Positions 1 through 64,000 of a stretch of DNA of 64,000 bases are shown here, piece by piece (the first letter of the stretch is position 1; every line of letters begins with the position of its first letter). A program made the translations under genes and the position numbers. The stretch comes from Cellvibrio zantedeschiae (GTDB lineage Bacteria > Pseudomonadota > Gammaproteobacteria > Pseudomonadales > Cellvibrionaceae): contig NZ_BMYZ01000001.1 of assembly GCF_014652535.1 (NCBI RefSeq), forward strand, positions 62,001-126,000. The letters run 5' to 3'. The notes below the pieces were generated by a model that searched no databases, had not been told where the DNA came from, and saw nothing but the letters and a program-made list of their open reading frames with translations.

Positions 1-1
1 T

Positions 2-487
2 GGTTATGCAGCTGGTACAGAATTCCAGGCAAATATTCCGTTGCGTTTAGTCAGTGACTATCTGGATGGTTTAGGTGTTATCGCAAGTGCCGCATTTATG
101 GACGGTGAAATTGATAACGCTGGCGTTAAACAAGAAGTTCCTGGTTTGTCCAAAGAAACCTATCAGTTGACCGTGTACTACGAAAACTCAGGTTTCGAAG
201 CTCGTGTGTCTGCACGTAAGCGTGATGAATACTTGTCTGAAACCCAGGGCTTAAGTTTGGCGTTGACTCCAGGTACAGATTTAGGTGCAACGTTGGTTGA
301 TGCGCAAATTGGTTATAACTTTGCAAACAGCGGCATTCAGGCTCTTGAAGGTTTGACTATCACCCTGCAAGCGCAAAATTTAACGAACGAATCTACAGTA
401 GTAACTGAACCTGATGACGCTCGCGAAATTGATCGCTACCAGAACTTTGGCGCTAACTATTTGTTAGGCTTCAGCTACAAGTTCTAA
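2..487 (+). CDS. TonB-dependent receptor, C-terminal end (partial)
   Basis: The reading frame is open from the left edge and ends in TAA at 485-487, so this is the last ~161 residues of a gene that starts outside the window. The residues alternate in the way of outer-membrane beta strands (long extracellular loops, short turns). They include the segment ITLQAQNLTNES, typical of the penultimate strands of TonB receptors, and the protein ends in FSYKF, with the terminal aromatic residue that BAM recognises. It would be an outer-membrane active transporter driven by TonB-ExbBD. The substrate is not visible here; the downstream halogenase and amylase suggest a carbohydrate-linked locus. An in-frame TTG at 41 is internal and not a start. 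Confidence 0.88.
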   Translation, partial: GYAAGTEFQANIPLRLVSDYLDGLGVIASAAFMDGEIDNAGVKQEVPGLSKETYQLTVYYENSGFEARVSARKRDEYLSETQGLSLALTPGTDLGATLVDAQIGYNFANSGIQALEGLTITLQAQNLTNESTVVTEPDDAREIDRYQNFGANYLLGFSYKF

Positions 488-514
488 GCACTGTTGCTAG
501 ACTAAGTTAAAGAT

Positions 515-548
515 AACCCTGTTAGTTTTTCGCTAGCAGGGTTTTTTT
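515..548 (+). terminator. Rho-independent terminator after the TonB receptor
   Basis: AACCCTGTTAG pairs with CTAGCAGGGTT (one wobble pair) around a short T-rich loop and runs into seven T residues. It sits 28 bases after the receptor stop and separates it from the halogenase gene. Confidence 0.85.
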
Positions 549-586
549 GCAACTAAGGCGCTTCCAAAAATTACTAAAGGCCAGCA

Positions 587-2077
587 ATGAATAAGCCTAT
601 AAAAAAAGTTGTGATCGTCGGCGGTGGCACAGCGGGTTGGATGTCTGCTGCGTTACTAAAAAAAGTAATGGGCTCTGTTGTCGATATCGAACTTATTGAA
701 TCTGAAGAAATCGGCAGAATTGGGGTGGGCGAGGCAACGATTCCACCTATTCGCTATTTCAATCAAGCATTGGGAATCGATGAAGCAGAGTTTCTTCGTG
801 AGACTAAAGCCAGCATTAAACTCGCTATTAAATTTGAAAACTGGCGTGTTCCCGGCGAAGGTTATTTCCATACTTTTGGTGGTGCAGGAAAAAACATCGG
901 GTTTTGCGCGTTTCACCATTTTTGGTTGCGTGCAAAAACGCTGGGCGATAAATCCAGCCTATGGGATTACGATTTGAATTATCTCTGCGCAGCGTCAAAT
1001 AAATTTGCGCCCATAAATTCAAAAGATCCTGCCTTGGAAATGCAATATGCGTTTCATTTTGACGCATCGCTTTACGCAAATTTCTTACGAAAATTTAGTG
1101 AAAATATTGGTGTAATACGCACAGAAGGTTTGATTGAACGGGTCACTGTTCATCCGGATTCTGGTGCCGTAGATCATCTTATCTTGAAAAATGGCAGGGT
1201 AGTTCACGGCGATTTATTTGTAGATTGCTCTGGTATGCGTGCTTTATTGATTCAACAAACACTGGGCACGGGTTACGAAGATTGGAGTCACTGGTTGCCT
1301 TGTGATCGTGCTATTGCTGTGCCCTCAGAACGCCTCGCGGCGACTTTGCCTTATACGCGCTCAATTGCCCATTCCGCCGGTTGGCAGTGGAGAATTCCTT
1401 TACAACACCGCAATGGTAATGGAATCGTCTATAGCAGCAATCATTATTCGCAAGATGAAGCTGCGGCCATACTACTAAATAATTTGGATTCCAAAGCGCT
1501 GGCCGAACCGAATTTTATTTCGTTTAAAACCGGTCGTCGGTTAAAACAATGGAACAAAAATGTTATTGCTGTGGGTTTGTCGAGCGGTTTTTTGGAGCCA
1601 CTTGAATCTACCAGTATCCACCTTATCCAATCAGCCATAGTTCGCCTGATAAAACTTTTTCCGCATGCGGGAATAGATGCAGTTAACGTTGCGGAATACA
1701 ACAGGCAATCGAAAACCGAGTTTGAGCAGGTGCGCGATTTTATTATTTTGCATTATCACGTCAATGAGCGAACTGATAGCCAATTCTGGCGCGATCTGCG
1801 CAATATGGAAATTCCTGAAAGTCTTACACACAAAATTAATTTGTTCCGGGCTACAGGAAAAATATTTCGTGAGCAGGATGACCTATTTTTAGAAAGTTCC
1901 TGGCTACAGGTTATGTTGGGGCAGGGTATTGTTCCGCGTGATTATCATGCGCTGGCCGATAATCTATCTGAGCCCGATTTAATGTCTTTGCTCGCCAATA
2001 TGAAAAAAATTAAGCAGAGCCCGCTGGAACAAATACCAAGCCATGATGAATTTCTCAGGCAGGTTTGTGCAAGATAA
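587..2077 (+). CDS. Flavin-dependent tryptophan halogenase family protein
   Basis: A 496-residue protein of the PrnA/RebH type, which uses reduced FAD, O2 and halide to form HOCl and passes it along a tunnel to a lysine. Visible features are the FAD motif GGGTAGW at residues 12-18, the tunnel/active lysine region with K78 in SIKLAIKFENW, the family motif GWQWRIP at 265-271 (WxWxIP), and the PLEST stretch with E340 matching the glutamate near the active site in PrnA. So the catalytic set looks intact. ATG 587 is preceded by AAAGG. Homologues are common next to TonB receptors in polysaccharide-degrading proteobacteria, where the substrate is unknown; tryptophan itself is not implied by this context. 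It lacks a signal peptide and should be cytoplasmic. Family assignment is firm, substrate is not. Confidence 0.88.
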   Translation: MNKPIKKVVIVGGGTAGWMSAALLKKVMGSVVDIELIESEEIGRIGVGEATIPPIRYFNQALGIDEAEFLRETKASIKLAIKFENWRVPGEGYFHTFGGAGKNIGFCAFHHFWLRAKTLGDKSSLWDYDLNYLCAASNKFAPINSKDPALEMQYAFHFDASLYANFLRKFSENIGVIRTEGLIERVTVHPDSGAVDHLILKNGRVVHGDLFVDCSGMRALLIQQTLGTGYEDWSHWLPCDRAIAVPSERLAATLPYTRSIAHSAGWQWRIPLQHRNGNGIVYSSNHYSQDEAAAILLNNLDSKALAEPNFISFKTGRRLKQWNKNVIAVGLSSGFLEPLESTSIHLIQSAIVRLIKLFPHAGIDAVNVAEYNRQSKTEFEQVRDFIILHYHVNERTDSQFWRDLRNMEIPESLTHKINLFRATGKIFREQDDLFLESSWLQVMLGQGIVPRDYHALADNLSEPDLMSLLANMKKIKQSPLEQIPSHDEFLRQVCAR

Positions 2078-2124
2078 TGATGAATCTCAGCTGTAGTATC
2101 GAATAATTAACCAGGAGAGCGTGG

Positions 2125-3969
2125 ATGAAAAAATTAATATCGGTGATAGGCGTGTGGATCTTGTCGTCCTACGCCCTTGCAACAGACACGCTTATCAAGC
2201 ATGTGGAGCCGCTCAGTTGGTGGGTGGGTATGCAGCATTCGCAATTGCAACTCATGGTGCATGGAGAAAATATCTCTACACTTACACCAGAAATTAATTA
2301 CCCGGGTGTCACCCTTGTTAACACCCAGACAACGGATAATAAAAATTTCCTGTTTATAAACTTGAATATTTCTGAAGCAACAAAAGCGGGTAGCTTTGTT
2401 ATTTCATTTAAATCCGGCGATAAGCAGCTTGCTAAAATTGATTATCGTTTGGATACGCGCGCAAAAAATTCCGCGATGCGCAAAGGTTTTAGCTCCAATG
2501 ATGTTATCTATTTGCTAATGCCTGACCGTTTCGCAAACGGTTCCGCCGCCAATGATTCAATGGCAGATCAATTGGAAAAATATAATCGCACCTTGAGCGG
2601 TGGACGTCACGGTGGCGATTTAAAAGGTATGCAAGAGCATCTGGATTATATTGCCAATATGGGGTTTACCATGATTTGGCCAACGCCCCTCGTTGAGAAT
2701 AATCAGCTGCAATATTCCTACCACGGTTACTCTGCAACTAATCATTATAAAATTGATAGTCGCTTTGGCAGCAATCAAGACTACAAAAATTATGTGATAG
2801 CAGCGAACAAAAAGGGCTTGGGTGTTATTCAGGATGTGGTGCTTAACCATATAGGTTCGGGTCATTGGTGGATGAAAGATATGCCCGCCAAAGACTGGAT
2901 TAATTTTCCCGATAATTATACGCAAACCACACATCGCCGTACCGCTATTCATGATCCTCACGCCGCACCTGAGGATGCAACATTATTTACCGATGGCTGG
3001 TTTGTGCCCACCATGCCTGACTTGAATCAGCGCAATCCGTTATTGGCAACCTATTTAATTCAAAATTCGGTTTGGTGGATTGAATACGCCAATCTCTCGG
3101 GTATTCGCGAAGATACCTATTCTTATTCGGATAAAAATTTCCTCAGTGCTTGGGGAAAGTATTTGCTTGAGGAGTATCCCAACTTTAATGTGGTTGGCGA
3201 GGAATGGACAAGCAATCAGGCTATTGTTGCTTCCTGGCAAAAAGGCAAACGCAATGATAATGGCTACATATCCTACATTCCGAGTTTGATGGATTTTCCA
3301 GTGCATGATGCGATGCGCACTGCACTAACTGAAAATGAAGGCTGGTCTACAGGCTTAATAAAATTATACGAAACCATCGCCAATGATTTTATTTACGCGG
3401 ATCCTATGAATATGGTTGTGTTTCCAGAGAACCACGATACCAGCCGTATTTTTTCAGCCTTAAATGACGACGTAAATTTGTATAAAAACGCCATGGTGTT
3501 AAGTGTAACTACGCGTGGTATACCACAATTTTTCTACGGCTCAGAAGTATTGGCGACCAGCCCCAAAGAACGCGATGACGGTGCCGTGCGTAGCGATATG
3601 CCGGGAGGTTGGGCTGGCGATAACATCAATGCATTTAGCGGTAAGGGATTAACTCCAGCACAGAAAGATGCGCAGGCATTTTTGAAAACATTATTAAATT
3701 GGCGTAAGACAAACGAAGCGGTAAAAACTGGAAAGCTTGTGCATTACGTTCCTGAAAATTCCACGTATGTTTATTTCCGTTATACAGATTCAAAAACAGT
3801 GATGGTTGTGCTGAATAAAAATACCCAGGACTCAAAGCTGGATTTAGCCAGATTTCAAAATATGCTAAAGGGAAAGGCCAGCGGTAAAGATATTTTGACT
3901 TCATCGGTAGTTGATTTTTCTCAACCACTTACCTTAAAAGCCAGGACGCCCATGGTGATTGAATTATAA
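2125..3969 (+). CDS. Secreted GH13 alpha-amylase / cyclomaltodextrinase-like enzyme
   Basis: A 614-residue protein with a signal peptide (cleavage about residue 19-20, after SYALA), so periplasmic or secreted. Residues ~25-110 form the beta-sandwich typical of the cyclomaltodextrinase N domain. The (beta/alpha)8 barrel follows, with GH13 regions DVVLNH (237-242), nucleophile D330 in GIRED, acid/base glutamate at 359 in VVGEEW, and NHD at 436-438. A C-terminal beta domain closes the protein. The nucleophile motif reads GIRED instead of the usual GFRxD. It should hydrolyse alpha-1,4 linkages in maltodextrins or cyclodextrins entering through a TonB receptor (SusA/neopullulanase-like). RBS AGGAG precedes ATG 2125; it lies 47 bases after the halogenase and is probably cotranscribed. 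Confidence 0.88.
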   Translation: MKKLISVIGVWILSSYALATDTLIKHVEPLSWWVGMQHSQLQLMVHGENISTLTPEINYPGVTLVNTQTTDNKNFLFINLNISEATKAGSFVISFKSGDKQLAKIDYRLDTRAKNSAMRKGFSSNDVIYLLMPDRFANGSAANDSMADQLEKYNRTLSGGRHGGDLKGMQEHLDYIANMGFTMIWPTPLVENNQLQYSYHGYSATNHYKIDSRFGSNQDYKNYVIAANKKGLGVIQDVVLNHIGSGHWWMKDMPAKDWINFPDNYTQTTHRRTAIHDPHAAPEDATLFTDGWFVPTMPDLNQRNPLLATYLIQNSVWWIEYANLSGIREDTYSYSDKNFLSAWGKYLLEEYPNFNVVGEEWTSNQAIVASWQKGKRNDNGYISYIPSLMDFPVHDAMRTALTENEGWSTGLIKLYETIANDFIYADPMNMVVFPENHDTSRIFSALNDDVNLYKNAMVLSVTTRGIPQFFYGSEVLATSPKERDDGAVRSDMPGGWAGDNINAFSGKGLTPAQKDAQAFLKTLLNWRKTNEAVKTGKLVHYVPENSTYVYFRYTDSKTVMVVLNKNTQDSKLDLARFQNMLKGKASGKDILTSSVVDFSQPLTLKARTPMVIEL

Positions 3970-3986
3970 ATCCCCATCACATAGTA

Positions 3987-4019
3987 AAACGCCCTGGGCT
4001 TAAGCTGCACAGGGCGTTT
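3987..4019. terminator. Bidirectional terminator between convergent genes
   Basis: AAACGCCCTG and CAGGGCGTTT form a 10-bp stem around a 13-base loop, with A residues on the left and T residues on the right arm. It lies between the amylase stop and the stop of the minus-strand fusion gene. Confidence 0.7.
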
Positions 4020-4048
4020 ACTTCAAAGTTAAAGCACAGCATCCGCGC

Positions 4049-6667
4049 TTAGGATTCCATTGTTGCTACAGTTGCTTTCGATGAAAGTTGATTGGCAATT
4101 GTTTCGGCCGCTTTCTTTCCCGCCAAAAAAGCATGATCAGAATTGTAATACTCCCACTCGCTATAGCGGCCCGCTAAAATAATATTGTGTTTTGCCATCC
4201 AGTTTTTAACGGTTGTAACGTTTTTAGCGCGAGCATGGTCATAAATAACATAGGCGTAAGGCATATCAACTTGATTTGCCGTAATCACTGTATCTTCTTC
4301 CGTCATCATGCCCACTTTAATACAATCTTCTATGCAGCGAGCAATCAGTTCATCGCCGTCGAGAGGCAGTGGTTTCCAGGGCGAATAAGAAATCTCACAA
4401 GTGAAACCAAAACCGCCGGGTGCATTGCATTCAGAGCTAGCATTTCCCTGCACAAATATGCGATGAAAAATGGAATCTTCAGGATAATAAATCCAATGTT
4501 TATCGGTAACATTTTCGCGCGCAATTCCAATATTTACACAGCGAATGGATATGTGTCGCAAACCTCTCGCGGCCGCTTGAACTTCTTCGGGTGCATCAGA
4601 TCCGATTAAACGCACGAGTTCTGGTAAGGGCATAGTGGAAATTAAATTGTGGTAACTATAACGACGGCCATCAGCCAATACCACCAAGTGGTCACGCGGA
4701 AGTATCTGCACTACATCAGCATTGAGTTCAATGTCGCCTTTAATATGCGGAACAAATCCAGATACCAAGGCTTGGAATCCACCTTTTTTGGGATAGCCAA
4801 AGCGCGCGTTAGGCCCCATAGGTTTTCCCACGGGTTGTAAGGCGCCATCAATTATTTCGCCTAAGTCTGGAAGGGGAACTCGTCCGCCTAACCAGGACGT
4901 TTCCATTTGTGTTAGCGGCAATGTCCACAATTTTTTGTTGTAGGGAATTGCAAAATGTTTTGCTATGCCAGCACCCCACACTCTATAAATAAATTCTTCA
5001 AAGTTTTGTGTTTCGCGTTTTACTCCTGTTGCGCCAGCATTGGCTGCATCAAGAGTTCCATCGGCACAACAATCGTCCAGTTTTTCCATATCACATTTTT
5101 TTTCTGCGCTAACACTATGCAGATTTCCGTAGCGCGCATCAATCGCACCCATGATACAGTCCTTGATGACTTCTGGTGGTAATCCGTAAAGCGCCCCCTG
5201 GAATGGATAGCGGGTATATACATTTTTGCTATAGACCCAAGCTTCACGATTTTGCCAGTGTTGATTGTCGCCCAATAAAATATCGTAAAGTTTTAGTACG
5301 TAGGGATCGTTGGAAAACATTATGTGGCCGGCATAATCGAAGGTAAAACCTTTGTCCTGAATCGATCTGCACCAGCCGCCCACATTTGCATTTCGCTCAA
5401 GCAAAACGGTATCCGCACCTAAATGATAGGCGGCGCTTAAACCCGTAGGGCCACCGCCAATAATGGCGGTATTAACAAAGCGAGCCAGCTTTGCAGGCAG
5501 CGGATTAATTCCGGCTTTGTTAGGTTTAAGATTATCCTGACTTTGTTCTTCGTAATGAGCGACATGGCTGGTTCGCGCCTTTGTGGTTTCTATAAGTTTA
5601 GCCATGCTGGCAGCTGTTTTTTCCCAGGAGGTTGCAGAAACAATTGTGCGCATTTTTGCAATTAAGTTTGACCGTTGCTCAGCTGATAACGCCAAATAGC
5701 GCTTACATGCTGCAATAAATTCTGCTTTATTATGTGCAATGGAAACTGTATCGCTGTAAGGAACAACAACATCTGTGATAGCGGTGCTTACAATGGGCAC
5801 TTCTGCTGCCATGTATTCCAACACTTTTGTTGGGCTAATAAAGCGTGTTGATTCATTTAGCGCGAAAGGTAAGAGGCAAACATCCCATCCTGCCAAAAAT
5901 TGCGGTAAAGATTCATAGGGCTGCTGACCGAGATAATGAATATTCTCCCGTTGTGGTAAGGCTGCCGGATTAATTTTCACTACAGGCCCAACCAGTATTA
6001 TTTGCCAGGTTGGATCTGAGTCTGCTAATGCAGCAACTAATTCCAAATCGAAACGCTCGTCTATCACACCATAAAATCCCAAACGTGGGCCGGCGATATT
6101 TATTTGCGCGGGGTTGGTATTTTTTCTGTCCAAAGCTTTTTCAAAATGACTTGCGTCTACACTGCTGGGGAAACAGTGGACGTTTGCATGCAAATTTCTT
6201 TTTGATTGATAAAGGCTTGGTCCACCGGTAAACACTATGTCGGCTACGCTAAGCAGCGCCTTCTCGCGCTGTATGAGTTGCTTTGGCGCGTTTTGGAATG
6301 CTGACAGCTCATCCATGCAATCATAGATAATCAATTTTGCGCGAAGTTGTTTTAACAACGGCAATGCCATGGGCGTGTAAAACCAAACAATCGGATCTTC
6401 GTCGTCAGGATTTAAACTTGCGACTAAAGGTTCGAGTTCCGATAGTTGGTCGTCGTGAAAGCCGGAGGTCTGTATAGGTGTATGTGGTTGGCAAATAGTA
6501 ATGTTTGCACTGGGTGAGTAGGTTTTTAGAAAACTTTTTCCGTCATGAAATACAGGTTCTTCAAAAACAATAACTTTATAATTTTTCGCTAATCTGCTTA
6601 ATAAATGTTGCGGTCTTTGATAAACGAAATCCCAGCGTAAATGGCAAAACACAATAATAGTTGGCAT
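4049..6667 (-). CDS. Glycosyltransferase fused to UDP-galactopyranose-mutase/amine-oxidase-like FAD protein
   Basis: An 872-residue fusion. Residues 1 to ~365 look like a GT-B glycosyltransferase: the N-terminal HLRWDFVYQRPQHLLSRL, a second Rossmann half near 190-310 (PRLGFYGVIDERFD, then KVLEYMAAEVPIVST with the family-4-like glutamate). After a ~35-residue linker, residues ~398-872 start a new Rossmann fold, NTAIIGGGPTGLSAAYHLG with GGGPTG at 404-409, and continue like UDP-galactopyranose mutase or protoporphyrinogen-oxidase-type amine oxidases, with a late FAD motif (ILAGRYSEWEYYNSDHAFLAGKK split across the C terminus). One chain could thus make or modify a nucleotide sugar and transfer it. 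Start ATG 6667 has TAGGAG upstream. It is divergent from the GH2 and GH1-reductase genes, which suggests shared control. True substrates are unknown. Confidence 0.8.
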   Translation of the reverse strand: MPTIIVFCHLRWDFVYQRPQHLLSRLAKNYKVIVFEEPVFHDGKSFLKTYSPSANITICQPHTPIQTSGFHDDQLSELEPLVASLNPDDEDPIVWFYTPMALPLLKQLRAKLIIYDCMDELSAFQNAPKQLIQREKALLSVADIVFTGGPSLYQSKRNLHANVHCFPSSVDASHFEKALDRKNTNPAQINIAGPRLGFYGVIDERFDLELVAALADSDPTWQIILVGPVVKINPAALPQRENIHYLGQQPYESLPQFLAGWDVCLLPFALNESTRFISPTKVLEYMAAEVPIVSTAITDVVVPYSDTVSIAHNKAEFIAACKRYLALSAEQRSNLIAKMRTIVSATSWEKTAASMAKLIETTKARTSHVAHYEEQSQDNLKPNKAGINPLPAKLARFVNTAIIGGGPTGLSAAYHLGADTVLLERNANVGGWCRSIQDKGFTFDYAGHIMFSNDPYVLKLYDILLGDNQHWQNREAWVYSKNVYTRYPFQGALYGLPPEVIKDCIMGAIDARYGNLHSVSAEKKCDMEKLDDCCADGTLDAANAGATGVKRETQNFEEFIYRVWGAGIAKHFAIPYNKKLWTLPLTQMETSWLGGRVPLPDLGEIIDGALQPVGKPMGPNARFGYPKKGGFQALVSGFVPHIKGDIELNADVVQILPRDHLVVLADGRRYSYHNLISTMPLPELVRLIGSDAPEEVQAAARGLRHISIRCVNIGIARENVTDKHWIYYPEDSIFHRIFVQGNASSECNAPGGFGFTCEISYSPWKPLPLDGDELIARCIEDCIKVGMMTEEDTVITANQVDMPYAYVIYDHARAKNVTTVKNWMAKHNIILAGRYSEWEYYNSDHAFLAGKKAAETIANQLSSKATVATMES

Positions 6668-7043
6668 ACCAGCTCCTAAGTCAATAAGGCACGTTTCGAT
6701 TTTTAATTCTTTAAGCGGTTAAGCTATAACTTCAAAAATTTTAATAATTGCTGTATTTGCAAGCGATTCAATAAAAAATTTAACTTAACTTTTTGTGCCA
6801 CATGAAAGGTTGTTCAAGGAATGTCATTTATGGCGTCGCGTTGATTATTGCCGCGTTTTACCATGATGGTGTACACAAAAAACTAACTCTGTACGATAAC
6901 GAACCTTAATTTTTTTAATGGGTTGTTAATATTTATAAAATGATTTTTTAATTTATATATTGTTGCGCCATTAATTTATTTTTTGCTCACTTAAATCATC
7001 TTAAATCAAGTTAGATTTGTCTTTATTGGCCAAGGAGCTGAAA
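6668..7043. promoter_or_regulatory. Divergent intergenic region, probable two-way promoter region
   Basis: 376 bases without a gene between two divergent starts. The right two thirds are very A+T-rich (about 6880-6990) with several TATAAA/TATATA-like stretches, as expected of promoters for both sides. I see no clear palindromic operator and cannot fix -35/-10 boxes. Confidence 0.4.
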
Positions 7044-8813
7044 ATGACCAGTGATGCTTTCGCATATCCACGACCACAACTGGTGAGAGAAAACTGGTTG
7101 TCATTAAATGGCAAATGGAAATTCGCTTTCGATGACAATAATCAATTTCAAAATTTGTCGGATGATATTCCCTGGGACAAAGAAATACTTGTGCCTTATC
7201 CTCCAGAGTCTGAGGCGAGTGGCGTAGGTGATCGCGGATATCATTACGCGTGTTGGTATAAACGCGAATTTGAAATTTCCACAAAAGGGCAGCGTGTATT
7301 GCTTCACTTCGGCGCCGTGGATTACCGTGCGAAAGTGTGGGTCAATGGACATTTGGTGGTAGAGCATATTGGCGGGCACACGCCATTTTCTGCAGACATC
7401 ACCTTTGCGTTAGGTGATTCTGAAAAACATGTAGTAACGGTTTATGCAGAAGATGACCCACACGATTTAGCGAAGCCACGTGGTAAGCAGGATTGGCAAT
7501 TACAACCGCATTCTATTTGGTATCCGCGCACTACAGGAATTTGGCAAACCGTGTGGCTTGAGCCCGTTGCAAACACCTACATCAACAAAATTCGGTGGAC
7601 ACCAAATTTTGATGGTTTTGAGATTGGCTGTGAAACAAATATAGCAGGAGATCTCAATGCGGATTTTACCGTTGAGGTAACCATTTCACACAATGGAAAA
7701 CTACTAGCTGATGATCACTATAAAATTATTGGCCACGAAGCCGCGCGAAAAATAAGTTTATCTGATCCAGGTATAGATGATTCGCGCAACGAATTATTGT
7801 GGAGCCCGGAACGCCCTACATTGCTCGATGCAGAAATTATTTTGCTGCGCGACGGTGAAGTGATCGACAAGGTTTCGTCTTATACGGCCCTGCGTTCTGC
7901 GCATATTAATCGCGACAGATTTATGCTCAACGGCAGGCCCTATTTTTTGCGTCTCGTTCTGGACCAAGGTTATTGGCCCGATACTTTATTAACAGCGCCA
8001 TCTGATGATGCGCTGCGTCGCGATGTAGAGCTTACCAAAGCTATGGGTTTTAACGGTGTGAGAAAACACCAGAAAATTGAAGACCCGCGTTATTTATATT
8101 GGGCCGATAAATTAGGTTTATTAGTGTGGGAGGAAATGCCTTCTGCATATAGATTTACGTCTACTGCAATTAAACGTTTAGTGCGGGAATGGGAAGAAGT
8201 TATTGACCGTGATTACAGTCATCCCTGCATAATTGTTTGGGTGCCTTTCAATGAATCCTGGGGTGTGCCAAATCTTACGTCAACACAAGCACATAGGAAT
8301 GCCGTTGAAGCGCTTTATCATTTAACGCGTACTTTCGATTCTACTCGCCCTGTTATAGGTAACGATGGCTGGGAAGCATCAGCAACTGACCTTATTGGTA
8401 TTCACGATTACGACGCAAATCCGCAGAGTATCGCTGCGCGTTACGGTTCGTCAGTGCAACAGGAACTGTTTGATCGTCGTCGCCCCGGTGGAAGAATTCT
8501 CACGCTCGATGGTTATCCGCATCGCGGTCAACCCATTGTGCTAACCGAGTTTGGTGGCATTGCCTATGCCAAGCAGCGTCACTCGGAAGAAGGGCAAGAA
8601 ATGTGGGGATACTCACAAGCATCCAGTGATGGAGATTTTTTCAATCGATATCGTCAATTGCTAGAGGTGGTTAACGAAACCGCAATGTTCAGTGGTTTTT
8701 GTTACACACAATTTGCCGATACCTTTCAAGAGGCGAACGGTTTGTTGTTTGCTGATCGCACACCTAAGTTGCCTTTGGAAAAAATCGCCGCAGCTACGGG
8801 AAATATAAAATAA
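7044..8813 (+). CDS. Glycoside hydrolase family 2 protein (beta-galactosidase/glucuronidase-like)
   Basis: 589 residues from ATG 7044, chosen because AAGGAG lies at 7032-7037; the upstream TTG at 7017 has no such site. Domains in order: jelly-roll sugar-binding domain (~1-180, with the family-typical LSLNGKWKF and a TTGIWQTVWLE segment), immunoglobulin-like domain (~185-285), and TIM barrel (~290-585). The catalytic acid/base is E404 in VPFNESWGV and the nucleophile E502 in VLTEFGG, both in standard GH2 context. No signal peptide, so cytoplasmic. Its sugar specificity cannot be read. Position between a glycosyltransferase-mutase fusion and a GH1-reductase fusion points to turnover or trimming of an intracellular or cell-surface glycan and not to uptake of dietary sugars. 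Confidence 0.88.
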   Translation: MTSDAFAYPRPQLVRENWLSLNGKWKFAFDDNNQFQNLSDDIPWDKEILVPYPPESEASGVGDRGYHYACWYKREFEISTKGQRVLLHFGAVDYRAKVWVNGHLVVEHIGGHTPFSADITFALGDSEKHVVTVYAEDDPHDLAKPRGKQDWQLQPHSIWYPRTTGIWQTVWLEPVANTYINKIRWTPNFDGFEIGCETNIAGDLNADFTVEVTISHNGKLLADDHYKIIGHEAARKISLSDPGIDDSRNELLWSPERPTLLDAEIILLRDGEVIDKVSSYTALRSAHINRDRFMLNGRPYFLRLVLDQGYWPDTLLTAPSDDALRRDVELTKAMGFNGVRKHQKIEDPRYLYWADKLGLLVWEEMPSAYRFTSTAIKRLVREWEEVIDRDYSHPCIIVWVPFNESWGVPNLTSTQAHRNAVEALYHLTRTFDSTRPVIGNDGWEASATDLIGIHDYDANPQSIAARYGSSVQQELFDRRRPGGRILTLDGYPHRGQPIVLTEFGGIAYAKQRHSEEGQEMWGYSQASSDGDFFNRYRQLLEVVNETAMFSGFCYTQFADTFQEANGLLFADRTPKLPLEKIAAATGNIK

Positions 8814-8873
8814 TAATCGCATCGCCAGTGTTCACCAGATGCAGAATTATTCTGCTATTTAAAAGGCCAAGCA

Positions 8874-11099
8874 ATGAAGAATATTATTAAGGGCCTCACA
8901 CAAAATTCTTCTATTCCTATTTGGGGCGGAATTGAATGCACGGTTCACAGGCTGGGGGATGCCTATGGCGACCAATTGCTTCGCAACGGACATAATGATC
9001 GTGCTTCAGATTTAAAAATCATTGCGGAGCTTGGTATAAAAACGCTGCGCTACCCTGTGGTATGGGAACGAATTGCACCTCAAGGGTTAGCAAAAGCTGA
9101 TTGGTCGTGGACTGATGAACGGCTCGCACAATTAAAAGAGTTAGGCATAAATCCTATCGCTGGATTGCTGCATCACGGTAGTGGGCCGAGCTTTACCAAT
9201 TTAATTGATCCTGATTTTCCCGCCAAATTTGTGGAATTTGCCGTTGCGGTTGCTGAGAGATATCCCTGGTTAGAAATATTCACACCCATTAACGAACCAT
9301 TAACTACGGCGCGTTTCAGTTGTCTGTATGGGGTTTGGTATCCACATCTTCGCGATGACCACGCATTTTCACTTGCCGTATTAAATCAATGCAAGGCGAA
9401 CATTCTGGCAATGCGTGAAATAAAAAAAATTATTCCATCTGCAAAGTTTTTGCAGACCGAAGATCTCGGCAAATGTCACGGAACTAAAAAGTTGCAGTAT
9501 CAATGTGACTTTGAAAATGAACGGCGATGGGTGTCCCTGGATTTGCTCACGGGGACGCTAAATAACCAATCTGTGATGTGGAAATATTTTAGAAAGAGGG
9601 GGAAAGTTAGTGAAGATGATTTGGAGTATTTCACTACTCATTATTATGCTCCCGATATTATTGGTATCAATCACTATATTACCAGTGAGCGTTTTCTGGA
9701 TGAAAACAGGAAAAAATATCCTGAGTGGTCACATGCGCAAAATGGAAAAGATACCTATTCTGATATAGACATCGTCCGCGCTGATATACACAAAAGAGAA
9801 GGACACTACAAAATATTAAAATCCGTGGCTGAGCGTTACCATTTACCTATAGCTTTAACGGAAGTTCATCTTGGATCATCGCGGGATGCACAGCTGCGCT
9901 GGTTTATGGAAGCCTATAGCGCTGCAACCAGGCTTAAGGATGAAGGCGTAGATATACGTGCAGTCACGAGTTGGTCGTTGTTCGGAGCATATGACTGGAA
10001 CAGCCTTCTCACACAAAATAATAATTTTTATGAATCGGGCGCTTTTGATATTCGATCAGGCGAACCCCGACCCACGGCCGTCGCGCATTTGATTAAGCGC
10101 TTATGTGAAAATAAAGTGCCTGACCATCCAGTGCTGCAAGCGGATGGTTGGTGGAAGAATCCCGAGCATGTTCACTTTGCATTTGGTTCATCAAAACACG
10201 CCAGAGGCTTGCCCACGATTGAGCACATGTTCCCCGAAAATTTGTTGGCAGCAAACGTTAAACCCATATTGATTATTGGTGCCACGGGTACATTAGGCAG
10301 GGCATTTGCACATATCTGCAGCATGCGTAACATTTCATACGTGTTATTGTCCAGAAACGATATGGACATTATGAATAAAGAACGCGTCGAATTTTTTTTA
10401 CAGAAGCATGAGCCTTGGGCTGTGGTTAACGCAGCGGGATTTGTGAGAGTAGATGATGCGGAAACTTCACCGGAGTTATGCTTTCGCGAAAATGCTTACG
10501 GTCCCGTCGTTTTAGCACAGGCCTGTTTAAAATATGGCGTAAACTTTTTAACCTTTTCTACAGATTTGGTTTTCAATGGCCAAAACACAAAGCCCTATCG
10601 CGAAAGCGATTCGGTTTCGCCGCTGAATGTTTACGGCGCCTCAAAAGCCTATGCGGAGGCACATGTACTAGCCGCAAATCCATCCGCCTTAATTGTGCGA
10701 ACAAGTGCTTTCTTTGGCCCATGGGATGAGCATAATTTTATTGCACAGTTAATCAAATCAGTGACAAACGGCAAAAGCTTTATGGCAGCTAGTGATCAAA
10801 CCATAACGCCGACTTATGTTCCTGATTTAGTCAATAATTGTCTCGACCTTATTATCGATGAAGCCAAAGGAATTTGGCACATTGCCAATAGCTCTGCTAC
10901 TACCTGGTCGGAGTTTGCTTTTTCAGCCCTGGATGTTGCCGGTGTTGATAAAAAGCTCATTAAGCCTGTTGTGTCCACCGTGTTTAATCCAAAAGCTAAA
11001 CGACCTGCGAATAGCGCACTGGAGAGTGAAAAAGGAATTTTTTTGCCAAAGCTAGAAGATGCTATCGAAAGGTTTTTTAGAGAGGTTAAGAGTATTTGA
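8874..11099 (+). CDS. Fusion of GH1-like glycosidase and RmlD-like sugar-nucleotide reductase
   Basis: A 741-residue fusion. Residues ~15-410 are a GH1/clan-A barrel: TPINEP with acid/base E141 and a barrel-end glutamate E330 in ALTEVH, where canonical GH1 has (I/V)TENG. Residues ~463-741 are a short-chain dehydrogenase of the dTDP-4-dehydrorhamnose reductase type: GATGTLGRAF at 469-478, the catalytic YGASK with Y587 and K591, and FSTDLVFNG at 561-569. A hydrolase and a nucleotide-sugar reductase in one chain is odd chemistry; it may link removal of a sugar to remodelling of its precursor. AAAAGG precedes ATG 8874. It is 60 bases after the GH2 gene and is probably in the same operon. No signal peptide. 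Confidence 0.82.
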   Translation: MKNIIKGLTQNSSIPIWGGIECTVHRLGDAYGDQLLRNGHNDRASDLKIIAELGIKTLRYPVVWERIAPQGLAKADWSWTDERLAQLKELGINPIAGLLHHGSGPSFTNLIDPDFPAKFVEFAVAVAERYPWLEIFTPINEPLTTARFSCLYGVWYPHLRDDHAFSLAVLNQCKANILAMREIKKIIPSAKFLQTEDLGKCHGTKKLQYQCDFENERRWVSLDLLTGTLNNQSVMWKYFRKRGKVSEDDLEYFTTHYYAPDIIGINHYITSERFLDENRKKYPEWSHAQNGKDTYSDIDIVRADIHKREGHYKILKSVAERYHLPIALTEVHLGSSRDAQLRWFMEAYSAATRLKDEGVDIRAVTSWSLFGAYDWNSLLTQNNNFYESGAFDIRSGEPRPTAVAHLIKRLCENKVPDHPVLQADGWWKNPEHVHFAFGSSKHARGLPTIEHMFPENLLAANVKPILIIGATGTLGRAFAHICSMRNISYVLLSRNDMDIMNKERVEFFLQKHEPWAVVNAAGFVRVDDAETSPELCFRENAYGPVVLAQACLKYGVNFLTFSTDLVFNGQNTKPYRESDSVSPLNVYGASKAYAEAHVLAANPSALIVRTSAFFGPWDEHNFIAQLIKSVTNGKSFMAASDQTITPTYVPDLVNNCLDLIIDEAKGIWHIANSSATTWSEFAFSALDVAGVDKKLIKPVVSTVFNPKAKRPANSALESEKGIFLPKLEDAIERFFREVKSI

Positions 11100-11135
11100 G
11101 AAGAGTATTGCTACCAGAAGAAAAATGGGTAACGC

Positions 11136-11163
11136 AAAAAGGCAGATATAGATCTGCCTTTTT
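11136..11163. terminator. Perfect bidirectional terminator
   Basis: AAAAAGGCAGAT and ATCTGCCTTTTT form a perfect 12-bp stem with an ATAG loop. It serves both the GH1-RmlD gene and the convergent lipoprotein gene. Confidence 0.9.
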
Positions 11164-11177
11164 CTAGTTCAATAGGA

Positions 11178-11921
11178 TTATCGTTTTGTCAGCTTTATCG
11201 CCGCATCAATAAAATAAATAGTTGTCGTGCCTTCAAATCCCGAATCAGTTCCAAAAATAACCCAGAGTGCACCATTGGCATCTGAGTAGGTTGTGAATTT
11301 TCCGGTCTCGCTTTTCAGCGTTTTCTTTTTGTAGGATTGGTCAGTGCTTTCGCAAGCTAAACCGTTACCTATGTTGCCAATCACCATTGTATCGCTGCCG
11401 CCCGTTGCCTGGTTATTTTTATCGATATTCATTAAATAAAAACCTGTACCGTCGTTAACAGGTTTGGGCTCTATTTTTGCTGCACCGGCTTTTACATAAA
11501 CGGAATCACCAGGTGAGCCGCCAATACCTGAGCAGCCACTATGCACGTCCGTTCCTATACCTAATTCAAAATCAATTTCGTACCGGGTATTGGGCTCAAA
11601 ACCGGTAAATTTTTTGGTGACGAACATAAATAGATCATCGCTATGATTATTGCCGCTGATTTTTATTCCTTTGCGATTTTGTCCGAGCGACGAAGGTAAG
11701 CTTGCGTGACTTGATGTTAATTCATAAAAGGTTTCCTGCCCTGCTGGATAGTCAGCGAAACCGGCGACCCAGCCTTCGGCGTTAGTATTAAAGTCAATAT
11801 TGATGAGTTTGGTATTGGTGGGCGGAGCACCTACGTAGAGTTTCCCTCCTCCACAAGCGACCAATGTTGCAGTTATTAACAGGCCCAAGGCTATTTTTAA
11901 TGGATGCGTGGAATATTTCAT
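11178..11921 (-). CDS. Hypothetical lipoprotein with beta-sandwich-like body
   Basis: 247 residues. Residues 1-23 are a lipoprotein signal peptide ending in the lipobox LVAC with C23 followed by GGG. The rest is rich in beta-forming and Gly/Ser/Thr residues and contains the segment NIDFNTNAEGWVAGFADYPAG and a later FTGFEPNTRYEIDFELGIG, a pattern seen in carbohydrate-binding-like jelly rolls (object wraps a ligand, then a long strand). Four cysteines could form disulfides, consistent with an exported location. No enzyme motif is visible. I do not recognise a named family; a glycan-binding or surface role is only an inference. Confidence 0.7.
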   Translation of the reverse strand: MKYSTHPLKIALGLLITATLVACGGGKLYVGAPPTNTKLINIDFNTNAEGWVAGFADYPAGQETFYELTSSHASLPSSLGQNRKGIKISGNNHSDDLFMFVTKKFTGFEPNTRYEIDFELGIGTDVHSGCSGIGGSPGDSVYVKAGAAKIEPKPVNDGTGFYLMNIDKNNQATGGSDTMVIGNIGNGLACESTDQSYKKKTLKSETGKFTTYSDANGALWVIFGTDSGFEGTTTIYFIDAAIKLTKR

Positions 11922-12159
11922 AGGATTTCCTCATGTGTTGCATCTGGATGATGAGGGCATTGTGATGGTCGGCAACCGATCATTCTGTGGGGAATATGTA
12001 GGGACTTGTAAAAATCTGTAGCCAGTCGTTACCTGGTTCGCTGTGTTACAAACTATTACAATTTCGTGCATTTAAATAACAGTTTTCTGGCTGGCATCCC
12101 GTATAGCATTAGGTGTATTCGGTAAAAATAACGATAGTTGCCTATAGAAGGAGTTCTCT

Positions 12160-14265
12160 ATGAAAAAAATTATTCAATGCTTATGTATCAGCGTGCCGCT
12201 GGTTGCTTGTGGTGGTGGCGGTGGAGGTTCTACGGATACGCCACGTTTGCCGCCCCAGGTTAAAACAGATTACAGCAATCTTAAGCAGTCCAAGCTTGAA
12301 CCTGGCCCTTTAAAGCAAGTAACAGCGACCGATTTGACCGATATGGTTAAAAACGGTTTGCGAATTTCATTGCGCGATAATCAAAACTTTAATGAGCTGG
12401 CGCGCACCGCAACCTTGAGTGGTGACAAGGCTTCATTGGCCAATGGTTCGAAAACATCTGGCGATTTTTCCGGCACTAATGTGCAGGTAGAAAATGTGGA
12501 TGAGGCGGATGTAGTGAAATATGACGGCCGCTATATTTTTGCGGCAACGCCAGTGAACTATACAGATGCCGGACCAAAGGCAGAACTAAAAATATTCGCA
12601 ACTAATCCTGCTACAGCTACCAGCACGTCAGTGAGCACTACAGCAATTGATACAACATATTGGGGTGATATTTCAGATTTGTATTTGGTATCTGATGCTT
12701 CAGCCACAAGTGGTTTGGTGACTATTCGTCGTTCCATGAATTTTATGTATTTTGCCAAAACACTTAATGCTGCTGATGGCCCAACACCGGATGTTCCTGA
12801 AACACGCGCCGCACAGGAGAGCAAAGCTGCAGCAATTGTTGCGGGTGATGATAAGCGTTTAATCATGCCGCAAGATATGGACAGAGGCGTAGAAATTTCT
12901 TTATACGATGTGCGCACACCCGCATCGCCATCCAAAGCCTGGACTGTGACCTTGGATGGTGATTTGCTCGCGTCGCGTAAAATTGGCAACACCTTGTATT
13001 TAGTTACCAGTTTTGTTCCGGCAATTCCAGATTTACGATATGGCGTATCAAATAAAGAAGAGCTAACCGCGAATGAAAATTTAATTGCGTCAACTCCGGT
13101 CGAAAAATTGTTACCAAATTACGCTATTAACGGCGGTGCCGATCAGCCGCTAAATAAAGAATCTTGTTTGGTTTCGGCCAATGCAAAGGCGAATGAAGGC
13201 TACCTAAATTTAATTAATATTACGACTATAGATTTAAGCAAACAAAAATTGGTGAATTCCGTTTGCATCAATACAAATGTTGAAGGTGTTTATAGTTCGT
13301 TAAATAATTTGTATCTCGGCGGTTCTGATCCAGCTAAATGGCAAGATTGGTCCAGCTTCTCGGTTATTCACCAATTCAAATACACCGACACTGGTGTGAG
13401 TTATGTTGCCAGTGGTGGTGTTGAAGGTATTCTTGGATGGGGTGAGCCTTCGTATCGAATGGATGAATATAAAGATGCGTTGCGCGTAATTACTACTCGT
13501 TATGGTGATAAGGGCGAACCTACACATCAATTAAATGTATTGCAAAAAGTTGCGGGTAAAAGCGAACTAGCCGTTGTTGCGCAATTGCCCAATAAAACAC
13601 AACCAGAAGCAATTGGAAAACCAAGGGAAGATATTTACGCAGTAAGATTTAATGGTGATCGCGCCTTTGTGGTGACCTTTGAGCGTAAAGATCCTCTTTA
13701 TGTATTGGATCTTGCCGATACCAAAAATCCAAAAATTGCTGGGCAATTAGAAATTCCATGTTTCTCTACCTTTTTGCGTCCTATTGGAAAAGATTTTGTT
13801 TTCTCTCTCGGTAATGAAACTGATGCAGAAGGTCGTCAAGCCGGCGTTAAGGTAGCCTTGTATGATGTGCGGGATATCACCAAGCCGGTGCAAGTAAGCA
13901 GTCAGGTATTTGGCGACGCCGGTAGCTGGAGTGAAGCGCTTTACGATTATCATGCGTTGTCGTTTTTGCAACGTGGAGATGATCAGCTTCGTGTAACCTT
14001 GCCTATGGTGTTGTACAAAACTGACATCGGAAAAGATTTCTGGAATTACACCTGGCTTAATACAGGGTTGCATATGTTTGAAGTTAACGGCTTGGTCAAT
14101 GGCAAAGCTTCGTTGGATTATGTAGGAAATTTAATTTCTGAATCGAGCACCACTGCAGAGTATCCTTCGTGGAGTGGTAGTGATCGGAGTTTGTTGCACG
14201 ACAATGCAGTCTTCTATGTTCATGATTCAAAAGTGAATGGTAGTTTCTGGCCGGTAAAAAAATAA
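12160..14265 (+). CDS. Lipoprotein with C-terminal-type beta-propeller domain
   Basis: 701 residues with a lipoprotein signal (LVAC followed by a Gly run). Much of the rest matches the general look of secreted beta-propeller proteins distantly related to WD40 repeats: a conserved NVDEADVVKYDGRYIF near residue 115, then repeated blades such as YLVTSF, YLGGSDP, RAFVVTFERKDPLYVLDL and FVFSLGNETDAEG. Members of this family in archaea and proteobacteria are outer-surface proteins of unknown role, often near polysaccharide or protease genes. AAGGAG precedes ATG 12160. The gene stands alone between a divergent lipoprotein gene and a terminator. Function unassigned. Confidence 0.78.
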   Translation: MKKIIQCLCISVPLVACGGGGGGSTDTPRLPPQVKTDYSNLKQSKLEPGPLKQVTATDLTDMVKNGLRISLRDNQNFNELARTATLSGDKASLANGSKTSGDFSGTNVQVENVDEADVVKYDGRYIFAATPVNYTDAGPKAELKIFATNPATATSTSVSTTAIDTTYWGDISDLYLVSDASATSGLVTIRRSMNFMYFAKTLNAADGPTPDVPETRAAQESKAAAIVAGDDKRLIMPQDMDRGVEISLYDVRTPASPSKAWTVTLDGDLLASRKIGNTLYLVTSFVPAIPDLRYGVSNKEELTANENLIASTPVEKLLPNYAINGGADQPLNKESCLVSANAKANEGYLNLINITTIDLSKQKLVNSVCINTNVEGVYSSLNNLYLGGSDPAKWQDWSSFSVIHQFKYTDTGVSYVASGGVEGILGWGEPSYRMDEYKDALRVITTRYGDKGEPTHQLNVLQKVAGKSELAVVAQLPNKTQPEAIGKPREDIYAVRFNGDRAFVVTFERKDPLYVLDLADTKNPKIAGQLEIPCFSTFLRPIGKDFVFSLGNETDAEGRQAGVKVALYDVRDITKPVQVSSQVFGDAGSWSEALYDYHALSFLQRGDDQLRVTLPMVLYKTDIGKDFWNYTWLNTGLHMFEVNGLVNGKASLDYVGNLISESSTTAEYPSWSGSDRSLLHDNAVFYVHDSKVNGSFWPVKK

Positions 14266-14274
14266 TACGGCGTT

Positions 14275-14312
14275 AAAAAAGCCCTGCTGTTTAAACCAGC
14301 AGGGCTTTTTTT
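14275..14312 (+). terminator. Strong Rho-independent terminator
   Basis: AAAAAAGCCCTGCTG pairs with CAGCAGGGCTTTTTT around TTTAAAC, directly after the propeller gene stop, with an uninterrupted run of seven T. Confidence 0.95.
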
Positions 14313-14520
14313 ATGGCCAAAAATAACGGTTGTGTGAATATTATGTAGCTGCTTGCAGCTGCAAGGCTGCGCTCAAGCATTTCTAAAAAATTAAATGCAT
14401 CGATATACTCTTGGTTTACGAAGGCTTGGTTTTACCCCGCCAATGCCTAAGGCAAGCTTTAGTATCATCGAATTTCCTACTCTTAAAATTAATATGCGGC
14501 TCGGTGTTTAACACTAGTTG

Positions 14521-14549
14521 CATACGTATGTATGAACTGAATACGTATG
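14521..14549. promoter_or_regulatory. Operator-like palindrome pair 1
   Basis: CATACGTATG at 14521-14530 and GAATACGTATG at 14539-14549. The two TACGTA cores begin 19 bases apart (14523 and 14542). The palindromic form is that of LacI-type or similar dimeric regulators; the regulator is not in the window. A weaker related site, AGACGTATCT, lies at 14592-14601. Confidence 0.6.
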
Positions 14550-14897
14550 TAGCTGGTTGTACGTTTTCTGGCTTCTTAATAATATTATCGCAGACGTATC
14601 TGTTGCTGATCTGTCTCAATCGCTGTTAGTTATTTGGCGCAGTTTATACTGCGCTTTTTTATTTCTGCCGCTATTGTTATGTCCCACTTGTCGCCCCCGT
14701 CGTATTAATCTTCATTTTTTGAATTTATCGGTATTTCAAGAAAATTTTTAAGAAGGCTTTTGAATTTACAAGCCAAAAATTTTGTATACCAGCGAATTGC
14801 CAACTAGCCTGTAATCAAACCATATATACCTTTTGACTGGGACCGTTCATAGGAGTGTAGGTATGGGTACTGCTATCCCTCCTTAGCGCCTGTTTTG

Positions 14898-14926
14898 CAT
14901 ACGTATGTACTTGTTGAATACGTATG
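14898..14926. promoter_or_regulatory. Operator-like palindrome pair 2
   Basis: CATACGTATG followed by GAATACGTATG, with TACGTA cores at 14900 and 14919, again exactly 19 bases apart. Aligned with pair 1, the first 12 bases and the last 11 are the same while the 6 central bases differ, which is the pattern of a selected protein-binding arrangement. Confidence 0.6.
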
Positions 14927-15297
14927 CATGATGTTGTGAGCAAGGCGTCACACAAATTAACATCTAGTAGTTAATGCCGAATTTCTAAATTCTGAAATAA
15001 GTTCTTGTAATACCGTGTTGGTGCTTTGGTGGTGCTGATTTCGACAAGACGCTTAGCGCTGCCTAACCATAAAAAACGCAGTCATTAATTTGTTTCAATA
15101 GTTCTATTTCGAATGTGGATCTTATGGACGCCGCTAATTAAGAGCAGCCATAGCGCAATAAATATTTGTAATGATACCTAGTGAAGTTTTCGGTAAGAGT
15201 CTTTGCGATTTGTACCGGGTGCAGCTCATTTATTATTGTTAAATTCGTTTCTGCGCCGCCTACATTTCAAAAAAATAACATAGGGGAGAGTAAACTG

Positions 15298-18200
15298 ATG
15301 TTCAATTATCGTAAAACACTAGGCATCTTTGCCTTGGTTTGCACTATCGCAAGCCTTGCGGGATGTGGTGGTGCCAGCGGCACTGGTAGTGACACTACGC
15401 CGATAAAAACCTGCGGCAATTTTCAAATTGTTTTGGCCGATGGCTCCTGTGGTGCACCGCCACCACCGCCACCCTGTGCCGACGGCTTCATTCGCGCTAC
15501 GCCTGATAGCGCCTGCGTTAAATCTGATTTTAAGTTGCCGACAATGCCAGCCAAAGTTGCTGATGATGAAGCGGTAATTTATTTCAATAAAGAAGATAAA
15601 AATTTTGCCGGCTATACGCTTTATACCTGGCAATCCTGTAGCCCCACCTGGTTAAAACCAAGCTCTGGCTGGACTGATGAATCGCAAGTGATTCAAGGTG
15701 TTTCTGAAGCAGAACAAGACCCTATTTACGGTGCTTATTTTGTGGTGAAACTCGCCCCGGGTGGAACCTGTGGTAATTTCATTATTAGAAGTGCTGGCCA
15801 GGCGCGTCAAACCAACGATTTGACTATAGGTACTGCAACGACTGGCAGTCCTTTTGATCGCCGCTATTTTGTGATTGCTGATCCGTCAGATTTGCGCAAC
15901 AGCCGCGTAAGCGCTTTGCCGATTTGTATTAACGATGTGTGTGCAAAATTTGAAGAGCCCAAGTTGGCTATTTCCAATATAGCTGCACACTGGATTGATG
16001 CTTCAACTATTTTGTGGGATCGCGAAGTATCTAATGTAAAACTTTATTCTGCTAACGACGGCGGAAAAATTTCTGCCAATAAAGATGGCTCTGTTGCTAA
16101 CGGCACTGTGGTGGCAAGTCTCTCTGCAACCAGCATTAATGATGCCCAGCGAGCATTGGTTCCGCACCTGAGAAATTATCGCGCTTATTCGCTTAATTTA
16201 ACGGCCGATGTGATTAAAGGTTTGCTGAAAAAAGAATTGGTTATTGTTGGCCAAACATCTACCGGTAACTTGGTGGGAACGCGTTTGCAAACCGCGCAAA
16301 TTCTTGATGCTTTGTACACCGCGGGCGCCAACGACGCTAACGAAGCGAAATTGGGTGTGAGTTACACCGGCGGCAATGTTAGTGCATCTGTATGGGCGCC
16401 AACAGCAACTAAAGTTGAGTTGCGTGTGTACGGCAATGATTTGGTGATCGAAAGCACCAAAGATATGACTGAAAATAAAACCACCGGTATCTGGACTTAT
16501 AGCGCTGCTAAAGCAGAGTTGGATCGCAAATTTTATCGTTTCCGTGTCACTGTATTTAATGCATTCACAAATAAAACCGAAGTGTTGGAAACAACAGACC
16601 CTGAATCTGTGAGCTTATCGACCAACGGTTTGCATTCGCAATTTGTAAATTTGAATGATAGCGATTTGAAACCTGCCGGTTGGGATGGTCAGGTTGTGCC
16701 AGAAGTTTCTGCACCGGAAACCATGTCAATTTACGAAACCCACGTTCGCGATTTCAGTGCGAATGACCAAAGCACACCGGTCGAGCATCGCGGTAAATAT
16801 TTAGCATTTACAGATACCAATGCTGCGCCGGTTAAACATTTGAAAGCCTTGGCTGATGCTGGCTTAACGCATGTTCATTTGTTGCCAATTGCCGATGGTT
16901 CCTCCATTAGCGAAGATCCTGCGACCCAAATTAATTTGGACAGTTATGTATTTGAATTGTGTGCGGCACAAAGCCCACGCGATAGTGCAATTGTGTGTAA
17001 TGGTGTAGAAAAACCTAACGCAACCTTGCGCAGCGTATTGCAAAAATATGCGGGCGATTCAACCAAGCAACGTGCAGTGATTGATGCGTTGAGAGATTTT
17101 GATGCGTTTAACTGGAACTACGATCCTGAACATTTCAATGCGCCGGATGGTAGCTACGCAACCAACGCAAAAGGTGTGACACGTATTCTTGAAACCCGTG
17201 CCATGAACCTCGCGTTACACAACCTGGGTTTGCGTGTGGTTTACGATGTGGTTTATCCGCACATGGCTGCTGCCGGTGTTAAAACAGCGAACTCAACGTT
17301 TGACAAAATTGTTCCCGGTTATTACTTCCGTCAAAACGCAATTTCTGGCGCGGTAGAAACCCAAACCAATGCGGGTCCAGATACGGCAACTGAGCATGTT
17401 ATGGCTGCCAAATTTGTATCTGATTCCTTGGTGCAATGGGCTTCTGCATACAAAGTGGATGGCTTCCGTTTCGACCAATCGGGTTACATGCCTAAATCAG
17501 TATTGGTAAATGCGTACAGCGCTGTTAAGGCGGTTGATCCTGATAACTATTTTTATGCTGAAGCTTGGACCGGCGGTAGTTCGTCGGGTGACCGTATTGC
17601 CGAGCGTGCTTCGCAAGTACCTTTAGCGGGTACAGGTATTGGTACTTTCAACGATGTAATCCGCAACCCGCTGCGTGAATTGGCGCTGGTGAATGGCGGT
17701 GCCCTGGATCGCGTGCGCGCTGGTTTGGCGGGTAACCTGGCTGACTTCCGCATTTTGTCCAAGTCTGGCAAAACCGTTAAAGCAAGCACTGTTGGCGCTT
17801 ACAACCTTGATCCGCAGGAAGCCATTAATTACGTTGAGAAACATGATAACGAAACCCTGTGGGACTGGATGCACAGACCTAACGCGCTGCCTGCTAATAC
17901 AACTGTAGAAAATCGTGTGCGCATCCATGATATGACCTTAGCCGTGCCACTCCTGAGCCAGGGCGTACCATTTATCCAGGCCGGTAGCGACATCCTGCGT
18001 TCCAAGTCCATGTCATCCAACAGCTATAACGCGGGTGACTGGTTCAATGTGCTGGATTTCACCAAGCAAACTAACAACTGGAAAGTGGGCTTGCCGCCAG
18101 CGAGCGACACCTCTGATGCAAACATCCTCTTGGCCTTTGCTGACGAGCAATCCAAACCTACGCCAGCTTTGATACAAAAATCATCCGATGTATTCAACGA

Positions 18201-19644
18201 GATTTTGAAAATAAGCAAAAGCAGCCCGCTGTTTAGCCTGACAACGGCAGCCGATGTTATGGACCGTGTTGGTTTCCACGATGGCGGTACTACCCAAAAA
18301 TCGAACTTGATCGTGATGAGTATTGATGATGGCGCAGGCAAGGTAACGGGTACCCAAACCAACCGTGCAGACCTTGATCCTAAAGTCGATGCAATTGTGG
18401 TGATCTTTAACGGCTCTGCCACGGCGATTACGCAAAAAGTACTGACTTCTGCGGGCTTTGTATTGCACAGCATCCAAAAAACCTCTGTGGATGATACAAC
18501 TCGCACCGCAAGCTTTACCGAAGGGACAGGTGGCGGCAGCTTTACGGTGCCGGCTTATACCGCTGCAGTATTCGTTAAACCGCAATCAGGCGCGCAAGGT
18601 GCAGGTCTTTCTGCGACTGCGACCTCAGGCTATGAGCCACCGGTTCCCTACGGGGATACCGCCCTTTATGTGCGCGGTAGCGTATCTCCTGCCGGTTGGG
18701 ATGCAACGGCTGCTAACCGCATGAAGTACGAAGGCAACGGCATTTACTCTGTGGTTCTGGATGTTCCGGCAGGCACTAACGCATTTAAAGTGGCTGAAGC
18801 TAACTGGAGCTTGCCAAACCTGGGTTCAAACCAGGCGGTAACGGTTGGTACTCCTGTGACCTTGACCCAAGGCTCGAACGATAACCTCAATCTCACTGTG
18901 GCTACGGCTGGCAAATACCGCTTCGAACTGAATGCACTGCAAAGCACCACGGCGCCAATTTTGACGGTGACTAACCCGGACACCTTTGGTGCCACTGCGG
19001 TTTACCTGCGCGGCACTGTATCGGCTACAGGTTGGGATGCAGCAGCAGGTAATCGCCTGGTTTACGAAGGCAACAGTATTTATGCCTTGAAACTAGATCT
19101 TGCTGCGGGTGACTACGTGTTCAAAGTGGCTTCGTCAGATTGGAGCACCTTCAATCTGGGTAACGCCTCTGCGGTTACCTTGGGTGCTGAGCTGCCCATT
19201 ATTCAAGGCAGCAACGACAACATCCCAATTCACATCACCAAAGCGGGCAGCTACCGTTTTGAAGTGAACACGCGTAAACCTGATGCTCCAGTGGTTAAGG
19301 TTTACCAGGATGACTTGTTCAAAGACACGCCCATCTATGCACGCGGCACAGTGTCTAGCGCAGGTTGGGATGCAACCAGCGCTAACAAGTTCAGCTACAA
19401 GGGGGCAGGTCTGTACACCTTGGGGTTAAACATTGCTGCTGGTAATTACATGTTCAAAATCGCTGAAACCAACTGGTCGAACCCGAACCTGGGTGCGCCC
19501 TCCGCAACCCTGGGTGTACCAACGGATTTGGTTCAAGGTTCAAACGACAACATTGCTTTGAGTATCCCAACGACAGGTGATTATGTTTTCACCGTGGATA
19601 CCACCAAAGCGGATGCAATTACTGTGACTGTGGATTCGAAATAG
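15298..19644 (+). CDS. Pullulanase-type GH13 debranching lipoprotein with three C-terminal repeat modules
   Basis: 1448 residues from ATG 15298, chosen for the ribosome site about 10 bases upstream and because it begins a clean lipoprotein signal (LAGC then GG). An upstream GTG at 15181 would put 39 unrelated residues before it. Order: Cys/Pro-rich linker; N-terminal pullulanase-associated (CBM41-like) module with VIYFNKEDKNFAGYTLYTW; beta modules; the barrel with DVVYPHM, nucleophile D726 in GFRFD, acid/base E755 in FYAEAW and D850 in EKHDNE; a pullulanase C domain; then three ~111-residue repeats. It should cleave alpha-1,6 bonds of pullulan or branched maltodextrins at the outer-membrane surface. 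The neighbouring TonB receptor would import products. Confidence 0.92.
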   Translation: MFNYRKTLGIFALVCTIASLAGCGGASGTGSDTTPIKTCGNFQIVLADGSCGAPPPPPPCADGFIRATPDSACVKSDFKLPTMPAKVADDEAVIYFNKEDKNFAGYTLYTWQSCSPTWLKPSSGWTDESQVIQGVSEAEQDPIYGAYFVVKLAPGGTCGNFIIRSAGQARQTNDLTIGTATTGSPFDRRYFVIADPSDLRNSRVSALPICINDVCAKFEEPKLAISNIAAHWIDASTILWDREVSNVKLYSANDGGKISANKDGSVANGTVVASLSATSINDAQRALVPHLRNYRAYSLNLTADVIKGLLKKELVIVGQTSTGNLVGTRLQTAQILDALYTAGANDANEAKLGVSYTGGNVSASVWAPTATKVELRVYGNDLVIESTKDMTENKTTGIWTYSAAKAELDRKFYRFRVTVFNAFTNKTEVLETTDPESVSLSTNGLHSQFVNLNDSDLKPAGWDGQVVPEVSAPETMSIYETHVRDFSANDQSTPVEHRGKYLAFTDTNAAPVKHLKALADAGLTHVHLLPIADGSSISEDPATQINLDSYVFELCAAQSPRDSAIVCNGVEKPNATLRSVLQKYAGDSTKQRAVIDALRDFDAFNWNYDPEHFNAPDGSYATNAKGVTRILETRAMNLALHNLGLRVVYDVVYPHMAAAGVKTANSTFDKIVPGYYFRQNAISGAVETQTNAGPDTATEHVMAAKFVSDSLVQWASAYKVDGFRFDQSGYMPKSVLVNAYSAVKAVDPDNYFYAEAWTGGSSSGDRIAERASQVPLAGTGIGTFNDVIRNPLRELALVNGGALDRVRAGLAGNLADFRILSKSGKTVKASTVGAYNLDPQEAINYVEKHDNETLWDWMHRPNALPANTTVENRVRIHDMTLAVPLLSQGVPFIQAGSDILRSKSMSSNSYNAGDWFNVLDFTKQTNNWKVGLPPASDTSDANILLAFADEQSKPTPALIQKSSDVFNEILKISKSSPLFSLTTAADVMDRVGFHDGGTTQKSNLIVMSIDDGAGKVTGTQTNRADLDPKVDAIVVIFNGSATAITQKVLTSAGFVLHSIQKTSVDDTTRTASFTEGTGGGSFTVPAYTAAVFVKPQSGAQGAGLSATATSGYEPPVPYGDTALYVRGSVSPAGWDATAANRMKYEGNGIYSVVLDVPAGTNAFKVAEANWSLPNLGSNQAVTVGTPVTLTQGSNDNLNLTVATAGKYRFELNALQSTTAPILTVTNPDTFGATAVYLRGTVSATGWDAAAGNRLVYEGNSIYALKLDLAAGDYVFKVASSDWSTFNLGNASAVTLGAELPIIQGSNDNIPIHITKAGSYRFEVNTRKPDAPVVKVYQDDLFKDTPIYARGTVSSAGWDATSANKFSYKGAGLYTLGLNIAAGNYMFKIAETNWSNPNLGAPSATLGVPTDLVQGSNDNIALSIPTTGDYVFTVDTTKADAITVTVDSK
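18655..19641 (+). repeat. Three tandem ~111-residue starch-binding-like modules in the pullulanase
   Basis: Repeat starts are at 18655, 18991 and 19324 (spacing 336 and 333 bases). Each has the plan xxYxRGxVSxxGWDAxxxN, then AGxxxFKxAxxxWS, NLG, and QGSNDN followed by GxYxFxxxT. Conserved Trp and Tyr residues suggest sugar stacking. Protein-level similarity exceeds DNA similarity, so these are old duplications. Confidence 0.85.
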
Positions 19645-19652
19645 ACCCCCTC

Positions 19653-19686
19653 CCAATCCTTTCCCGAAGACTCGGGAAGGGATTGG
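19653..19686. other. Long intercistronic hairpin without T-run
   Basis: CCAATCCTTTCCCGA pairs with TCGGGAAGGGATTGG (one G-T pair) around a 4-base loop, 9 bases after the pullulanase stop and 51 before the TonB receptor start. No poly-T follows, so it is more likely an mRNA-stability element or partial attenuator than a full terminator. Confidence 0.6.
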
Positions 19687-19736
19687 TTAACGAGGTTCGA
19701 ACAACAAAAACTAAATGACTAGTCGAGATTAAGCAG

Positions 19737-22673
19737 ATGAAAAATTTTAATGTAAAACCGCTGGGAGTTGTCATCTCCGGGTTGTTAATGGCAGCGACCA
19801 CCCAATCGGTGCTCGCGCAAGATGCAGACAAAAAAGCGATAGAAGAAGCTGATGAAGTCATCATTACTGGCTTCCGCGCATCCATCGCCAATTCGATCGA
19901 AATGAAGCGCAACGCCGACACTATTGTGCAAGCGATTTCGGCGGAAGATATCGGCGGCTTGCCAGATAAATCTATCGCAGAATCACTCAGCCGCTTGCCC
20001 GGTATTACCGTCACCCGTTCAAGCGGCCAGGCCGGTACTATCCAGGTGCGCGGTATGGGCGAGGGCTACGTGTTCTCCACATTAAATGGTCGCGAACAGG
20101 TATCGCCGAACGGCAGCCGCGCCATGGAGTTCAGTCAGTTTCCATCAGAATTAATTAACTCTGTTGAAGTTTACATGTCTCCCAAAGCTTCGCTGATTGA
20201 GGGTGGTATTGCAGGTACTGTAGAGCTTAAAACCATCAATCCCCTGAAGATGAAAGATGACCAAAGCATACAGATTGGCGTGCGCGGCAACTACAACGAC
20301 AAAGCCGATGAGCTTTATGAAGTTGAGCCATACGGCAAACGTTTCTCTTTATCTTTCTCTAAAAAATTGTTGGATAACACTTTGGGCGTGAGCTTGGGTT
20401 ATGCAAAATTATTGCAACCTAACGCCGCATCCCAAATTGAAAACGACAACTATTCCAGACCTGCGCTAACAGTGGATGGAAAAGACGTTTATGCACCAGA
20501 GAGTTTTTTTGTAAAACAAAAAGGTGGTGAAGATGATCGCGATGGCTACATGGCCACCGTAGACTTTGAACCCAACGAACATCTTGCCATTGAAGCAGAC
20601 GCTTTTTACTCCAAATTTAAATCGCAAAGTGATGAACGCGGTATTCGTGTGCAAGGCTTCAGAAATATGAATGTCTACAACACGACTTACTTCGACGACA
20701 TCTACATGACTGGCGGTACTTTTGTTGGCAGAAAAAATTCCCAGACAATCGATTTCAAAGTTGAGAACAACGATACCACGACCGATTACGATATTTTCTC
20801 TGGCGGTTTTAACGCTAAATGGTCTGAAGATAAATGGAACATCGCGGCCGATCTTTCGCATTCAGAAGCGTCAGGTTTATTTAGAAATTCTCTGTCGCGT
20901 TCATTTCTTTATAAAAAAGGCCCGGTGGATTCTGCGCATCCTGATGGCTGGTATCGTGACGATGACCAGCAAGCGGCCTTTGCGCTTAACGGCATCAATA
21001 TTCCCAAGTTCAGTTTGAATCGCGATTACACCAATACGGCGACACTGCGCATGGGCCAATATGAAGAATATCCCTATATCAACGAAGACAAAATTGACGC
21101 TGCGCGTATCGATGGAAAATATGAATTGGATACACCGGTCATAGTGTCCATTGAAGCAGGCGTGCGCGTTGCGAAACGTAATCACAAACAATCGCGTAAT
21201 GTGTTTGTGTATGGCGACGGTGCTGGTGGTCGTATCACCACGGATTATTCATTGCCAATCACTGATGCAAATTCTGATGTTGTGAATTGGAAAGGTGATT
21301 TCTCTAACATGCCGTCGTTTCTTGCAATCGACAGCCGTTCCATTATCGAACAAGCCTACAAAAATAATTTGGTGTTGATGAGCCGCACTAAATACACCGG
21401 CCCCAATACACCAGAAATTGCCAACCCTGATGCCTTTGATGCAAATGGCAACCCGAAACCGCGTTCAATTGTTGCGGGTGCGCGCTGGGGCGAGGGGCGT
21501 TCCTGGTCCATGACTGAGCAGGCGGATATTCAAGAAGATGTAAATTCTTTTTACATTCAAGCGAATATCAACACCACTCTGTGGGACAGGGACTTAACGG
21601 GTAATATCGGTTTCCGCCGTATTGATACCGAACAATCCAACATGGCATTTGTGAATGTTAACGGCGACACCAGCAAAGGCGCAGTTGAAATTTGCGATGA
21701 CGTAGGTGATTGCCGTTCAGATTTGGCGTTAACACGCATCGGTGTTGAGTACAGCAATAATTTGCCGTCACTGAATTTGAACTATCACCTTGCTGAAAAC
21801 GATCAATTGCGTTTGGCATTAGCACGTGTATTGTCGCGCGCGCCCATCAATCGTCTTGCAAACTTTAACCAAGGAAGTATCGATGCCAATAACCCGAATG
21901 GCCCGACTTACAACTACGGTAGCAACAGCTCGCCAACCTTGAAGCCGTTCCTTGCAGACCAAATCGATATTTCTTACGAACACTACATGCCAGATACCAA
22001 TGGTTCATTCTCCATTGCGGCTTACCATCGTGAAATTAAATCCTTCATTCAAGATGCATCTATCGAGAATTTTGATTTCGCTGCAAATGGTTTCCCCATT
22101 CCAGAAACTTTCCCCGTCGTGGAAGGTGGTTTGGTCGTGGATAAACCCGTGCGCAACGGAACCTACACTTTCTCAACCAATAATGCTGAAGGTGGATATA
22201 TTCGCGGTTTGGAAATTTCCTATACGCAAACCTTTAACTGGTTACCGGGGCTTTTCAAAGGCTTGGGCGTATCGGGTAGTATCTCTAAAGTAGACAGTAA
22301 AATTACTACCGTGAGCACCCTGGATCCCAACAATCCAGATAGTAATTTGCCGTTCTCCGGTTTGGTGGAAGATTCCGGCAACATTACTATTTTCTACAGC
22401 TACGAAAATTTCGAAACCCGTTTATCGACAACGCACCAGGGCTCTTTCGTGGGTGAAGCTTTAAACATCGCCCGTGCGCCAGTAATTTATGCTGCTGAAA
22501 CCGTTATGGATTTCCAGGCAAGCTACAAATTCGATAACGGAATCAATATGATTTTCTCGGTAAGTAACCTTACTGATGAACCAAACCGCAGTTACAGCCT
22601 CAGCGAAGAATTGCCACGCCGTTTAAACTGGTTCGGCAGAACCTTCTCACTGGGTGCAAACTACAAGTTCTAA
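19737..22673 (+). CDS. TonB-dependent receptor, probable maltodextrin transporter
   Basis: 978 residues with a signal peptide (cleaved after SVLAQ, about residue 27). The plug domain starts with a TonB-box-like DEVIITGFRASI and continues with EDIGGLPDKSIAESLSRLPG and QVRGM, typical of the large carbohydrate-type TonB receptors of Cellvibrio, Caulobacter and Xanthomonas. The barrel ends in SNLTDEPN and a terminal NYKF. It would carry oligosaccharides across the outer membrane using TonB energy. Location just after a surface pullulanase is the basis for proposing maltodextrins or pullulan fragments as substrate. That substrate is inference. Confidence 0.9.
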   Translation: MKNFNVKPLGVVISGLLMAATTQSVLAQDADKKAIEEADEVIITGFRASIANSIEMKRNADTIVQAISAEDIGGLPDKSIAESLSRLPGITVTRSSGQAGTIQVRGMGEGYVFSTLNGREQVSPNGSRAMEFSQFPSELINSVEVYMSPKASLIEGGIAGTVELKTINPLKMKDDQSIQIGVRGNYNDKADELYEVEPYGKRFSLSFSKKLLDNTLGVSLGYAKLLQPNAASQIENDNYSRPALTVDGKDVYAPESFFVKQKGGEDDRDGYMATVDFEPNEHLAIEADAFYSKFKSQSDERGIRVQGFRNMNVYNTTYFDDIYMTGGTFVGRKNSQTIDFKVENNDTTTDYDIFSGGFNAKWSEDKWNIAADLSHSEASGLFRNSLSRSFLYKKGPVDSAHPDGWYRDDDQQAAFALNGINIPKFSLNRDYTNTATLRMGQYEEYPYINEDKIDAARIDGKYELDTPVIVSIEAGVRVAKRNHKQSRNVFVYGDGAGGRITTDYSLPITDANSDVVNWKGDFSNMPSFLAIDSRSIIEQAYKNNLVLMSRTKYTGPNTPEIANPDAFDANGNPKPRSIVAGARWGEGRSWSMTEQADIQEDVNSFYIQANINTTLWDRDLTGNIGFRRIDTEQSNMAFVNVNGDTSKGAVEICDDVGDCRSDLALTRIGVEYSNNLPSLNLNYHLAENDQLRLALARVLSRAPINRLANFNQGSIDANNPNGPTYNYGSNSSPTLKPFLADQIDISYEHYMPDTNGSFSIAAYHREIKSFIQDASIENFDFAANGFPIPETFPVVEGGLVVDKPVRNGTYTFSTNNAEGGYIRGLEISYTQTFNWLPGLFKGLGVSGSISKVDSKITTVSTLDPNNPDSNLPFSGLVEDSGNITIFYSYENFETRLSTTHQGSFVGEALNIARAPVIYAAETVMDFQASYKFDNGINMIFSVSNLTDEPNRSYSLSEELPRRLNWFGRTFSLGANYKF

Positions 22674-22686
22674 TTTTAAGTAAGAT

Positions 22687-22720
22687 AAAAAAACCGCGCA
22701 CTTGTTGCGCGGTTTTTTTT
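22687..22720. terminator. Terminator after the TonB receptor
   Basis: AAAACCGCGCA and TGCGCGGTTTT form an 11-bp stem with CTTGT-like loop and eight T following, serving also the convergent lipoprotein gene at 22736. Confidence 0.9.
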
Positions 22721-22735
22721 ATGAAGAAACACACT

Positions 22736-23656
22736 TTATTTTTTTGCCGCCTCTGGTTTCGGTAGACCAATAGTTCCATTGATACTGATTACATTTTTAT
22801 TCTCTTCTTTTTTCTCCTTTTTTTCAGATGCGGAAGTTATAGGTTCGCGTGTAAATGCATACTTTGTAGTATCGAAATCTAATTCTTTTAGTGGACCAGT
22901 TGGGCGAGACTTTAGCGCTTCAGTGAAAGTATGAATGTAGCCAGTCTCAATTATGTTTAAGGACAGATCCCAAACTACGCTTGTGGTGTTACCTCCACCG
23001 CTTTCAGCAACTAGCGCTTCGGTGCTACTACCTACAAATCGTTTTGTTAAATATTCTTTAAGGGGAATGAGTGATGTGATTGCTTCAGAAAGATGGGTGT
23101 CAGGAGCGGCGGTTACTTTTGATAATGTTCCATCTGCCGCTAACTCCTGAGTCAGTGAGTTTGACCCGAACCAGGGTAAGGGAGCGTTTAAATAATAAGG
23201 TTTTTCGGTGTCGACAATAGATTCAGTGCTTATAAAATTTGCGATCAACTCCGGCTTTACTTGCGTGATATCAGCTTTTTCCTGGAGAGCTACAAATTCA
23301 CTAGTGACTTTCGCCGTGTCCTCGAAACTATTGGGGTCAGCTTCTAGAATTAATTTCTTGATAGATGTTAATTTAATAAGTTCAGTTTTTGGTATCTCAA
23401 CTTCATAAATCTGTTCGTTTGAGGGTTTTGCATTTGTGGCATCAGTCTTATAAGTAATTGTTAAGGTTGCCTTTAGCCAGGTTGTTGAATATTTGCTGTT
23501 GTGTGTATAAATATTCTTTTTTACATAGAAGGGAATTCCTCCTACAGATTTATAAGTTGTAACTTCATTTTCGATTTTAGCTTCGCGAACCCATACAGTA
23601 TTTGTGCATGAGCTTAGTAGGATTGGAATAAGTAGTAAAATTATTTTCGGTTTCAT
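22736..23656 (-). CDS. Hypothetical lipoprotein
   Basis: 306 residues. The signal peptide ends in LLSSC (C17), a lipobox. The mature part is mixed alpha/beta with many Lys, Thr and Glu residues, two long predicted amphipathic stretches (EKADITQVKPELIANFIS and a following region) and a Lys/Glu-rich segment near the C terminus (SEKKEKKEENK). No catalytic motif or named domain is recognised. AAGGAAA precedes ATG 23656. It may be a periplasm-facing structural or stress lipoprotein; that is a guess. Confidence 0.65.
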   Translation of the reverse strand: MKPKIILLLIPILLSSCTNTVWVREAKIENEVTTYKSVGGIPFYVKKNIYTHNSKYSTTWLKATLTITYKTDATNAKPSNEQIYEVEIPKTELIKLTSIKKLILEADPNSFEDTAKVTSEFVALQEKADITQVKPELIANFISTESIVDTEKPYYLNAPLPWFGSNSLTQELAADGTLSKVTAAPDTHLSEAITSLIPLKEYLTKRFVGSSTEALVAESGGGNTTSVVWDLSLNIIETGYIHTFTEALKSRPTGPLKELDFDTTKYAFTREPITSASEKKEKKEENKNVISINGTIGLPKPEAAKK

Positions 23657-23864
23657 AGAAATTTCCTTATGCAGTGGATGTGTGTGGAAAACAATAAAGC
23701 GAAAGCCAATCTATGCTTCAGGTGCATGTTTTTCTATTACATCTAATAACACATATGAATAATGGATAATTAGTAAAAACGGTGATTTCGAAAAAGTTAA
23801 CTGGAAATTCAACGTGCTAAGTTGTTATCCTGATAGCCAATTACTTTTTTATTCAGAAATTTAT

Positions 23865-24329
23865 ATGGCTATCGAAATCGAACGTAAATTTTTAGTTGTT
23901 AATGACAGTTGGCGCAGTGCTATTGCTGTTTACTTTTGCCAGGGATATTTGAATCGCAGTAAAGAGCGTACTGTTCGAATTCGTGTCGCGGGAGATCAAG
24001 GTTTCCTTACCATAAAAGGCGCAAGCAAAGGCGCAAGCCGCACTGAATTTGAATACGAAATTCCTCTGGCCGATGCCAAACAAATGCTCGCTTTATGCGA
24101 TGGCCCTTTAATTGAAAAGTATCGCCGGAAAATTTCCTTCGCGGGTATGTTGTGGGAAGTTGATGAGTTCCTTGGTGATAACCAAGGCTTGGTCGTTGCA
24201 GAAATTGAGTTGGAGTCTGAGGAGCAAGCCTTTGAAAAACCTGATTGGCTGGGTGAAGAGGTGACTCAGGACGTTCGTTACTACAATTCCAACCTATCGG
24301 TTAATCCCTTCAAAAGCTGGGCAGTTTAG
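23865..24329 (+). CDS. CYTH-domain protein (triphosphate tunnel metalloenzyme)
   Basis: 154 residues from ATG 23865; an in-frame ATG at 23814 would add 17 residues that precede the conserved N terminus. The start MAIEIERKFLV carries the EIERKFLV signature (ExExK) of the CYTH superfamily. Further landmarks fit the tunnel fold: RTVRIRVAG, a TIKG segment, EFEYEIPL, EKYRRKI, WEVDEFLG and VAEIELESE. The single-domain length matches bacterial class members that hydrolyse inorganic tripolyphosphate with a divalent metal; adenylate cyclase activity is an alternative known in the superfamily. Cytoplasmic; no operon partner seen. Confidence 0.88.
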   Translation: MAIEIERKFLVVNDSWRSAIAVYFCQGYLNRSKERTVRIRVAGDQGFLTIKGASKGASRTEFEYEIPLADAKQMLALCDGPLIEKYRRKISFAGMLWEVDEFLGDNQGLVVAEIELESEEQAFEKPDWLGEEVTQDVRYYNSNLSVNPFKSWAV

Positions 24330-24471
24330 AGGGTATTTCAAAGCTCATTGCTATCTGATGTTTAATAGAAAATAACAATTAGACCCATTTCTTTAATTGT
24401 CTTTATCTCTTCGATCCATTTGCCTAGTATAAATCCTGAAACAAGCCTTTGGATTCGATGAGGACAGGATT

Positions 24472-24681
24472 ATGGCTAAGACAATGACATTTGCGACCTT
24501 ACACTTTGGTGTGGCTTTCACCGTGGGCTATGCCTTAACGGGTAGCGCTCTGGTAGGCGGAACCATAGCTTTAGTCGAGCCGGCAATTAATACAGTGGTA
24601 TTTTTCTTTCACGAAAAGGCATGGCTCAAAATTGATGAGCATAAAGCAGACTTGGTGGAGATTTTTGCGAATAGGGTGTGA
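24472..24681 (+). CDS. DUF2061-type small membrane protein
   Basis: 69 residues. Two hydrophobic segments (about 8-24 and 26-46) with FHEKAWLKI after the second, the pattern of DUF2061 proteins. ATG 24472 follows an AGGA site. The C-terminal 20 residues are charged and would be cytoplasmic. The family's function is unknown. Confidence 0.75.
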   Translation: MAKTMTFATLHFGVAFTVGYALTGSALVGGTIALVEPAINTVVFFFHEKAWLKIDEHKADLVEIFANRV

Positions 24682-24699
24682 GGCGGATTATTCCGCCTC
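24680..24699. terminator. Short hairpin covering two convergent stops
   Basis: GAGGCGGA and TCCGCCTC with a TTAT loop. It overlaps the last bases of the DUF2061 gene and of tatC. There is no T-run, so termination is uncertain. Confidence 0.35.
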
Positions 24700-25452
24700 T
24701 GCCTCAAGTTCCTGTTTCGCACGGCGCGTTTCAATGAACAGGCCTATATAAACCCCAATTTCAAACAATGCCCACATAGGAATGGCGAGTAAGCACTGGG
24801 AAGTGACATCGGGCGGGGTGAGAATCATACCTACCACAAAGCAACCCAAAATCACGTAAGGGCGTTTTTTAATGAGCGATTTGGCTGACATAACCCGCGC
24901 GTAAATCAATAGCACTGTGGCGACGGGAATTTCAAAAATAAATCCAAACGCAAAAAACATGTGCAACACAAAATCCAGATATTTTGTAATGTCGGTCATG
25001 GCCGTTACGCCTACCAAACCTGACTGCGTAGTGATTTTAAAAATCAGCGGAAAAATTAAAAAATACGCGAAAGCCATGCCTATATAAAACAACAAAACGC
25101 TGCTCACCAAAATGGGTAGCGCGATGCGTTTTTCATGTTTATATAAACCGGGCGCAACAAACGCCCAAATTTGGTAAAGAATGTAAGGAATCGCCAGCAC
25201 CAGGGCTACAAAAAAAGTCAGCTTCATTGGTGTTAATAAAGGCGATGTGATATCTGTTGCAATCATGCTGGCATTGGTGGGCAATAATTCCATTAGCGGT
25301 GCAGAAACAATCGCGTATATGTCATTGGCGAACTTGGCATAGAGTGCCAAAAACAACGCGAAGATGACGACTATAGTTCTCAGCAGGCGAGTGCGTAATT
25401 CAATCAGGTGATGAACCAGTGGTAGTTCTTTATCGTTTTCGGCCGATGTCAT
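24688..25452 (-). CDS. tatC: Sec-independent translocase TatC
   Basis: 254 residues, close to the usual 250-260, with six hydrophobic segments. The N terminus has the conserved [16 protein letters not shown] (TatC's HLxELRxR) and there is a later FLxAxP-like stretch [16 protein letters not shown]. It forms the receptor for twin-arginine signal peptides in the inner membrane with TatB. It overlaps tatB by 4 bases (ATGA), so translation is likely coupled. The C-terminal tail is charged and cytoplasmic. Confidence 0.96.
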
Positions 25453-26003
25453 AGAGATGCTTTGTTACTGGTTTGAGCAGAATTATGTTCAGTGGTTGGA
25501 TGTTCGTTAGCAGTTTGCTTCGCAGCGGGTGTGTTTATTGCTGCAGTTGTATTTGCTGGAGCATTTGCAGAGGCGAGAACTTTTCCATCAGTTGTTTTTT
25601 TCTGCGCAGGTTCAAGCAAGTTTTCCAATTCCACATCTGCTTCTGGCAGTTCTGCTAAATTTTCTAACTGTTCTTCCATGTGCGAATGATAGGGCAAATC
25701 AGGTTCGCTTTTATATTCGATAGCAGTGGATTCAATAGTGTTTTGTGTCTCTGCAAAAACGCTGTCCATATCGCGGCGCGCTTGTTCCAGGTTGCGCATA
25801 ATTTCTTCGTTGTGCAATTGTCGACGAATATCATCCACACCAATTTGGCGTTCTATTTCTGAGCGTGTTTCGCGCAAGCTGCGTTTAAAGCGACCAACCC
25901 ACAGGCCCACAGTACGCACGGCTTCAGGCATACGTTCCGGGCCTATGACGAGGAGCGCAACAATCGCACAGACAATTAATTCAGAAAAACCAATATCAAA
26001 CAC
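25449..26003 (-). CDS. tatB: Sec-independent translocase TatB
   Basis: 184 residues. A short N-terminal transmembrane helix ([32 protein letters not shown]) with the family FxxGFxE start and the G-P-E/L hinge, followed by a long amphipathic helix ([21 protein letters not shown]) and a variable Ala/Thr/Glu-rich tail. TatB bridges substrate-bound TatC and TatA in the inner membrane. It lies between tatA and tatC in the usual order. Confidence 0.94.
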
Positions 26004-26043
26004 GGGCTTTGCCTTTTTAAAACTACAGCTTAGCTATAGATAT

Positions 26044-26107
26044 CCGCTCATCCTGAGTTTGTCGAAGGATGAGCGATGTAGCCCTTCGACATGCTTAGTG
26101 TGAGCGG
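26044..26107. repeat. REP-like inverted repeat between tatA and tatB
   Basis: Two facing copies of a CCGCTCAnnCTnAGnnTGTCGAAGG-type unit, at 26044-26075 and (reverse) 26081-26107, form one long imperfect hairpin; the left copy is itself a smaller palindrome around TTTGT. This sequence type recurs in many gamma- and other proteobacterial genomes. Inside an operon it may tune tatA relative to tatBC mRNA. Confidence 0.7.
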
Positions 26108-26112
26108 AGTAA

Positions 26113-26373
26113 TTATTTTGGATCTTTATCGGTGGTCACTTTGTCTTTCTCTACCGAGCCTTCAATAATCTTGTGATCATCAGCCTGAAGTTTTTCCTGC
26201 TCTTTTTCTTTGTCGCCGTCACTCATGGCTTTTTTGAAACCCTTGATTGCGCCACCTAAATCACCGCCCAAATTGCGCAGGCGACTACCGCCAAAAATGA
26301 GCAATACGATAATCAGGATAATCAGGATTTGCATTGGGCTGCCAAAGTTACCGGCAAAAATGTGAGCTGTCAT
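26113..26373 (-). CDS. tatA: Sec-independent translocase TatA
   Basis: 86 residues. One N-terminal transmembrane helix ([26 protein letters not shown]), the [24 protein letters not shown] amphipathic segment with the TatA FG motif, and an acidic/Lys-rich tail. TatA polymers form the variable-size translocation pathway. Residue start at ATG 26373 with GAGG upstream. Confidence 0.94.
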
Positions 26374-26393
26374 AAAACGCCTCGGTTAAAAAA

Positions 26394-26738
26394 TTAATGA
26401 TTGTTACTTGTGCGCGATGCTTTTTCATCGTGCCCTGAAATATTAAAACGACGAGCTAATTCATTGAGTACAGCATCGGCGTTTTCACCTAAATGGGAGA
26501 GCATCACCAAGCTGTGAAACCACAGATCAGCGGTTTCATAAATGACTTCCGTATTGTCGCCGCTGGCTTGTGCATCCTTCGCGGCTAAAATAGTTTCGGT
26601 GCATTCTTCACCGACCTTTTCCAAAATTTTATTTAAACCTTTTTTGTGCAAGCTGGCGACATATGAAGTCTCGGCGTCTGCAATTTGTTTGCGCGCTTCT
26701 AAAATATCGGTCAGTTGTTTGAGAATATCGTTGCTCAT
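26394..26738 (-). CDS. hisE: Phosphoribosyl-ATP diphosphatase HisE
   Basis: 114 residues. MazG-like all-alpha fold with the family stretch [22 protein letters not shown] (substrate/Mg-binding acidic residues) and [15 protein letters not shown]. It removes pyrophosphate from phosphoribosyl-ATP in step 2 of histidine synthesis. It follows hisI by 22 bases; the tat genes follow it, an arrangement common in pseudomonads and relatives. Confidence 0.95.
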
Positions 26739-26760
26739 TGGGCTCTCTCTGTCGTCGCGC

Positions 26761-27150
26761 CTAGTAAATCTCGCTGGGGTCTTTTAGTACTGGCTCGACC
26801 ACTTGCCATTCGCCGTCATTAAACACGCGATAAAAACAGGATTCCCTGCCGGTGTGACAGGCAATACCGCCAATTTGTTCCACCATCAGCACTATGACAT
26901 CTTCATCGCAATCCAGCCGAATCTCTTGCACGTTTTGTACATGGTGCGAGGTTTCACCTTTGTGCCACAGCTTATTGCGCGAGCGCGAAAAGTATACCGC
27001 TTGCTTAAGCTTTGCGGTTGTTTCCAGCGCTTCGCGGTTCATCCACGCCATCATTAAAATGCGGCCGGTCTTGGCATCTTGCGCTATGGCGGGCACCAGG
27101 CCATCGCTGTTCCAGCGCACTTGATCTAACCAGGAAAGAGTTTCGGTCAT
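26761..27150 (-). CDS. hisI: Phosphoribosyl-AMP cyclohydrolase HisI
   Basis: 129 residues with the conserved [35 protein letters not shown], and the metal site CDEDVIVL...CHTGRESCF. The three cysteines and two acidic residues are in place for Zn/Mg. It opens the purine ring of phosphoribosyl-AMP (step 3 of histidine synthesis). First gene of hisI-hisE-tatABC on the minus strand. Confidence 0.96.
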
Positions 27151-27172
27151 AATCTCAGGGTCACACTAAGGC

Positions 27173-28009
27173 TTAAGCTAATTTCGAGTTTTCGGCCAGG
27201 CCGAGCAGTGCGCATTCAACGTTGCTGCGCAGGTGCTGGCAATTAAGGGTGCCGATTATGGCACTGTTAACGGCGCTCTGGGCGAAAATTACTTTCATTT
27301 GCTGTTCGATGATGGCGTTGGCCGTTTTTTGGGTTTGATCTTCTGCTAGCAAGTGGCCGCTGTTGAAGATCTTTTTAAGCAGCACACCAGCGTTATTAAG
27401 TGCGCAGCTTTGCATAAGTTTATGGTCGTCTGCTTGTGCAGGATCGAAAGTCGCCATAACCACGTCGGCCTCCTGAGCGCAGATCATTCCGCCCTCAAGC
27501 GTTTTGGTGGACATGCCGAAGGCGCGAATCCAGCCCTCCTGTTTTAATTTGGATAGGGTGTGTAGCACTTGGTGGTGATGGATTAAATGGCTGTCGTTAC
27601 CGTCGGAATGGATAAGCACTATATCGAGGTAATCTGTACGTAACCGACGCAGGCTGCGCTCTACGCTCAGGCGCAAGGCGCTGGCCTCAAAATCGAAATT
27701 GGAATTGCCATTGCCATCGTAATTGCGGCTGAACTCTTCGCCAGCTTTGGTGCAAATTACCCAGTCTTTGCGCTCACCGCGCAACAAATAGCCCAGGCGC
27801 TCTTCACTCACACCATAAGCGGGTGCTGTATCCAGAAGGTTGATGCCAAGGTCGCGTGCCGTGCTTAGCAAGGTGCGGGCGTCATCGTCACTTGGCAGCT
27901 CAAAGGCTTCCGGATATTTGACGCTTTGGTTGCGGCCGAGCTTTACCGTGCCCAAGCCTAATCGACTGACGCGCAGGTCAGTGTTGCCGAGTTGTGTTTG
28001 CGGGAGCAT
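27173..28009 (-). CDS. Aldo/keto reductase family protein
   Basis: 278 residues with the (beta/alpha)8 aldo-keto reductase signature: NLLDTAPAYGVSEERLG (active D and Y), CTKAGEEFS with the catalytic lysine, and YLDIVLIHSDGNDSHLI where the usual H appears in LIHSD. NADPH-binding C terminus has QSAVNSAIIG. Its start ATG overlaps the upstream gene's stop by one base (TAATG), so it is coupled to the FAD oxidoreductase. Substrate unknown. Confidence 0.85.
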   Translation of the reverse strand: MLPQTQLGNTDLRVSRLGLGTVKLGRNQSVKYPEAFELPSDDDARTLLSTARDLGINLLDTAPAYGVSEERLGYLLRGERKDWVICTKAGEEFSRNYDGNGNSNFDFEASALRLSVERSLRRLRTDYLDIVLIHSDGNDSHLIHHHQVLHTLSKLKQEGWIRAFGMSTKTLEGGMICAQEADVVMATFDPAQADDHKLMQSCALNNAGVLLKKIFNSGHLLAEDQTQKTANAIIEQQMKVIFAQSAVNSAIIGTLNCQHLRSNVECALLGLAENSKLA

Positions 28010-29349
28010 TAATGCTGATCCTTGTTGTTATCCGTGAAGCTTTCTACACCGTAGGGTTCATCCTGATCTTCGTCGTAAGCTTCAACTAATTCTTCTTGTA
28101 ACTTGAGCATCAAGCTCTCTTCTTTGCTCATAGCAGCGGGAAATGCGGTTTCCCAAGGCGTTGGTGCTATGTCGGGCTTTGGTAGCAGCCCTTGCAAGCC
28201 GGAACTTTGGTTACCCGGTGTTATGCCCGCCTGTGCAAGTAAGTCGAGCGCTTGGTTAGCAAGGTTAGGTGCAAGCGTAAGTTTGGTAGGCCAACCCACC
28301 AATAGGTTGTTGCAGCCGTTTGCCGGGGCGATAAACGCGTTATCGGGGCGTGCAAAATTAGGTTGCAGGGGCTCGGCGCGGTTGATGGCTAAAGTCGCCC
28401 ATTCCGCCTCACTTAAATCTACCCAAGGTATTAACTCCGCGAGCTCTTGTTTGGCTTGCTCGATCAGCTCGTCTGCATCCATGGTTGCCCCACGCTCGGC
28501 AAGGCTACCACCCAGATACCAAACCTGTTCATGCTTGTTGAGCGCGTGGCTGGAAATGGTCAAGCGCGGTGTAGTTTCCGCTCCTAAACAGTGGCCAAAA
28601 AAGTGAAATGGGTGATGGTGTTTGACCATGACCTGTTGCAGCGGGCGTATTTGCATGGCCGGGCTATCAAGCCCAAGTTGCGACAAGAGCGAGGCATTGC
28701 CCTGGCCTGCAGTAAAAATAAATCGCTTGGCGCGTATTTCCAGTGGGGCTTGATCGCGCTCTATCCGCAAGTAAGCGTTTCCATCAGCATCTTTTAGGAA
28801 GCGTGTTTGTTCGCCGTCGATAAGGAAACAGTGCGGTTCTATATTGTGCGCAAGATTGGTTACCAGGCTGTGAGCATCGAGCACTATGTCCACCAATCGA
28901 TAGAGGCTGCCGTTGAAGTCTTTGTGGCGCAAAAGCGGCGGGCGGCGCTCATCGGAAACGGGATCAACCCGGCCGCGCGTGGCTTTGCTGGCGAGGAAGC
29001 TGGTGAGTTTGGCGGTGATGCTATCGCCAGACCATAGAAAGAAATGGTCGCTAAGGATGCGCGTGTTGCGCAGGTCTACATCGCCCTCGCCACACAAGCA
29101 GGCGCGCCAGTGCTGGGGCATATCGGCGATGGCTTCAGAAGCACCCGTGAGCATGCCACTCAGGGTGTATTTCATTCCACCGTGAATCATGCCTTGCGAT
29201 GCCATTGTTTGATCGCTACCCAAGGCTTTGTGTTCAAACAAGGCGAATTTATAGCCTTGGCTTTGCAAGCGATTCGCCAGCCACAACCCCGCCACACCGC
29301 CACCTATAATGGCGATATCGAGTTCGATGTGCGTGGCTGACGTGGTCAT
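28009..29349 (-). CDS. FAD-dependent oxidoreductase of the D-amino-acid oxidase/GlpD superfamily
   Basis: 446 residues from ATG 29349, which lies 8 bases after the kup stop; a TTG at 29385 would overlap kup and lacks merit. N-terminal dinucleotide site IAIIGGGVAGLWLANRL, then FEHKALGSDQTMASQGMIHGG (second FAD contact typical of this superfamily). The last 50 residues are acidic (LVEAYDEDQDEPYGVE). It shares a one-base stop/start overlap with the aldo/keto reductase, suggesting a joint pathway of unknown substrate. Confidence 0.82.
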   Translation of the reverse strand: MTTSATHIELDIAIIGGGVAGLWLANRLQSQGYKFALFEHKALGSDQTMASQGMIHGGMKYTLSGMLTGASEAIADMPQHWRACLCGEGDVDLRNTRILSDHFFLWSGDSITAKLTSFLASKATRGRVDPVSDERRPPLLRHKDFNGSLYRLVDIVLDAHSLVTNLAHNIEPHCFLIDGEQTRFLKDADGNAYLRIERDQAPLEIRAKRFIFTAGQGNASLLSQLGLDSPAMQIRPLQQVMVKHHHPFHFFGHCLGAETTPRLTISSHALNKHEQVWYLGGSLAERGATMDADELIEQAKQELAELIPWVDLSEAEWATLAINRAEPLQPNFARPDNAFIAPANGCNNLLVGWPTKLTLAPNLANQALDLLAQAGITPGNQSSGLQGLLPKPDIAPTPWETAFPAAMSKEESLMLKLQEELVEAYDEDQDEPYGVESFTDNNKDQH

Positions 29350-29356
29350 GTGGCTG

Positions 29357-31246
29357 TTAGATTTCCACCTGGGTGCCAAGTTCAATCACGCGGTTGGTGG
29401 GAATGTTGAAGTGATCTACCGCAGTGCCCGCGTTGCGCGCCATGGTGGCAAACAGATGTTCACGCCACATAGGCATGCCGCTATCCAAGGTTGCGACAGG
29501 AACAATTTTTTCACGCGACAGGAAGAAGGAGGTTTCCATGATATTGAATGATAAGCCCTTCTCCGCGCAGGCGGCTAAGGCCAAGCGTATGTCTGGCGGG
29601 TTCATAAAGCCGAAGGTGATTACAACGCGATAGCAGTTATTACCCATATCCTCAATTTCACAGGCTTCTTTGATATCTACCCAGGGAACGTTGGAAACCT
29701 CCACCGTTAAAAATACCACTCGTTCATGCAAAACCTTATTGTGGTTGAGGTTGTGCAAAAGGGCATGGGGAGTTGCTTCGGGTGTTGCGGTCAGGAAGAC
29801 AGCAGTGCCTGGCACACGCGTAGGCGGGCTGATAAATAGGGAGGGTAAAAGTGCATCAAGAGGAACCGATGAGGCGCGCAAGCGTTGGAACAGAATATCG
29901 CGGCCTTTGCGCCATGTAGTCATCAGCATAAACATGGTCATGGCGATGAGGATGGGCAACCATCCACCTTCAAACACCTTAGTGATACAAGAGGTAAAGA
30001 GCGCTATATCGATGCACAGGAACAACCCGGTAGACGCAATACACAAGGGCAGGGGAATCTTCCAGCCAAAGTAGATCACAAAGAAGGTGAGGCAGCTGGT
30101 AACCAACATATCTCCCGTCACGGCTACACCATAAGCAGAGGCCAGGGCGGAGGAAGATTGGAAGATAACCACAATCAGCACAACGGCGATCATCAACACA
30201 AATGTCAGGCCGGGCAGGTAAATCTGGCCAATTTCGTTGGCTGATGTTTGCACCACCTTCAAACGCGGTAAAAAGCCCAGCTGTACGGCTTGTTTTGTGA
30301 GTGAGTAAGCGCCAGCGATAGTCGCTTGGGAGGCAATGCCTGCTGCCAGCGTAGCCAAAATCACAATCGGATAGAGCGCCCAATCAGGGAACATATGGAA
30401 GAAGGGGTTGGCGATAGTCGTTGGGTCTTTGAGGATAACCGCGCCCTGGCCAAAATAGTTGAGCAGCAATGCCGGGAAAACCAATACAAACCAAGCTGTG
30501 CGAATAGGGCCTTTGCCAAAGTGCCCCATGTCGCCGTAAAGGGCTTCTACACCGGTCACTGCCAAAACCACGGAGCCAAGGATCAAGAAGGATGCAAAGC
30601 CATGGTCCGTCAGGAAGTGAAACGCATAAATCGGGTTAAGGGCGAGCAGAACATGGGGGTTATGCAAAATACCGTTGATGCCGGAAATGCATAGCACCAG
30701 AAACCAGACGATAGTAATTGGGCCAAACACCGCGCCGATACGCGAGGTGCCCCCGCGTTGAAGAGCAAAGAGCCCGACAATAAAGGCAAGGGCAATAGGC
30801 ACAATATAAGGTTTGAATGCGCTGGTAGCGACTTCAAGTCCTTCAACGGCAGAGAGTACGGTTACTGCGGGTGTGAGTACGGCATCGCCATAAAACAGGG
30901 ACGCACCCAATACGCCCAACATCAACAAGTAGGGCTTCCAGTTAGGGTGATCTTTGGTTGAAGCAAATACCAGCGCCAAAAGCGCCATGGTGCCGCCTTC
31001 GCCGTGGTTGTCGGCGCGCATCACGAGCGTGATGTACTTGAGCGTTACCACAAACATTAGCACCCAAAAAACGGTAGAGAGTCCGCCGAGCACAGCGGCT
31101 TCGGTCAGGGCTATGCCGTGGTGTGGGCTGAAGGTTTCTTTCAGGGCGTAGAGCGGGCTGGTACCTATATCGCCGAAGACCACACCAAGGGCGGCAACAG
31201 TCAGGGCGGCATGGGAAGATTTTTGCGCGGTAGTTTGTGAGCTCAT
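29357..31246 (-). CDS. kup: Low-affinity K+ uptake protein Kup
   Basis: 629 residues from ATG 31246 (a TTG at 31267 is a weaker choice). About twelve membrane segments with the conserved GVVFGDIGTSPLYALKETF start of the KUP/HAK family, YVLSAVEGLEV-like region and GTAVFLTATPEATPHALLHNLNHNKVLHE in the cytoplasmic tail. Imports K+ with protons across the inner membrane. Upstream gene of the FAD oxidoreductase in a minus-strand set. Confidence 0.95.
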   Translation of the reverse strand: MSSQTTAQKSSHAALTVAALGVVFGDIGTSPLYALKETFSPHHGIALTEAAVLGGLSTVFWVLMFVVTLKYITLVMRADNHGEGGTMALLALVFASTKDHPNWKPYLLMLGVLGASLFYGDAVLTPAVTVLSAVEGLEVATSAFKPYIVPIALAFIVGLFALQRGGTSRIGAVFGPITIVWFLVLCISGINGILHNPHVLLALNPIYAFHFLTDHGFASFLILGSVVLAVTGVEALYGDMGHFGKGPIRTAWFVLVFPALLLNYFGQGAVILKDPTTIANPFFHMFPDWALYPIVILATLAAGIASQATIAGAYSLTKQAVQLGFLPRLKVVQTSANEIGQIYLPGLTFVLMIAVVLIVVIFQSSSALASAYGVAVTGDMLVTSCLTFFVIYFGWKIPLPLCIASTGLFLCIDIALFTSCITKVFEGGWLPILIAMTMFMLMTTWRKGRDILFQRLRASSVPLDALLPSLFISPPTRVPGTAVFLTATPEATPHALLHNLNHNKVLHERVVFLTVEVSNVPWVDIKEACEIEDMGNNCYRVVITFGFMNPPDIRLALAACAEKGLSFNIMETSFFLSREKIVPVATLDSGMPMWREHLFATMARNAGTAVDHFNIPTNRVIELGTQVEI

Positions 31247-31430
31247 CAATTGATCTCGGAGCAACAAAGAAGGTTGGGCATTGTGCCAGAGTATAGACGC
31301 GAATCAACTGCTAGTTGTTAAGTGCCAAAAGCCGATCCGGTGCATTTGGAATTCAGTTGATCTTTGCGATTCTCTTTGACAGACTCCAAGGCCGAATTCA
31401 GCAGCCCGGATTTACGAGTAAACGCGGTTT

Positions 31431-32294
31431 ATGTCCTTAAAAATAATTGTCACCGATACCCAAAGCGCGCTCGGCCAAACCCTTGAGCACGATTTGGAGC
31501 GAGAGCAGTGCCAGCTCTTGTCGCCCAAAATTCATTGGGAAGATGCCGCTGCTGCACGTGAATATCTGGTGCAGCACAAGCCTGACATTGTTATTAATAC
31601 ACTCGCATGGGAAGAAATTCCCTCCGCGGAACAACAAGCGCTCATACCGATTGTTGCCGCTAATATCGCCAGCGCTTGTGCAAGTTTGGGGGTGCCTTTA
31701 ATTCACTTTTCCAGCTACCAGGTCTTTGGGGTTGATAACAAAAGCAGCCACAGCGAGAAGGATATTCCCGCACCGGTTAGCGCAGAAGGGCGCGCATTTT
31801 TTGCAGCGGAACAAGCTATAGAGCATAGTGCCGCGCGCTATATTATTTTACGTTTGGGTTGGATCATCGGCAGCATTGGCAACAATCATCTCACGCGTTT
31901 ATTAACAGCAATTCAAACACAGCAACCTATAACGCTTAACACGCGGTTGCGCGGCGCACCTACGTTGTTGTCAGATGTTGTACGAGTTTGTGTTGCGCTG
32001 GTAAAGCAAATTTCCTGTGGCTCCGACAATTGGGGCGTAATGCATTATTGCAGTGGCGATGCGCTCAACGAAGCAGAATTTGGCGAGCAACTTGTGCAAC
32101 TACTTGCACAACAACAATTACTCAAACACGACGCGAATTTTACGCTAATCGATTCAACCCCCACCACCGAACCACTCAGCGCCGTGTTAGGCTGCCGCAG
32201 AATTCGTGATTCCTTTGGTGTACAAGCAAGACCCTGGCGTCCGAGCTTATTGCCGCTGGTAAAGCAGTGGTTTCATAATCAGGCCAATCAATAA
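31431..32294 (+). CDS. RmlD-like NAD(P)-dependent sugar-nucleotide reductase
   Basis: 287 residues. Short-chain dehydrogenase of the extended/atypical type with N-terminal VTDTQSALGQTLEHDL (loose Gly motif), VINTLAWEEIPSAEQQ (RmlD-like NxAAxTxVDxAE remnant), a FSSYQVFG segment and AFFAAEQAIEHS where RmlD has YGxxKxxxE: the catalytic Tyr is replaced by Phe or Ala here. So activity as a dTDP-4-dehydrorhamnose reductase is doubtful. Single gene diverging from kup. Confidence 0.72.
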   Translation: MSLKIIVTDTQSALGQTLEHDLEREQCQLLSPKIHWEDAAAAREYLVQHKPDIVINTLAWEEIPSAEQQALIPIVAANIASACASLGVPLIHFSSYQVFGVDNKSSHSEKDIPAPVSAEGRAFFAAEQAIEHSAARYIILRLGWIIGSIGNNHLTRLLTAIQTQQPITLNTRLRGAPTLLSDVVRVCVALVKQISCGSDNWGVMHYCSGDALNEAEFGEQLVQLLAQQQLLKHDANFTLIDSTPTTEPLSAVLGCRRIRDSFGVQARPWRPSLLPLVKQWFHNQANQ

Positions 32295-32377
32295 ACATTG
32301 AACTTGTGCAAATTATCAAAGAATAAAGCGCATGGCAGTTTGCTTAAATGAAGGTTGGTTTTTGCTAAAAAAGTGAC

Positions 32378-32415
32378 ATAAAAAAACCGCAGGTGTCGCC
32401 ACTTGCGGTTTTTAT
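32378..32415 (-). terminator. Terminator after fabB
   Basis: AAAACCGCAGGTG and CACTTGCGGTTTT form a stem with a TCGC loop; on the minus strand it runs into the T-rich tract. Confidence 0.85.
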
Positions 32416-32436
32416 TTTTTTGGAAAGATTTAACGC

Positions 32437-33648
32437 TTAAACGCGTTGGAAAACTAAAGTTGCGTTGGTGCCGCCGAAGCCGAAGCTGTTGGACATGACG
32501 CGATTTAATTTCACGTTGTCTTTGCGTTCCAACACAATCGGCATACCTTGGGCTTCTGCGTCGAGCGTAGTGATATTTGCAGACGCGCAAATAAAATCAT
32601 TTTCCAACATCAGCAAGCTGTAAATAGCTTCTTGAACGCCGGTTGCGCCCAAACTGTGGCCAGTCAAAGATTTTGTCGAACTAATTGGTGGAATTGCATC
32701 GCCAAAAGTTTCTTTAATGGCTTTCAGTTCGGCCAAGTCACCTACAGGTGTAGAGGTGCCGTGCGAGTTGATGTAATCGATGCTGCCTTGGGTTGTTGCC
32801 AAAGCTTGCTTCATACAACGCACCGCGCCTTCGCCAGAAGGGGCAACCATGTCGTAGCCATCTGAAGTTGCGCCGTAGCCAACGATTTCTGCATAAATTT
32901 TTGCGCCGCGCGCTTTGGCGTGTTCGTATTCTTCAATCACCAAACAACCGCCGCCGCCAGCGATAACAAAACCATCACGCTCTGCGTCATAAGCGCGCGA
33001 TGCCTGATCTGGAGTTTCATTGTACTTGGTAGAGAGTGCGCCCATGGCATCGAACAATGCAGTTAACGTCCAATGTTCTTCTTCGCCGCCGCCTGCAAAC
33101 ACTATGTCTTGCTTGCCGAGTTGGATTTGCTCGAGCGCAACGCCAATGCAATGTGCGCTGGTGGCACAAGCAGAAGAAATTGAGTAGTTAACGCCTTTGA
33201 TTTTAAACGGAGTCGCCAAACACGCTGAGGTGGTGCTGCCCATGGTTTGGGTTACACGGTAAGGGCCAACACGCTTCACGCCTTTCTCGCGCAGGATATC
33301 GGCAGACTCAACGAGGTTTTCAGAAGAGGCTCCGCCCGAACCCATAATGATACCGGTGCGCTCGTTGGAAACTTGTTCTTCGCTCAAACCTGCATCGGCA
33401 ATGGCTTGTTGCATGGAGATGTAAGCATAGGCTGCTGCATCACCCATAAAGCGCAGGACTTTGCGGTCAATTAATTCAGATAAATCGATATCAATTGAGC
33501 CAGCAACGTGGCTGCGTAAACCTTTTTCTTTGTAGGCTTCTTGAAATTTGATACCAGAACGGCCAGCGCGCAAAGCGTCTAACACGGCAGTTTTATCATT
33601 GCCCAGGCAGGAAACAATTCCCATACCGGTAACAACAACGCGTTTCAT
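32437..33648 (-). CDS. fabB: 3-oxoacyl-ACP synthase I FabB
   Basis: 403 residues, as usual. Thiolase fold with active cysteine in [14 protein letters not shown], first histidine in [11 protein letters not shown], and lysine/second histidine in [12 protein letters not shown]: the complete Cys-His-His triad. It elongates cis-3-decenoyl-ACP and longer chains in unsaturated fatty-acid synthesis. AGAGGT precedes ATG 33648. Downstream partner of fabA. Confidence 0.97.
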
Positions 33649-33832
33649 AGGCTACCTCTTTACTTTTCAAATCCCCAACGTTGCAGCTCTTCGCTGCGTG
33701 CATTCACAGCGCTTAATCCTACGTGAGATTAAGCTGTGCGTCCGTTAGGTGTGAGACTGAGTCGGTCATGGCTGGGCGGCGATTATGCCACAGTTCAAGC
33801 TGTGCTACACAACCCCGCCGCGGTGGGATGGA

Positions 33833-34357
33833 TCAGAAACTATCGGTATTTTGGAACAAACCGACACGCAAATCACTTGCAAAATAGATGTCCTTGCCAT
33901 CGCAAGAAACGCGGCCATCGGCGATACCCATAATGAGTTTGCGCTCGATAACACGCTTTAAATTGATGTGATAAGTGATTTTCTTTGCAGTTGGCAGAAT
34001 CTGGCCAGTGAATTTCACTTCGCCACAGCCCAAGGCGCGGCCACGGCCAGGATTACCTTTCCAGCCCAAAAAGAAGCCAACCAATTGCCACATGGCATCA
34101 AGGCCCAAGCAGCCTGGCATTACCGGGTCACCGGGGAAGTGGCAGGCGAAGAACCACAAATCAGGGTTAATATCCAATTCCGCCACAATCTCTCCCTTTC
34201 CAAACTCACCGCCGGTTTGGCTGATGTGGACGACGCGGTCGAGCATCAACATATTAGGCACGGGCAATTGCGCATTGCCGGGGCCAAACAGACGGCCATG
34301 ACCGCATTCGATCAGTTCTTCGCGGGAGTATGAGCTCTTGGGTTCAAAATTGGTCAT
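33833..34357 (-). CDS. fabA: 3-hydroxydecanoyl-ACP dehydratase/isomerase FabA
   Basis: 174 residues (family ~171). Hotdog fold with the active His in [13 protein letters not shown] and Asp in [10 protein letters not shown]. It dehydrates 3-hydroxydecanoyl-ACP and isomerises the trans-2 product to cis-3, the branch point of anaerobic unsaturated fatty-acid synthesis. fabB follows 184 bases downstream on the same strand. Confidence 0.97.
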
Positions 34358-34499
34358 GAAATTAACTCAGCAGTTGAAGGCGAGCGCGGCGAAGAGCCGC
34401 ACAAAAGGCCGCCATTCTACCTTCTGTGCTTATCTTGTCCAGCACCTTGCCCGCGAGTAACGCCCGATTAAGTCGATTAGTCAGGCGTTTGAATGAGTC

Positions 34500-35360
34500 T
34501 TAGGGGATGGTCTTTGGATCAAACCAAAGTTCTTTGCGGTCCAGAGGTGTCTCTTTGGAGAGTGTGGGGTTATCCAGGAAGAAAGAGCGGCGATTCTTCA
34601 TGTCAGCTTTTGCCAATACATCCTGTACCGATGGATCTGCAAAGAAGGTTTGGTCAAAACTACCGTCGGCAATAGCCGCGTTTAAGCCAGCTTCCAAATC
34701 CCGGGCAAGTGCTTTGTTTTCTTTACCGACAAATAGATAGAAGGGCATGCGATACACCAGCATCAAGCCTTTCTCGACGGTTAAATCTTTTAAGTTGGGG
34801 TGTGCATCCAGTTCGCCAAAAGGTTCGTGCACGCCGCGTGAGAAGGCATCAAAACGGCCGCCATCTACCATCAAAAACAGGCTCTCGTATTTGTTGGCTT
34901 TCACCACCTTAAAGCCGTTGCTTTCTAGAATCTTGGTATCCGCCCAGGTTTTGCCCTGGCCGATAGTCAGCTTTTTCAAATCCTCCACGGTTTTAACGTT
35001 GTCGAATTTGCTTTGGTTGTTTTTGTTGATGATAAAGATCCGGTTGCCCAGCAAGCCTTTGTAGAGGCAAATGCGGATAGGTGTAAACATGGATTCTTTG
35101 TCGGCATTGGAGGAGTTCCAAAAAGCCTCAAGCTTGCCGTTGGAGACTTCTTCCATAATTTTGACTTGGGAATAGGGCTCTTTGGTTACGACCAGTTTGT
35201 ATTTTTTGTCGATATGTTTGAGTGCCAGCTGAATCATTTTGACCGCATAGGGGCCGTTAGGGTCGCTGGAATCATTAACACGAATAAGGCTATCTTCGGC
35301 GCGCGTGCCCGAGCTTAATACACCCAAAAGGCAAACAAGCGCTAACTTTCTGTATTTCAT
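34500..35360 (-). CDS. Solute-binding protein family 3-like periplasmic protein (paralogue 1)
   Basis: 286 residues with a signal peptide (cleaved near SGTRA, residue ~21). Family 3-type periplasmic fold: VKIMEEVSNGKLEAFWNSS, FIINKNNQ, KKLTIGQGKTWADTKILESNG and GGRFDAFSRGVHEPFGE. It is clearly a paralogue of the next two entries. No ABC permease or ATPase gene is nearby, so it may feed a distant transporter or act as a sensor ligand-binder. GGGGAG precedes ATG 35360. Confidence 0.78.
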   Translation of the reverse strand: MKYRKLALVCLLGVLSSGTRAEDSLIRVNDSSDPNGPYAVKMIQLALKHIDKKYKLVVTKEPYSQVKIMEEVSNGKLEAFWNSSNADKESMFTPIRICLYKGLLGNRIFIINKNNQSKFDNVKTVEDLKKLTIGQGKTWADTKILESNGFKVVKANKYESLFLMVDGGRFDAFSRGVHEPFGELDAHPNLKDLTVEKGLMLVYRMPFYLFVGKENKALARDLEAGLNAAIADGSFDQTFFADPSVQDVLAKADMKNRRSFFLDNPTLSKETPLDRKELWFDPKTIP

Positions 35361-35674
35361 AAACTCCCCGCTATTGCATCGTTTTTATTAAACGGCGTTT
35401 TATCCTGATGTAACTGCAGCTGACGCCTTCGTTTAATGAATATAGCCGCTTATTTTGGATGCATTAAAAAATCTTACTTATTTGCTGTGTTGTAACCAAT
35501 TACACACGAATAGTGAGAAATAGGGTAACTCGTTTCGGCGTGCTTGTGGTGATACTGGTCTGAGTAGCGGAACACGGAGGATTGAATTGGCGAAATCATT
35601 ATTGGGGAGGGCAGTCAGCGCACTTTTGGTGAACAAAAATGCGCTGTTGGTCGAGAAAGTGCGCTGGGTGTGGC
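35361..35674. other. Intergenic region between paralogues 1 and 2
   Basis: 314 bases without a gene. It should hold the promoter of paralogue 1 on the minus strand. I see no convincing terminator, repeat or operator. Confidence 0.4.
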
Positions 35675-36529
35675 TTAGAAATCTTTCGGGTCAGCCCACA
35701 ACTCTTTGCGATCGAGTGGGGTTTCTTTAGAAAGTGTCGGGTTATCCAGATAGAAAACCTTACGGTTTTTCATGTTGGCTTTTTCGATAATGTCTTTAAC
35801 TTGTGGCGAGCTGTAAAAGAGTTTGTCAAAACTGCCATCGGCAATGGCTTTGTTAAAGCCATCTTCCAGCTCTTTTGCCAGCTTGCGGTTATTTTTGCTG
35901 GTGTATAAGTAGAGGTCCATTTTGTAAATCAACAGAATGTTTTTCTCTACGGCCAAGTCAAGTTTTGGGCGCAGCGCAAGCTCACCAAAAGGTTCGTGAA
36001 CCCCGCGCGGGAATGCATCAAAGCGTCCGCCTTCTACCATGTAGAACAGGTTTTCGTATTTGTAGGTTTTGATGACGTTTAAGCCGTTTGCTTCCAGGAT
36101 TTTGCCGTCAGCCCAAGTTTTGCCCTGGCCAAATTTCAGCTTTTTTAAGTCTTCAAAGGTTTCAACTTTATCGAACTTGGCTTGGTCGTTTTTATTGATG
36201 ATAAAAATCCTGCAACCGAGCAAACCTTTAAACAGCGGGATGCGAATGGGCTCCAGTTCCTCTTCTGTTTCTTTGCCTGTTGTGGTCCAGATTAAATCCA
36301 GCCCGCCGGTTTTTACTTCCTCATTAGCGCGCGCTTGAGTGAAGTTTTCTGTACCTACTTTTAAGGTGTATTTGGTATCCATATGGTCCAGTGCGAGCTG
36401 AATCATAGATACGGTGTAGGGGCCATTAGGATCATTGGAATCATTGACCTTAAGAACTTTGGTCTCGGCCATACCGAATGGAGCCGCGGTGAGCAGTAAC
36501 GTCAAACATGAACATTTAAGGAGTTTCAT
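35675..36529 (-). CDS. Solute-binding protein family 3-like periplasmic protein (paralogue 2)
   Basis: 284 residues from ATG 36529, which has AAGGAAA upstream and opens a good signal peptide (cleaved near FGMA); the frame is open 70 codons further up but that part is not signal-like. It shares with paralogue 1 the segments KVNDSNDPNGPY, LLGCRIFIINKNDQ, KFGQGKTWADGKILEANG, GRFDAFPRGVHEPFGEL and the C-terminal FYLDNPTLSKETPLDRKELW. Conservation of that tail suggests a functional surface. Ligand unknown. Confidence 0.8.
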   Translation of the reverse strand: MKLLKCSCLTLLLTAAPFGMAETKVLKVNDSNDPNGPYTVSMIQLALDHMDTKYTLKVGTENFTQARANEEVKTGGLDLIWTTTGKETEEELEPIRIPLFKGLLGCRIFIINKNDQAKFDKVETFEDLKKLKFGQGKTWADGKILEANGLNVIKTYKYENLFYMVEGGRFDAFPRGVHEPFGELALRPKLDLAVEKNILLIYKMDLYLYTSKNNRKLAKELEDGFNKAIADGSFDKLFYSSPQVKDIIEKANMKNRKVFYLDNPTLSKETPLDRKELWADPKDF

Positions 36530-36759
36530 TGGGTTTCCTTCGGTCAATAAGCGCGTGGTGATAAGTCTTCTTTTAGATTTTGCTGGAGAGCCAGCGGGCT
36601 TATTAAGGAGTTTCTGTGTGTGGCTAAAGTATTGGCCAAATTGATAATAAAGCAAGCATGGGGGTCGTGCTTTTAGGTGTATATGTGGATAGCAGATAGA
36701 AACACGGCCTTTTAAAAAAGAGGCCGTAGTGGTGAGCAATAAGGGGAAGTTCTATTTAA

Positions 36760-37734
36760 TTAATAAGTACGCGCCAGGGAGAATTCGGCGACTTGGCGCA
36801 TAGCTTGGGTAAACGTGTTATCGGGGAGCGACTGCAATTGAGCTATGGCATCGCGCACTTGTCCGCGCGCTGCTTCCAGCGTGTAATCCATAGCGCCTGT
36901 AGCTTGTACGATTTCCAAAATTGCCCCTAATTGACTGGCATCACCGTTGCGAATGGCATTTGCAATAACGGCCGCTTGTTCGGGTGTACCTGTGCGCATG
37001 GCGTAAATTAAGGGTAGGGTGGGTTTACCTTCAGCCAGGTCGTCGCCCACGTTTTTGCCGAGTGTTGCGGCATCGCCTGTGTAGTCCAGTGCATCGTCAA
37101 CCAATTGGAAAGCGACGCCAACTTTACGACCGTAGCTTTTCAGTGCTTCGCGTTGCGCGGGGGTTGCACCGGCGAGCACGGCGGCAACTTCGCAGGCCGC
37201 CGCAAAAAGTATGGCGGTCTTTTTGTCGATAACCTGATAGTAATTGTCTTCAGTAACATCGGGATTCTTGGCGTTTACTAGTTGTTGTACTTCACCTTCC
37301 GAAATGACATTGGTGGTGTTCGCCAAAATCGCCATAACATCCATGCTGCCAATTTCTACCATCATTTGGAATGCGCGCGAATAGAGGAAGTCGCCCACCA
37401 ATACGCTGGGTGCATTTCCCCACTGGGCATTTGCCGTAGGGCGGCCGCGGCGCAGGTTTGACATATCCACTACGTCGTCATGTAACAAGGTGGCTGTATG
37501 AATGAACTCGATAATTGCGGCCAAATCCAAGTGTTCGGTTTTGCCGCTGGTCTGCGGGTAGCCCAGGGCGTTAGCTGTTAACAAAACCATTAAGGGACGC
37601 AAGCGTTTGCCGCCAGCTTCAACCAAATAATGGCCAATGTTTTCCACCAGACCCACATCAGAATGCAACTGCTTGATGATGAGTTCGTTGACTGCGGAAA
37701 AATCGTCTTTAACAACTTGATGAAATGGCAACAT
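36760..37734 (-). CDS. ispB: Polyprenyl (octaprenyl) diphosphate synthase IspB
   Basis: 324 residues. All-alpha trans-prenyltransferase with the first aspartate-rich motif LLHDDVVDMSNLRRGRPT and the second QLVDDALDYTGD. The N-terminal GGKRLRPLMVLLTA is the conserved substrate Lys/Arg region. It makes the side chain of ubiquinone. In many gammaproteobacteria it sits next to rplU-rpmA; here solute-binding protein genes flank it. Confidence 0.95.
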   Translation of the reverse strand: MLPFHQVVKDDFSAVNELIIKQLHSDVGLVENIGHYLVEAGGKRLRPLMVLLTANALGYPQTSGKTEHLDLAAIIEFIHTATLLHDDVVDMSNLRRGRPTANAQWGNAPSVLVGDFLYSRAFQMMVEIGSMDVMAILANTTNVISEGEVQQLVNAKNPDVTEDNYYQVIDKKTAILFAAACEVAAVLAGATPAQREALKSYGRKVGVAFQLVDDALDYTGDAATLGKNVGDDLAEGKPTLPLIYAMRTGTPEQAAVIANAIRNGDASQLGAILEIVQATGAMDYTLEAARGQVRDAIAQLQSLPDNTFTQAMRQVAEFSLARTY

Positions 37735-37944
37735 GATGGAATTCTTATGATGAAGAGTAGGATTGGATCACGGCGGCAATGCTAACAGTGAGTGCATCAT
37801 AGTCAAGCAAAACCCTGTGCCAGCTAACAATAGCGATCAAGTTTTGGGCTTTTTCAGAACTCGGCGAGTTCCGCAAGCGTGTTAAGCTGCGCGGCGGTTC
37901 CGCGTTAGTCATAAGTATTAAATTATCAGGAAATATACGGTGCT

Positions 37945-38817
37945 ATGAGTTTTATCTCGCGTTATAACACCCTGCGTTTTTCTTTAGCTGTATTGATACT
38001 CGCAAGCCTGGGTTTATCCAGCGGCAGCTTTGCTGAAACAGCAAAAGAGCCTGTCGTGGTTCCGCCGTGGGGAGGTGGCGCTAATTCGCCCAAAGATTAT
38101 TTTTATCGACTATTAACTCTAGCACTCACTAAAACCGAATCAGCTTATGGTGCTGCGGAAGTTGTGCCATATCAAGAAGTTTTGACAGCCACACGTTTTA
38201 TGGCTGATTTAAAAATGAATAAAACCATTGACGTCATGTGGCATGGCAATAGCGAACTTTATGAGCGCGAACTTCTCGCTATTCCAATTTCCTTAACTAA
38301 AGAATTAAATGAATACCGTGTTTTTCTTATTCGTCGTGAAGACCAACCGCGCTTTAGCACTATTAATTCTTTGGATGATTTAAGTAAGTTCACTTCCGGC
38401 GGCGGTGCCGACTGGCCATCGCGCGATATTATGGTCGCCAATGGATTGCCAGTGATTGGCATTACCAACACCAGCTTGCTATTTAACATGCTAAAGGCCA
38501 AGCGTTTTGATTATGTTTCGCGTAGCTTGTTTGAAGTGTGGGGTGAAAACGAACGCTTTGCAAAAGAGGGCTTGGCGTTAGAGCAAACGCTGTTAATACA
38601 CGGCGGACAACCGTTTTATTTTTTTGTGAATAAAGCCAACACCGCACTCGCCAAACGTATAGAAGAAGGTTTGCGATTAGCAATTGCAGATGGAAGTTTT
38701 GATGAATTATTTTATAGCGACGAAGGAATGCAGCGGGGACAGCAAGAGCTTGAACATAACGAACGAAAATTAATTAAATTAAAATATCAGCCGCGCGCCA
38801 CCACCGGATTACCGTAA
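37945..38817 (+). CDS. Solute-binding protein family 3-like periplasmic protein (paralogue 3)
   Basis: 290 residues, signal peptide cleaved after GSFA. More diverged than the other two but with the same plan: VMWHGNSELYERELLAIPI, YRVFLIRREDQPRFSTINSLDDL, then GGGADWPSRDIMVANGL where the others have GQGKTWAD, and KRFDYVSRSLFEVWGE. The C terminus lacks the LSKETPLDRKELW tail. AGGAAA precedes ATG 37945. Its last 31 bases overlap the convergent phosphopantetheinyl transferase gene. Confidence 0.78.
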   Translation: MSFISRYNTLRFSLAVLILASLGLSSGSFAETAKEPVVVPPWGGGANSPKDYFYRLLTLALTKTESAYGAAEVVPYQEVLTATRFMADLKMNKTIDVMWHGNSELYERELLAIPISLTKELNEYRVFLIRREDQPRFSTINSLDDLSKFTSGGGADWPSRDIMVANGLPVIGITNTSLLFNMLKAKRFDYVSRSLFEVWGENERFAKEGLALEQTLLIHGGQPFYFFVNKANTALAKRIEEGLRLAIADGSFDELFYSDEGMQRGQQELEHNERKLIKLKYQPRATTGLP

Positions 38818-39530
38818 AGCCATTGGATTTTAAGAGCATGATGTGAATCCACGGCTAAGGCAACCAAGGTATCTTGCGCAATTAACTGTTGATGAAATCG
38901 CCAATCGCGTTGTTGTTGATTTAGCGCAGCATCAAGACTCGCACTTATATTTTCTTGATCAAACTGAAAAATAATCCTATCCAGTCCGGTAGAAATTCCA
39001 CCGCCAGTCGCTTTAAAAAAAGCTTCTTTAAGAGTCCAATATTTATAAAACAAATTTTCACGTTCGGTGATGGGGCGGTTTTGTAAGGCGTTGAACTCAC
39101 TTTCGTGAAAAAAGCGTTTGGCAATTTTCATAAAGTCGCGCCTGCCAGCCGTTTCAATATCAATGCCCAGTTCGCCGTGTTTGCTTACGGCCAGTACTGC
39201 CAGTGTGTTGCAATGAGATAAATTGAAATGAACGGATGCGCAATTGCTTAAAAAGGGCTTTCCATGTTCGCTGCGGGCAAATAGCAAATCATGCGCAGCA
39301 ATACCTGTATAAAGTGAGAGCACTTGACGCAAGAATGCGCGAGTAGCAAGAAAGTGTGCCGAATTAATTTTAAATTCTTGCGCGCGAATGAGTTCCTCAC
39401 TAGAAACCAATTCCGCAAATTCTGCATGCGGCTTTGCGGAAAATTCCGATAGATCCAGCAACCACACATCAACATCATCTGACGGTTGTGATGCGAAATC
39501 TACATTGAATTTAATGTCTATCAAGACCAA
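38787..39530 (-). CDS. Sfp-type 4'-phosphopantetheinyl transferase
   Basis: 247 residues, the size of Sfp-type enzymes. Key parts: ATRAFLRQVLS, SNCASVHFNLSHCNTLAVLAVS (the FNLSHS-like CoA loop), LGIDIETAGRRD (the GIDxE metal site) and FYKYWTLKEAFFKATGGG (WxxKEAxxK). It moves phosphopantetheine from CoA to carrier proteins of secondary metabolism or lysine synthesis. No polyketide or peptide synthetase is in the window. The start is a TTG at 39530 overlapping the upstream stop by 10 bases; a nearby in-frame TTG at 39524 is also possible. Confidence 0.88.
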   Translation of the reverse strand: MVLIDIKFNVDFASQPSDDVDVWLLDLSEFSAKPHAEFAELVSSEELIRAQEFKINSAHFLATRAFLRQVLSLYTGIAAHDLLFARSEHGKPFLSNCASVHFNLSHCNTLAVLAVSKHGELGIDIETAGRRDFMKIAKRFFHESEFNALQNRPITERENLFYKYWTLKEAFFKATGGGISTGLDRIIFQFDQENISASLDAALNQQQRDWRFHQQLIAQDTLVALAVDSHHALKIQWLYGNPVVARG

Positions 39531-40306
39531 TCGCCGCCTGAATCGCTATCAGATGAAAAATCACTGCCAGAGTCGCTATCCCAAGAGCCATTGTCGCTAT
39601 CGACAAAATCATTACCGCTAATGTCGTCGTAATTACTCGGCGTGGAGTGATTGCGAGTTTGTTCATCGTGATCGCTCGATTGATTAGTATCGAGCACCTT
39701 GTGCATTAGCATTTCACCGGCGACCACACCTGCACCTATTGCGGCGCCCGTGGCCAAACTGCTCGCAATGTTGGAGCCCATGCCACCGCCTTGTTGAGGA
39801 GTGTTTTGATATGATGTTTGCGGACCATAAGAATTTGTTTGGGTTAATGGGTTAGATTGAATTTGTGGGCGGCGCGAGATGCTGCGAACAATAAACACAA
39901 TAAAAAATACTACAAACGCTACCGCGCCCCAAGTCACCAAAGGATTGGTGGAGTGATAGCCGCCTTGGTCAGCATGATTAATTTTTTGTTTGAGTGCTTC
40001 TACAGCTGCGGGTTTTGCAAATGCCAGGTTGGGCTGTAGCCGTTCCGCGCTAGCGAGTTCTGTGCGTGCATCATCAAGCTTACCTTGCGCCGCTAAAATT
40101 TCTGCGTATTTGAAATGCGCTTTTGCGCTATCTGGATGCGCGCTTATGACTTCCTTCATAAGCTCATCAGCTTTGCTTATGTCGCCACTTTTAAGTGTTT
40201 GGTTTATATCGTTAAGGCTCGGCTCGGCACTCACCAGGCCACTAAGAGCCAGGGTTACCGAAAAGATAAAAATCTGAATGGTGCGGGCAATTGAATAGGA
40301 TTGCAT
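39521..40306 (-). CDS. TPR protein with membrane anchor and Ser/Asp-rich tail
   Basis: 261 residues from ATG 40306 with GGAG before it (TTG 40318 rejected). Signal or anchor 6-25, two TPR-like helices (~35-105, with HPDSAKAHFKYAEILAAQGKLDDARTEL), a transmembrane helix ~118-138 (VTWGAVAFVVFFIVFIVRSI), a Gln/Gly-rich segment, a second hydrophobic Ala/Gly stretch, and a low-complexity acidic tail made of Ser and Asp. Function unknown. Confidence 0.7.
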   Translation of the reverse strand: MQSYSIARTIQIFIFSVTLALSGLVSAEPSLNDINQTLKSGDISKADELMKEVISAHPDSAKAHFKYAEILAAQGKLDDARTELASAERLQPNLAFAKPAAVEALKQKINHADQGGYHSTNPLVTWGAVAFVVFFIVFIVRSISRRPQIQSNPLTQTNSYGPQTSYQNTPQQGGGMGSNIASSLATGAAIGAGVVAGEMLMHKVLDTNQSSDHDEQTRNHSTPSNYDDISGNDFVDSDNGSWDSDSGSDFSSDSDSGGDWS

Positions 40307-40459
40307 GATGTGCTCCAAAAGATATTTTTAAATGAAAACCGTGTTTTACTATAAAGCTGAAAATTGTAGTTGGGCATTTACTATAACAAATCAAGCTGCC
40401 GCCAGTGTTAAATTTAGTTGCTATGCTTTATCAAGTCACCAATAACAGGAGTGTTTATC

Positions 40460-40933
40460 ATGGCGAGGGAAACCTTGGTTATGCGTATGTGGCGTAAGCT
40501 GAATGGCTCTGCCCTGGGGCGTTGGCTTTTTGCAAAAATGGTTTGCTTTAAAGCGCCTTATTTTGCCAGCGTGGCGCCGCGTATTCAGGTATTAGAGCCT
40601 GGTTTTTGTGAGGGTTCAATTAGGCAGCATCGGGCGATTCAAAATCATATAGGTACGGTGCACGCTATTGCTTTGTGCAACCTTGCAGAACTCTGTGCAG
40701 GCTTAATGACAGATGTGTCAATTCCAGCGGATATGCGTTGGATACCTAAAAGCATGAAAGTAAATTATCTGCATAAAGCCAAGGGAAATATTCGTGCGCA
40801 AGCAAGGCCCGAGGCTGAATTATATTCATCAGCGCAGGCTTATAACGCTTTAGTGAGAGTTCGCATGATGGATGATCAGCAGACGGAAGTATTCTCTGCA
40901 GAAATTGAAATGTGGATTAGCCCGAGATCCTAA
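40460..40933 (+). CDS. DUF4442-type hotdog-fold protein
   Basis: 157 residues from ATG 40460 (AGGAG upstream; 14 earlier in-frame codons look non-coding). Features of the hotdog family with a conserved RQHRAIQNHIGTVHAIALCNLAELCAG and MRWIPKSMKVNYLHKAKG, as in DUF4442/thioesterase-like proteins. Acts presumably on acyl-CoA or acyl-ACP in the cytoplasm; substrate unknown. Confidence 0.8.
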   Translation: MARETLVMRMWRKLNGSALGRWLFAKMVCFKAPYFASVAPRIQVLEPGFCEGSIRQHRAIQNHIGTVHAIALCNLAELCAGLMTDVSIPADMRWIPKSMKVNYLHKAKGNIRAQARPEAELYSSAQAYNALVRVRMMDDQQTEVFSAEIEMWISPRS

Positions 40934-40977
40934 ATAAAAGCGCGCTGAAATCTAGTTGATCGCAGCGCGCTTTTATT
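40933..40977. terminator. Bidirectional terminator
   Basis: AATAAAAGCGCGCTG and CAGCGCGCTTTTATT form a 15-bp stem between two convergent genes. Confidence 0.88.
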
Positions 40978-40994
40978 TGTTTAGAATGAAAAAA

Positions 40995-41918
40995 TTATTG
41001 TTCAGATTTTTTACTAAATATTTTTTTCAGTAATGCAGCCGCCGCCACTAAACCTATAATAATAAATTTCTTGAAGGCTAATAATAAAACGCCAAGTTTA
41101 GCAAACAAACCCATTTTAGCAGCCACACCACCTGCCACCAATGCAGCTAAGCCATACTCAGCGGTGTGATCAGTTTTGCTATCAAAATCAGCATAGCGGT
41201 TGCCCTGGGTGAACTCCGTAACAGCCAATATAGAGGGCATTTCACTTTTAATTTGCGAAATTTGGTTCATGGATGCAACTGCGTTTAAAACCAAGACTCC
41301 TTTCCTGCCCAAAACGCGGATATTGTAGTTCAAGGAATTAACGCCCTGCTTGTCGCTGCCATATTCTTTCGCCCAAAAAAGTTTTCGTGTAGTCTTGTCA
41401 TAACTTGGCGGCTCAGCCCAACCCACTAAATGCATGGCGCTATAGCCCTGTTTTACTCGTTCTTTGTTTTCCTCCTCACTTTCTTTTTTCATTTCTTCCA
41501 GCAGTTCGCTGTAATTAATTTTATCGGCGTCTTCGTCTTTAATGTGCCCATCTTCAGTGTAACTGATAACAACGCCCCAACCGGCGTCTGATAAGGGGCT
41601 GGTTTCTGTGGGAACAATCATACCCAATGTGTCATTTCCCGGTGGGTTACCCCATCCTTCGACTAATAGTTTTTCTGTATCGGCTGGCGTTAAGTAACGA
41701 AAGTTTGCCGGTAAATCCACAGTGGCTATGCCGTTGGGCAATGATATTTTTCCCGTTTGGAATTTAAGCGATGCTAAAAAGGTTGCGGCGCCTGTGTCAG
41801 CTGCAGAAGTGGTTGCAGTTTCTTCGCTGGCCTCAACAACAGGCGGGGTGTCAGTGGATTGCGAAAAAGCGTTGAGTGAAAAAAGTGTCAATAAAATGAG
41901 AAATAGCTGCTTGGCCAT
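40995..41918 (-). CDS. DUF2167 membrane-anchored protein
   Basis: 307 residues. Signal peptide (~1-19, cleaved after NAFS). The body has GIATVDLPANFRYLTPADTEKLLVEGWGNPPG, GWGVVISYTEDGHIKDEDADKINY and LVGWAEPPSYDKTTRKLFWAKE, the conserved blocks of DUF2167 proteins. A Gly/Ala-rich and hydrophobic C-terminal region (~245-300) gives one or two membrane helices. Thus exported and anchored in the inner membrane. The role is unknown. Confidence 0.82.
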   Translation of the reverse strand: MAKQLFLILLTLFSLNAFSQSTDTPPVVEASEETATTSAADTGAATFLASLKFQTGKISLPNGIATVDLPANFRYLTPADTEKLLVEGWGNPPGNDTLGMIVPTETSPLSDAGWGVVISYTEDGHIKDEDADKINYSELLEEMKKESEEENKERVKQGYSAMHLVGWAEPPSYDKTTRKLFWAKEYGSDKQGVNSLNYNIRVLGRKGVLVLNAVASMNQISQIKSEMPSILAVTEFTQGNRYADFDSKTDHTAEYGLAALVAGGVAAKMGLFAKLGVLLLAFKKFIIIGLVAAAALLKKIFSKKSEQ

Positions 41919-42171
41919 ATTGAGTCCCTGTCAGTAAATAAAAATTATTCTTGCGTTCCCTTGTGGCTATAAAAACTAAAATCATTATTGTTATGTAAAA
42001 CGAACTCATTCCATTGTGATTTTTGCTATTAAGGTCCAGAAATAGGGTAGGTGATTTTTGCATTATTCAAATACAAAGGCAAAATACTTTTCGAGTAGCT
42101 ATCGCCTGTGTATTAAAGATGAGAACCCATCATCAATGTGCATGAGTAAAACATATTGATGATGGCAAATT

Positions 42172-42594
42172 TTATCGTTCATCGGCGAGGCTGATCATCC
42201 ATTCAAGGCCGAAACGGTCGGTAAGCATGCCAAAGCAGGGCGACCAAAAAGTTTTGCTTAAAGGCATTCGCACAGTACCGCCATCGGCAAGGGCGTTAAA
42301 TGCGCGTTCCGCTTCTTCCTGGGTTGGTAACGCAAGCGATAAATTAAAACCACTAAAGCTTGAGTCAGAATTGCAGCCATCGGAAGCCATAAGTGTGTTG
42401 CCAGCAATATGAAAAGTTGCATGCATCACTTTGTTTTCAAATCCTGGCGCCAGGGTTCCAGGTGGTATGGCATCCGGGCTGTCGCTATAGCGACCCAAAT
42501 AGCTCACGGTAGCGCCCAATGCCGTACCATAAAATGCCAAAGCCTCTTCGCAGCGCCCGCCGAAAAACAAATAAGGTTCAAGTAAGGTTTTCAT
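42172..42594 (-). CDS. VOC/PhnB-like glyoxalase-fold protein
   Basis: 140 residues with the PhnB-type VOC start PYLFFGGRCEEALAFYGTALGA, then HATFHIAGNTLMASDG and QEEAERAFNALADGG, ending in PFWSPCFGMLTDRFGLEWMISL-like residues. Small metal-binding or substrate-binding enzyme; substrate unknown. Single gene. Confidence 0.85.
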   Translation of the reverse strand: MKTLLEPYLFFGGRCEEALAFYGTALGATVSYLGRYSDSPDAIPPGTLAPGFENKVMHATFHIAGNTLMASDGCNSDSSFSGFNLSLALPTQEEAERAFNALADGGTVRMPLSKTFWSPCFGMLTDRFGLEWMISLADER

Positions 42595-42790
42595 TAAAAG
42601 ATCCTGTTAGTCGTTAATTTGAAATTAAATTATGAGTGTCTTTGTTCAATTCATGCAAGTGGCACTCTATATATTGCATTTATGAAGATGCGATTTCTCC
42701 AATGCTGTTTTATTTTGTAAAGTCGATTAATGCATCTGTTCGCCAGCTATATACTGACCCTATTAGATAGCATTTATCCAGGTAGAAATC

Positions 42791-44941
42791 ATGAAGATAA
42801 AATTATTTTTGTCCATCCTTGTCGCCTATAGTCTTATCAATATGGCTTGGGCTGAAAAAGTGTCTATTATTTATGATGAGTCATCAATCCAGGCGAACTA
42901 TGCTGCCCGCAAGTTAAGCGAAACTTTAAAAAGTGAAGGTTACGAATTACAAAAAGAGCATGTGGGATATGATTATCTCATCAGTCTCGCAACTCACCCC
43001 GAACGATTAAAGCCAGAAGCTTTTTCAATCATTCCCGAAGGAAAAATTATTACCGTAATCGGTGGTGATAATCGCGGCATGATTTATGGTGCATTAGCGC
43101 TTAGAGAGCAATTGCGTAATCATGTTTCATTAGCAAAAGTAACTGCTGAAAACCAAACGCCACAGCTTGAATTTCGCGGCATAAAATATAATTTACCCTG
43201 GGAAACTTACCGGGCCAGTACCGCACTCACACAACATACATCTACCGTTCGCGATCTAAAATATTGGGAAGATTTTTTAGATATGATGGTGGAAAACCGT
43301 TTCAATGTGGTCAGCTTGTGGAATCTAAATCCTTATACCTTCATGGTGAAACCAAAAAATTTCCCGGAAGCCAGCCCATGGTCAGAAAAAGAATTTTCTG
43401 AATGGCAAAAGCTTTACCGCGGTATTTTTAAACTGGCGAAAGAGCGTGGGTTGGATACCTACATTGTTCATTGGAGTATTTTTGTTAGTAAAGAGTTCTC
43501 CGAAGCACACGGCGTAGCTAAACAAAATTTTTACCCACATTATTTTGTCCCCGGCGATACATCTGAAATTGTGCGCCGTTATTTACGCGAAAGTGTTAAG
43601 CAGACGTTAGAAGAATATCCTGATCTGGATGGTATTGGTATTTCCCACGGTGAAGGCATGGCTGGCATGACACCGCTGCAACGCCAACAATGGATGGACG
43701 ATGTTTTAATTGCAGGTATGCTCGAAGTAAAACGCCCCGTTAAATTAATTCACCGCGTTCCTTTTTCATCCGGTTTATCCTCAGATCCTGGCGTCAGTAA
43801 AAGCGTAGAACAAGTTACACGTGCAGCAATGGAAAAATTGGAAGATCGCTTTTCCGGACCAATTTGGGTGGAAATGAAATTCAATTGGTCGCACGGTCAC
43901 TCAACACCGAAATTAGAAAAAGTTCACGGCGGAAAGTTAGGTGATACCTATTTCGTTCCTCAGCCGAAAAATTACAAAGTCGTGTGGCAAGTCAGGAACG
44001 AAGATTTCTTTGCTTTGCGTTGGGGCGTGCCAGAATTTATCCGCAAACATATTGAACTCAACGGACACCATAACTACGTAGGTGGATATTTTGTTGGGTC
44101 TGAAACCTATATTCCCGCATTGGATTATTTTACCGCGGTTAAAGATCCCGTGGATTGGAAATGGGCATTCCAGCGGCAATGGCTGTTCTACAAATTGTGG
44201 GGCCGTTTGCTTTACGATGCCAAGACGCCAGACAGCGTTTTCCAAGCTGAATTTAATCGCCGCTTCGGCACAAAAGGCGATAATTTATTGCAAGCCTATT
44301 CACTTGCGTCTAACACACAATTGCGATTAGCGTCCCTTTATGATTCAACATGGGACTTTATGCTCTACAGCGAAGGCTTTTTAGCTTTGCAAGGCGACAC
44401 TACTAAATATATTTCCGTTGATAGGCTCATCAATCAAGCCACCATGTCCAGCGACTATGTTTCTATTAATGATTACGTTGAAAAAACCAATAAAGGCGAA
44501 AAGTTTTCGGAAGAAAAAATAACACCATCAAAACTTATCGAAATGCTAGAGCGCGATAACAACGAGGCACTGAAGCTCGTCAACGCAATAGATACCAAGG
44601 GCAACGCCAGCCTTATGTACGAAGTCGCTGACGTAAAAACCTGGGCCAATTTAGGCTTGCACCTCGCCGAAAAAATAAAAGGCGGTATAGCCCTTAAAAA
44701 ATTCCGCCTCACCGGCGATACAGAACAGCAGCAACAAGCTATTCAACATTTGGAAAAAGCCTTGGCTTATTGGGATGAAGTAATCCGCATCACACGGCCT
44801 ATTTATCGCGATATGCCATTAACCCACTACAACCATATCTCCTACGATGAAAATAAAAATAATTTGTTTCATTGGGCGCTGATTCGTGATCAGGTAAATG
44901 CAGATGTTGATATTGCGCGGAATAGTGTGAAGAGGGATTAG
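42791..44941 (+). CDS. Secreted glycoside-hydrolase-like protein with GH67/GH20-type N domain
   Basis: 716 residues. Signal peptide ~1-21 (cleaved after AWA). Residues ~22-125 resemble the alpha/beta N domain of GH67/GH20-type enzymes (YAARKLSETLKSEGYEL, ITVIGGDNRGMIYGALALREQL). A barrel appears to begin at about 133 (ELEFRGIKYNLPWETYR), with EYPDLDGIGISHGEGM and WVEMKFNWSHGHSTPK as acidic or aromatic candidates, followed by a helical C part. I cannot name the catalytic residues. It may be an alpha-glucuronidase-like enzyme of a xylan degrader, or a novel family; it stands alone. Confidence 0.6.
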   Translation: MKIKLFLSILVAYSLINMAWAEKVSIIYDESSIQANYAARKLSETLKSEGYELQKEHVGYDYLISLATHPERLKPEAFSIIPEGKIITVIGGDNRGMIYGALALREQLRNHVSLAKVTAENQTPQLEFRGIKYNLPWETYRASTALTQHTSTVRDLKYWEDFLDMMVENRFNVVSLWNLNPYTFMVKPKNFPEASPWSEKEFSEWQKLYRGIFKLAKERGLDTYIVHWSIFVSKEFSEAHGVAKQNFYPHYFVPGDTSEIVRRYLRESVKQTLEEYPDLDGIGISHGEGMAGMTPLQRQQWMDDVLIAGMLEVKRPVKLIHRVPFSSGLSSDPGVSKSVEQVTRAAMEKLEDRFSGPIWVEMKFNWSHGHSTPKLEKVHGGKLGDTYFVPQPKNYKVVWQVRNEDFFALRWGVPEFIRKHIELNGHHNYVGGYFVGSETYIPALDYFTAVKDPVDWKWAFQRQWLFYKLWGRLLYDAKTPDSVFQAEFNRRFGTKGDNLLQAYSLASNTQLRLASLYDSTWDFMLYSEGFLALQGDTTKYISVDRLINQATMSSDYVSINDYVEKTNKGEKFSEEKITPSKLIEMLERDNNEALKLVNAIDTKGNASLMYEVADVKTWANLGLHLAEKIKGGIALKKFRLTGDTEQQQQAIQHLEKALAYWDEVIRITRPIYRDMPLTHYNHISYDENKNNLFHWALIRDQVNADVDIARNSVKRD

Positions 44942-45112
44942 TGGAAACGAATGAGCATATGACTACTAGTCTTATTGTTAAGTGTAATTAGTAAGTTTTA
45001 CATACATTAAGGCACTAAGCTAACCGCCCTGTGCCGTGGTGTTTCCCAAAAGCCAGCAGATTCGTCTAGAATGATAATATTGCACACCAGTGTTTTTTGA
45101 AAGAGATGATCT

Positions 45113-45943
45113 ATGGCCTACTCGCGCGCATCAATTCCATTGTTTTCGGTCGCGTTGCTCGTGCTTACGGTCTATATGCTTTATTTAATCCTGTGGACAA
45201 ATATTTTTAATATTCCTGCGCTGGATGATTCTTCATTACATCAAAATGCGTTTGCAACAGCAGAAGACTCGCATTATCCAGTTGATCAACATTCTACTTT
45301 CGATTCACAAACACTAAAAAAGATATTTACTCCCACTACTAAAAAAACAACTCAATCTGAGTCAGGCAATCCCGATCATTCGCAATCACACGCAGACACT
45401 CAACTGCCTGGCCAATCACTCTCTCAGACGGAACAAGCTTCCAGCATAGATTCTATGAAATCTGGTGGTGCAATTATCCCCACAAAAACTCCGCAACAAA
45501 TTCGCGCTTACGAACTTAAAATATTATGGGATAAATACAGCGCACGCGTGCCGCGTTTGTATTCAAGCCCTTTAAGTTCAATGACAGAAACAACATTGGG
45601 CAGGGTAGGGGTAATTTCCATGAATCTGGATTTACTCTACCCGCAGGACCAAGGCGCATGGATGCTAAAAGTTGAAGGTGTGCGTGAAGAATTAATCGCA
45701 ATAGCCGCAAAGGGTGAGCGCGAAGCGGTACGGGCATTGAGCTTTCAATACTTCCGAGCGCCGCTAAATAAAACAATCGAATCTCTCGCCTGGGCAATGA
45801 TCGCCAACGCCATTGCGCCCAATGAATATTACCTAACTATATGCATGGCATCACCCGAGGCATTCCCGGAAGAGGTCTTTGTTCAAGCGAGTGAGCAAGC
45901 TCTAAATAATGTGGCGAATTACGGTTTTGTTGTTCGTAAATAG
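45113..45943 (+). CDS. Hypothetical membrane-anchored protein
   Basis: 276 residues. One hydrophobic segment at ~10-30 (LFSVALLVLTVYMLYLILW), then a long Ser/Thr/Gln-rich, probably disordered linker (~40-130) and a compact domain of ~130 residues at the C terminus with YSARVPRLYSSPLSSMTETTLG. The linker-plus-domain plan suits a periplasmic tethered protein. No family recognised. Confidence 0.6.
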   Translation: MAYSRASIPLFSVALLVLTVYMLYLILWTNIFNIPALDDSSLHQNAFATAEDSHYPVDQHSTFDSQTLKKIFTPTTKKTTQSESGNPDHSQSHADTQLPGQSLSQTEQASSIDSMKSGGAIIPTKTPQQIRAYELKILWDKYSARVPRLYSSPLSSMTETTLGRVGVISMNLDLLYPQDQGAWMLKVEGVREELIAIAAKGEREAVRALSFQYFRAPLNKTIESLAWAMIANAIAPNEYYLTICMASPEAFPEEVFVQASEQALNNVANYGFVVRK

Positions 45944-46347
45944 GTATCACGTTTTAAAAGAAGCGGTGACGGCTTATCTGGTTTAAATAAAAGACCAATT
46001 TTTTGCAGTGTACGAGGCCATTATTCTGCTCAAATCGCTTCTGTCAGAAATAATTATTAGCGATGTTTAATCTAATTATTTTTTGCCTTTCATTAAGGTG
46101 GACTTCATACAGTTAGGTATGAATTTTATAGCGTGTCTTGATGATGAGTTTATCGACGTGTTGATTGATGCGCTATACGCATCTGCTATGACAACTTGGA
46201 ATTTGCCTTAGCGTCCAACCGTCGGAAACCGAAATATTTAGCATTAAAAGAAAGTGGCATCTCATTCAATTGTGCAGCAAATTCAATCAGTTATGCTAAC
46301 GCACATTGAAAGTGCGTCGCGCTCCGGGCCGATAAGGAAATGTATAA
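45944..46347. other. Intergenic region with only doubtful short ORFs
   Basis: 404 bases. A 30-codon frame (46119-46211, plus strand, AAGGTGG about 20 bases upstream) is the best candidate, but nothing supports it as a gene. No terminator, repeat or operator is clear. Confidence 0.4.
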
Positions 46348-47379
46348 ATGGGATATCTACAAACGAATTTGTTCGGTTTGTTGGTGGTTTTTGCGAGTAT
46401 TACCGCAGAAGCTAAACAAGCTTTGCCAGGCAAGCTTCTGCTTGATGATGGGCGTGGCGGGCCTTTTGAAACTCATCTCATTGACCTTGCCAATGGAAAG
46501 GCGCAAAAGCTTCCGCATAGCTCGGTAGGTGAGAGCCAGCAGAGTTCTGATTTGTGGGAAGCCGGGCAGCCCATGGGCAGCGGTATATTGGTACGCGAGG
46601 ATCCAGTAGGTAATTTGGCTTTCATCAACAGTCGTTCGCTGAGGGAAGAGGCTCGTATAGACCTGGCGCCGCTGCGAGACGCAGGGGTAGATCCAGAATT
46701 TCGCTCAGCAATCCCCTCTCCTGATGGTCGCATGTTGTTGGGTTATTGGGAGCCGAACGATGCGCCCAAGCCGCGCTTGTATGTGATTAGCCGCGAGCAA
46801 CAGGTTCTCGACAACGGATCGCCCTTCAAATACCCCACTGAAAATGCCACTTACGCTCTGGATTGGTTGCCAGATGGTCGCTATGTCTATCTGGCAGGTC
46901 AAACGCTCGTTACAGCCAAGCCCGACGCGGGAGTGGTATCGCAAGTGCGGTTGCCTATCGAGGCTGGTCTTGATGCCGATGGTGCAAGATTAAAAGTTAG
47001 CCCGGATGGTCAGCGCATCTTGTTAAATCTGTGGACGCGCGGAAAAACACCGCTCTCCCTGCTTTTTACCATGCGGTTGGATGGTAGTGATATGCGGTTG
47101 CTTGCGCACCCCAGCGAGCGAGTGTTGCGGGAAAACGCGCGTATATCATTGCAAGGTGCGACCTGGTCGCCCGATGGCAAATGGGTGGCGTTTGTCGTGG
47201 GCACAGTTAATCCCTCTGTACCGGGGTATTACCAGATTTGCCGGCCAATCTTATTTGTTCCTACGGATTCCGGCCCACATGAAGTCGATACAACCGCTGT
47301 AGCAGATCCTTATAAGCGGACTTTACCGGGGGAACCTGAACCACTTACAACCTGTGGCAACTTGAGCTGGCTACCTTGA
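46348..47379 (+). CDS. Secreted TolB-like beta-propeller protein
   Basis: 343 residues. Signal peptide cleaved near EAKA (about residue 22). Repeated blades of TolB/WD40-like type: SAIPSPDGRMLLGYWEPND, YALDWLPDGRYVYLAGQ, KVSPDGQRILLNLWTRG and GATWSPDGKWVAFVVGT. Such proteins usually bind other proteins in the periplasm. AAGGAAATG site before ATG 46348. The next three genes are also secreted or small unknown proteins. Confidence 0.72.
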   Translation: MGYLQTNLFGLLVVFASITAEAKQALPGKLLLDDGRGGPFETHLIDLANGKAQKLPHSSVGESQQSSDLWEAGQPMGSGILVREDPVGNLAFINSRSLREEARIDLAPLRDAGVDPEFRSAIPSPDGRMLLGYWEPNDAPKPRLYVISREQQVLDNGSPFKYPTENATYALDWLPDGRYVYLAGQTLVTAKPDAGVVSQVRLPIEAGLDADGARLKVSPDGQRILLNLWTRGKTPLSLLFTMRLDGSDMRLLAHPSERVLRENARISLQGATWSPDGKWVAFVVGTVNPSVPGYYQICRPILFVPTDSGPHEVDTTAVADPYKRTLPGEPEPLTTCGNLSWLP

Positions 47380-47434
47380 TTGCCATCTTTCCAATTACAT
47401 CTTTAAAAACACACCATTAACAAAGGAGACAAAT

Positions 47435-47773
47435 ATGGGTGCCGATGCGTTTGTAGGTTTTTATGGGATCAAGATTGAACTGGATCCTGATGATGAAGAC
47501 GAACTGGATGCTTGTGGGGAAGAGACAGATCCGCGCTGCGTTAAAGCCAAGCAGGCCGGATTGGAGTGCCACAGCGGGAATATGACCGACGGCGAGGATT
47601 ATTTTCTATTTATCGGCAAGAATTTAGCCTGGCTGGGATTGGAGCACGATCAATACATTTCCTACTCGCCCGACTCGTTTAACGCTATTGTAGAAAGGGT
47701 AAATAGTCAGCTTAAGAATGCAGGCTTTACCGAAACACCAGCGCTGCATTTCCAATTTGTGGGGCAGTATTAA
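47435..47773 (+). CDS. Small acidic hypothetical protein
   Basis: 112 residues with a perfect AAGGAG 7 bases before ATG. Very acidic N half (ELDPDDEDELDACGEETDP), four Cys residues and a hydrophobic C-terminal stretch (ALHFQFVGQY). No signal peptide. I do not recognise it; the Cys residues could bind metal or form disulfides. Confidence 0.6.
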   Translation: MGADAFVGFYGIKIELDPDDEDELDACGEETDPRCVKAKQAGLECHSGNMTDGEDYFLFIGKNLAWLGLEHDQYISYSPDSFNAIVERVNSQLKNAGFTETPALHFQFVGQY

Positions 47774-47802
47774 CGCTGGATTGGTGAATTCCGGACTTCT
47801 TA

Positions 47803-48612
47803 TTATTCCTTTTCCAGGCATCGCCCCATTACAGCCGGTGAGGAATTGAGCCCCTGGATGCGCCAACCCAGGGGCGTCCATACGGCCGTCATTGCACCGG
47901 CCAAATTTACTTCTTCGTCACTACGGTTTGATAGGGGCGGCATATCCAAACGCGGTGTATCTGTCGTTGCCAGCAGCTCGCGGATTGTGATTGGGTTTAC
48001 ATCTCCACCAATATCCGGCAAACAGCGAGCACCGTCGCGCATGACAGATGCGGGCGCTTTTATAATGTCTGGCCCTTCTACAAACTCAACTTGCGGTAAC
48101 GATAGGTGCTCAAGCGCGGTGCCATCTTCCTTGGCAATAATATCGCGCAAGGAACGCCAGAATTGCACGAAGGCCTGGTGGCGATCCACCGCCGTTTTGC
48201 AACCTTTGGCTTGCGGCGACAGTACAGCTTGCGCGGGAAGCTTCAAGGCTCCGCAAGCGGCGGGAGTCACCGATACATGGTAATTGCTACCAGTGCGCAT
48301 TATTTTCAAGCGATAGGCCTGGTTAAGCAGGTCATCCTGCCAGGCAAAAAGCCAGCTGCCGTCAGGTTGCTTTAAAGCTGGTCCGCTAGTGCTCAAATCA
48401 CATTCCCGCGTGCCAGCATAAACGCTGACCCCCGCTGTGAGAGGTGTGCCTGTTGCATCCAGGCTGAGATGGACGTTATTAACATCGTCGATAGAACAAG
48501 ACACTAACCTGGGTAATGTCACAAGAGGGCTTTCAGTCGCAGTTGCATAGCTTGGCCACAACAACAGGAAGGCGCTAAACAGAAAGGTACGTATTAACTG
48601 AAATGATTTCAT
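47803..48612 (-). CDS. Hypothetical exported protein
   Basis: 269 residues. Signal peptide ~1-26 (cleaved after TATA). Then a compact domain with five Cys (RLVSCSID, TRECDLST, PAACGALK, AKGCKTAV, RCLPDIGG) suggesting disulfides in the periplasm, and a helical part with FVQFWRSLRDIIAKED. GGGAGG precedes ATG 48612. No known domain seen. Confidence 0.6.
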   Translation of the reverse strand: MKSFQLIRTFLFSAFLLLWPSYATATESPLVTLPRLVSCSIDDVNNVHLSLDATGTPLTAGVSVYAGTRECDLSTSGPALKQPDGSWLFAWQDDLLNQAYRLKIMRTGSNYHVSVTPAACGALKLPAQAVLSPQAKGCKTAVDRHQAFVQFWRSLRDIIAKEDGTALEHLSLPQVEFVEGPDIIKAPASVMRDGARCLPDIGGDVNPITIRELLATTDTPRLDMPPLSNRSDEEVNLAGAMTAVWTPLGWRIQGLNSSPAVMGRCLEKE

Positions 48613-48639
48613 TTTTCCTCCCTAATGGTTTTTTAGCCT

Positions 48640-49635
48640 TCACGGTTTTTCCCAGGCAACCAGGCTGCATACCGGAAAATGTGCAACTCCACCCATATTG
48701 ATAAGGATTTCTTTAGCAAGATTATGTGGTCGTCCGTAGGCTATGCCGGACACATCTTTGGCGCCTACTGGAACCTGCCAGTAAGAGCATTTTCCAGTTC
48801 CGCCAGCGCCACCTAAACCACCACCAACCATGTTGGAGGTTGTATCGTATTTAAAGGCAACCCTGCTATCGTCAGGCGACCACACCGGGTGAGTCATATA
48901 GCCCTGGTTTGTTAAGCGATAGTGGTTTGAGCCGTCGATGTTGGCAATCCACACATCACCCATGAGGGCGGTTGCGGAGTTGCGCCAGAGATAATAAACC
49001 GCGATTTTGTTTCCCGCGTGATTGATTCGCCAAAGCCCAATTTGCTGCCCGGCGGGAATAGCAAGGCGACCAATGTCAGCCCATTTGCCATCAGGTCCGC
49101 TTATGGAAATAAGCCCGGTTTTGTCGTGAATTCGATACAAACGTCCATCCGCAAGGGTATCTATAGTGTTATCGCTGCCGCCACTGGAAAGCTCGCGAAT
49201 AATGTCTCCTGTCCTCAGGTTGGCGACAAACATTTTGTCGCCATCGCTAGCGCCAACAAACGTACGGAGCAAATAAAAATCATGGTTTCCAAATACCGGG
49301 CCTGAAATGACTGTGCGCTTTGGAATCTGTTGTGTCACTAACAGCTGCCCGGATGAAACATCGTAGATATTTACAGTCTCTGTTCGGGTAGATGTATTTT
49401 TTGGAAAGATGGCCAGCTGTCGCCCGGCGGCAAGCAAAGAAAAGGTGTCATCGCCTTTTCGATAGGGAGCGAATTCTTCCCAGCGCTCACCCTTCACGTC
49501 GCCCTTAATTAATTTGCCCAGGGTCATGTCGGGAGTCAGTATGAATTCTTTATTGGTGTTGAATGATGGGTCGGATTGAGCTTTACATGTTGAGAATAGT
49601 ATTGCAAAAACAAGCGCAAGTTTTCGTTTCGTCAT
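48640..49635 (-). CDS. Secreted TolB-like propeller protein
   Basis: 331 residues from ATG 49635 (GGGAG upstream); an upstream in-frame ATG at 49728 would add 31 residues that are not signal-like. Signal peptide cleaved near KAQS. Blades LLAAGRQLAIFPKNTS, TLADGRLYRIHDKTG and VWSPDDSRVAFKYD match TolB-type repeats. Same strand as the exported protein at 47803, 28 bases apart: probably cotranscribed. Confidence 0.68.
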   Translation of the reverse strand: MTKRKLALVFAILFSTCKAQSDPSFNTNKEFILTPDMTLGKLIKGDVKGERWEEFAPYRKGDDTFSLLAAGRQLAIFPKNTSTRTETVNIYDVSSGQLLVTQQIPKRTVISGPVFGNHDFYLLRTFVGASDGDKMFVANLRTGDIIRELSSGGSDNTIDTLADGRLYRIHDKTGLISISGPDGKWADIGRLAIPAGQQIGLWRINHAGNKIAVYYLWRNSATALMGDVWIANIDGSNHYRLTNQGYMTHPVWSPDDSRVAFKYDTTSNMVGGGLGGAGGTGKCSYWQVPVGAKDVSGIAYGRPHNLAKEILINMGGVAHFPVCSLVAWEKP

Positions 49636-49920
49636 ACCAAACTCCCTGATGTTTTTTTCACGTTGAAATATTTCGCCAGCAATTTTCATTAAGGTATTGC
49701 TGTGTTTTTTCAAAGCGATTGTCGACAACGCATTTGGGAAGTCAATAAGAAAAACTGTTGTTGTGGTAGCGGCGATGAACGAGGCGAAAAAATTTTCTAT
49801 AAGTGCTTAGGTGTTAAAAAAAATTATGGTTTTTAACGTGAGTGACAGCGAGTTTTTTAACAACTAGTTTGTGTCTTAATATTGGGGTGGGTGTGGTGCG
49901 AGGCGTCCAACTGGAGTTAA

Positions 49921-49946
49921 TCAAAACAAACTAGTGTTTGTTTTGA
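49921..49946. repeat. Perfect inverted repeat
   Basis: TCAAAACAAAC and GTTTGTTTTGA flank a TAGT loop. The A+T-rich, loop-of-four form is compatible with an operator or a small hairpin. Role unknown. Confidence 0.6.
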
Positions 49947-50041
49947 CCCTGCGGGCTTCGGTGCTTTTGCCCCTCGTTTCAAACGCGTTGCGTTTGTGAA
50001 CCAGGAACTTTGAAGAACAAACCGCAGCGCTACGCGTTAAA

Positions 50042-50085
50042 TAAAAAGCCCCTATCGGTTTTTGCCGATAGGGGCTTTTTATTTA
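50042..50085. terminator. Terminator of the disrupted tRNA gene
   Basis: AAATAAAAAGCCCCTATCGG pairs with CCGATAGGGGCTTTTTATTT. On the minus strand it lies directly after the tRNA 3' end, so it is the original tRNA terminator. Confidence 0.85.
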
Positions 50086-50088
50086 ATA

Positions 50089-50133
50089 TGGTGGGCCCAA
50101 CTGGACTTGAACCAGTGACCTGCCGATTATGAG
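50089..50133 (-). other. Attachment site: 3' half of a CAU-anticodon tRNA gene (attL)
   Basis: On the minus strand the bases read CTCATAATCGGC, then a variable loop, a T arm ACTGG-TTCAAGT-CCAGT, the acceptor strand TGGGCCC, A and CCA. This is the 3' half (from the anticodon loop on) of an elongator tRNA-Met or of the tRNA-Ile with CAU. The 5' half is missing: the sequence diverges immediately after the anticodon loop, before a 5' strand TCGGC could form. A tyrosine integrase starts 163 bases away. The intact copy should lie at the far junction, outside the window. Confidence 0.85.
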
Positions 50134-50295
50134 TTTGATGGTCTTCTGTTTTATGGTTATTGATGAGTATTGATATGGGTTTATATTTATAACAAAATCA
50201 ATAGGTTATTTTGTTTTTATGATTGATGAGTATTTCTGTGTGTTGAGCTATTTTGATAGCATTTGTAGCACAGGTGTAGCACAGGAATCGTTCGC

Positions 50296-51648
50296 ATGTC
50301 AGAAAAATCAAAGCTTAGATTTACAAAAGAGCTGTTATTAGCATTGCCTATTGCTGCGAAGCGTGAGCGTTATCGAGATTCAAAGGTAGAGGGGTTGGTC
50401 TTAGATATTCTGACAACAGGGAAGAAGGTTTTTCGTGTCTACAAAAGAGTTCGAGGGACTCCTGCACCAATAAGCGTCACGATAGGAAGGTTTCCAGAAG
50501 TAACCATCGAGCAGGCTCGTACACATGCTTTAAAAATCCTTGGCGCCATCTCTCTGGGGGTCAATCCAAATGAGCTTGAGCGCATTAACCGCCGCTCGAA
50601 TATTACCCTGCTGCAAGTCTATGAAGATTATAAGTCTCGAAAAGAACTTAAATCGGAAACTATACGTGGATATGAACAGGTTATGCGGACCTACGTTAGC
50701 GATTGGCATGCATTACCAATAATTACTATTACTGAGTCTTTGATAAAGCTCAGGCACAAAGAATTAAGCGCGAGCAGCAAAGCCCAAGCGGACTTGTGCA
50801 TGCGTTTACTTCGAGCGTTATTCAACTTTGCATTATATGAATATAAAAACGCAAATGATGAGTCAATTTTCACTAAAAATCCTACTCACGTTCTTAGTCA
50901 TCAAAAGCTATGGAATAACGTTGGGCGTAAGCAAACTCGAATTTATCAAAATGATATTAAGGGGTGGTATGGAGCAATTTCGCGAGTGCGAAATACTTCC
51001 GACGCTTTTACCCAAGCGGTTTGCGATTTTGTAGAAATGACTTTTTTTACAGGCTTGCGCAAAACGGAGCTACTTTGTCTTCCTTGGGCTGATGTTGATT
51101 TAAAAGCTCGTGTTTTTTGTGTTGCAAAAACAAAAAATGGAGTCCCCTTATTGTTGCCTATTGGAGATCATTTGCTGACTATTTTTGAACGTCGTCGCAA
51201 GCAAACAGATGGGGCTTTTGTGTTTCAGGCAAATAATGAGCATGGTTATGTTCGGGAGCCTAAGAAAATAATTGCTAAATTGGTGGAGGAGAGTGGTATT
51301 CCGTTTACGCTGCATGATTTGCGTAGAACTTACACAAGCACTGCTGAATTATTAAAAATTGGTACATATACCATTAAGCGGCTGCTTAATCATAAAACTA
51401 AACGAGACGATGTGACCGCCGGATATACAATTTTGACTGCAGAAGAATTACGAAGTCCGGTTCAGGTTATTGAGACAAGGCTTCTTGAACTCGCAGGTAT
51501 TAAAAGCGATCAACATATCAATCGTGATAGATTGTTATCAATCATAGATACGCTGTCTGATGCAGATAAATCGCTTCTAATATCCAAATTGTCTGACTCT
51601 AAATTTACCTTAGTCGCTTTGGATGGCGCTAGAGGCGAGGCTGACTAA
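50296..51648 (+). CDS. Site-specific tyrosine recombinase (island integrase)
   Basis: 450 residues, P4-type: DUF4102-like arm-binding start (residues 1-90, LRFTKELLLALP...RFPEVTIEQAR), core-binding middle, catalytic domain with R255 in TGLRKTE, K278/K280 region, H340 and R343 in HDLRRTY, H366 in LNHKTKR and nucleophile Y377 in GYTIL. All catalytic residues are present. It would integrate the element at the tRNA 3' end beside it and excise it. AGGAA precedes ATG 50296. No excisionase-like gene is adjacent. Confidence 0.94.
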   Translation: MSEKSKLRFTKELLLALPIAAKRERYRDSKVEGLVLDILTTGKKVFRVYKRVRGTPAPISVTIGRFPEVTIEQARTHALKILGAISLGVNPNELERINRRSNITLLQVYEDYKSRKELKSETIRGYEQVMRTYVSDWHALPIITITESLIKLRHKELSASSKAQADLCMRLLRALFNFALYEYKNANDESIFTKNPTHVLSHQKLWNNVGRKQTRIYQNDIKGWYGAISRVRNTSDAFTQAVCDFVEMTFFTGLRKTELLCLPWADVDLKARVFCVAKTKNGVPLLLPIGDHLLTIFERRRKQTDGAFVFQANNEHGYVREPKKIIAKLVEESGIPFTLHDLRRTYTSTAELLKIGTYTIKRLLNHKTKRDDVTAGYTILTAEELRSPVQVIETRLLELAGIKSDQHINRDRLLSIIDTLSDADKSLLISKLSDSKFTLVALDGARGEAD

Positions 51649-51928
51649 AATCGGGTTTGTATTCGGCGAAAAGTTCATCGAGATCATCAGGTTCATCCTT
51701 AAGGCTACAAGATGTCGCGTCGCATATTGGACACTTTATATAAAAGCTTTTCCCTTTAGGGCATCGAGCGCCATCAATCTTTTTTACGTTTCCCTTGGAT
51801 GTGAACGCAGGCTCGTTGTTGCATTTAGGTGCTGTGCACTTGATTTTGCGGTCTTTTTGAAAAATAAAGATAGTTCCGTTGCAGCCTAATATGCTGCAGG
51901 TTTTTTTAACAGAATCGCTGTTCTCCAT
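51629..51928 (-). CDS. Small zinc-ribbon-like protein
   Basis: 99 residues with cysteine pairs CSILGC, CTAPKC and CPICDATSC plus a CPKG: an arrangement of two zinc-ribbon-like sites. The acidic C terminus ends in KPDFSQPRL. It overlaps the integrase gene's end by 20 bases on the opposite strand. GGAG precedes ATG 51928. Could be a DNA- or RNA-binding regulator of the element; the role is unknown. Confidence 0.55.
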   Translation of the reverse strand: MENSDSVKKTCSILGCNGTIFIFQKDRKIKCTAPKCNNEPAFTSKGNVKKIDGARCPKGKSFYIKCPICDATSCSLKDEPDDLDELFAEYKPDFSQPRL

Positions 51929-52160
51929 TTTAACTCCTACATATTTTTATTTTTTTAAATTTCGACACTTAACAGCCTGCGCCAGATTTGGACTTTTGCT
52001 ATTCATACAATAATTCCCACCGAATAATTATACCACAAAATGGTTCGCAATAAATTTTGGCTAGGTTAAATCCCGTTACACTGATATCAGATATCCTGCA
52101 AAACAATTAATTGAATTATGAATTAATGTTTCCGATAGCTGCATATTAGTTACTCCTTAA

Positions 52161-55100
52161 TTATTCTTTAACTATAGTCCCTCCCACACCTTTAAATTTC
52201 TCTACAAACGCAGCGATTTTTTGAAACACACTTTGTTTCTTTGCGAGGTATTGCGGGTTTAGCGGGCTCATCTTGGGTAGGATGGCGTTAAGCTCTGTTC
52301 CTGCATCGCTGGCGTACTCTCGCTTGAGCGACGTGGTGATATACCGCTTTGCGGCTTCTTGATTCAGATTCTCAGTAATAATCAGCTCTTCTGCTTCACG
52401 TTGCTGTTCGGCTTGGGCATACTTATAAAAAGCTTCGATTACGTTAACGGCATTATCAATTTTGTCGAGGTCAGTTTGATTGATGAAGTCAACGACCAAG
52501 CTTTCTTTAGCGCGATTGCCGAGGCTTGCGCGAATGATCCGGCGCATCTCTTCGACTAACTCTACTTTGCTTTTGGTTTTTTTGTGGTGCTCGAAAATCA
52601 GCTCCAGAATGTAATCCAAATTGATCTCTTGCGATTTAAGCAAATCCACCTCAAACACTACATCGTCCCAGTCGATGGTTGATTTAGCTTTTTCTTCGGC
52701 GGATTTTTCACGGCGTTGCCAATCGCGAATATCGTTGTAGCTAGAGCGGTAGTCTTGAATCTTGCGCTCGGCGGGCAGGCGTATGGTTTGCAACGCCGCC
52801 AGCTTTTCATCATCCAAATAATGTTCTGCTTTAAATGCCTCAACGGCTTCTGGGCTGTTTATATCCAGTTTTTGCAAGGCTTTTAGGCTGGCAAATTCGT
52901 CGTAGTTTTGCAGCACGTTTTCTACGCGCAAGTATTCGCCAAAGAGCTTGGCAAAGGCTTTTTTATCGGACTCTGTTTCGATGGTGGTTGGATCAGGAAA
53001 GCGTTGCTCCAGTTCGCTCACTACATCCATAAAACCGCGTCGTGCTTCGCCGGTCACCACATCGGTAAAGCCTTCCATGTATTCCTTGTAGCTCTTTTCC
53101 AGTACGACGTTTTTAGTGTTCTTGTCACCAAACAACGTGATTGCGTCCACTGTCGCCGTTTCCAGATCGCGAAAGGTGACGATATTGCCGAACGTTTTTG
53201 TCGCATCATAAATACGGTTAGTGCGCGAAAAGGCTTGCATCAAGCCGTGGAAGCGAAGATTTTTATCCACAAACAAAGTATTAAGCGTTGGTGCATCAAA
53301 GCCTGTAAGGAACATTCCCACCACAATCAATAAATCGATTTCTTTGGTTTTAACCCGCATGGCTAAATCGCGGTAATAATTCTGGAAGCCGTTACTATCC
53401 ACACTGAAATTCGTTTTAAAGAATAGGTTGTAATCAGCAATCGCAGCGCTTAAAAATTCTTTGGCGCTACTGCTCATCGCAGACACTTCAAAACCCTCGT
53501 CCTGAATGTCGCCTATCGCATCCTGCTCTTCATTGGCGGCAAAAGAAAAGATGGTGGCGATCTTCAGTGGCTTTTCGCTCTTAGCCTGTAAGCTATTCAA
53601 GGATTCATAATACAGCTTGGCGGCATCCACACTGCTTACCGCAAACATGGCATTAAAGCCCTTAGCGTTAGCCTGTAAACGATGAGTTTTCTGGCGATAG
53701 TTATTGAGAATGTATTGGGAAATCTCCCGAATACGTTCGGGGTGTAAGAGTGCTTCCTTATTTTCTGCTGCGGTGAGTTTTTTCTCGTCCAGCTCGGTTT
53801 CTATGGCTTTAAATTGTGGGCGCACATCGTTGTAGTCCACTTTGAACTTGAGCACCTTTTCATCGCGTATCGCGTCGGTAATCACATAGGCATGCAGTTC
53901 GCGGCCAAATACGGTTGCCGTGGTTTCTGCACCTAGCGCATTTTGTGGGAAGATAGGCGTGCCGGTGAAACCGAACTGATAGAAACGCTTAAATTTTTTG
54001 TTTAGGTTTTTCTGTGCCTCACCAAACTGGCTGCGGTGGCATTCATCAAAAATAAACACCACTTGCTTACCGTAAATGGGCAAGTCGCCTTCAGTTTTCA
54101 TCAGATTGTTGAGCTTTTGGATGGTGGTAACGATAATTTTATTATCGTCTTTTTCCAAGTTGCGCTTTAAGCCGGCGGTGCTGTCTGAGCCGTTTACGCT
54201 ATCGGGTGAAAAGCGTTGATACTCCTTCATGGTTTGGTAGTCCAAGTCTTTCCTGTCTACCACAAAAAATACTTTATCAATAAATTCCAGCTCGGTTGCC
54301 AAGCGCGCTGCTTTAAAACTGGTTAAGGTTTTGCCGGAACCGGTAGTGTGCCAAATAAAGCCCCCGCTTTCTGGTTTGCTCCAGCTTTTCGCCTCAAACG
54401 AGCTTTTGATTTTCCACATAATGCGTTCGGTGGCGGCGATCTGATAGGGGCGCATTACTAGCAGCGTATTGCTTACATCAAATACCGAATAATGCAGCAG
54501 CACGTTCAGCAGCGTGTGTTTCTGGAAGAAAGTGGCGGTAAAATCTTTTAAATCTTTAATGAGATTGTTATCGGCCTTCGCCCAGTTCATGGTGAAGTCG
54601 AAACTATTTTTATTGCGCGCGGTAGTATTGGCAAAATAACGGCTATCGGTACCGTTAGAAATCACAAACAGCTGCAAATACTTATACAGCGATTGTTGGC
54701 TATTAAAACTCTCTTTACTGTAGCGGTGCACTTGGTTAAAGGCTTCACGAATAGCAACACCACGTTTTTTTAATTCAATTTGCACCAGTGGCAAACCATT
54801 AACCAAAATTGTCACATCGTAACGGTTGGCGTGGCTACCCGCCTGTTCAAACTGCTTAATCACCTGCACTTTGTTGCGGGCGATGCTTTTCTTATCGAAC
54901 AGGTAAATGTTCTTTATGCGGCCATCATCAAACACAAAATCGTGGATATAGTCGTTATGGATTTTGCGGGTTTTATCGACAATATTATCGCTGGGTTTAT
55001 CTAAAAAGGTTTCCACAAAACGCAGCCATTCACTTTCTAAAAACGCCACATTATTAAGAGCCTGTAGTTGCAGGCGAACATTGGCCAGCATAGCCGCCGC

Positions 55101-55268
55101 GTTATTCACGCTGGGCAGGTATTCATAGCCTTGGTTTTGCAAATCCTGAATAAACTCGCGCTCCAAATCGCCTTCGCTCTGGTAGCTTTCTTTAACTTCC
55201 CATTCTCTTTTGTATTTATCCAGAACGATAAAGTTATTGGATTCGGCGATAGTTTTGTAGTCGGTCAT
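52161..55268 (-). CDS. hsdR: Type I restriction enzyme subunit HsdR (type IC-like)
   Basis: 1035 residues; EcoR124I HsdR is ~1038. The nuclease has D151, E165 and K167 in [20 protein letters not shown], the same numbers known for EcoR124I. The SF2 motor has Walker A HTTGSGKT with K313 and the DECH box at 408-411 (FIFDECHR), again matching EcoR124I. C-terminal helical region binds the methylase core. It is the motor/nuclease of the M2S1R2 complex and cuts unmethylated foreign DNA after translocation. Last gene of the defence operon, 32 bases after the PIN toxin. Confidence 0.95.
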
Positions 55269-55300
55269 TGCGTTTGGTTCCTGGTATCCATTACCACAGA

Positions 55301-55867
55301 TTAAATGAGCTGAGCGTACTGACGAAGCAGTGACACGGTTTGCGGAAGTTGTTGTTTTTGTAAGTTGGCGAGGAAATCATCAACATCCATAGCAGGATTT
55401 TTTAAGGCATTACGTTGATCGCGAAATGCAGAGCAGCAAATGGCAGGCGCCATATCAATTTGGTAATAAATAAAATCGTCTGGGTGAATAACTTCAATTT
55501 GAAAAGACGCCAAATACTCTTCTGGAAAGTCTTTTAAATTTGACGTCACAATTGCATCAGCTTTGCTTTTAATCGCGGCAGCCAGTACATGGCGGTCATC
55601 TGCATCAGGCAATTCAAGCCCCTGAATTAAGCTCTCGTAACCCGTGACTTTGGCATCAGGCACATGGCGATCCATCAACTCCCGCACCTTTTCCAATTGA
55701 TCGCGGTTATATTTTCCTTCTCTTAGACGTGCGTTAATCCACTCGTCGTGTATTCGGTCTGTCCAATAAGCTTTAAATAAATTTTTACTGGCCAGACGCA
55801 TTAGGCTATCCCGCAGGGGGGCGGGATAGAGCACGCAGGCATCAAAGACGACTGAGAACCGCACCAT
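55301..55867 (-). CDS. PIN-domain toxin
   Basis: 188 residues. PIN/FEN-like ribonuclease fold: N-terminal [17 protein letters not shown] with the first Asp, mid-region IHDEWINAR, then [30 protein letters not shown] with the conserved acidic pair and the SN motif. The acidic set would bind Mg or Mn and cut RNA. Its start overlaps the antitoxin stop by one base (TAATG). It lies inside the restriction operon, between prrC and hsdR. Confidence 0.85.
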
Positions 55868-56328
55868 TAACTCTCATACCCCATACCTAAGGATTGCGAG
55901 AGTGCTGTTAGTTCATCTAATGCTTGGCTTCTTTGGCTATCAATCTTCTCTTTGTACTCAAGTACATCTTTAGCTAGAACGCGGCGATGCGCGCCAACCT
56001 TACGAAAGGGCAGCTCGTTCTTCTCCAGTAGGCTAACCAAATGTGGGCGGCTCACATTCAATAAATTGGCCGCCTCTTGGGTACTGAGTTCATGGTGAAT
56101 AGGAACAAGGCTTATAGCGTTGCCCTTGGCCATTTCTGAGAGTATATCCAGCAACAATTGCAGTACTGGGCCAGGTAATACAAGGTCTTCAGCCGTACCG
56201 TTGCTGCCCCTGAGCGACATTTGCACCCTATCGGCATCCGCATACTTACTGAGCATACGGCTGGAGAGTTTGGCCTCTTCCATTTCGGGCTTGGTAGGTA
56301 AATGCACAATATTATGCCTAGCGTTCAT
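55867..56328 (-). CDS. HTH antitoxin of the PIN pair
   Basis: 153 residues. Helix-turn-helix of the excisionase/MerR-like type at ~82-120 (LSTQEAANLLNVSRPHLVSLLEKNELPFRKVGAHRRV), preceded by a GPVLQLLLDILSEMAKG segment and followed by a helical tail likely to wrap the toxin. GGAGG precedes ATG 56328. An inverted repeat CGCCT-N5-AGGCG at about 56345-56360 could be an autoregulatory operator. It pairs with the PIN toxin directly downstream. Confidence 0.8.
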   Translation of the reverse strand: MNARHNIVHLPTKPEMEEAKLSSRMLSKYADADRVQMSLRGSNGTAEDLVLPGPVLQLLLDILSEMAKGNAISLVPIHHELSTQEAANLLNVSRPHLVSLLEKNELPFRKVGAHRRVLAKDVLEYKEKIDSQRSQALDELTALSQSLGMGYES

Positions 56329-56436
56329 AACAACCTCCGTTATCGCCTCAAATAGGCGGATATTATGGGGGAACTATAGCATAAACGAAATAAACGAAAA
56401 GCCCTAAAGAGTGAGGCGGACTGCGCACAGCCCTCG

Positions 56437-56517
56437 CTACTTCTCCATCCGGTCGGGAAAGCTCGTTAGCAGGTCGCGGTGCTGTGCAGGAGTTCTGCGG
56501 TTTAGATTGTTGGACAT
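56437..56517 (-). CDS. 26-codon ORF with strong ribosome site, HsdS-tail-like
   Basis: Reads MSNNLN, then RRTPAQHRDLLTSFPDRMEK and stop. A very strong GAGGAGGAGG lies 4 bases before ATG 56517. The segment HRDLLTSFP resembles YRDLLLSFP at the end of the HsdS encoded upstream, so it may be a leftover of a second hsdS. It is short and the surrounding ~180 bases are G+C-richer than the neighbours. It could be a real small peptide, a leader or a relic; I cannot tell. Confidence 0.4.
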   Translation of the reverse strand: MSNNLNRRTPAQHRDLLTSFPDRMEK

Positions 56518-56578
56518 GAGGCCTCCTCCTCGGAGTATTTATCTAAAACGATTCCTTACGGCGGTGGAGTTGGTGTCA

Positions 56579-57883
56579 TCATCCATTTTGTAGTTCCTGG
56601 GTCCTGAAGCCATAAGTCGTTGTCAAATATTTTACTAGCTCGTCCAATTTTTCTTTGTCCCTATCTTCAATATCAGCAATCTCTTCACCTGCATGGGCGG
56701 AATGGCTGGATAGATTAAGAATTCTATTTAAGAATGGGTCTGGTTGTCCGCCTTGCGTTTTTGGTAGAAGCGCGGGCCAGTGGTTGTAGCCCAAGAATGT
56801 GGCCATTTTTTCCAAGATGTTCCGCAGAAAGCCAAAGTGGTATTTTCGAACTTGACCACTCGTAATAGCTTCTTGCAGTTCGGATAATAAAAACAAATGA
56901 TAAGAAAAAGGGGAGTCTGTTGGTTGTTCTACAATCTGAAAAAGCCCATCAGCTTTTTTTGCTAACCGGTGTTTCTTAAATTCATTGTTTGGATTGTAGG
57001 TGAGTTTGTAGGTTCCATCGGCCTGCTTTTCATAGGCTTTGTTACTCAGCTCATTACTTAGAACGTTATAAAACAGTGGGCTGTGGGTTGTAATAATAAA
57101 TTTAAGATTAGATTTACTCGATTTAATTAACACCGCGAGGTCAACTGCTAGTTCAATTAGATGGTTGTCATCCAGAGAACAAACCGGATCATCAATAAAA
57201 ACATATTCCAACTGATCAAATTTATCAGTTATTCGGTTCGTGGGATCAGGTTCATTGCGAATGGAAACTACTTGCTCCAATAATGTGTAAATAACACTCC
57301 AAACGAAGTTGCTTTCCTCTCCCTTAGAAATTTTCACAATTTCATAATTCCCTTGAACTACTATAGCGCCGTCGTCGGTTGTAACGATAGCGTCGCCCAC
57401 CACTACTGGCTGATTGGCTGCTATTTTAAAAGTTACCTCAGAAAAAGCAGGAACGGGAACTTCAACTTCCCTCCCATCATGATCTTCGATTTTCAATACG
57501 TATGCTTCATTGAACTCTGGCGAGACTCTACTACTCGTGTAGCGCTGAAAATTGGAAATGATGTTGCCGTCTTCTCCTAAGTCTTTAAGCAAAGTAATAA
57601 GCCAACCTGTAAATGTATTTGGCTGAACTTTCAATTTTGGCTTAGGATCAATTTCAGCTTTTAAATCGTTATCCCAGTAAAACAAGTCTTCAGTAAAAGC
57701 ATTGTAATAAAGAATTTTTTCGCGAGGCTGATTGTTTTCATCATCGGTGATTTTGGGTGCAACCAAATTTTTAAACTCAAGTGACAAACGAGTCTTGCCT
57801 GTACCATTGAAAGCATAAATCAACTGTACCTTTTTATTAGCGTCTTTTAGTTCCTGAGCTATGTCCTTTAATTCCTTGTTCAT
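56579..57883 (-). CDS. prrC: PrrC-type anticodon nuclease (ABC-ATPase domain)
   Basis: 434 residues (E. coli PrrC ~396). The ABC-type NTPase part has Walker A AFNGTGKT (24-31; first residue Ala), [14 protein letters not shown] (61-74), signature SKGEESNF (186-193) and Walker [15 protein letters not shown] (228-241). The C-terminal part has R354-xxx-E358 in LRNILEK and H394 in LSSHSAHAG, matching the R320-E324-H356 nuclease triad of E. coli PrrC in order and nearly in spacing. It cleaves the anticodon loop of a host tRNA (tRNA-Lys in E. coli) when the restriction complex is inactivated. Starts 1 base after hsdS. Confidence 0.87.
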
Positions 57884-57884
57884 G

Positions 57885-59117
57885 TTATGCCGTTACCTCT
57901 TTAGCTTTCGGAAAGCTCAACAACAAATCACGGTAATACTCGTATTGTTTTTGGCGCAGTTCGATTTCTCGGGGCAAGCCTTCGGTGATAGAGCTGGTTA
58001 GTGCGTCAAATTTATCCAAAAGAGATACGATGCGTGCTTGTTCAGTAAGCGAGGGAATGGGTAACAATCTTTTCTCAATAGCCCCCTTTCCAACATGCAT
58101 CATTGTCGAACCTGTACCATGCTCCGCCTTGAGCGCCTCCGTATCCCACGCCAATAGATAAAAAAGATATTTCTTAGAAATAAGGGTGGCATCAGGTACA
58201 ACTTTCCAAATGTGGTAGTGATAAATTACTTTTTCACCGCCCCAAATTTTTGGCCCAAATGAGGCTGACCATGCGTATAACAAATCACCATTATCACAAT
58301 ACTTATCTTCATCAAGCTCAAGGTTAGAATAATACCAATTGCCGTTCGTAAAGAAATTACCTACCCTTAAAACTGGATACTTACCCATTTCGAGTAACTC
58401 CGGCTGCTTGTAGGCTCTGCCATTTATAAAGCGGCATACCTCCCCCAACGTCTTCCTCTCCACCACCCCCTCTTCAAAACTCAACAGCTGATCGCGAAAG
58501 TAGTTGTATTGTTTTTTGCGTGCATTAAGCTCGGCGGTCAGCTCGGCGGTCAGCTCGGCGGTGTGGGCGGTAAATGCGTCCAACATGCGGACGATTTCGG
58601 ATTGGATTTCTAGAGATTTTTTTGGGTTTTCTGGGCAGGGGATGGGGATTTGGAAATCCTTAATCTTGGCATCAGAAATTGCAGGATACGCCGAACCGCT
58701 CTGATTTTCTTCAAGGTATTTTTTGAAATCAGTGGAGGATACCCAATGCAAAATCCATTTAGGTAAAACCTTACCACTATTTGTGCGCAATACACAGTAT
58801 CCCGTACTCGCAACTTCGCCCGAATAACCTTCGGGAATTAAGCAGTACCGCATTTGTGTAGGGCGAGTTGTTGCAAAAATAACATCATCCTTTTCCACAA
58901 GCTTTTGTGCTCGGCTTGGTGCGTTGCTAGATGAAACTACAGATGTTTCAGTTATTGATTTTGTTTCAATATCCACAGAAGTGAGATCAATATAACGATA
59001 GGTTCGATCTGCATCTCTCCACTTTATATTGTTTGTGGGCAATACGACTTCCCCTATAGCCATCCACTCTACATCAACGCCATCCAACAGCCTTTCCAAA
59101 TAGTTCAAGCTGCTCAT
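57885..59117 (-). CDS. hsdS: Type I restriction specificity subunit HsdS (type IC-like)
   Basis: 410 residues. Two target-recognition domains (about 12-170 and 215-365) separated by a central spacer helix with three TAEL repeats and [17 protein letters not shown], and followed by a second conserved region [33 protein letters not shown]. These are the marks of the EcoR124/EcoprrI family. It sets the bipartite DNA target. It overlaps hsdM's end by 4 bases (ATGA) and prrC starts 1 base after it. Confidence 0.95.
58527..58562. repeat. Three tandem 12-bp units coding the TAEL spacer
   Basis: Units AAGCTCGGCGGT, CAGCTCGGCGGT and CAGCTCGGCGGT encode TAEL x3 on the minus strand. A diverged fourth unit encodes TAHT. 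In EcoR124, two or three TAEL copies change the gap between the half-sites by one base. Confidence 0.92.
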
Positions 59118-60691
59118 GCGTCCAACTCCTCACCTTCAATCTCCGCCACAATCGCATCAATCTCTTTGCGCAGCATGTCGATTTTGGCAACGGTGGTTTT
59201 GAGTTCGGCATTGAGCTGATTAATATTCACCACTTCACGATTATCTTTCGCTTCTACATAGCTGCTTACCGACAGGTTGTAGTCATTTTCCGCACTGGAA
59301 ATTATTTCTACTGACACCGTTTTGGCAAAGTGTTCAATGTTCGCTTTGCTATCGAACACTTTCATTATTTCTTCAACATGAGCATCGGTCAGGATGTTGT
59401 TATTGGTTTCTTTTTTAAATAAACCGCTGGCGTCTATAAATTGGATGGCGTTGTCTTTTTTGTTTTTGGCTAATACCAAAATGGTCACAGCGATGGTGGT
59501 ACCAAAAAATAGATTAGGCGCTAATGAAATCACCGTTTCTACATAATTGTTATCCACCAAATATTTTCGAATTTTCTGCTCTGCACCGCCACGGTAAAAA
59601 ATACCGGGAAAACACACAATAGCAGCGCGGCCTCTGCTAGATAAATAACTTAGCGCATGCAATACAAAGGCAAAATCCGCTTTGGATTTAGGCGCTAGCA
59701 CACCGGCGGGGGCAAAGCGTTCATCGTTAATCAGGGTTGGGTCGTCGCTGCCAATCCATTTAACGGAATACGGAGGGTTGGAAACAATCGCATCAAATGG
59801 CTTGTCATCAAGAAAGTGCGGCTCTCGTAAAGTATCGCCCAGCTGCACATTGAACTTGTCGTAGTTAATGTTGTGCAAAAACATATTCATACGCGCAAGG
59901 TTGTAGGTGGTGTGGTTTAGCTCTTGCCCGTAAAAACCTTCATCAATAATGTGCGCATCAAAATGTTTTTTAGCTTGCAAAAGCAGCGAGCCAGAACCAC
60001 AGGCAGGGTCGTAAATTTTATTCACGCTAGTTTGGCCATGCATGGCAAGTTGCGCGATAAGTTTGGACACATGCTGCGGAGTAAAAAATTCACCGCCAGA
60101 TTTGCCCGCGTTAGCTGCGTAGTTGGAAATTAAAAATTCGTAGGCATCGCCAAACAAGTCGATATGGGATGCATCCGCTTTTTCATAAAAATTATGGCCA
60201 AAATCCAAACCTGCTACGCCTTTGAGCACAGCGGCCAAGCGCAGGTTTTTGTCTTTTACCGTATTACCAAGGCGGTTGCTGGTGGTATCAAAATCAGCAA
60301 ACAGGCCTTTAATATCTTTCTCGGAGGGGTAACCGTTGGCGGAGCTTTCTATAGCGCCAAAGATGGCGGCAAGATCGGTATTCAAACTTTCGTTGGTATT
60401 CGCAGCCTTGACCACATTGGCAAACAACTGGCTGGGGTAGATAAAGTAGCCCTTGGTTTTAATGGCGTCGTCTTTAATGTCTGGCGTGATCACGCTGTCG
60501 GGCAGTTCGGCGTAAGTAATGCTGTCGTCACCGGCTTCAATGTAGATAGCAAAGTTTTCGCTGATAAAGCGGTAAAACAAAGTGCCTAGCACGTATTGTT
60601 TAAAATCCCAGCCATCGACGGCGCCGCGTACATCGTTGGCAATCGACCAGATTTGGCGTTGCAGGGCGGCGCGTTGTTGTGAACTTGTCAT
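59114..60691 (-). CDS. hsdM: Type I restriction modification methylase HsdM (type IC-like)
   Basis: 525 residues. Gamma-class N6-adenine methylase with AdoMet motif DPACGSG (228-234) and catalytic NPPY (305-308) and the family N-terminal helices. It methylates the host DNA at the HsdS target and forms the M2S core. AGGAAA precedes ATG 60691. First gene of the operon hsdM-hsdS-prrC-(antitoxin-toxin)-hsdR; the promoter must be in the ~290 bases upstream. Confidence 0.96.
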
Positions 60692-60855
60692 TCTTATTTC
60701 CTGTTTAATTCGTTTAGTGCTTATAGTTAAAAATAGTGTCGATTGCTTTTGGCTATTAAATAACAGCCTGCTTATCGTCGAGTTAAGCCGGTTGCCTAGT
60801 GTGCCTTATGTCGCAAGGCAACAGGTATTTTTTTGAGGCTGCCATAATAATCCGT

Positions 60856-60884
60856 GATTAAGCTTCATTGTTAGAAGCTTAATC
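60856..60884. repeat. 11-bp inverted repeat between relaxase and hsdM
   Basis: GATTAAGCTTC and GAAGCTTAATC around ATTGTTA. No T-run. It could be a weak terminator of the relaxase gene or part of an oriT-like or regulatory site. Confidence 0.45.
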
Positions 60885-60982
60885 GCCATTTGGTTTGCCG
60901 TCATTTTGCCAGTGAGAGAATAAGGGAAAGTCAGGGGCAGGTTAGTAGCCTTGGCTAGGGGCAACTCAATTGAATCCAGGCG

Positions 60983-63562
60983 TTAAATGTCTATCTCGTA
61001 TTCAATAGACCGCTCATATGATTTTTCTCGTTGCGGCAGGTGCTCAATGGCAAGCGAAGAATAATTGTCTCTGCTCATTAATTTAGCGAGAGTGATCATT
61101 CTTTGTTCTTCGGAAATGGCTTGGCCTGAGTCATACGCTCCTGCTAACTCATCCACCTCTGATCTATTTACATAGAGGTGAGATTCTTCTTTATGGCGGC
61201 TAAGCGCAACGTAAGTGTTTGCACGATCCATCCCGCCGCTGTACAAAGTAAAAGTGTTCCCATCTATAGTGGTGCCCTGCGAGCTATAGACTGTGAGGGC
61301 ATAGGCTAGGCAGAGGTTTGTACCGAGTGTATCGCTGTACTCTGATGCAAGGAAGGTTAGATTTCTTTGATCATCGGTTGTCACAGTTAACCTTGCATCA
61401 TTTTCAACCTGTTGGATTTCTTTGATTGTTCCCAATGTACCGTTCGATACTTGTAACCGCTGGTATTCATTCCGAGTGAACTTTACCCTGTCGCCTATCG
61501 AAAATTTATACTCAAATTTCTTATCTGCGATGCTACAAGTGAGAGGGATATTTTCCTGACCAACTACACCTTCCTTAATAAGAATAGTTCGAATGATTTC
61601 GGAAAGCTCTTTTACGTTTTCCCATCTTTGTGCCATGACTAGAGTTTTCTTATCAGGGTTAGCCTTATGGTACTGGTGCCAGTCGGCGATCAATTGCTGC
61701 TTGGTGTCACCGCTGGTTTCACCCAAGTGCAAACATTTATGTCTTTTGAGTTCGCCGAGAGCGGCAATAGATTTTCCATCTCGAAAATTTGCCACGGTTG
61801 TTCTGGCCCATTCTTTGTTTTGTCTGCGGATATTTTGAATACGTTGCGTGCCAACGATTTCAGGGCGGGAAAGATAACGAAGCGCGCCTCCTCTTTTTAT
61901 GCTATCGAGCTGCTTGTCTTCCCCTGTGAGAATAACTTTGCATTGATTCTTTTTTGCGGCATGTAGTAGTTGCTGCAAATCTGTGCTGGGCAATTGCCCT
62001 GCCTCATCAACAATAAGGACATCTATATTTTTCAGTGGGTTTTTTCCATCGTCGATGGACCCAATAATAGAAGCGACCGTTCTAGATTTTATACCGGTCT
62101 CTTCAGCTAAATTGTCTGCTGCTCGCTTTGCGATACAAGCACCCTCGACCTTTAATCCTTGCTGTTCAAATGCAGTCTTTACAGGTAGTAGCGTTGTGGT
62201 TTTTCCTGAACCGGCACTACCTTGAGTTACTACAAAGTCGCCGCCATTCAGCATTGCAAAAATGGCCTCGCGTTGTTCATCGTCGAATTTGAATGAATTT
62301 TTCTGCGCTTTTTGGCTGCATCGGATGGCTTGCTCCGAGTAATCAATAGCTTCGATAATTTCTTTTTCAAAGATTTGCTTCGAATTTTGACTGGCAAGCT
62401 CTTTTGCTGTTTGAATCATTGATCTTTCCGTGTCTATAACCTCTTGAGTTGTGTAATAGCGACTGAAAGGTTCATCTGGTGCGAGTTCAATGATGTTGCA
62501 TCCACACAGAATCTGTTTTGCAATTTGTTCTGCTTCCCGAGCATTTTTATTGGATGCAACGGCTGCTATGGCAACTTTTTGATAAACTTCTTGCTCGGTG
62601 AAAACAGCTTTGGTTTCAGTGATCTCAGTTAGTATCAAGTCTGCATCTATTTCTTTGGTTGTTCTCACTCTATTAGCCAGCTTAATCTGTGAGATGGTTT
62701 CTTCGTCTAACCCTCTCTCTGCCAGCGCCTCTTTCCATTGCCCCGCAAGTACTAAGTGATCAACAGAATGTTTTTGCTTGCGAGTCAGCAGCTTGATTTT
62801 CTGCCCGCTTTTACTTGCACTTGATTTAATACCTGACTCATAAAGCGCTTTATTAATATCTTGAGCACGTTTTGAGTATTCGTTGCAAATATCACTGTCA
62901 ATCGCCGCGATTCTAAAAGATTCACCATCTAGCTCTACGGCAAAACCAAGCTGCTGTATTTGATAAGCAAGTTCAGCGCGATAAATAGCGCCGCTTGCTT
63001 TTTGCCATTGATAGAGTTTTCGGGAGTCGATACTGCCCCAGCTTAAATCGTGTCTTGGTGCAACGTTACATATCAGCGCATGCGTATGAATTTGAGGTTG
63101 TTGCTCCCGATTAGTTGAATGCTGGAAAGTGGCGACTACTAAGCCTGCTGTTCGTTCGTACTGTTCACCCGATTTCCCTCTGCGAGTTATTGCAGCTTTT
63201 CGTTCCAAAAATTCTATGCCTTTACAGACCGCGCTTTCTTGAGCGGCCAATATTTTCTGTTTCAGATTTTGGTCGCCTGCTGCGGCTAGGAGGCTCAGGG
63301 ACTTTGGGCAGCTATAAGTACAATCCCAAGCATTGCGGCGTTTGTCTTTCCCTGCGTTTTGAACCAGTGCCTCCCCTAGTGGTGAAAAACCGCGCATCAA
63401 GTTCTGATACTCTTGGCTCGCTACGATTTTGTTGCATAACCCGAGCTGCCGCGCGCCCACGCCCCGCCAAACTCCGGGTGGTTCTCCAGAACCGAGATAG
63501 TAATCTTCTTTTGCGAGGTTGGCGTAGTAGTCAATGTTGTTAACGGGGCTAATGGTCAGCAT
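60983..63562 (-). CDS. MobF-family relaxase-helicase (TrwC/TraI-like)
   Basis: 859 residues. N-terminal relaxase with tyrosines Y12, Y13, Y21 and Y22 (YYANLAKEDYY) and the three-His metal site H148, H159, H161 (FQHST...QIHTHALI), as in TrwC. Then an SF1 helicase of the RecD-like type with Walker A GSAGSGKT (448-455) and VLIVDEAGQL. It nicks oriT, stays bound and unwinds the strand for transfer. The protein is shorter than TrwC (~966) or TraI. Start ATG 63562; the coupling-protein gene ends at 63556, a small overlap. Confidence 0.93.
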   Translation of the reverse strand: MLTISPVNNIDYYANLAKEDYYLGSGEPPGVWRGVGARQLGLCNKIVASQEYQNLMRGFSPLGEALVQNAGKDKRRNAWDCTYSCPKSLSLLAAAGDQNLKQKILAAQESAVCKGIEFLERKAAITRRGKSGEQYERTAGLVVATFQHSTNREQQPQIHTHALICNVAPRHDLSWGSIDSRKLYQWQKASGAIYRAELAYQIQQLGFAVELDGESFRIAAIDSDICNEYSKRAQDINKALYESGIKSSASKSGQKIKLLTRKQKHSVDHLVLAGQWKEALAERGLDEETISQIKLANRVRTTKEIDADLILTEITETKAVFTEQEVYQKVAIAAVASNKNAREAEQIAKQILCGCNIIELAPDEPFSRYYTTQEVIDTERSMIQTAKELASQNSKQIFEKEIIEAIDYSEQAIRCSQKAQKNSFKFDDEQREAIFAMLNGGDFVVTQGSAGSGKTTTLLPVKTAFEQQGLKVEGACIAKRAADNLAEETGIKSRTVASIIGSIDDGKNPLKNIDVLIVDEAGQLPSTDLQQLLHAAKKNQCKVILTGEDKQLDSIKRGGALRYLSRPEIVGTQRIQNIRRQNKEWARTTVANFRDGKSIAALGELKRHKCLHLGETSGDTKQQLIADWHQYHKANPDKKTLVMAQRWENVKELSEIIRTILIKEGVVGQENIPLTCSIADKKFEYKFSIGDRVKFTRNEYQRLQVSNGTLGTIKEIQQVENDARLTVTTDDQRNLTFLASEYSDTLGTNLCLAYALTVYSSQGTTIDGNTFTLYSGGMDRANTYVALSRHKEESHLYVNRSEVDELAGAYDSGQAISEEQRMITLAKLMSRDNYSSLAIEHLPQREKSYERSIEYEIDI

Positions 63563-63999
63563 TGTATTCCCCTCTTATTCAGACGATTTGTTTGTGGCGA
63601 TTTTGTATTTTCCTTCGGAGCAATTGCCTCGATCCATTTTGCAGGGCAGTGCCTTTTAGCTACTGAATTTGCTTTATATATTGGCCAAACTAATTTGTAA
63701 GTTGCTTGCCAGCCAGGAACAAATAAGTAGCCTTCAACTCCCTTGTTGCTTGCAGGTTTCAGTTGCGTCAATTCAAAGTCCTCTACCAACTGCTCTCTGG
63801 TGCGTACCCATGTTGCATTAGCGTCAGATGAGTTGGGTCGCTCAACAATTCTTTCACCAAATATTCTAGAAATGTACTTGGCTTCATCGCCACCGGAGCC
63901 GATCCGTAAAGATATTATGTTTGATAATAAATTTAATATTGTATCCGTATCGTTCGCCCCATAAATTTCTCGAATTTGAGATATTGACTGCGTGCAAAT
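63556..63999 (-). CDS. TraD/TrwB-type coupling protein, C-terminal part (partial)
   Basis: The minus-strand frame stays open to the right edge, so this is the last ~147 residues of a longer gene. It begins CTQSISQIREIYGAND, then NLLSNIISLRIGSGGDE and ERIVERPNSSD, the pattern of the ATPase end of type IV coupling proteins (TQSxSQ before a Rossmann-like strand). It would link the relaxase-DNA complex to a type IV secretion channel. The apparent TTG start at 63789 is internal. Confidence 0.82.
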   Translation of the reverse strand: MCTQSISQIREIYGANDTDTILNLLSNIISLRIGSGGDEAKYISRIFGERIVERPNSSDANATWVRTREQLVEDFELTQLKPASNKGVEGYLFVPGWQATYKLVWPIYKANSVAKRHCPAKWIEAIAPKENTKSPQTNRLNKRGIQC

Positions 64000-64000
64000 C

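Follow-up and report, generated by a model that had tools for sequence, protein, structure and literature searches.

Two pairs of palindromes upstream of a pullulanase gene of Cellvibrio zantedeschiae are, with little doubt left by the sequence comparisons, binding sites for a homologue of the maltodextrin regulator MalR. Their placement further suggests, with good though not full confidence, that they are MalR operators from which activation occurs at a fixed upstream position and at two separate promoters. Both pairs lie in the window, the 64,000-nucleotide stretch of DNA analysed here, and the coordinates of its relevant features are given in Table 1.

Palindrome pairs and the MalR homologue

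Both pairs have the form TACGTA-N13-TACGTA, with cores at 14523 and 14542 in pair 1 and at 14900 and 14919 in pair 2. The cores are thus 19 bp apart in both, with 377 bp from the start of one pair to that of the other, exactly as the initial annotation had described; pair 1 lies ∼755 bp and pair 2 ∼378 bp from the pullulanase ATG. The genome-wide search that it had proposed for 19-base TACGTA pairs near starch genes returned, in a pattern scan of the whole 4.27-Mb genome, just these two pairs, both within the starch cluster. The paired sites share an extended motif that had not been described, the 14-mer TGMATACGTATKCA, an even palindrome with the central CG that is an operator rule of the LacI family (PMC4052901), which is also common to other MalR genomes. 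With up to one mismatch allowed, all 10 genome sites of TGMATACGTATKCA fall in one 20-kb starch/maltodextrin cluster and 0 elsewhere, as expected from the earlier proposal that the palindromes control maltodextrin genes. Six more sites, likewise absent from that annotation, lie directly upstream of the window (C1:57297-59507). The shorter pattern MATACGTATK occurs at 19 genome sites, 10 of them in C1:57299-76926, and at two mismatches TGMATACGTATKCA left 38 remaining genome sites compared with 30 in a reversed-pattern control, a level at which weak members are inseparable from noise. A literature search by motif string gave no relevant match.

The cluster encodes a LacI-family regulator, a GH15-MFS unit, GH13, a TonB receptor operon and the pullulanase-TBDR2 pair, the two genes of which probably form one operon. 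Between them, at 19650-19690 of the window, is a stem-loop; orthologues have a hairpin there of other sequence. Elsewhere in the window, a single open frame (8874-11099) combines a GH1 glycosidase domain with a sugar reductase domain of the RmlD type.

The regulator gene (G000:C1:52062-53105) is located ∼24 kb upstream of the pairs, and its product combines PF00356 (LacI helix-turn-helix) with PF13377 (sugar-binding). It is 82-85% identical to proteins of several Cellvibrio species and 65% identical to a protein of a Shewanella sp. ANA-3 locus; Shewanella MalR is a predicted maltodextrin regulator (PMC2996990). Among 144 family genomes, 50 had both paired sites and MalR, 0 had sites only, 7 carried MalR without exact site pairs and 87 had neither (Fisher 1.6e-31, phylogeny ignored), and the sole genus member without sites (G005) lacks MalR as well. 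The dimeric LacI-type regulator postulated from the palindromes alone has therefore found a candidate in this homologue, given its strict co-occurrence with the paired sites. The same 14-mer is found near MalR genes in Shewanella, Colwellia and Catenovulum; the Shewanella sp. ANA-3 locus examined contained no site matching at least 13 of the 14 positions. Autoregulation of MalR in this genome was considered and rejected, because no site with up to one mismatch is present upstream of malR.

Table 1. Features of the window (positions in the window; C1, contig coordinates)
Feature	Position	Strand	Remarks
End of TBDR1 operon, presumed MalR-controlled	2..3969	+	Site pair outside window, C1:59474-59507
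TBDR1 3' end	2-487	+	TBDR1 operon
Tryptophan-halogenase-like protein	587-2077	+	Between TonB receptor and cyclomaltodextrinase in starch cluster
Cyclomaltodextrinase/amylase	2125-3969	+	TBDR1 operon
Predicted MalR site 1a (pair 1, distal)	14519..14532	.	TGCATACGTATGTA
Predicted MalR site 1b (pair 1, proximal)	14538..14551	.	TGAATACGTATGTA; centre 19 bp from 1a
Predicted short-RNA promoter	14557..14585	+	-35 TTGTAC 14557-14562, 17-bp spacer, -10 TAATAT 14580-14585; same geometry in two orthologues
Predicted ∼72-nt RNA	14592..14664	+	Conserved 3' part TCGCTGTTAGTTATTTGGCGCAG...CTGCGCTTTTTT; terminator stem-loop 14636-14655
Predicted MalR site 2a (pair 2, distal)	14896..14909	.	TGCATACGTATGTA
Predicted MalR site 2b (pair 2, proximal)	14915..14928	.	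TGAATACGTATGCA; kept in four genomes
Predicted pullulanase promoter	14934..14963	+	-35 TTGTGA 14934-14939, 18-bp spacer, -10 TAACAT 14958-14963
Pullulanase	15298..19644	+	PUD, CBM48, Pullulanase_N2, X25 domains; lipoprotein-like N-terminus
TonB-dependent receptor (TBDR2)	19737..22673	+	3' of pullulanase

Promoter geometry and a candidate short RNA

A generic sigma-70 scan returned no promoter, and promoters appeared only when the flanks were aligned on the operator centre on the gene-facing side, with -10 and -35 elements assigned from the sequence. In this alignment, the TTG of the -35 element starts at +13 from the operator centre and TAnnnT (-10) follows at +36/+37, leaving a spacer of 17 or 18 bp. 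TTG at +13 was present in 66% of 203 gene-facing flanks and in 58% of 142 deduplicated ones, a comparison of orthologue flanks that retains shared ancestry, compared with 14% of non-facing flanks, 5% towards the partner site and ∼2% at other offsets. Similarly, TAnnnT at +36/+37 was found in 72% of gene-facing flanks (67% deduplicated) versus 3.5% at other offsets. All five promoters of this genome fit the geometry and none of three control flanks did, and lone Shewanella sites share it, for example TTGTGC-N18-TACTAT ahead of MFS genes. The genes downstream of sites are those of pullulanase, GH13, GH15, GH97-like proteins, amylases, MFS and TBDR (some named by eye). Promoter elements, on which the initial annotation was silent, adjoin both pairs, and pair 2 with its promoter is kept ahead of pullulanase in four genomes. 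Directly 3' of pair 2, an imperfect inverted repeat TTGTG...CACAA (14934-14955) is also kept in four genomes; this repeat, which overlaps the predicted pullulanase promoter, may be the site of a second factor.

Of the four pair-2 genomes, three (G000, G003 and G017) also have pair 1, and their upstream genes differ. In all three, the -35 and -10 elements are at the fixed offset, and 3' of the pair there is a near-identical TCGCTGTTAGTTRTTT, a GC stem-loop and a T-run, so that each genome has a predicted promoter and terminator of its own for transcripts of ∼72, 77 and 157 nt. The 5' part of the RNA is not conserved among them. Across the family, exact copies of the element are confined to these three genomes, with one in each, and other hits are at control level. 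An Rfam search with the short RNA gave no match, and target pairing within the regulon gave nothing significant among 12 tested (best z = -1.87, TBDR2). We tentatively suggest that pair 1 could serve as the MalR-activated promoter for a regulatory small RNA (∼70-150 nt) nested ahead of the pullulanase gene, a proposal that we regard as possible rather than probable. It is also conceivable, and to be taken seriously, that no functional RNA arises from pair 1 and that the terminator either serves as an attenuator within a long, alternative leader of pullulanase or is the remnant of a lost gene: the element is confined to three genomes, its 5' part has diverged and no target was found, although the near identity of the 3' part behind different upstream genes and the retention of the promoter elements at a fixed offset argue against this. 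Between the pairs, the window contains a third promoter-like element, TTGTAT-N17-TAGCCT (14782-14810), with the match TTGTGT-N17-TAGGCT in G017, and it is preceded by a conserved TTTTTAAGAAGGCTTTT block.

Activation, repression and the spacing of the sites

Relative to the predicted start, the proximal operator is centred at about -47.5, and ∼6 bp separate its edge from the -35 element downstream. A position upstream of -35 is better suited to activation than to repression by blocking, and a fixed site just upstream of an apparently weak -35 is what would be expected of an activator. Independently of this, transposon-fitness data from three Shewanella species led their authors to regard MalR, annotated as a repressor, as a likely activator: malR-malT cofitness was 0.94 (rank 1) in S. 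loihica and similar in ANA-3 and S. amazonensis (PMC5443562). The same authors remarked that the MalR site lies >300 bp upstream of malT (PMC5443562), a distance that, going by the geometry found here, would fit a promoter whose transcript has a ∼300-nt leader. Overall, it is likely that MalR activates the starch-use genes. We propose that each pair would bind two MalR dimers on similar helix faces, centred near -47.5 and -66.5, and that, with maltodextrin, MalR would contact RNA polymerase at the weak promoter immediately downstream and switch transcription on. Pair 2 would drive the pullulanase-TonB receptor operon, and pair 1 would drive a separate short transcript that is stopped at its own terminator.

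Alternatively, MalR on the same sites could be a classical repressor relieved by maltodextrin. According to PMC5443562, MalR is listed as a repressor in RegPrecise, characterised LacI-family proteins are mostly repressors, and a repressor at -47.5, just upstream of -35, could still block alpha-CTD contacts or an UP element. However, we consider this unlikely because the operators overlap neither the predicted -35 and -10 elements nor the start, as a steric repressor would, because simple blocking would not require an offset that is constant to the base, as it is here, and because malR-malT cofitness is positive in the three Shewanella species.

Distances between neighbouring sites cluster at ∼19-20, 29-30, 39-41, 50-52 and 60-65 bp and are helically phased (R = 0.70 at 10.5 bp for 75 deduplicated pairs, in which some shared ancestry remains). 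As the initial annotation had suggested, MalR dimers therefore probably bind cooperatively. Its further suggestion of DNA looping, by which the two pairs 377 bp apart would jointly control the pullulanase promoter, fared worse and was rejected as a function of the pairs. The two pairs are identical in internal geometry and LacI itself is able to loop, but the pair-to-pair distance, from proximal to distal centre, is 358, 417 or ∼478 bp across orthologues with no common helical phase, pair 1 is missing in one relative (G020), and each pair has its own predicted promoter with a conserved terminator between them, leaving looping highly improbable. Finally, that the palindromes are due to chance or belong to an unrelated regulator would agree with the lack of enrichment of lone TACGTA in the window (10 versus 7.6 expected) but deserves almost no credence given 0 matches to the 19-bp pair in 100 dinucleotide shuffles, the confinement of all sites to one cluster and their strict co-occurrence with MalR.

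Relation to known systems and implications

The arrangement resembles the Shewanella MalR regulon described by Rodionov et al. 2010 (PMC2996990) in its homologous regulator, in the same 14-mer near malR loci of several Shewanella species and in its targets (MFS transporter, TonB receptor, glucosidases and amylases). In contrast to Shewanella, operators in the Cellvibrio relatives are mostly paired or clustered, the pullulanase-TBDR operon is added and three genomes add the short-RNA promoter. Tandem LacI-family sites are known at helical steps, with peaks at 13, 22 and 32 bp that were read as two dimers binding cooperatively (Ravcheev et al. 2014, PMC4052901). The distances between sites here also follow helical steps, but in this series they are about 2 bp less than whole numbers of turns. 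Cra/FruR of E. coli is a LacI-type protein that activates gluconeogenic genes (PMC4052901), and MalR here is likewise a LacI-type protein and likely activator; unlike Cra/FruR, it is a local sugar regulator, and its distinctive point is one fixed offset to -35 across many operons and genera.

An orphan motif is thus tied to a named regulator in the Cellvibrio relatives. The base-exact rule, with the operator centre 12.5 bp before -35, makes MalR promoters predictable genome by genome and offers an explanation for fitness data that place MalR among the activators, against the usual annotation of LacI-family proteins as repressors. The finding extends the MalR regulon, and the candidate small RNA exposed by the geometry rule is a new lead: if it is real, maltodextrin would induce starch enzymes together with an RNA that tunes other genes.
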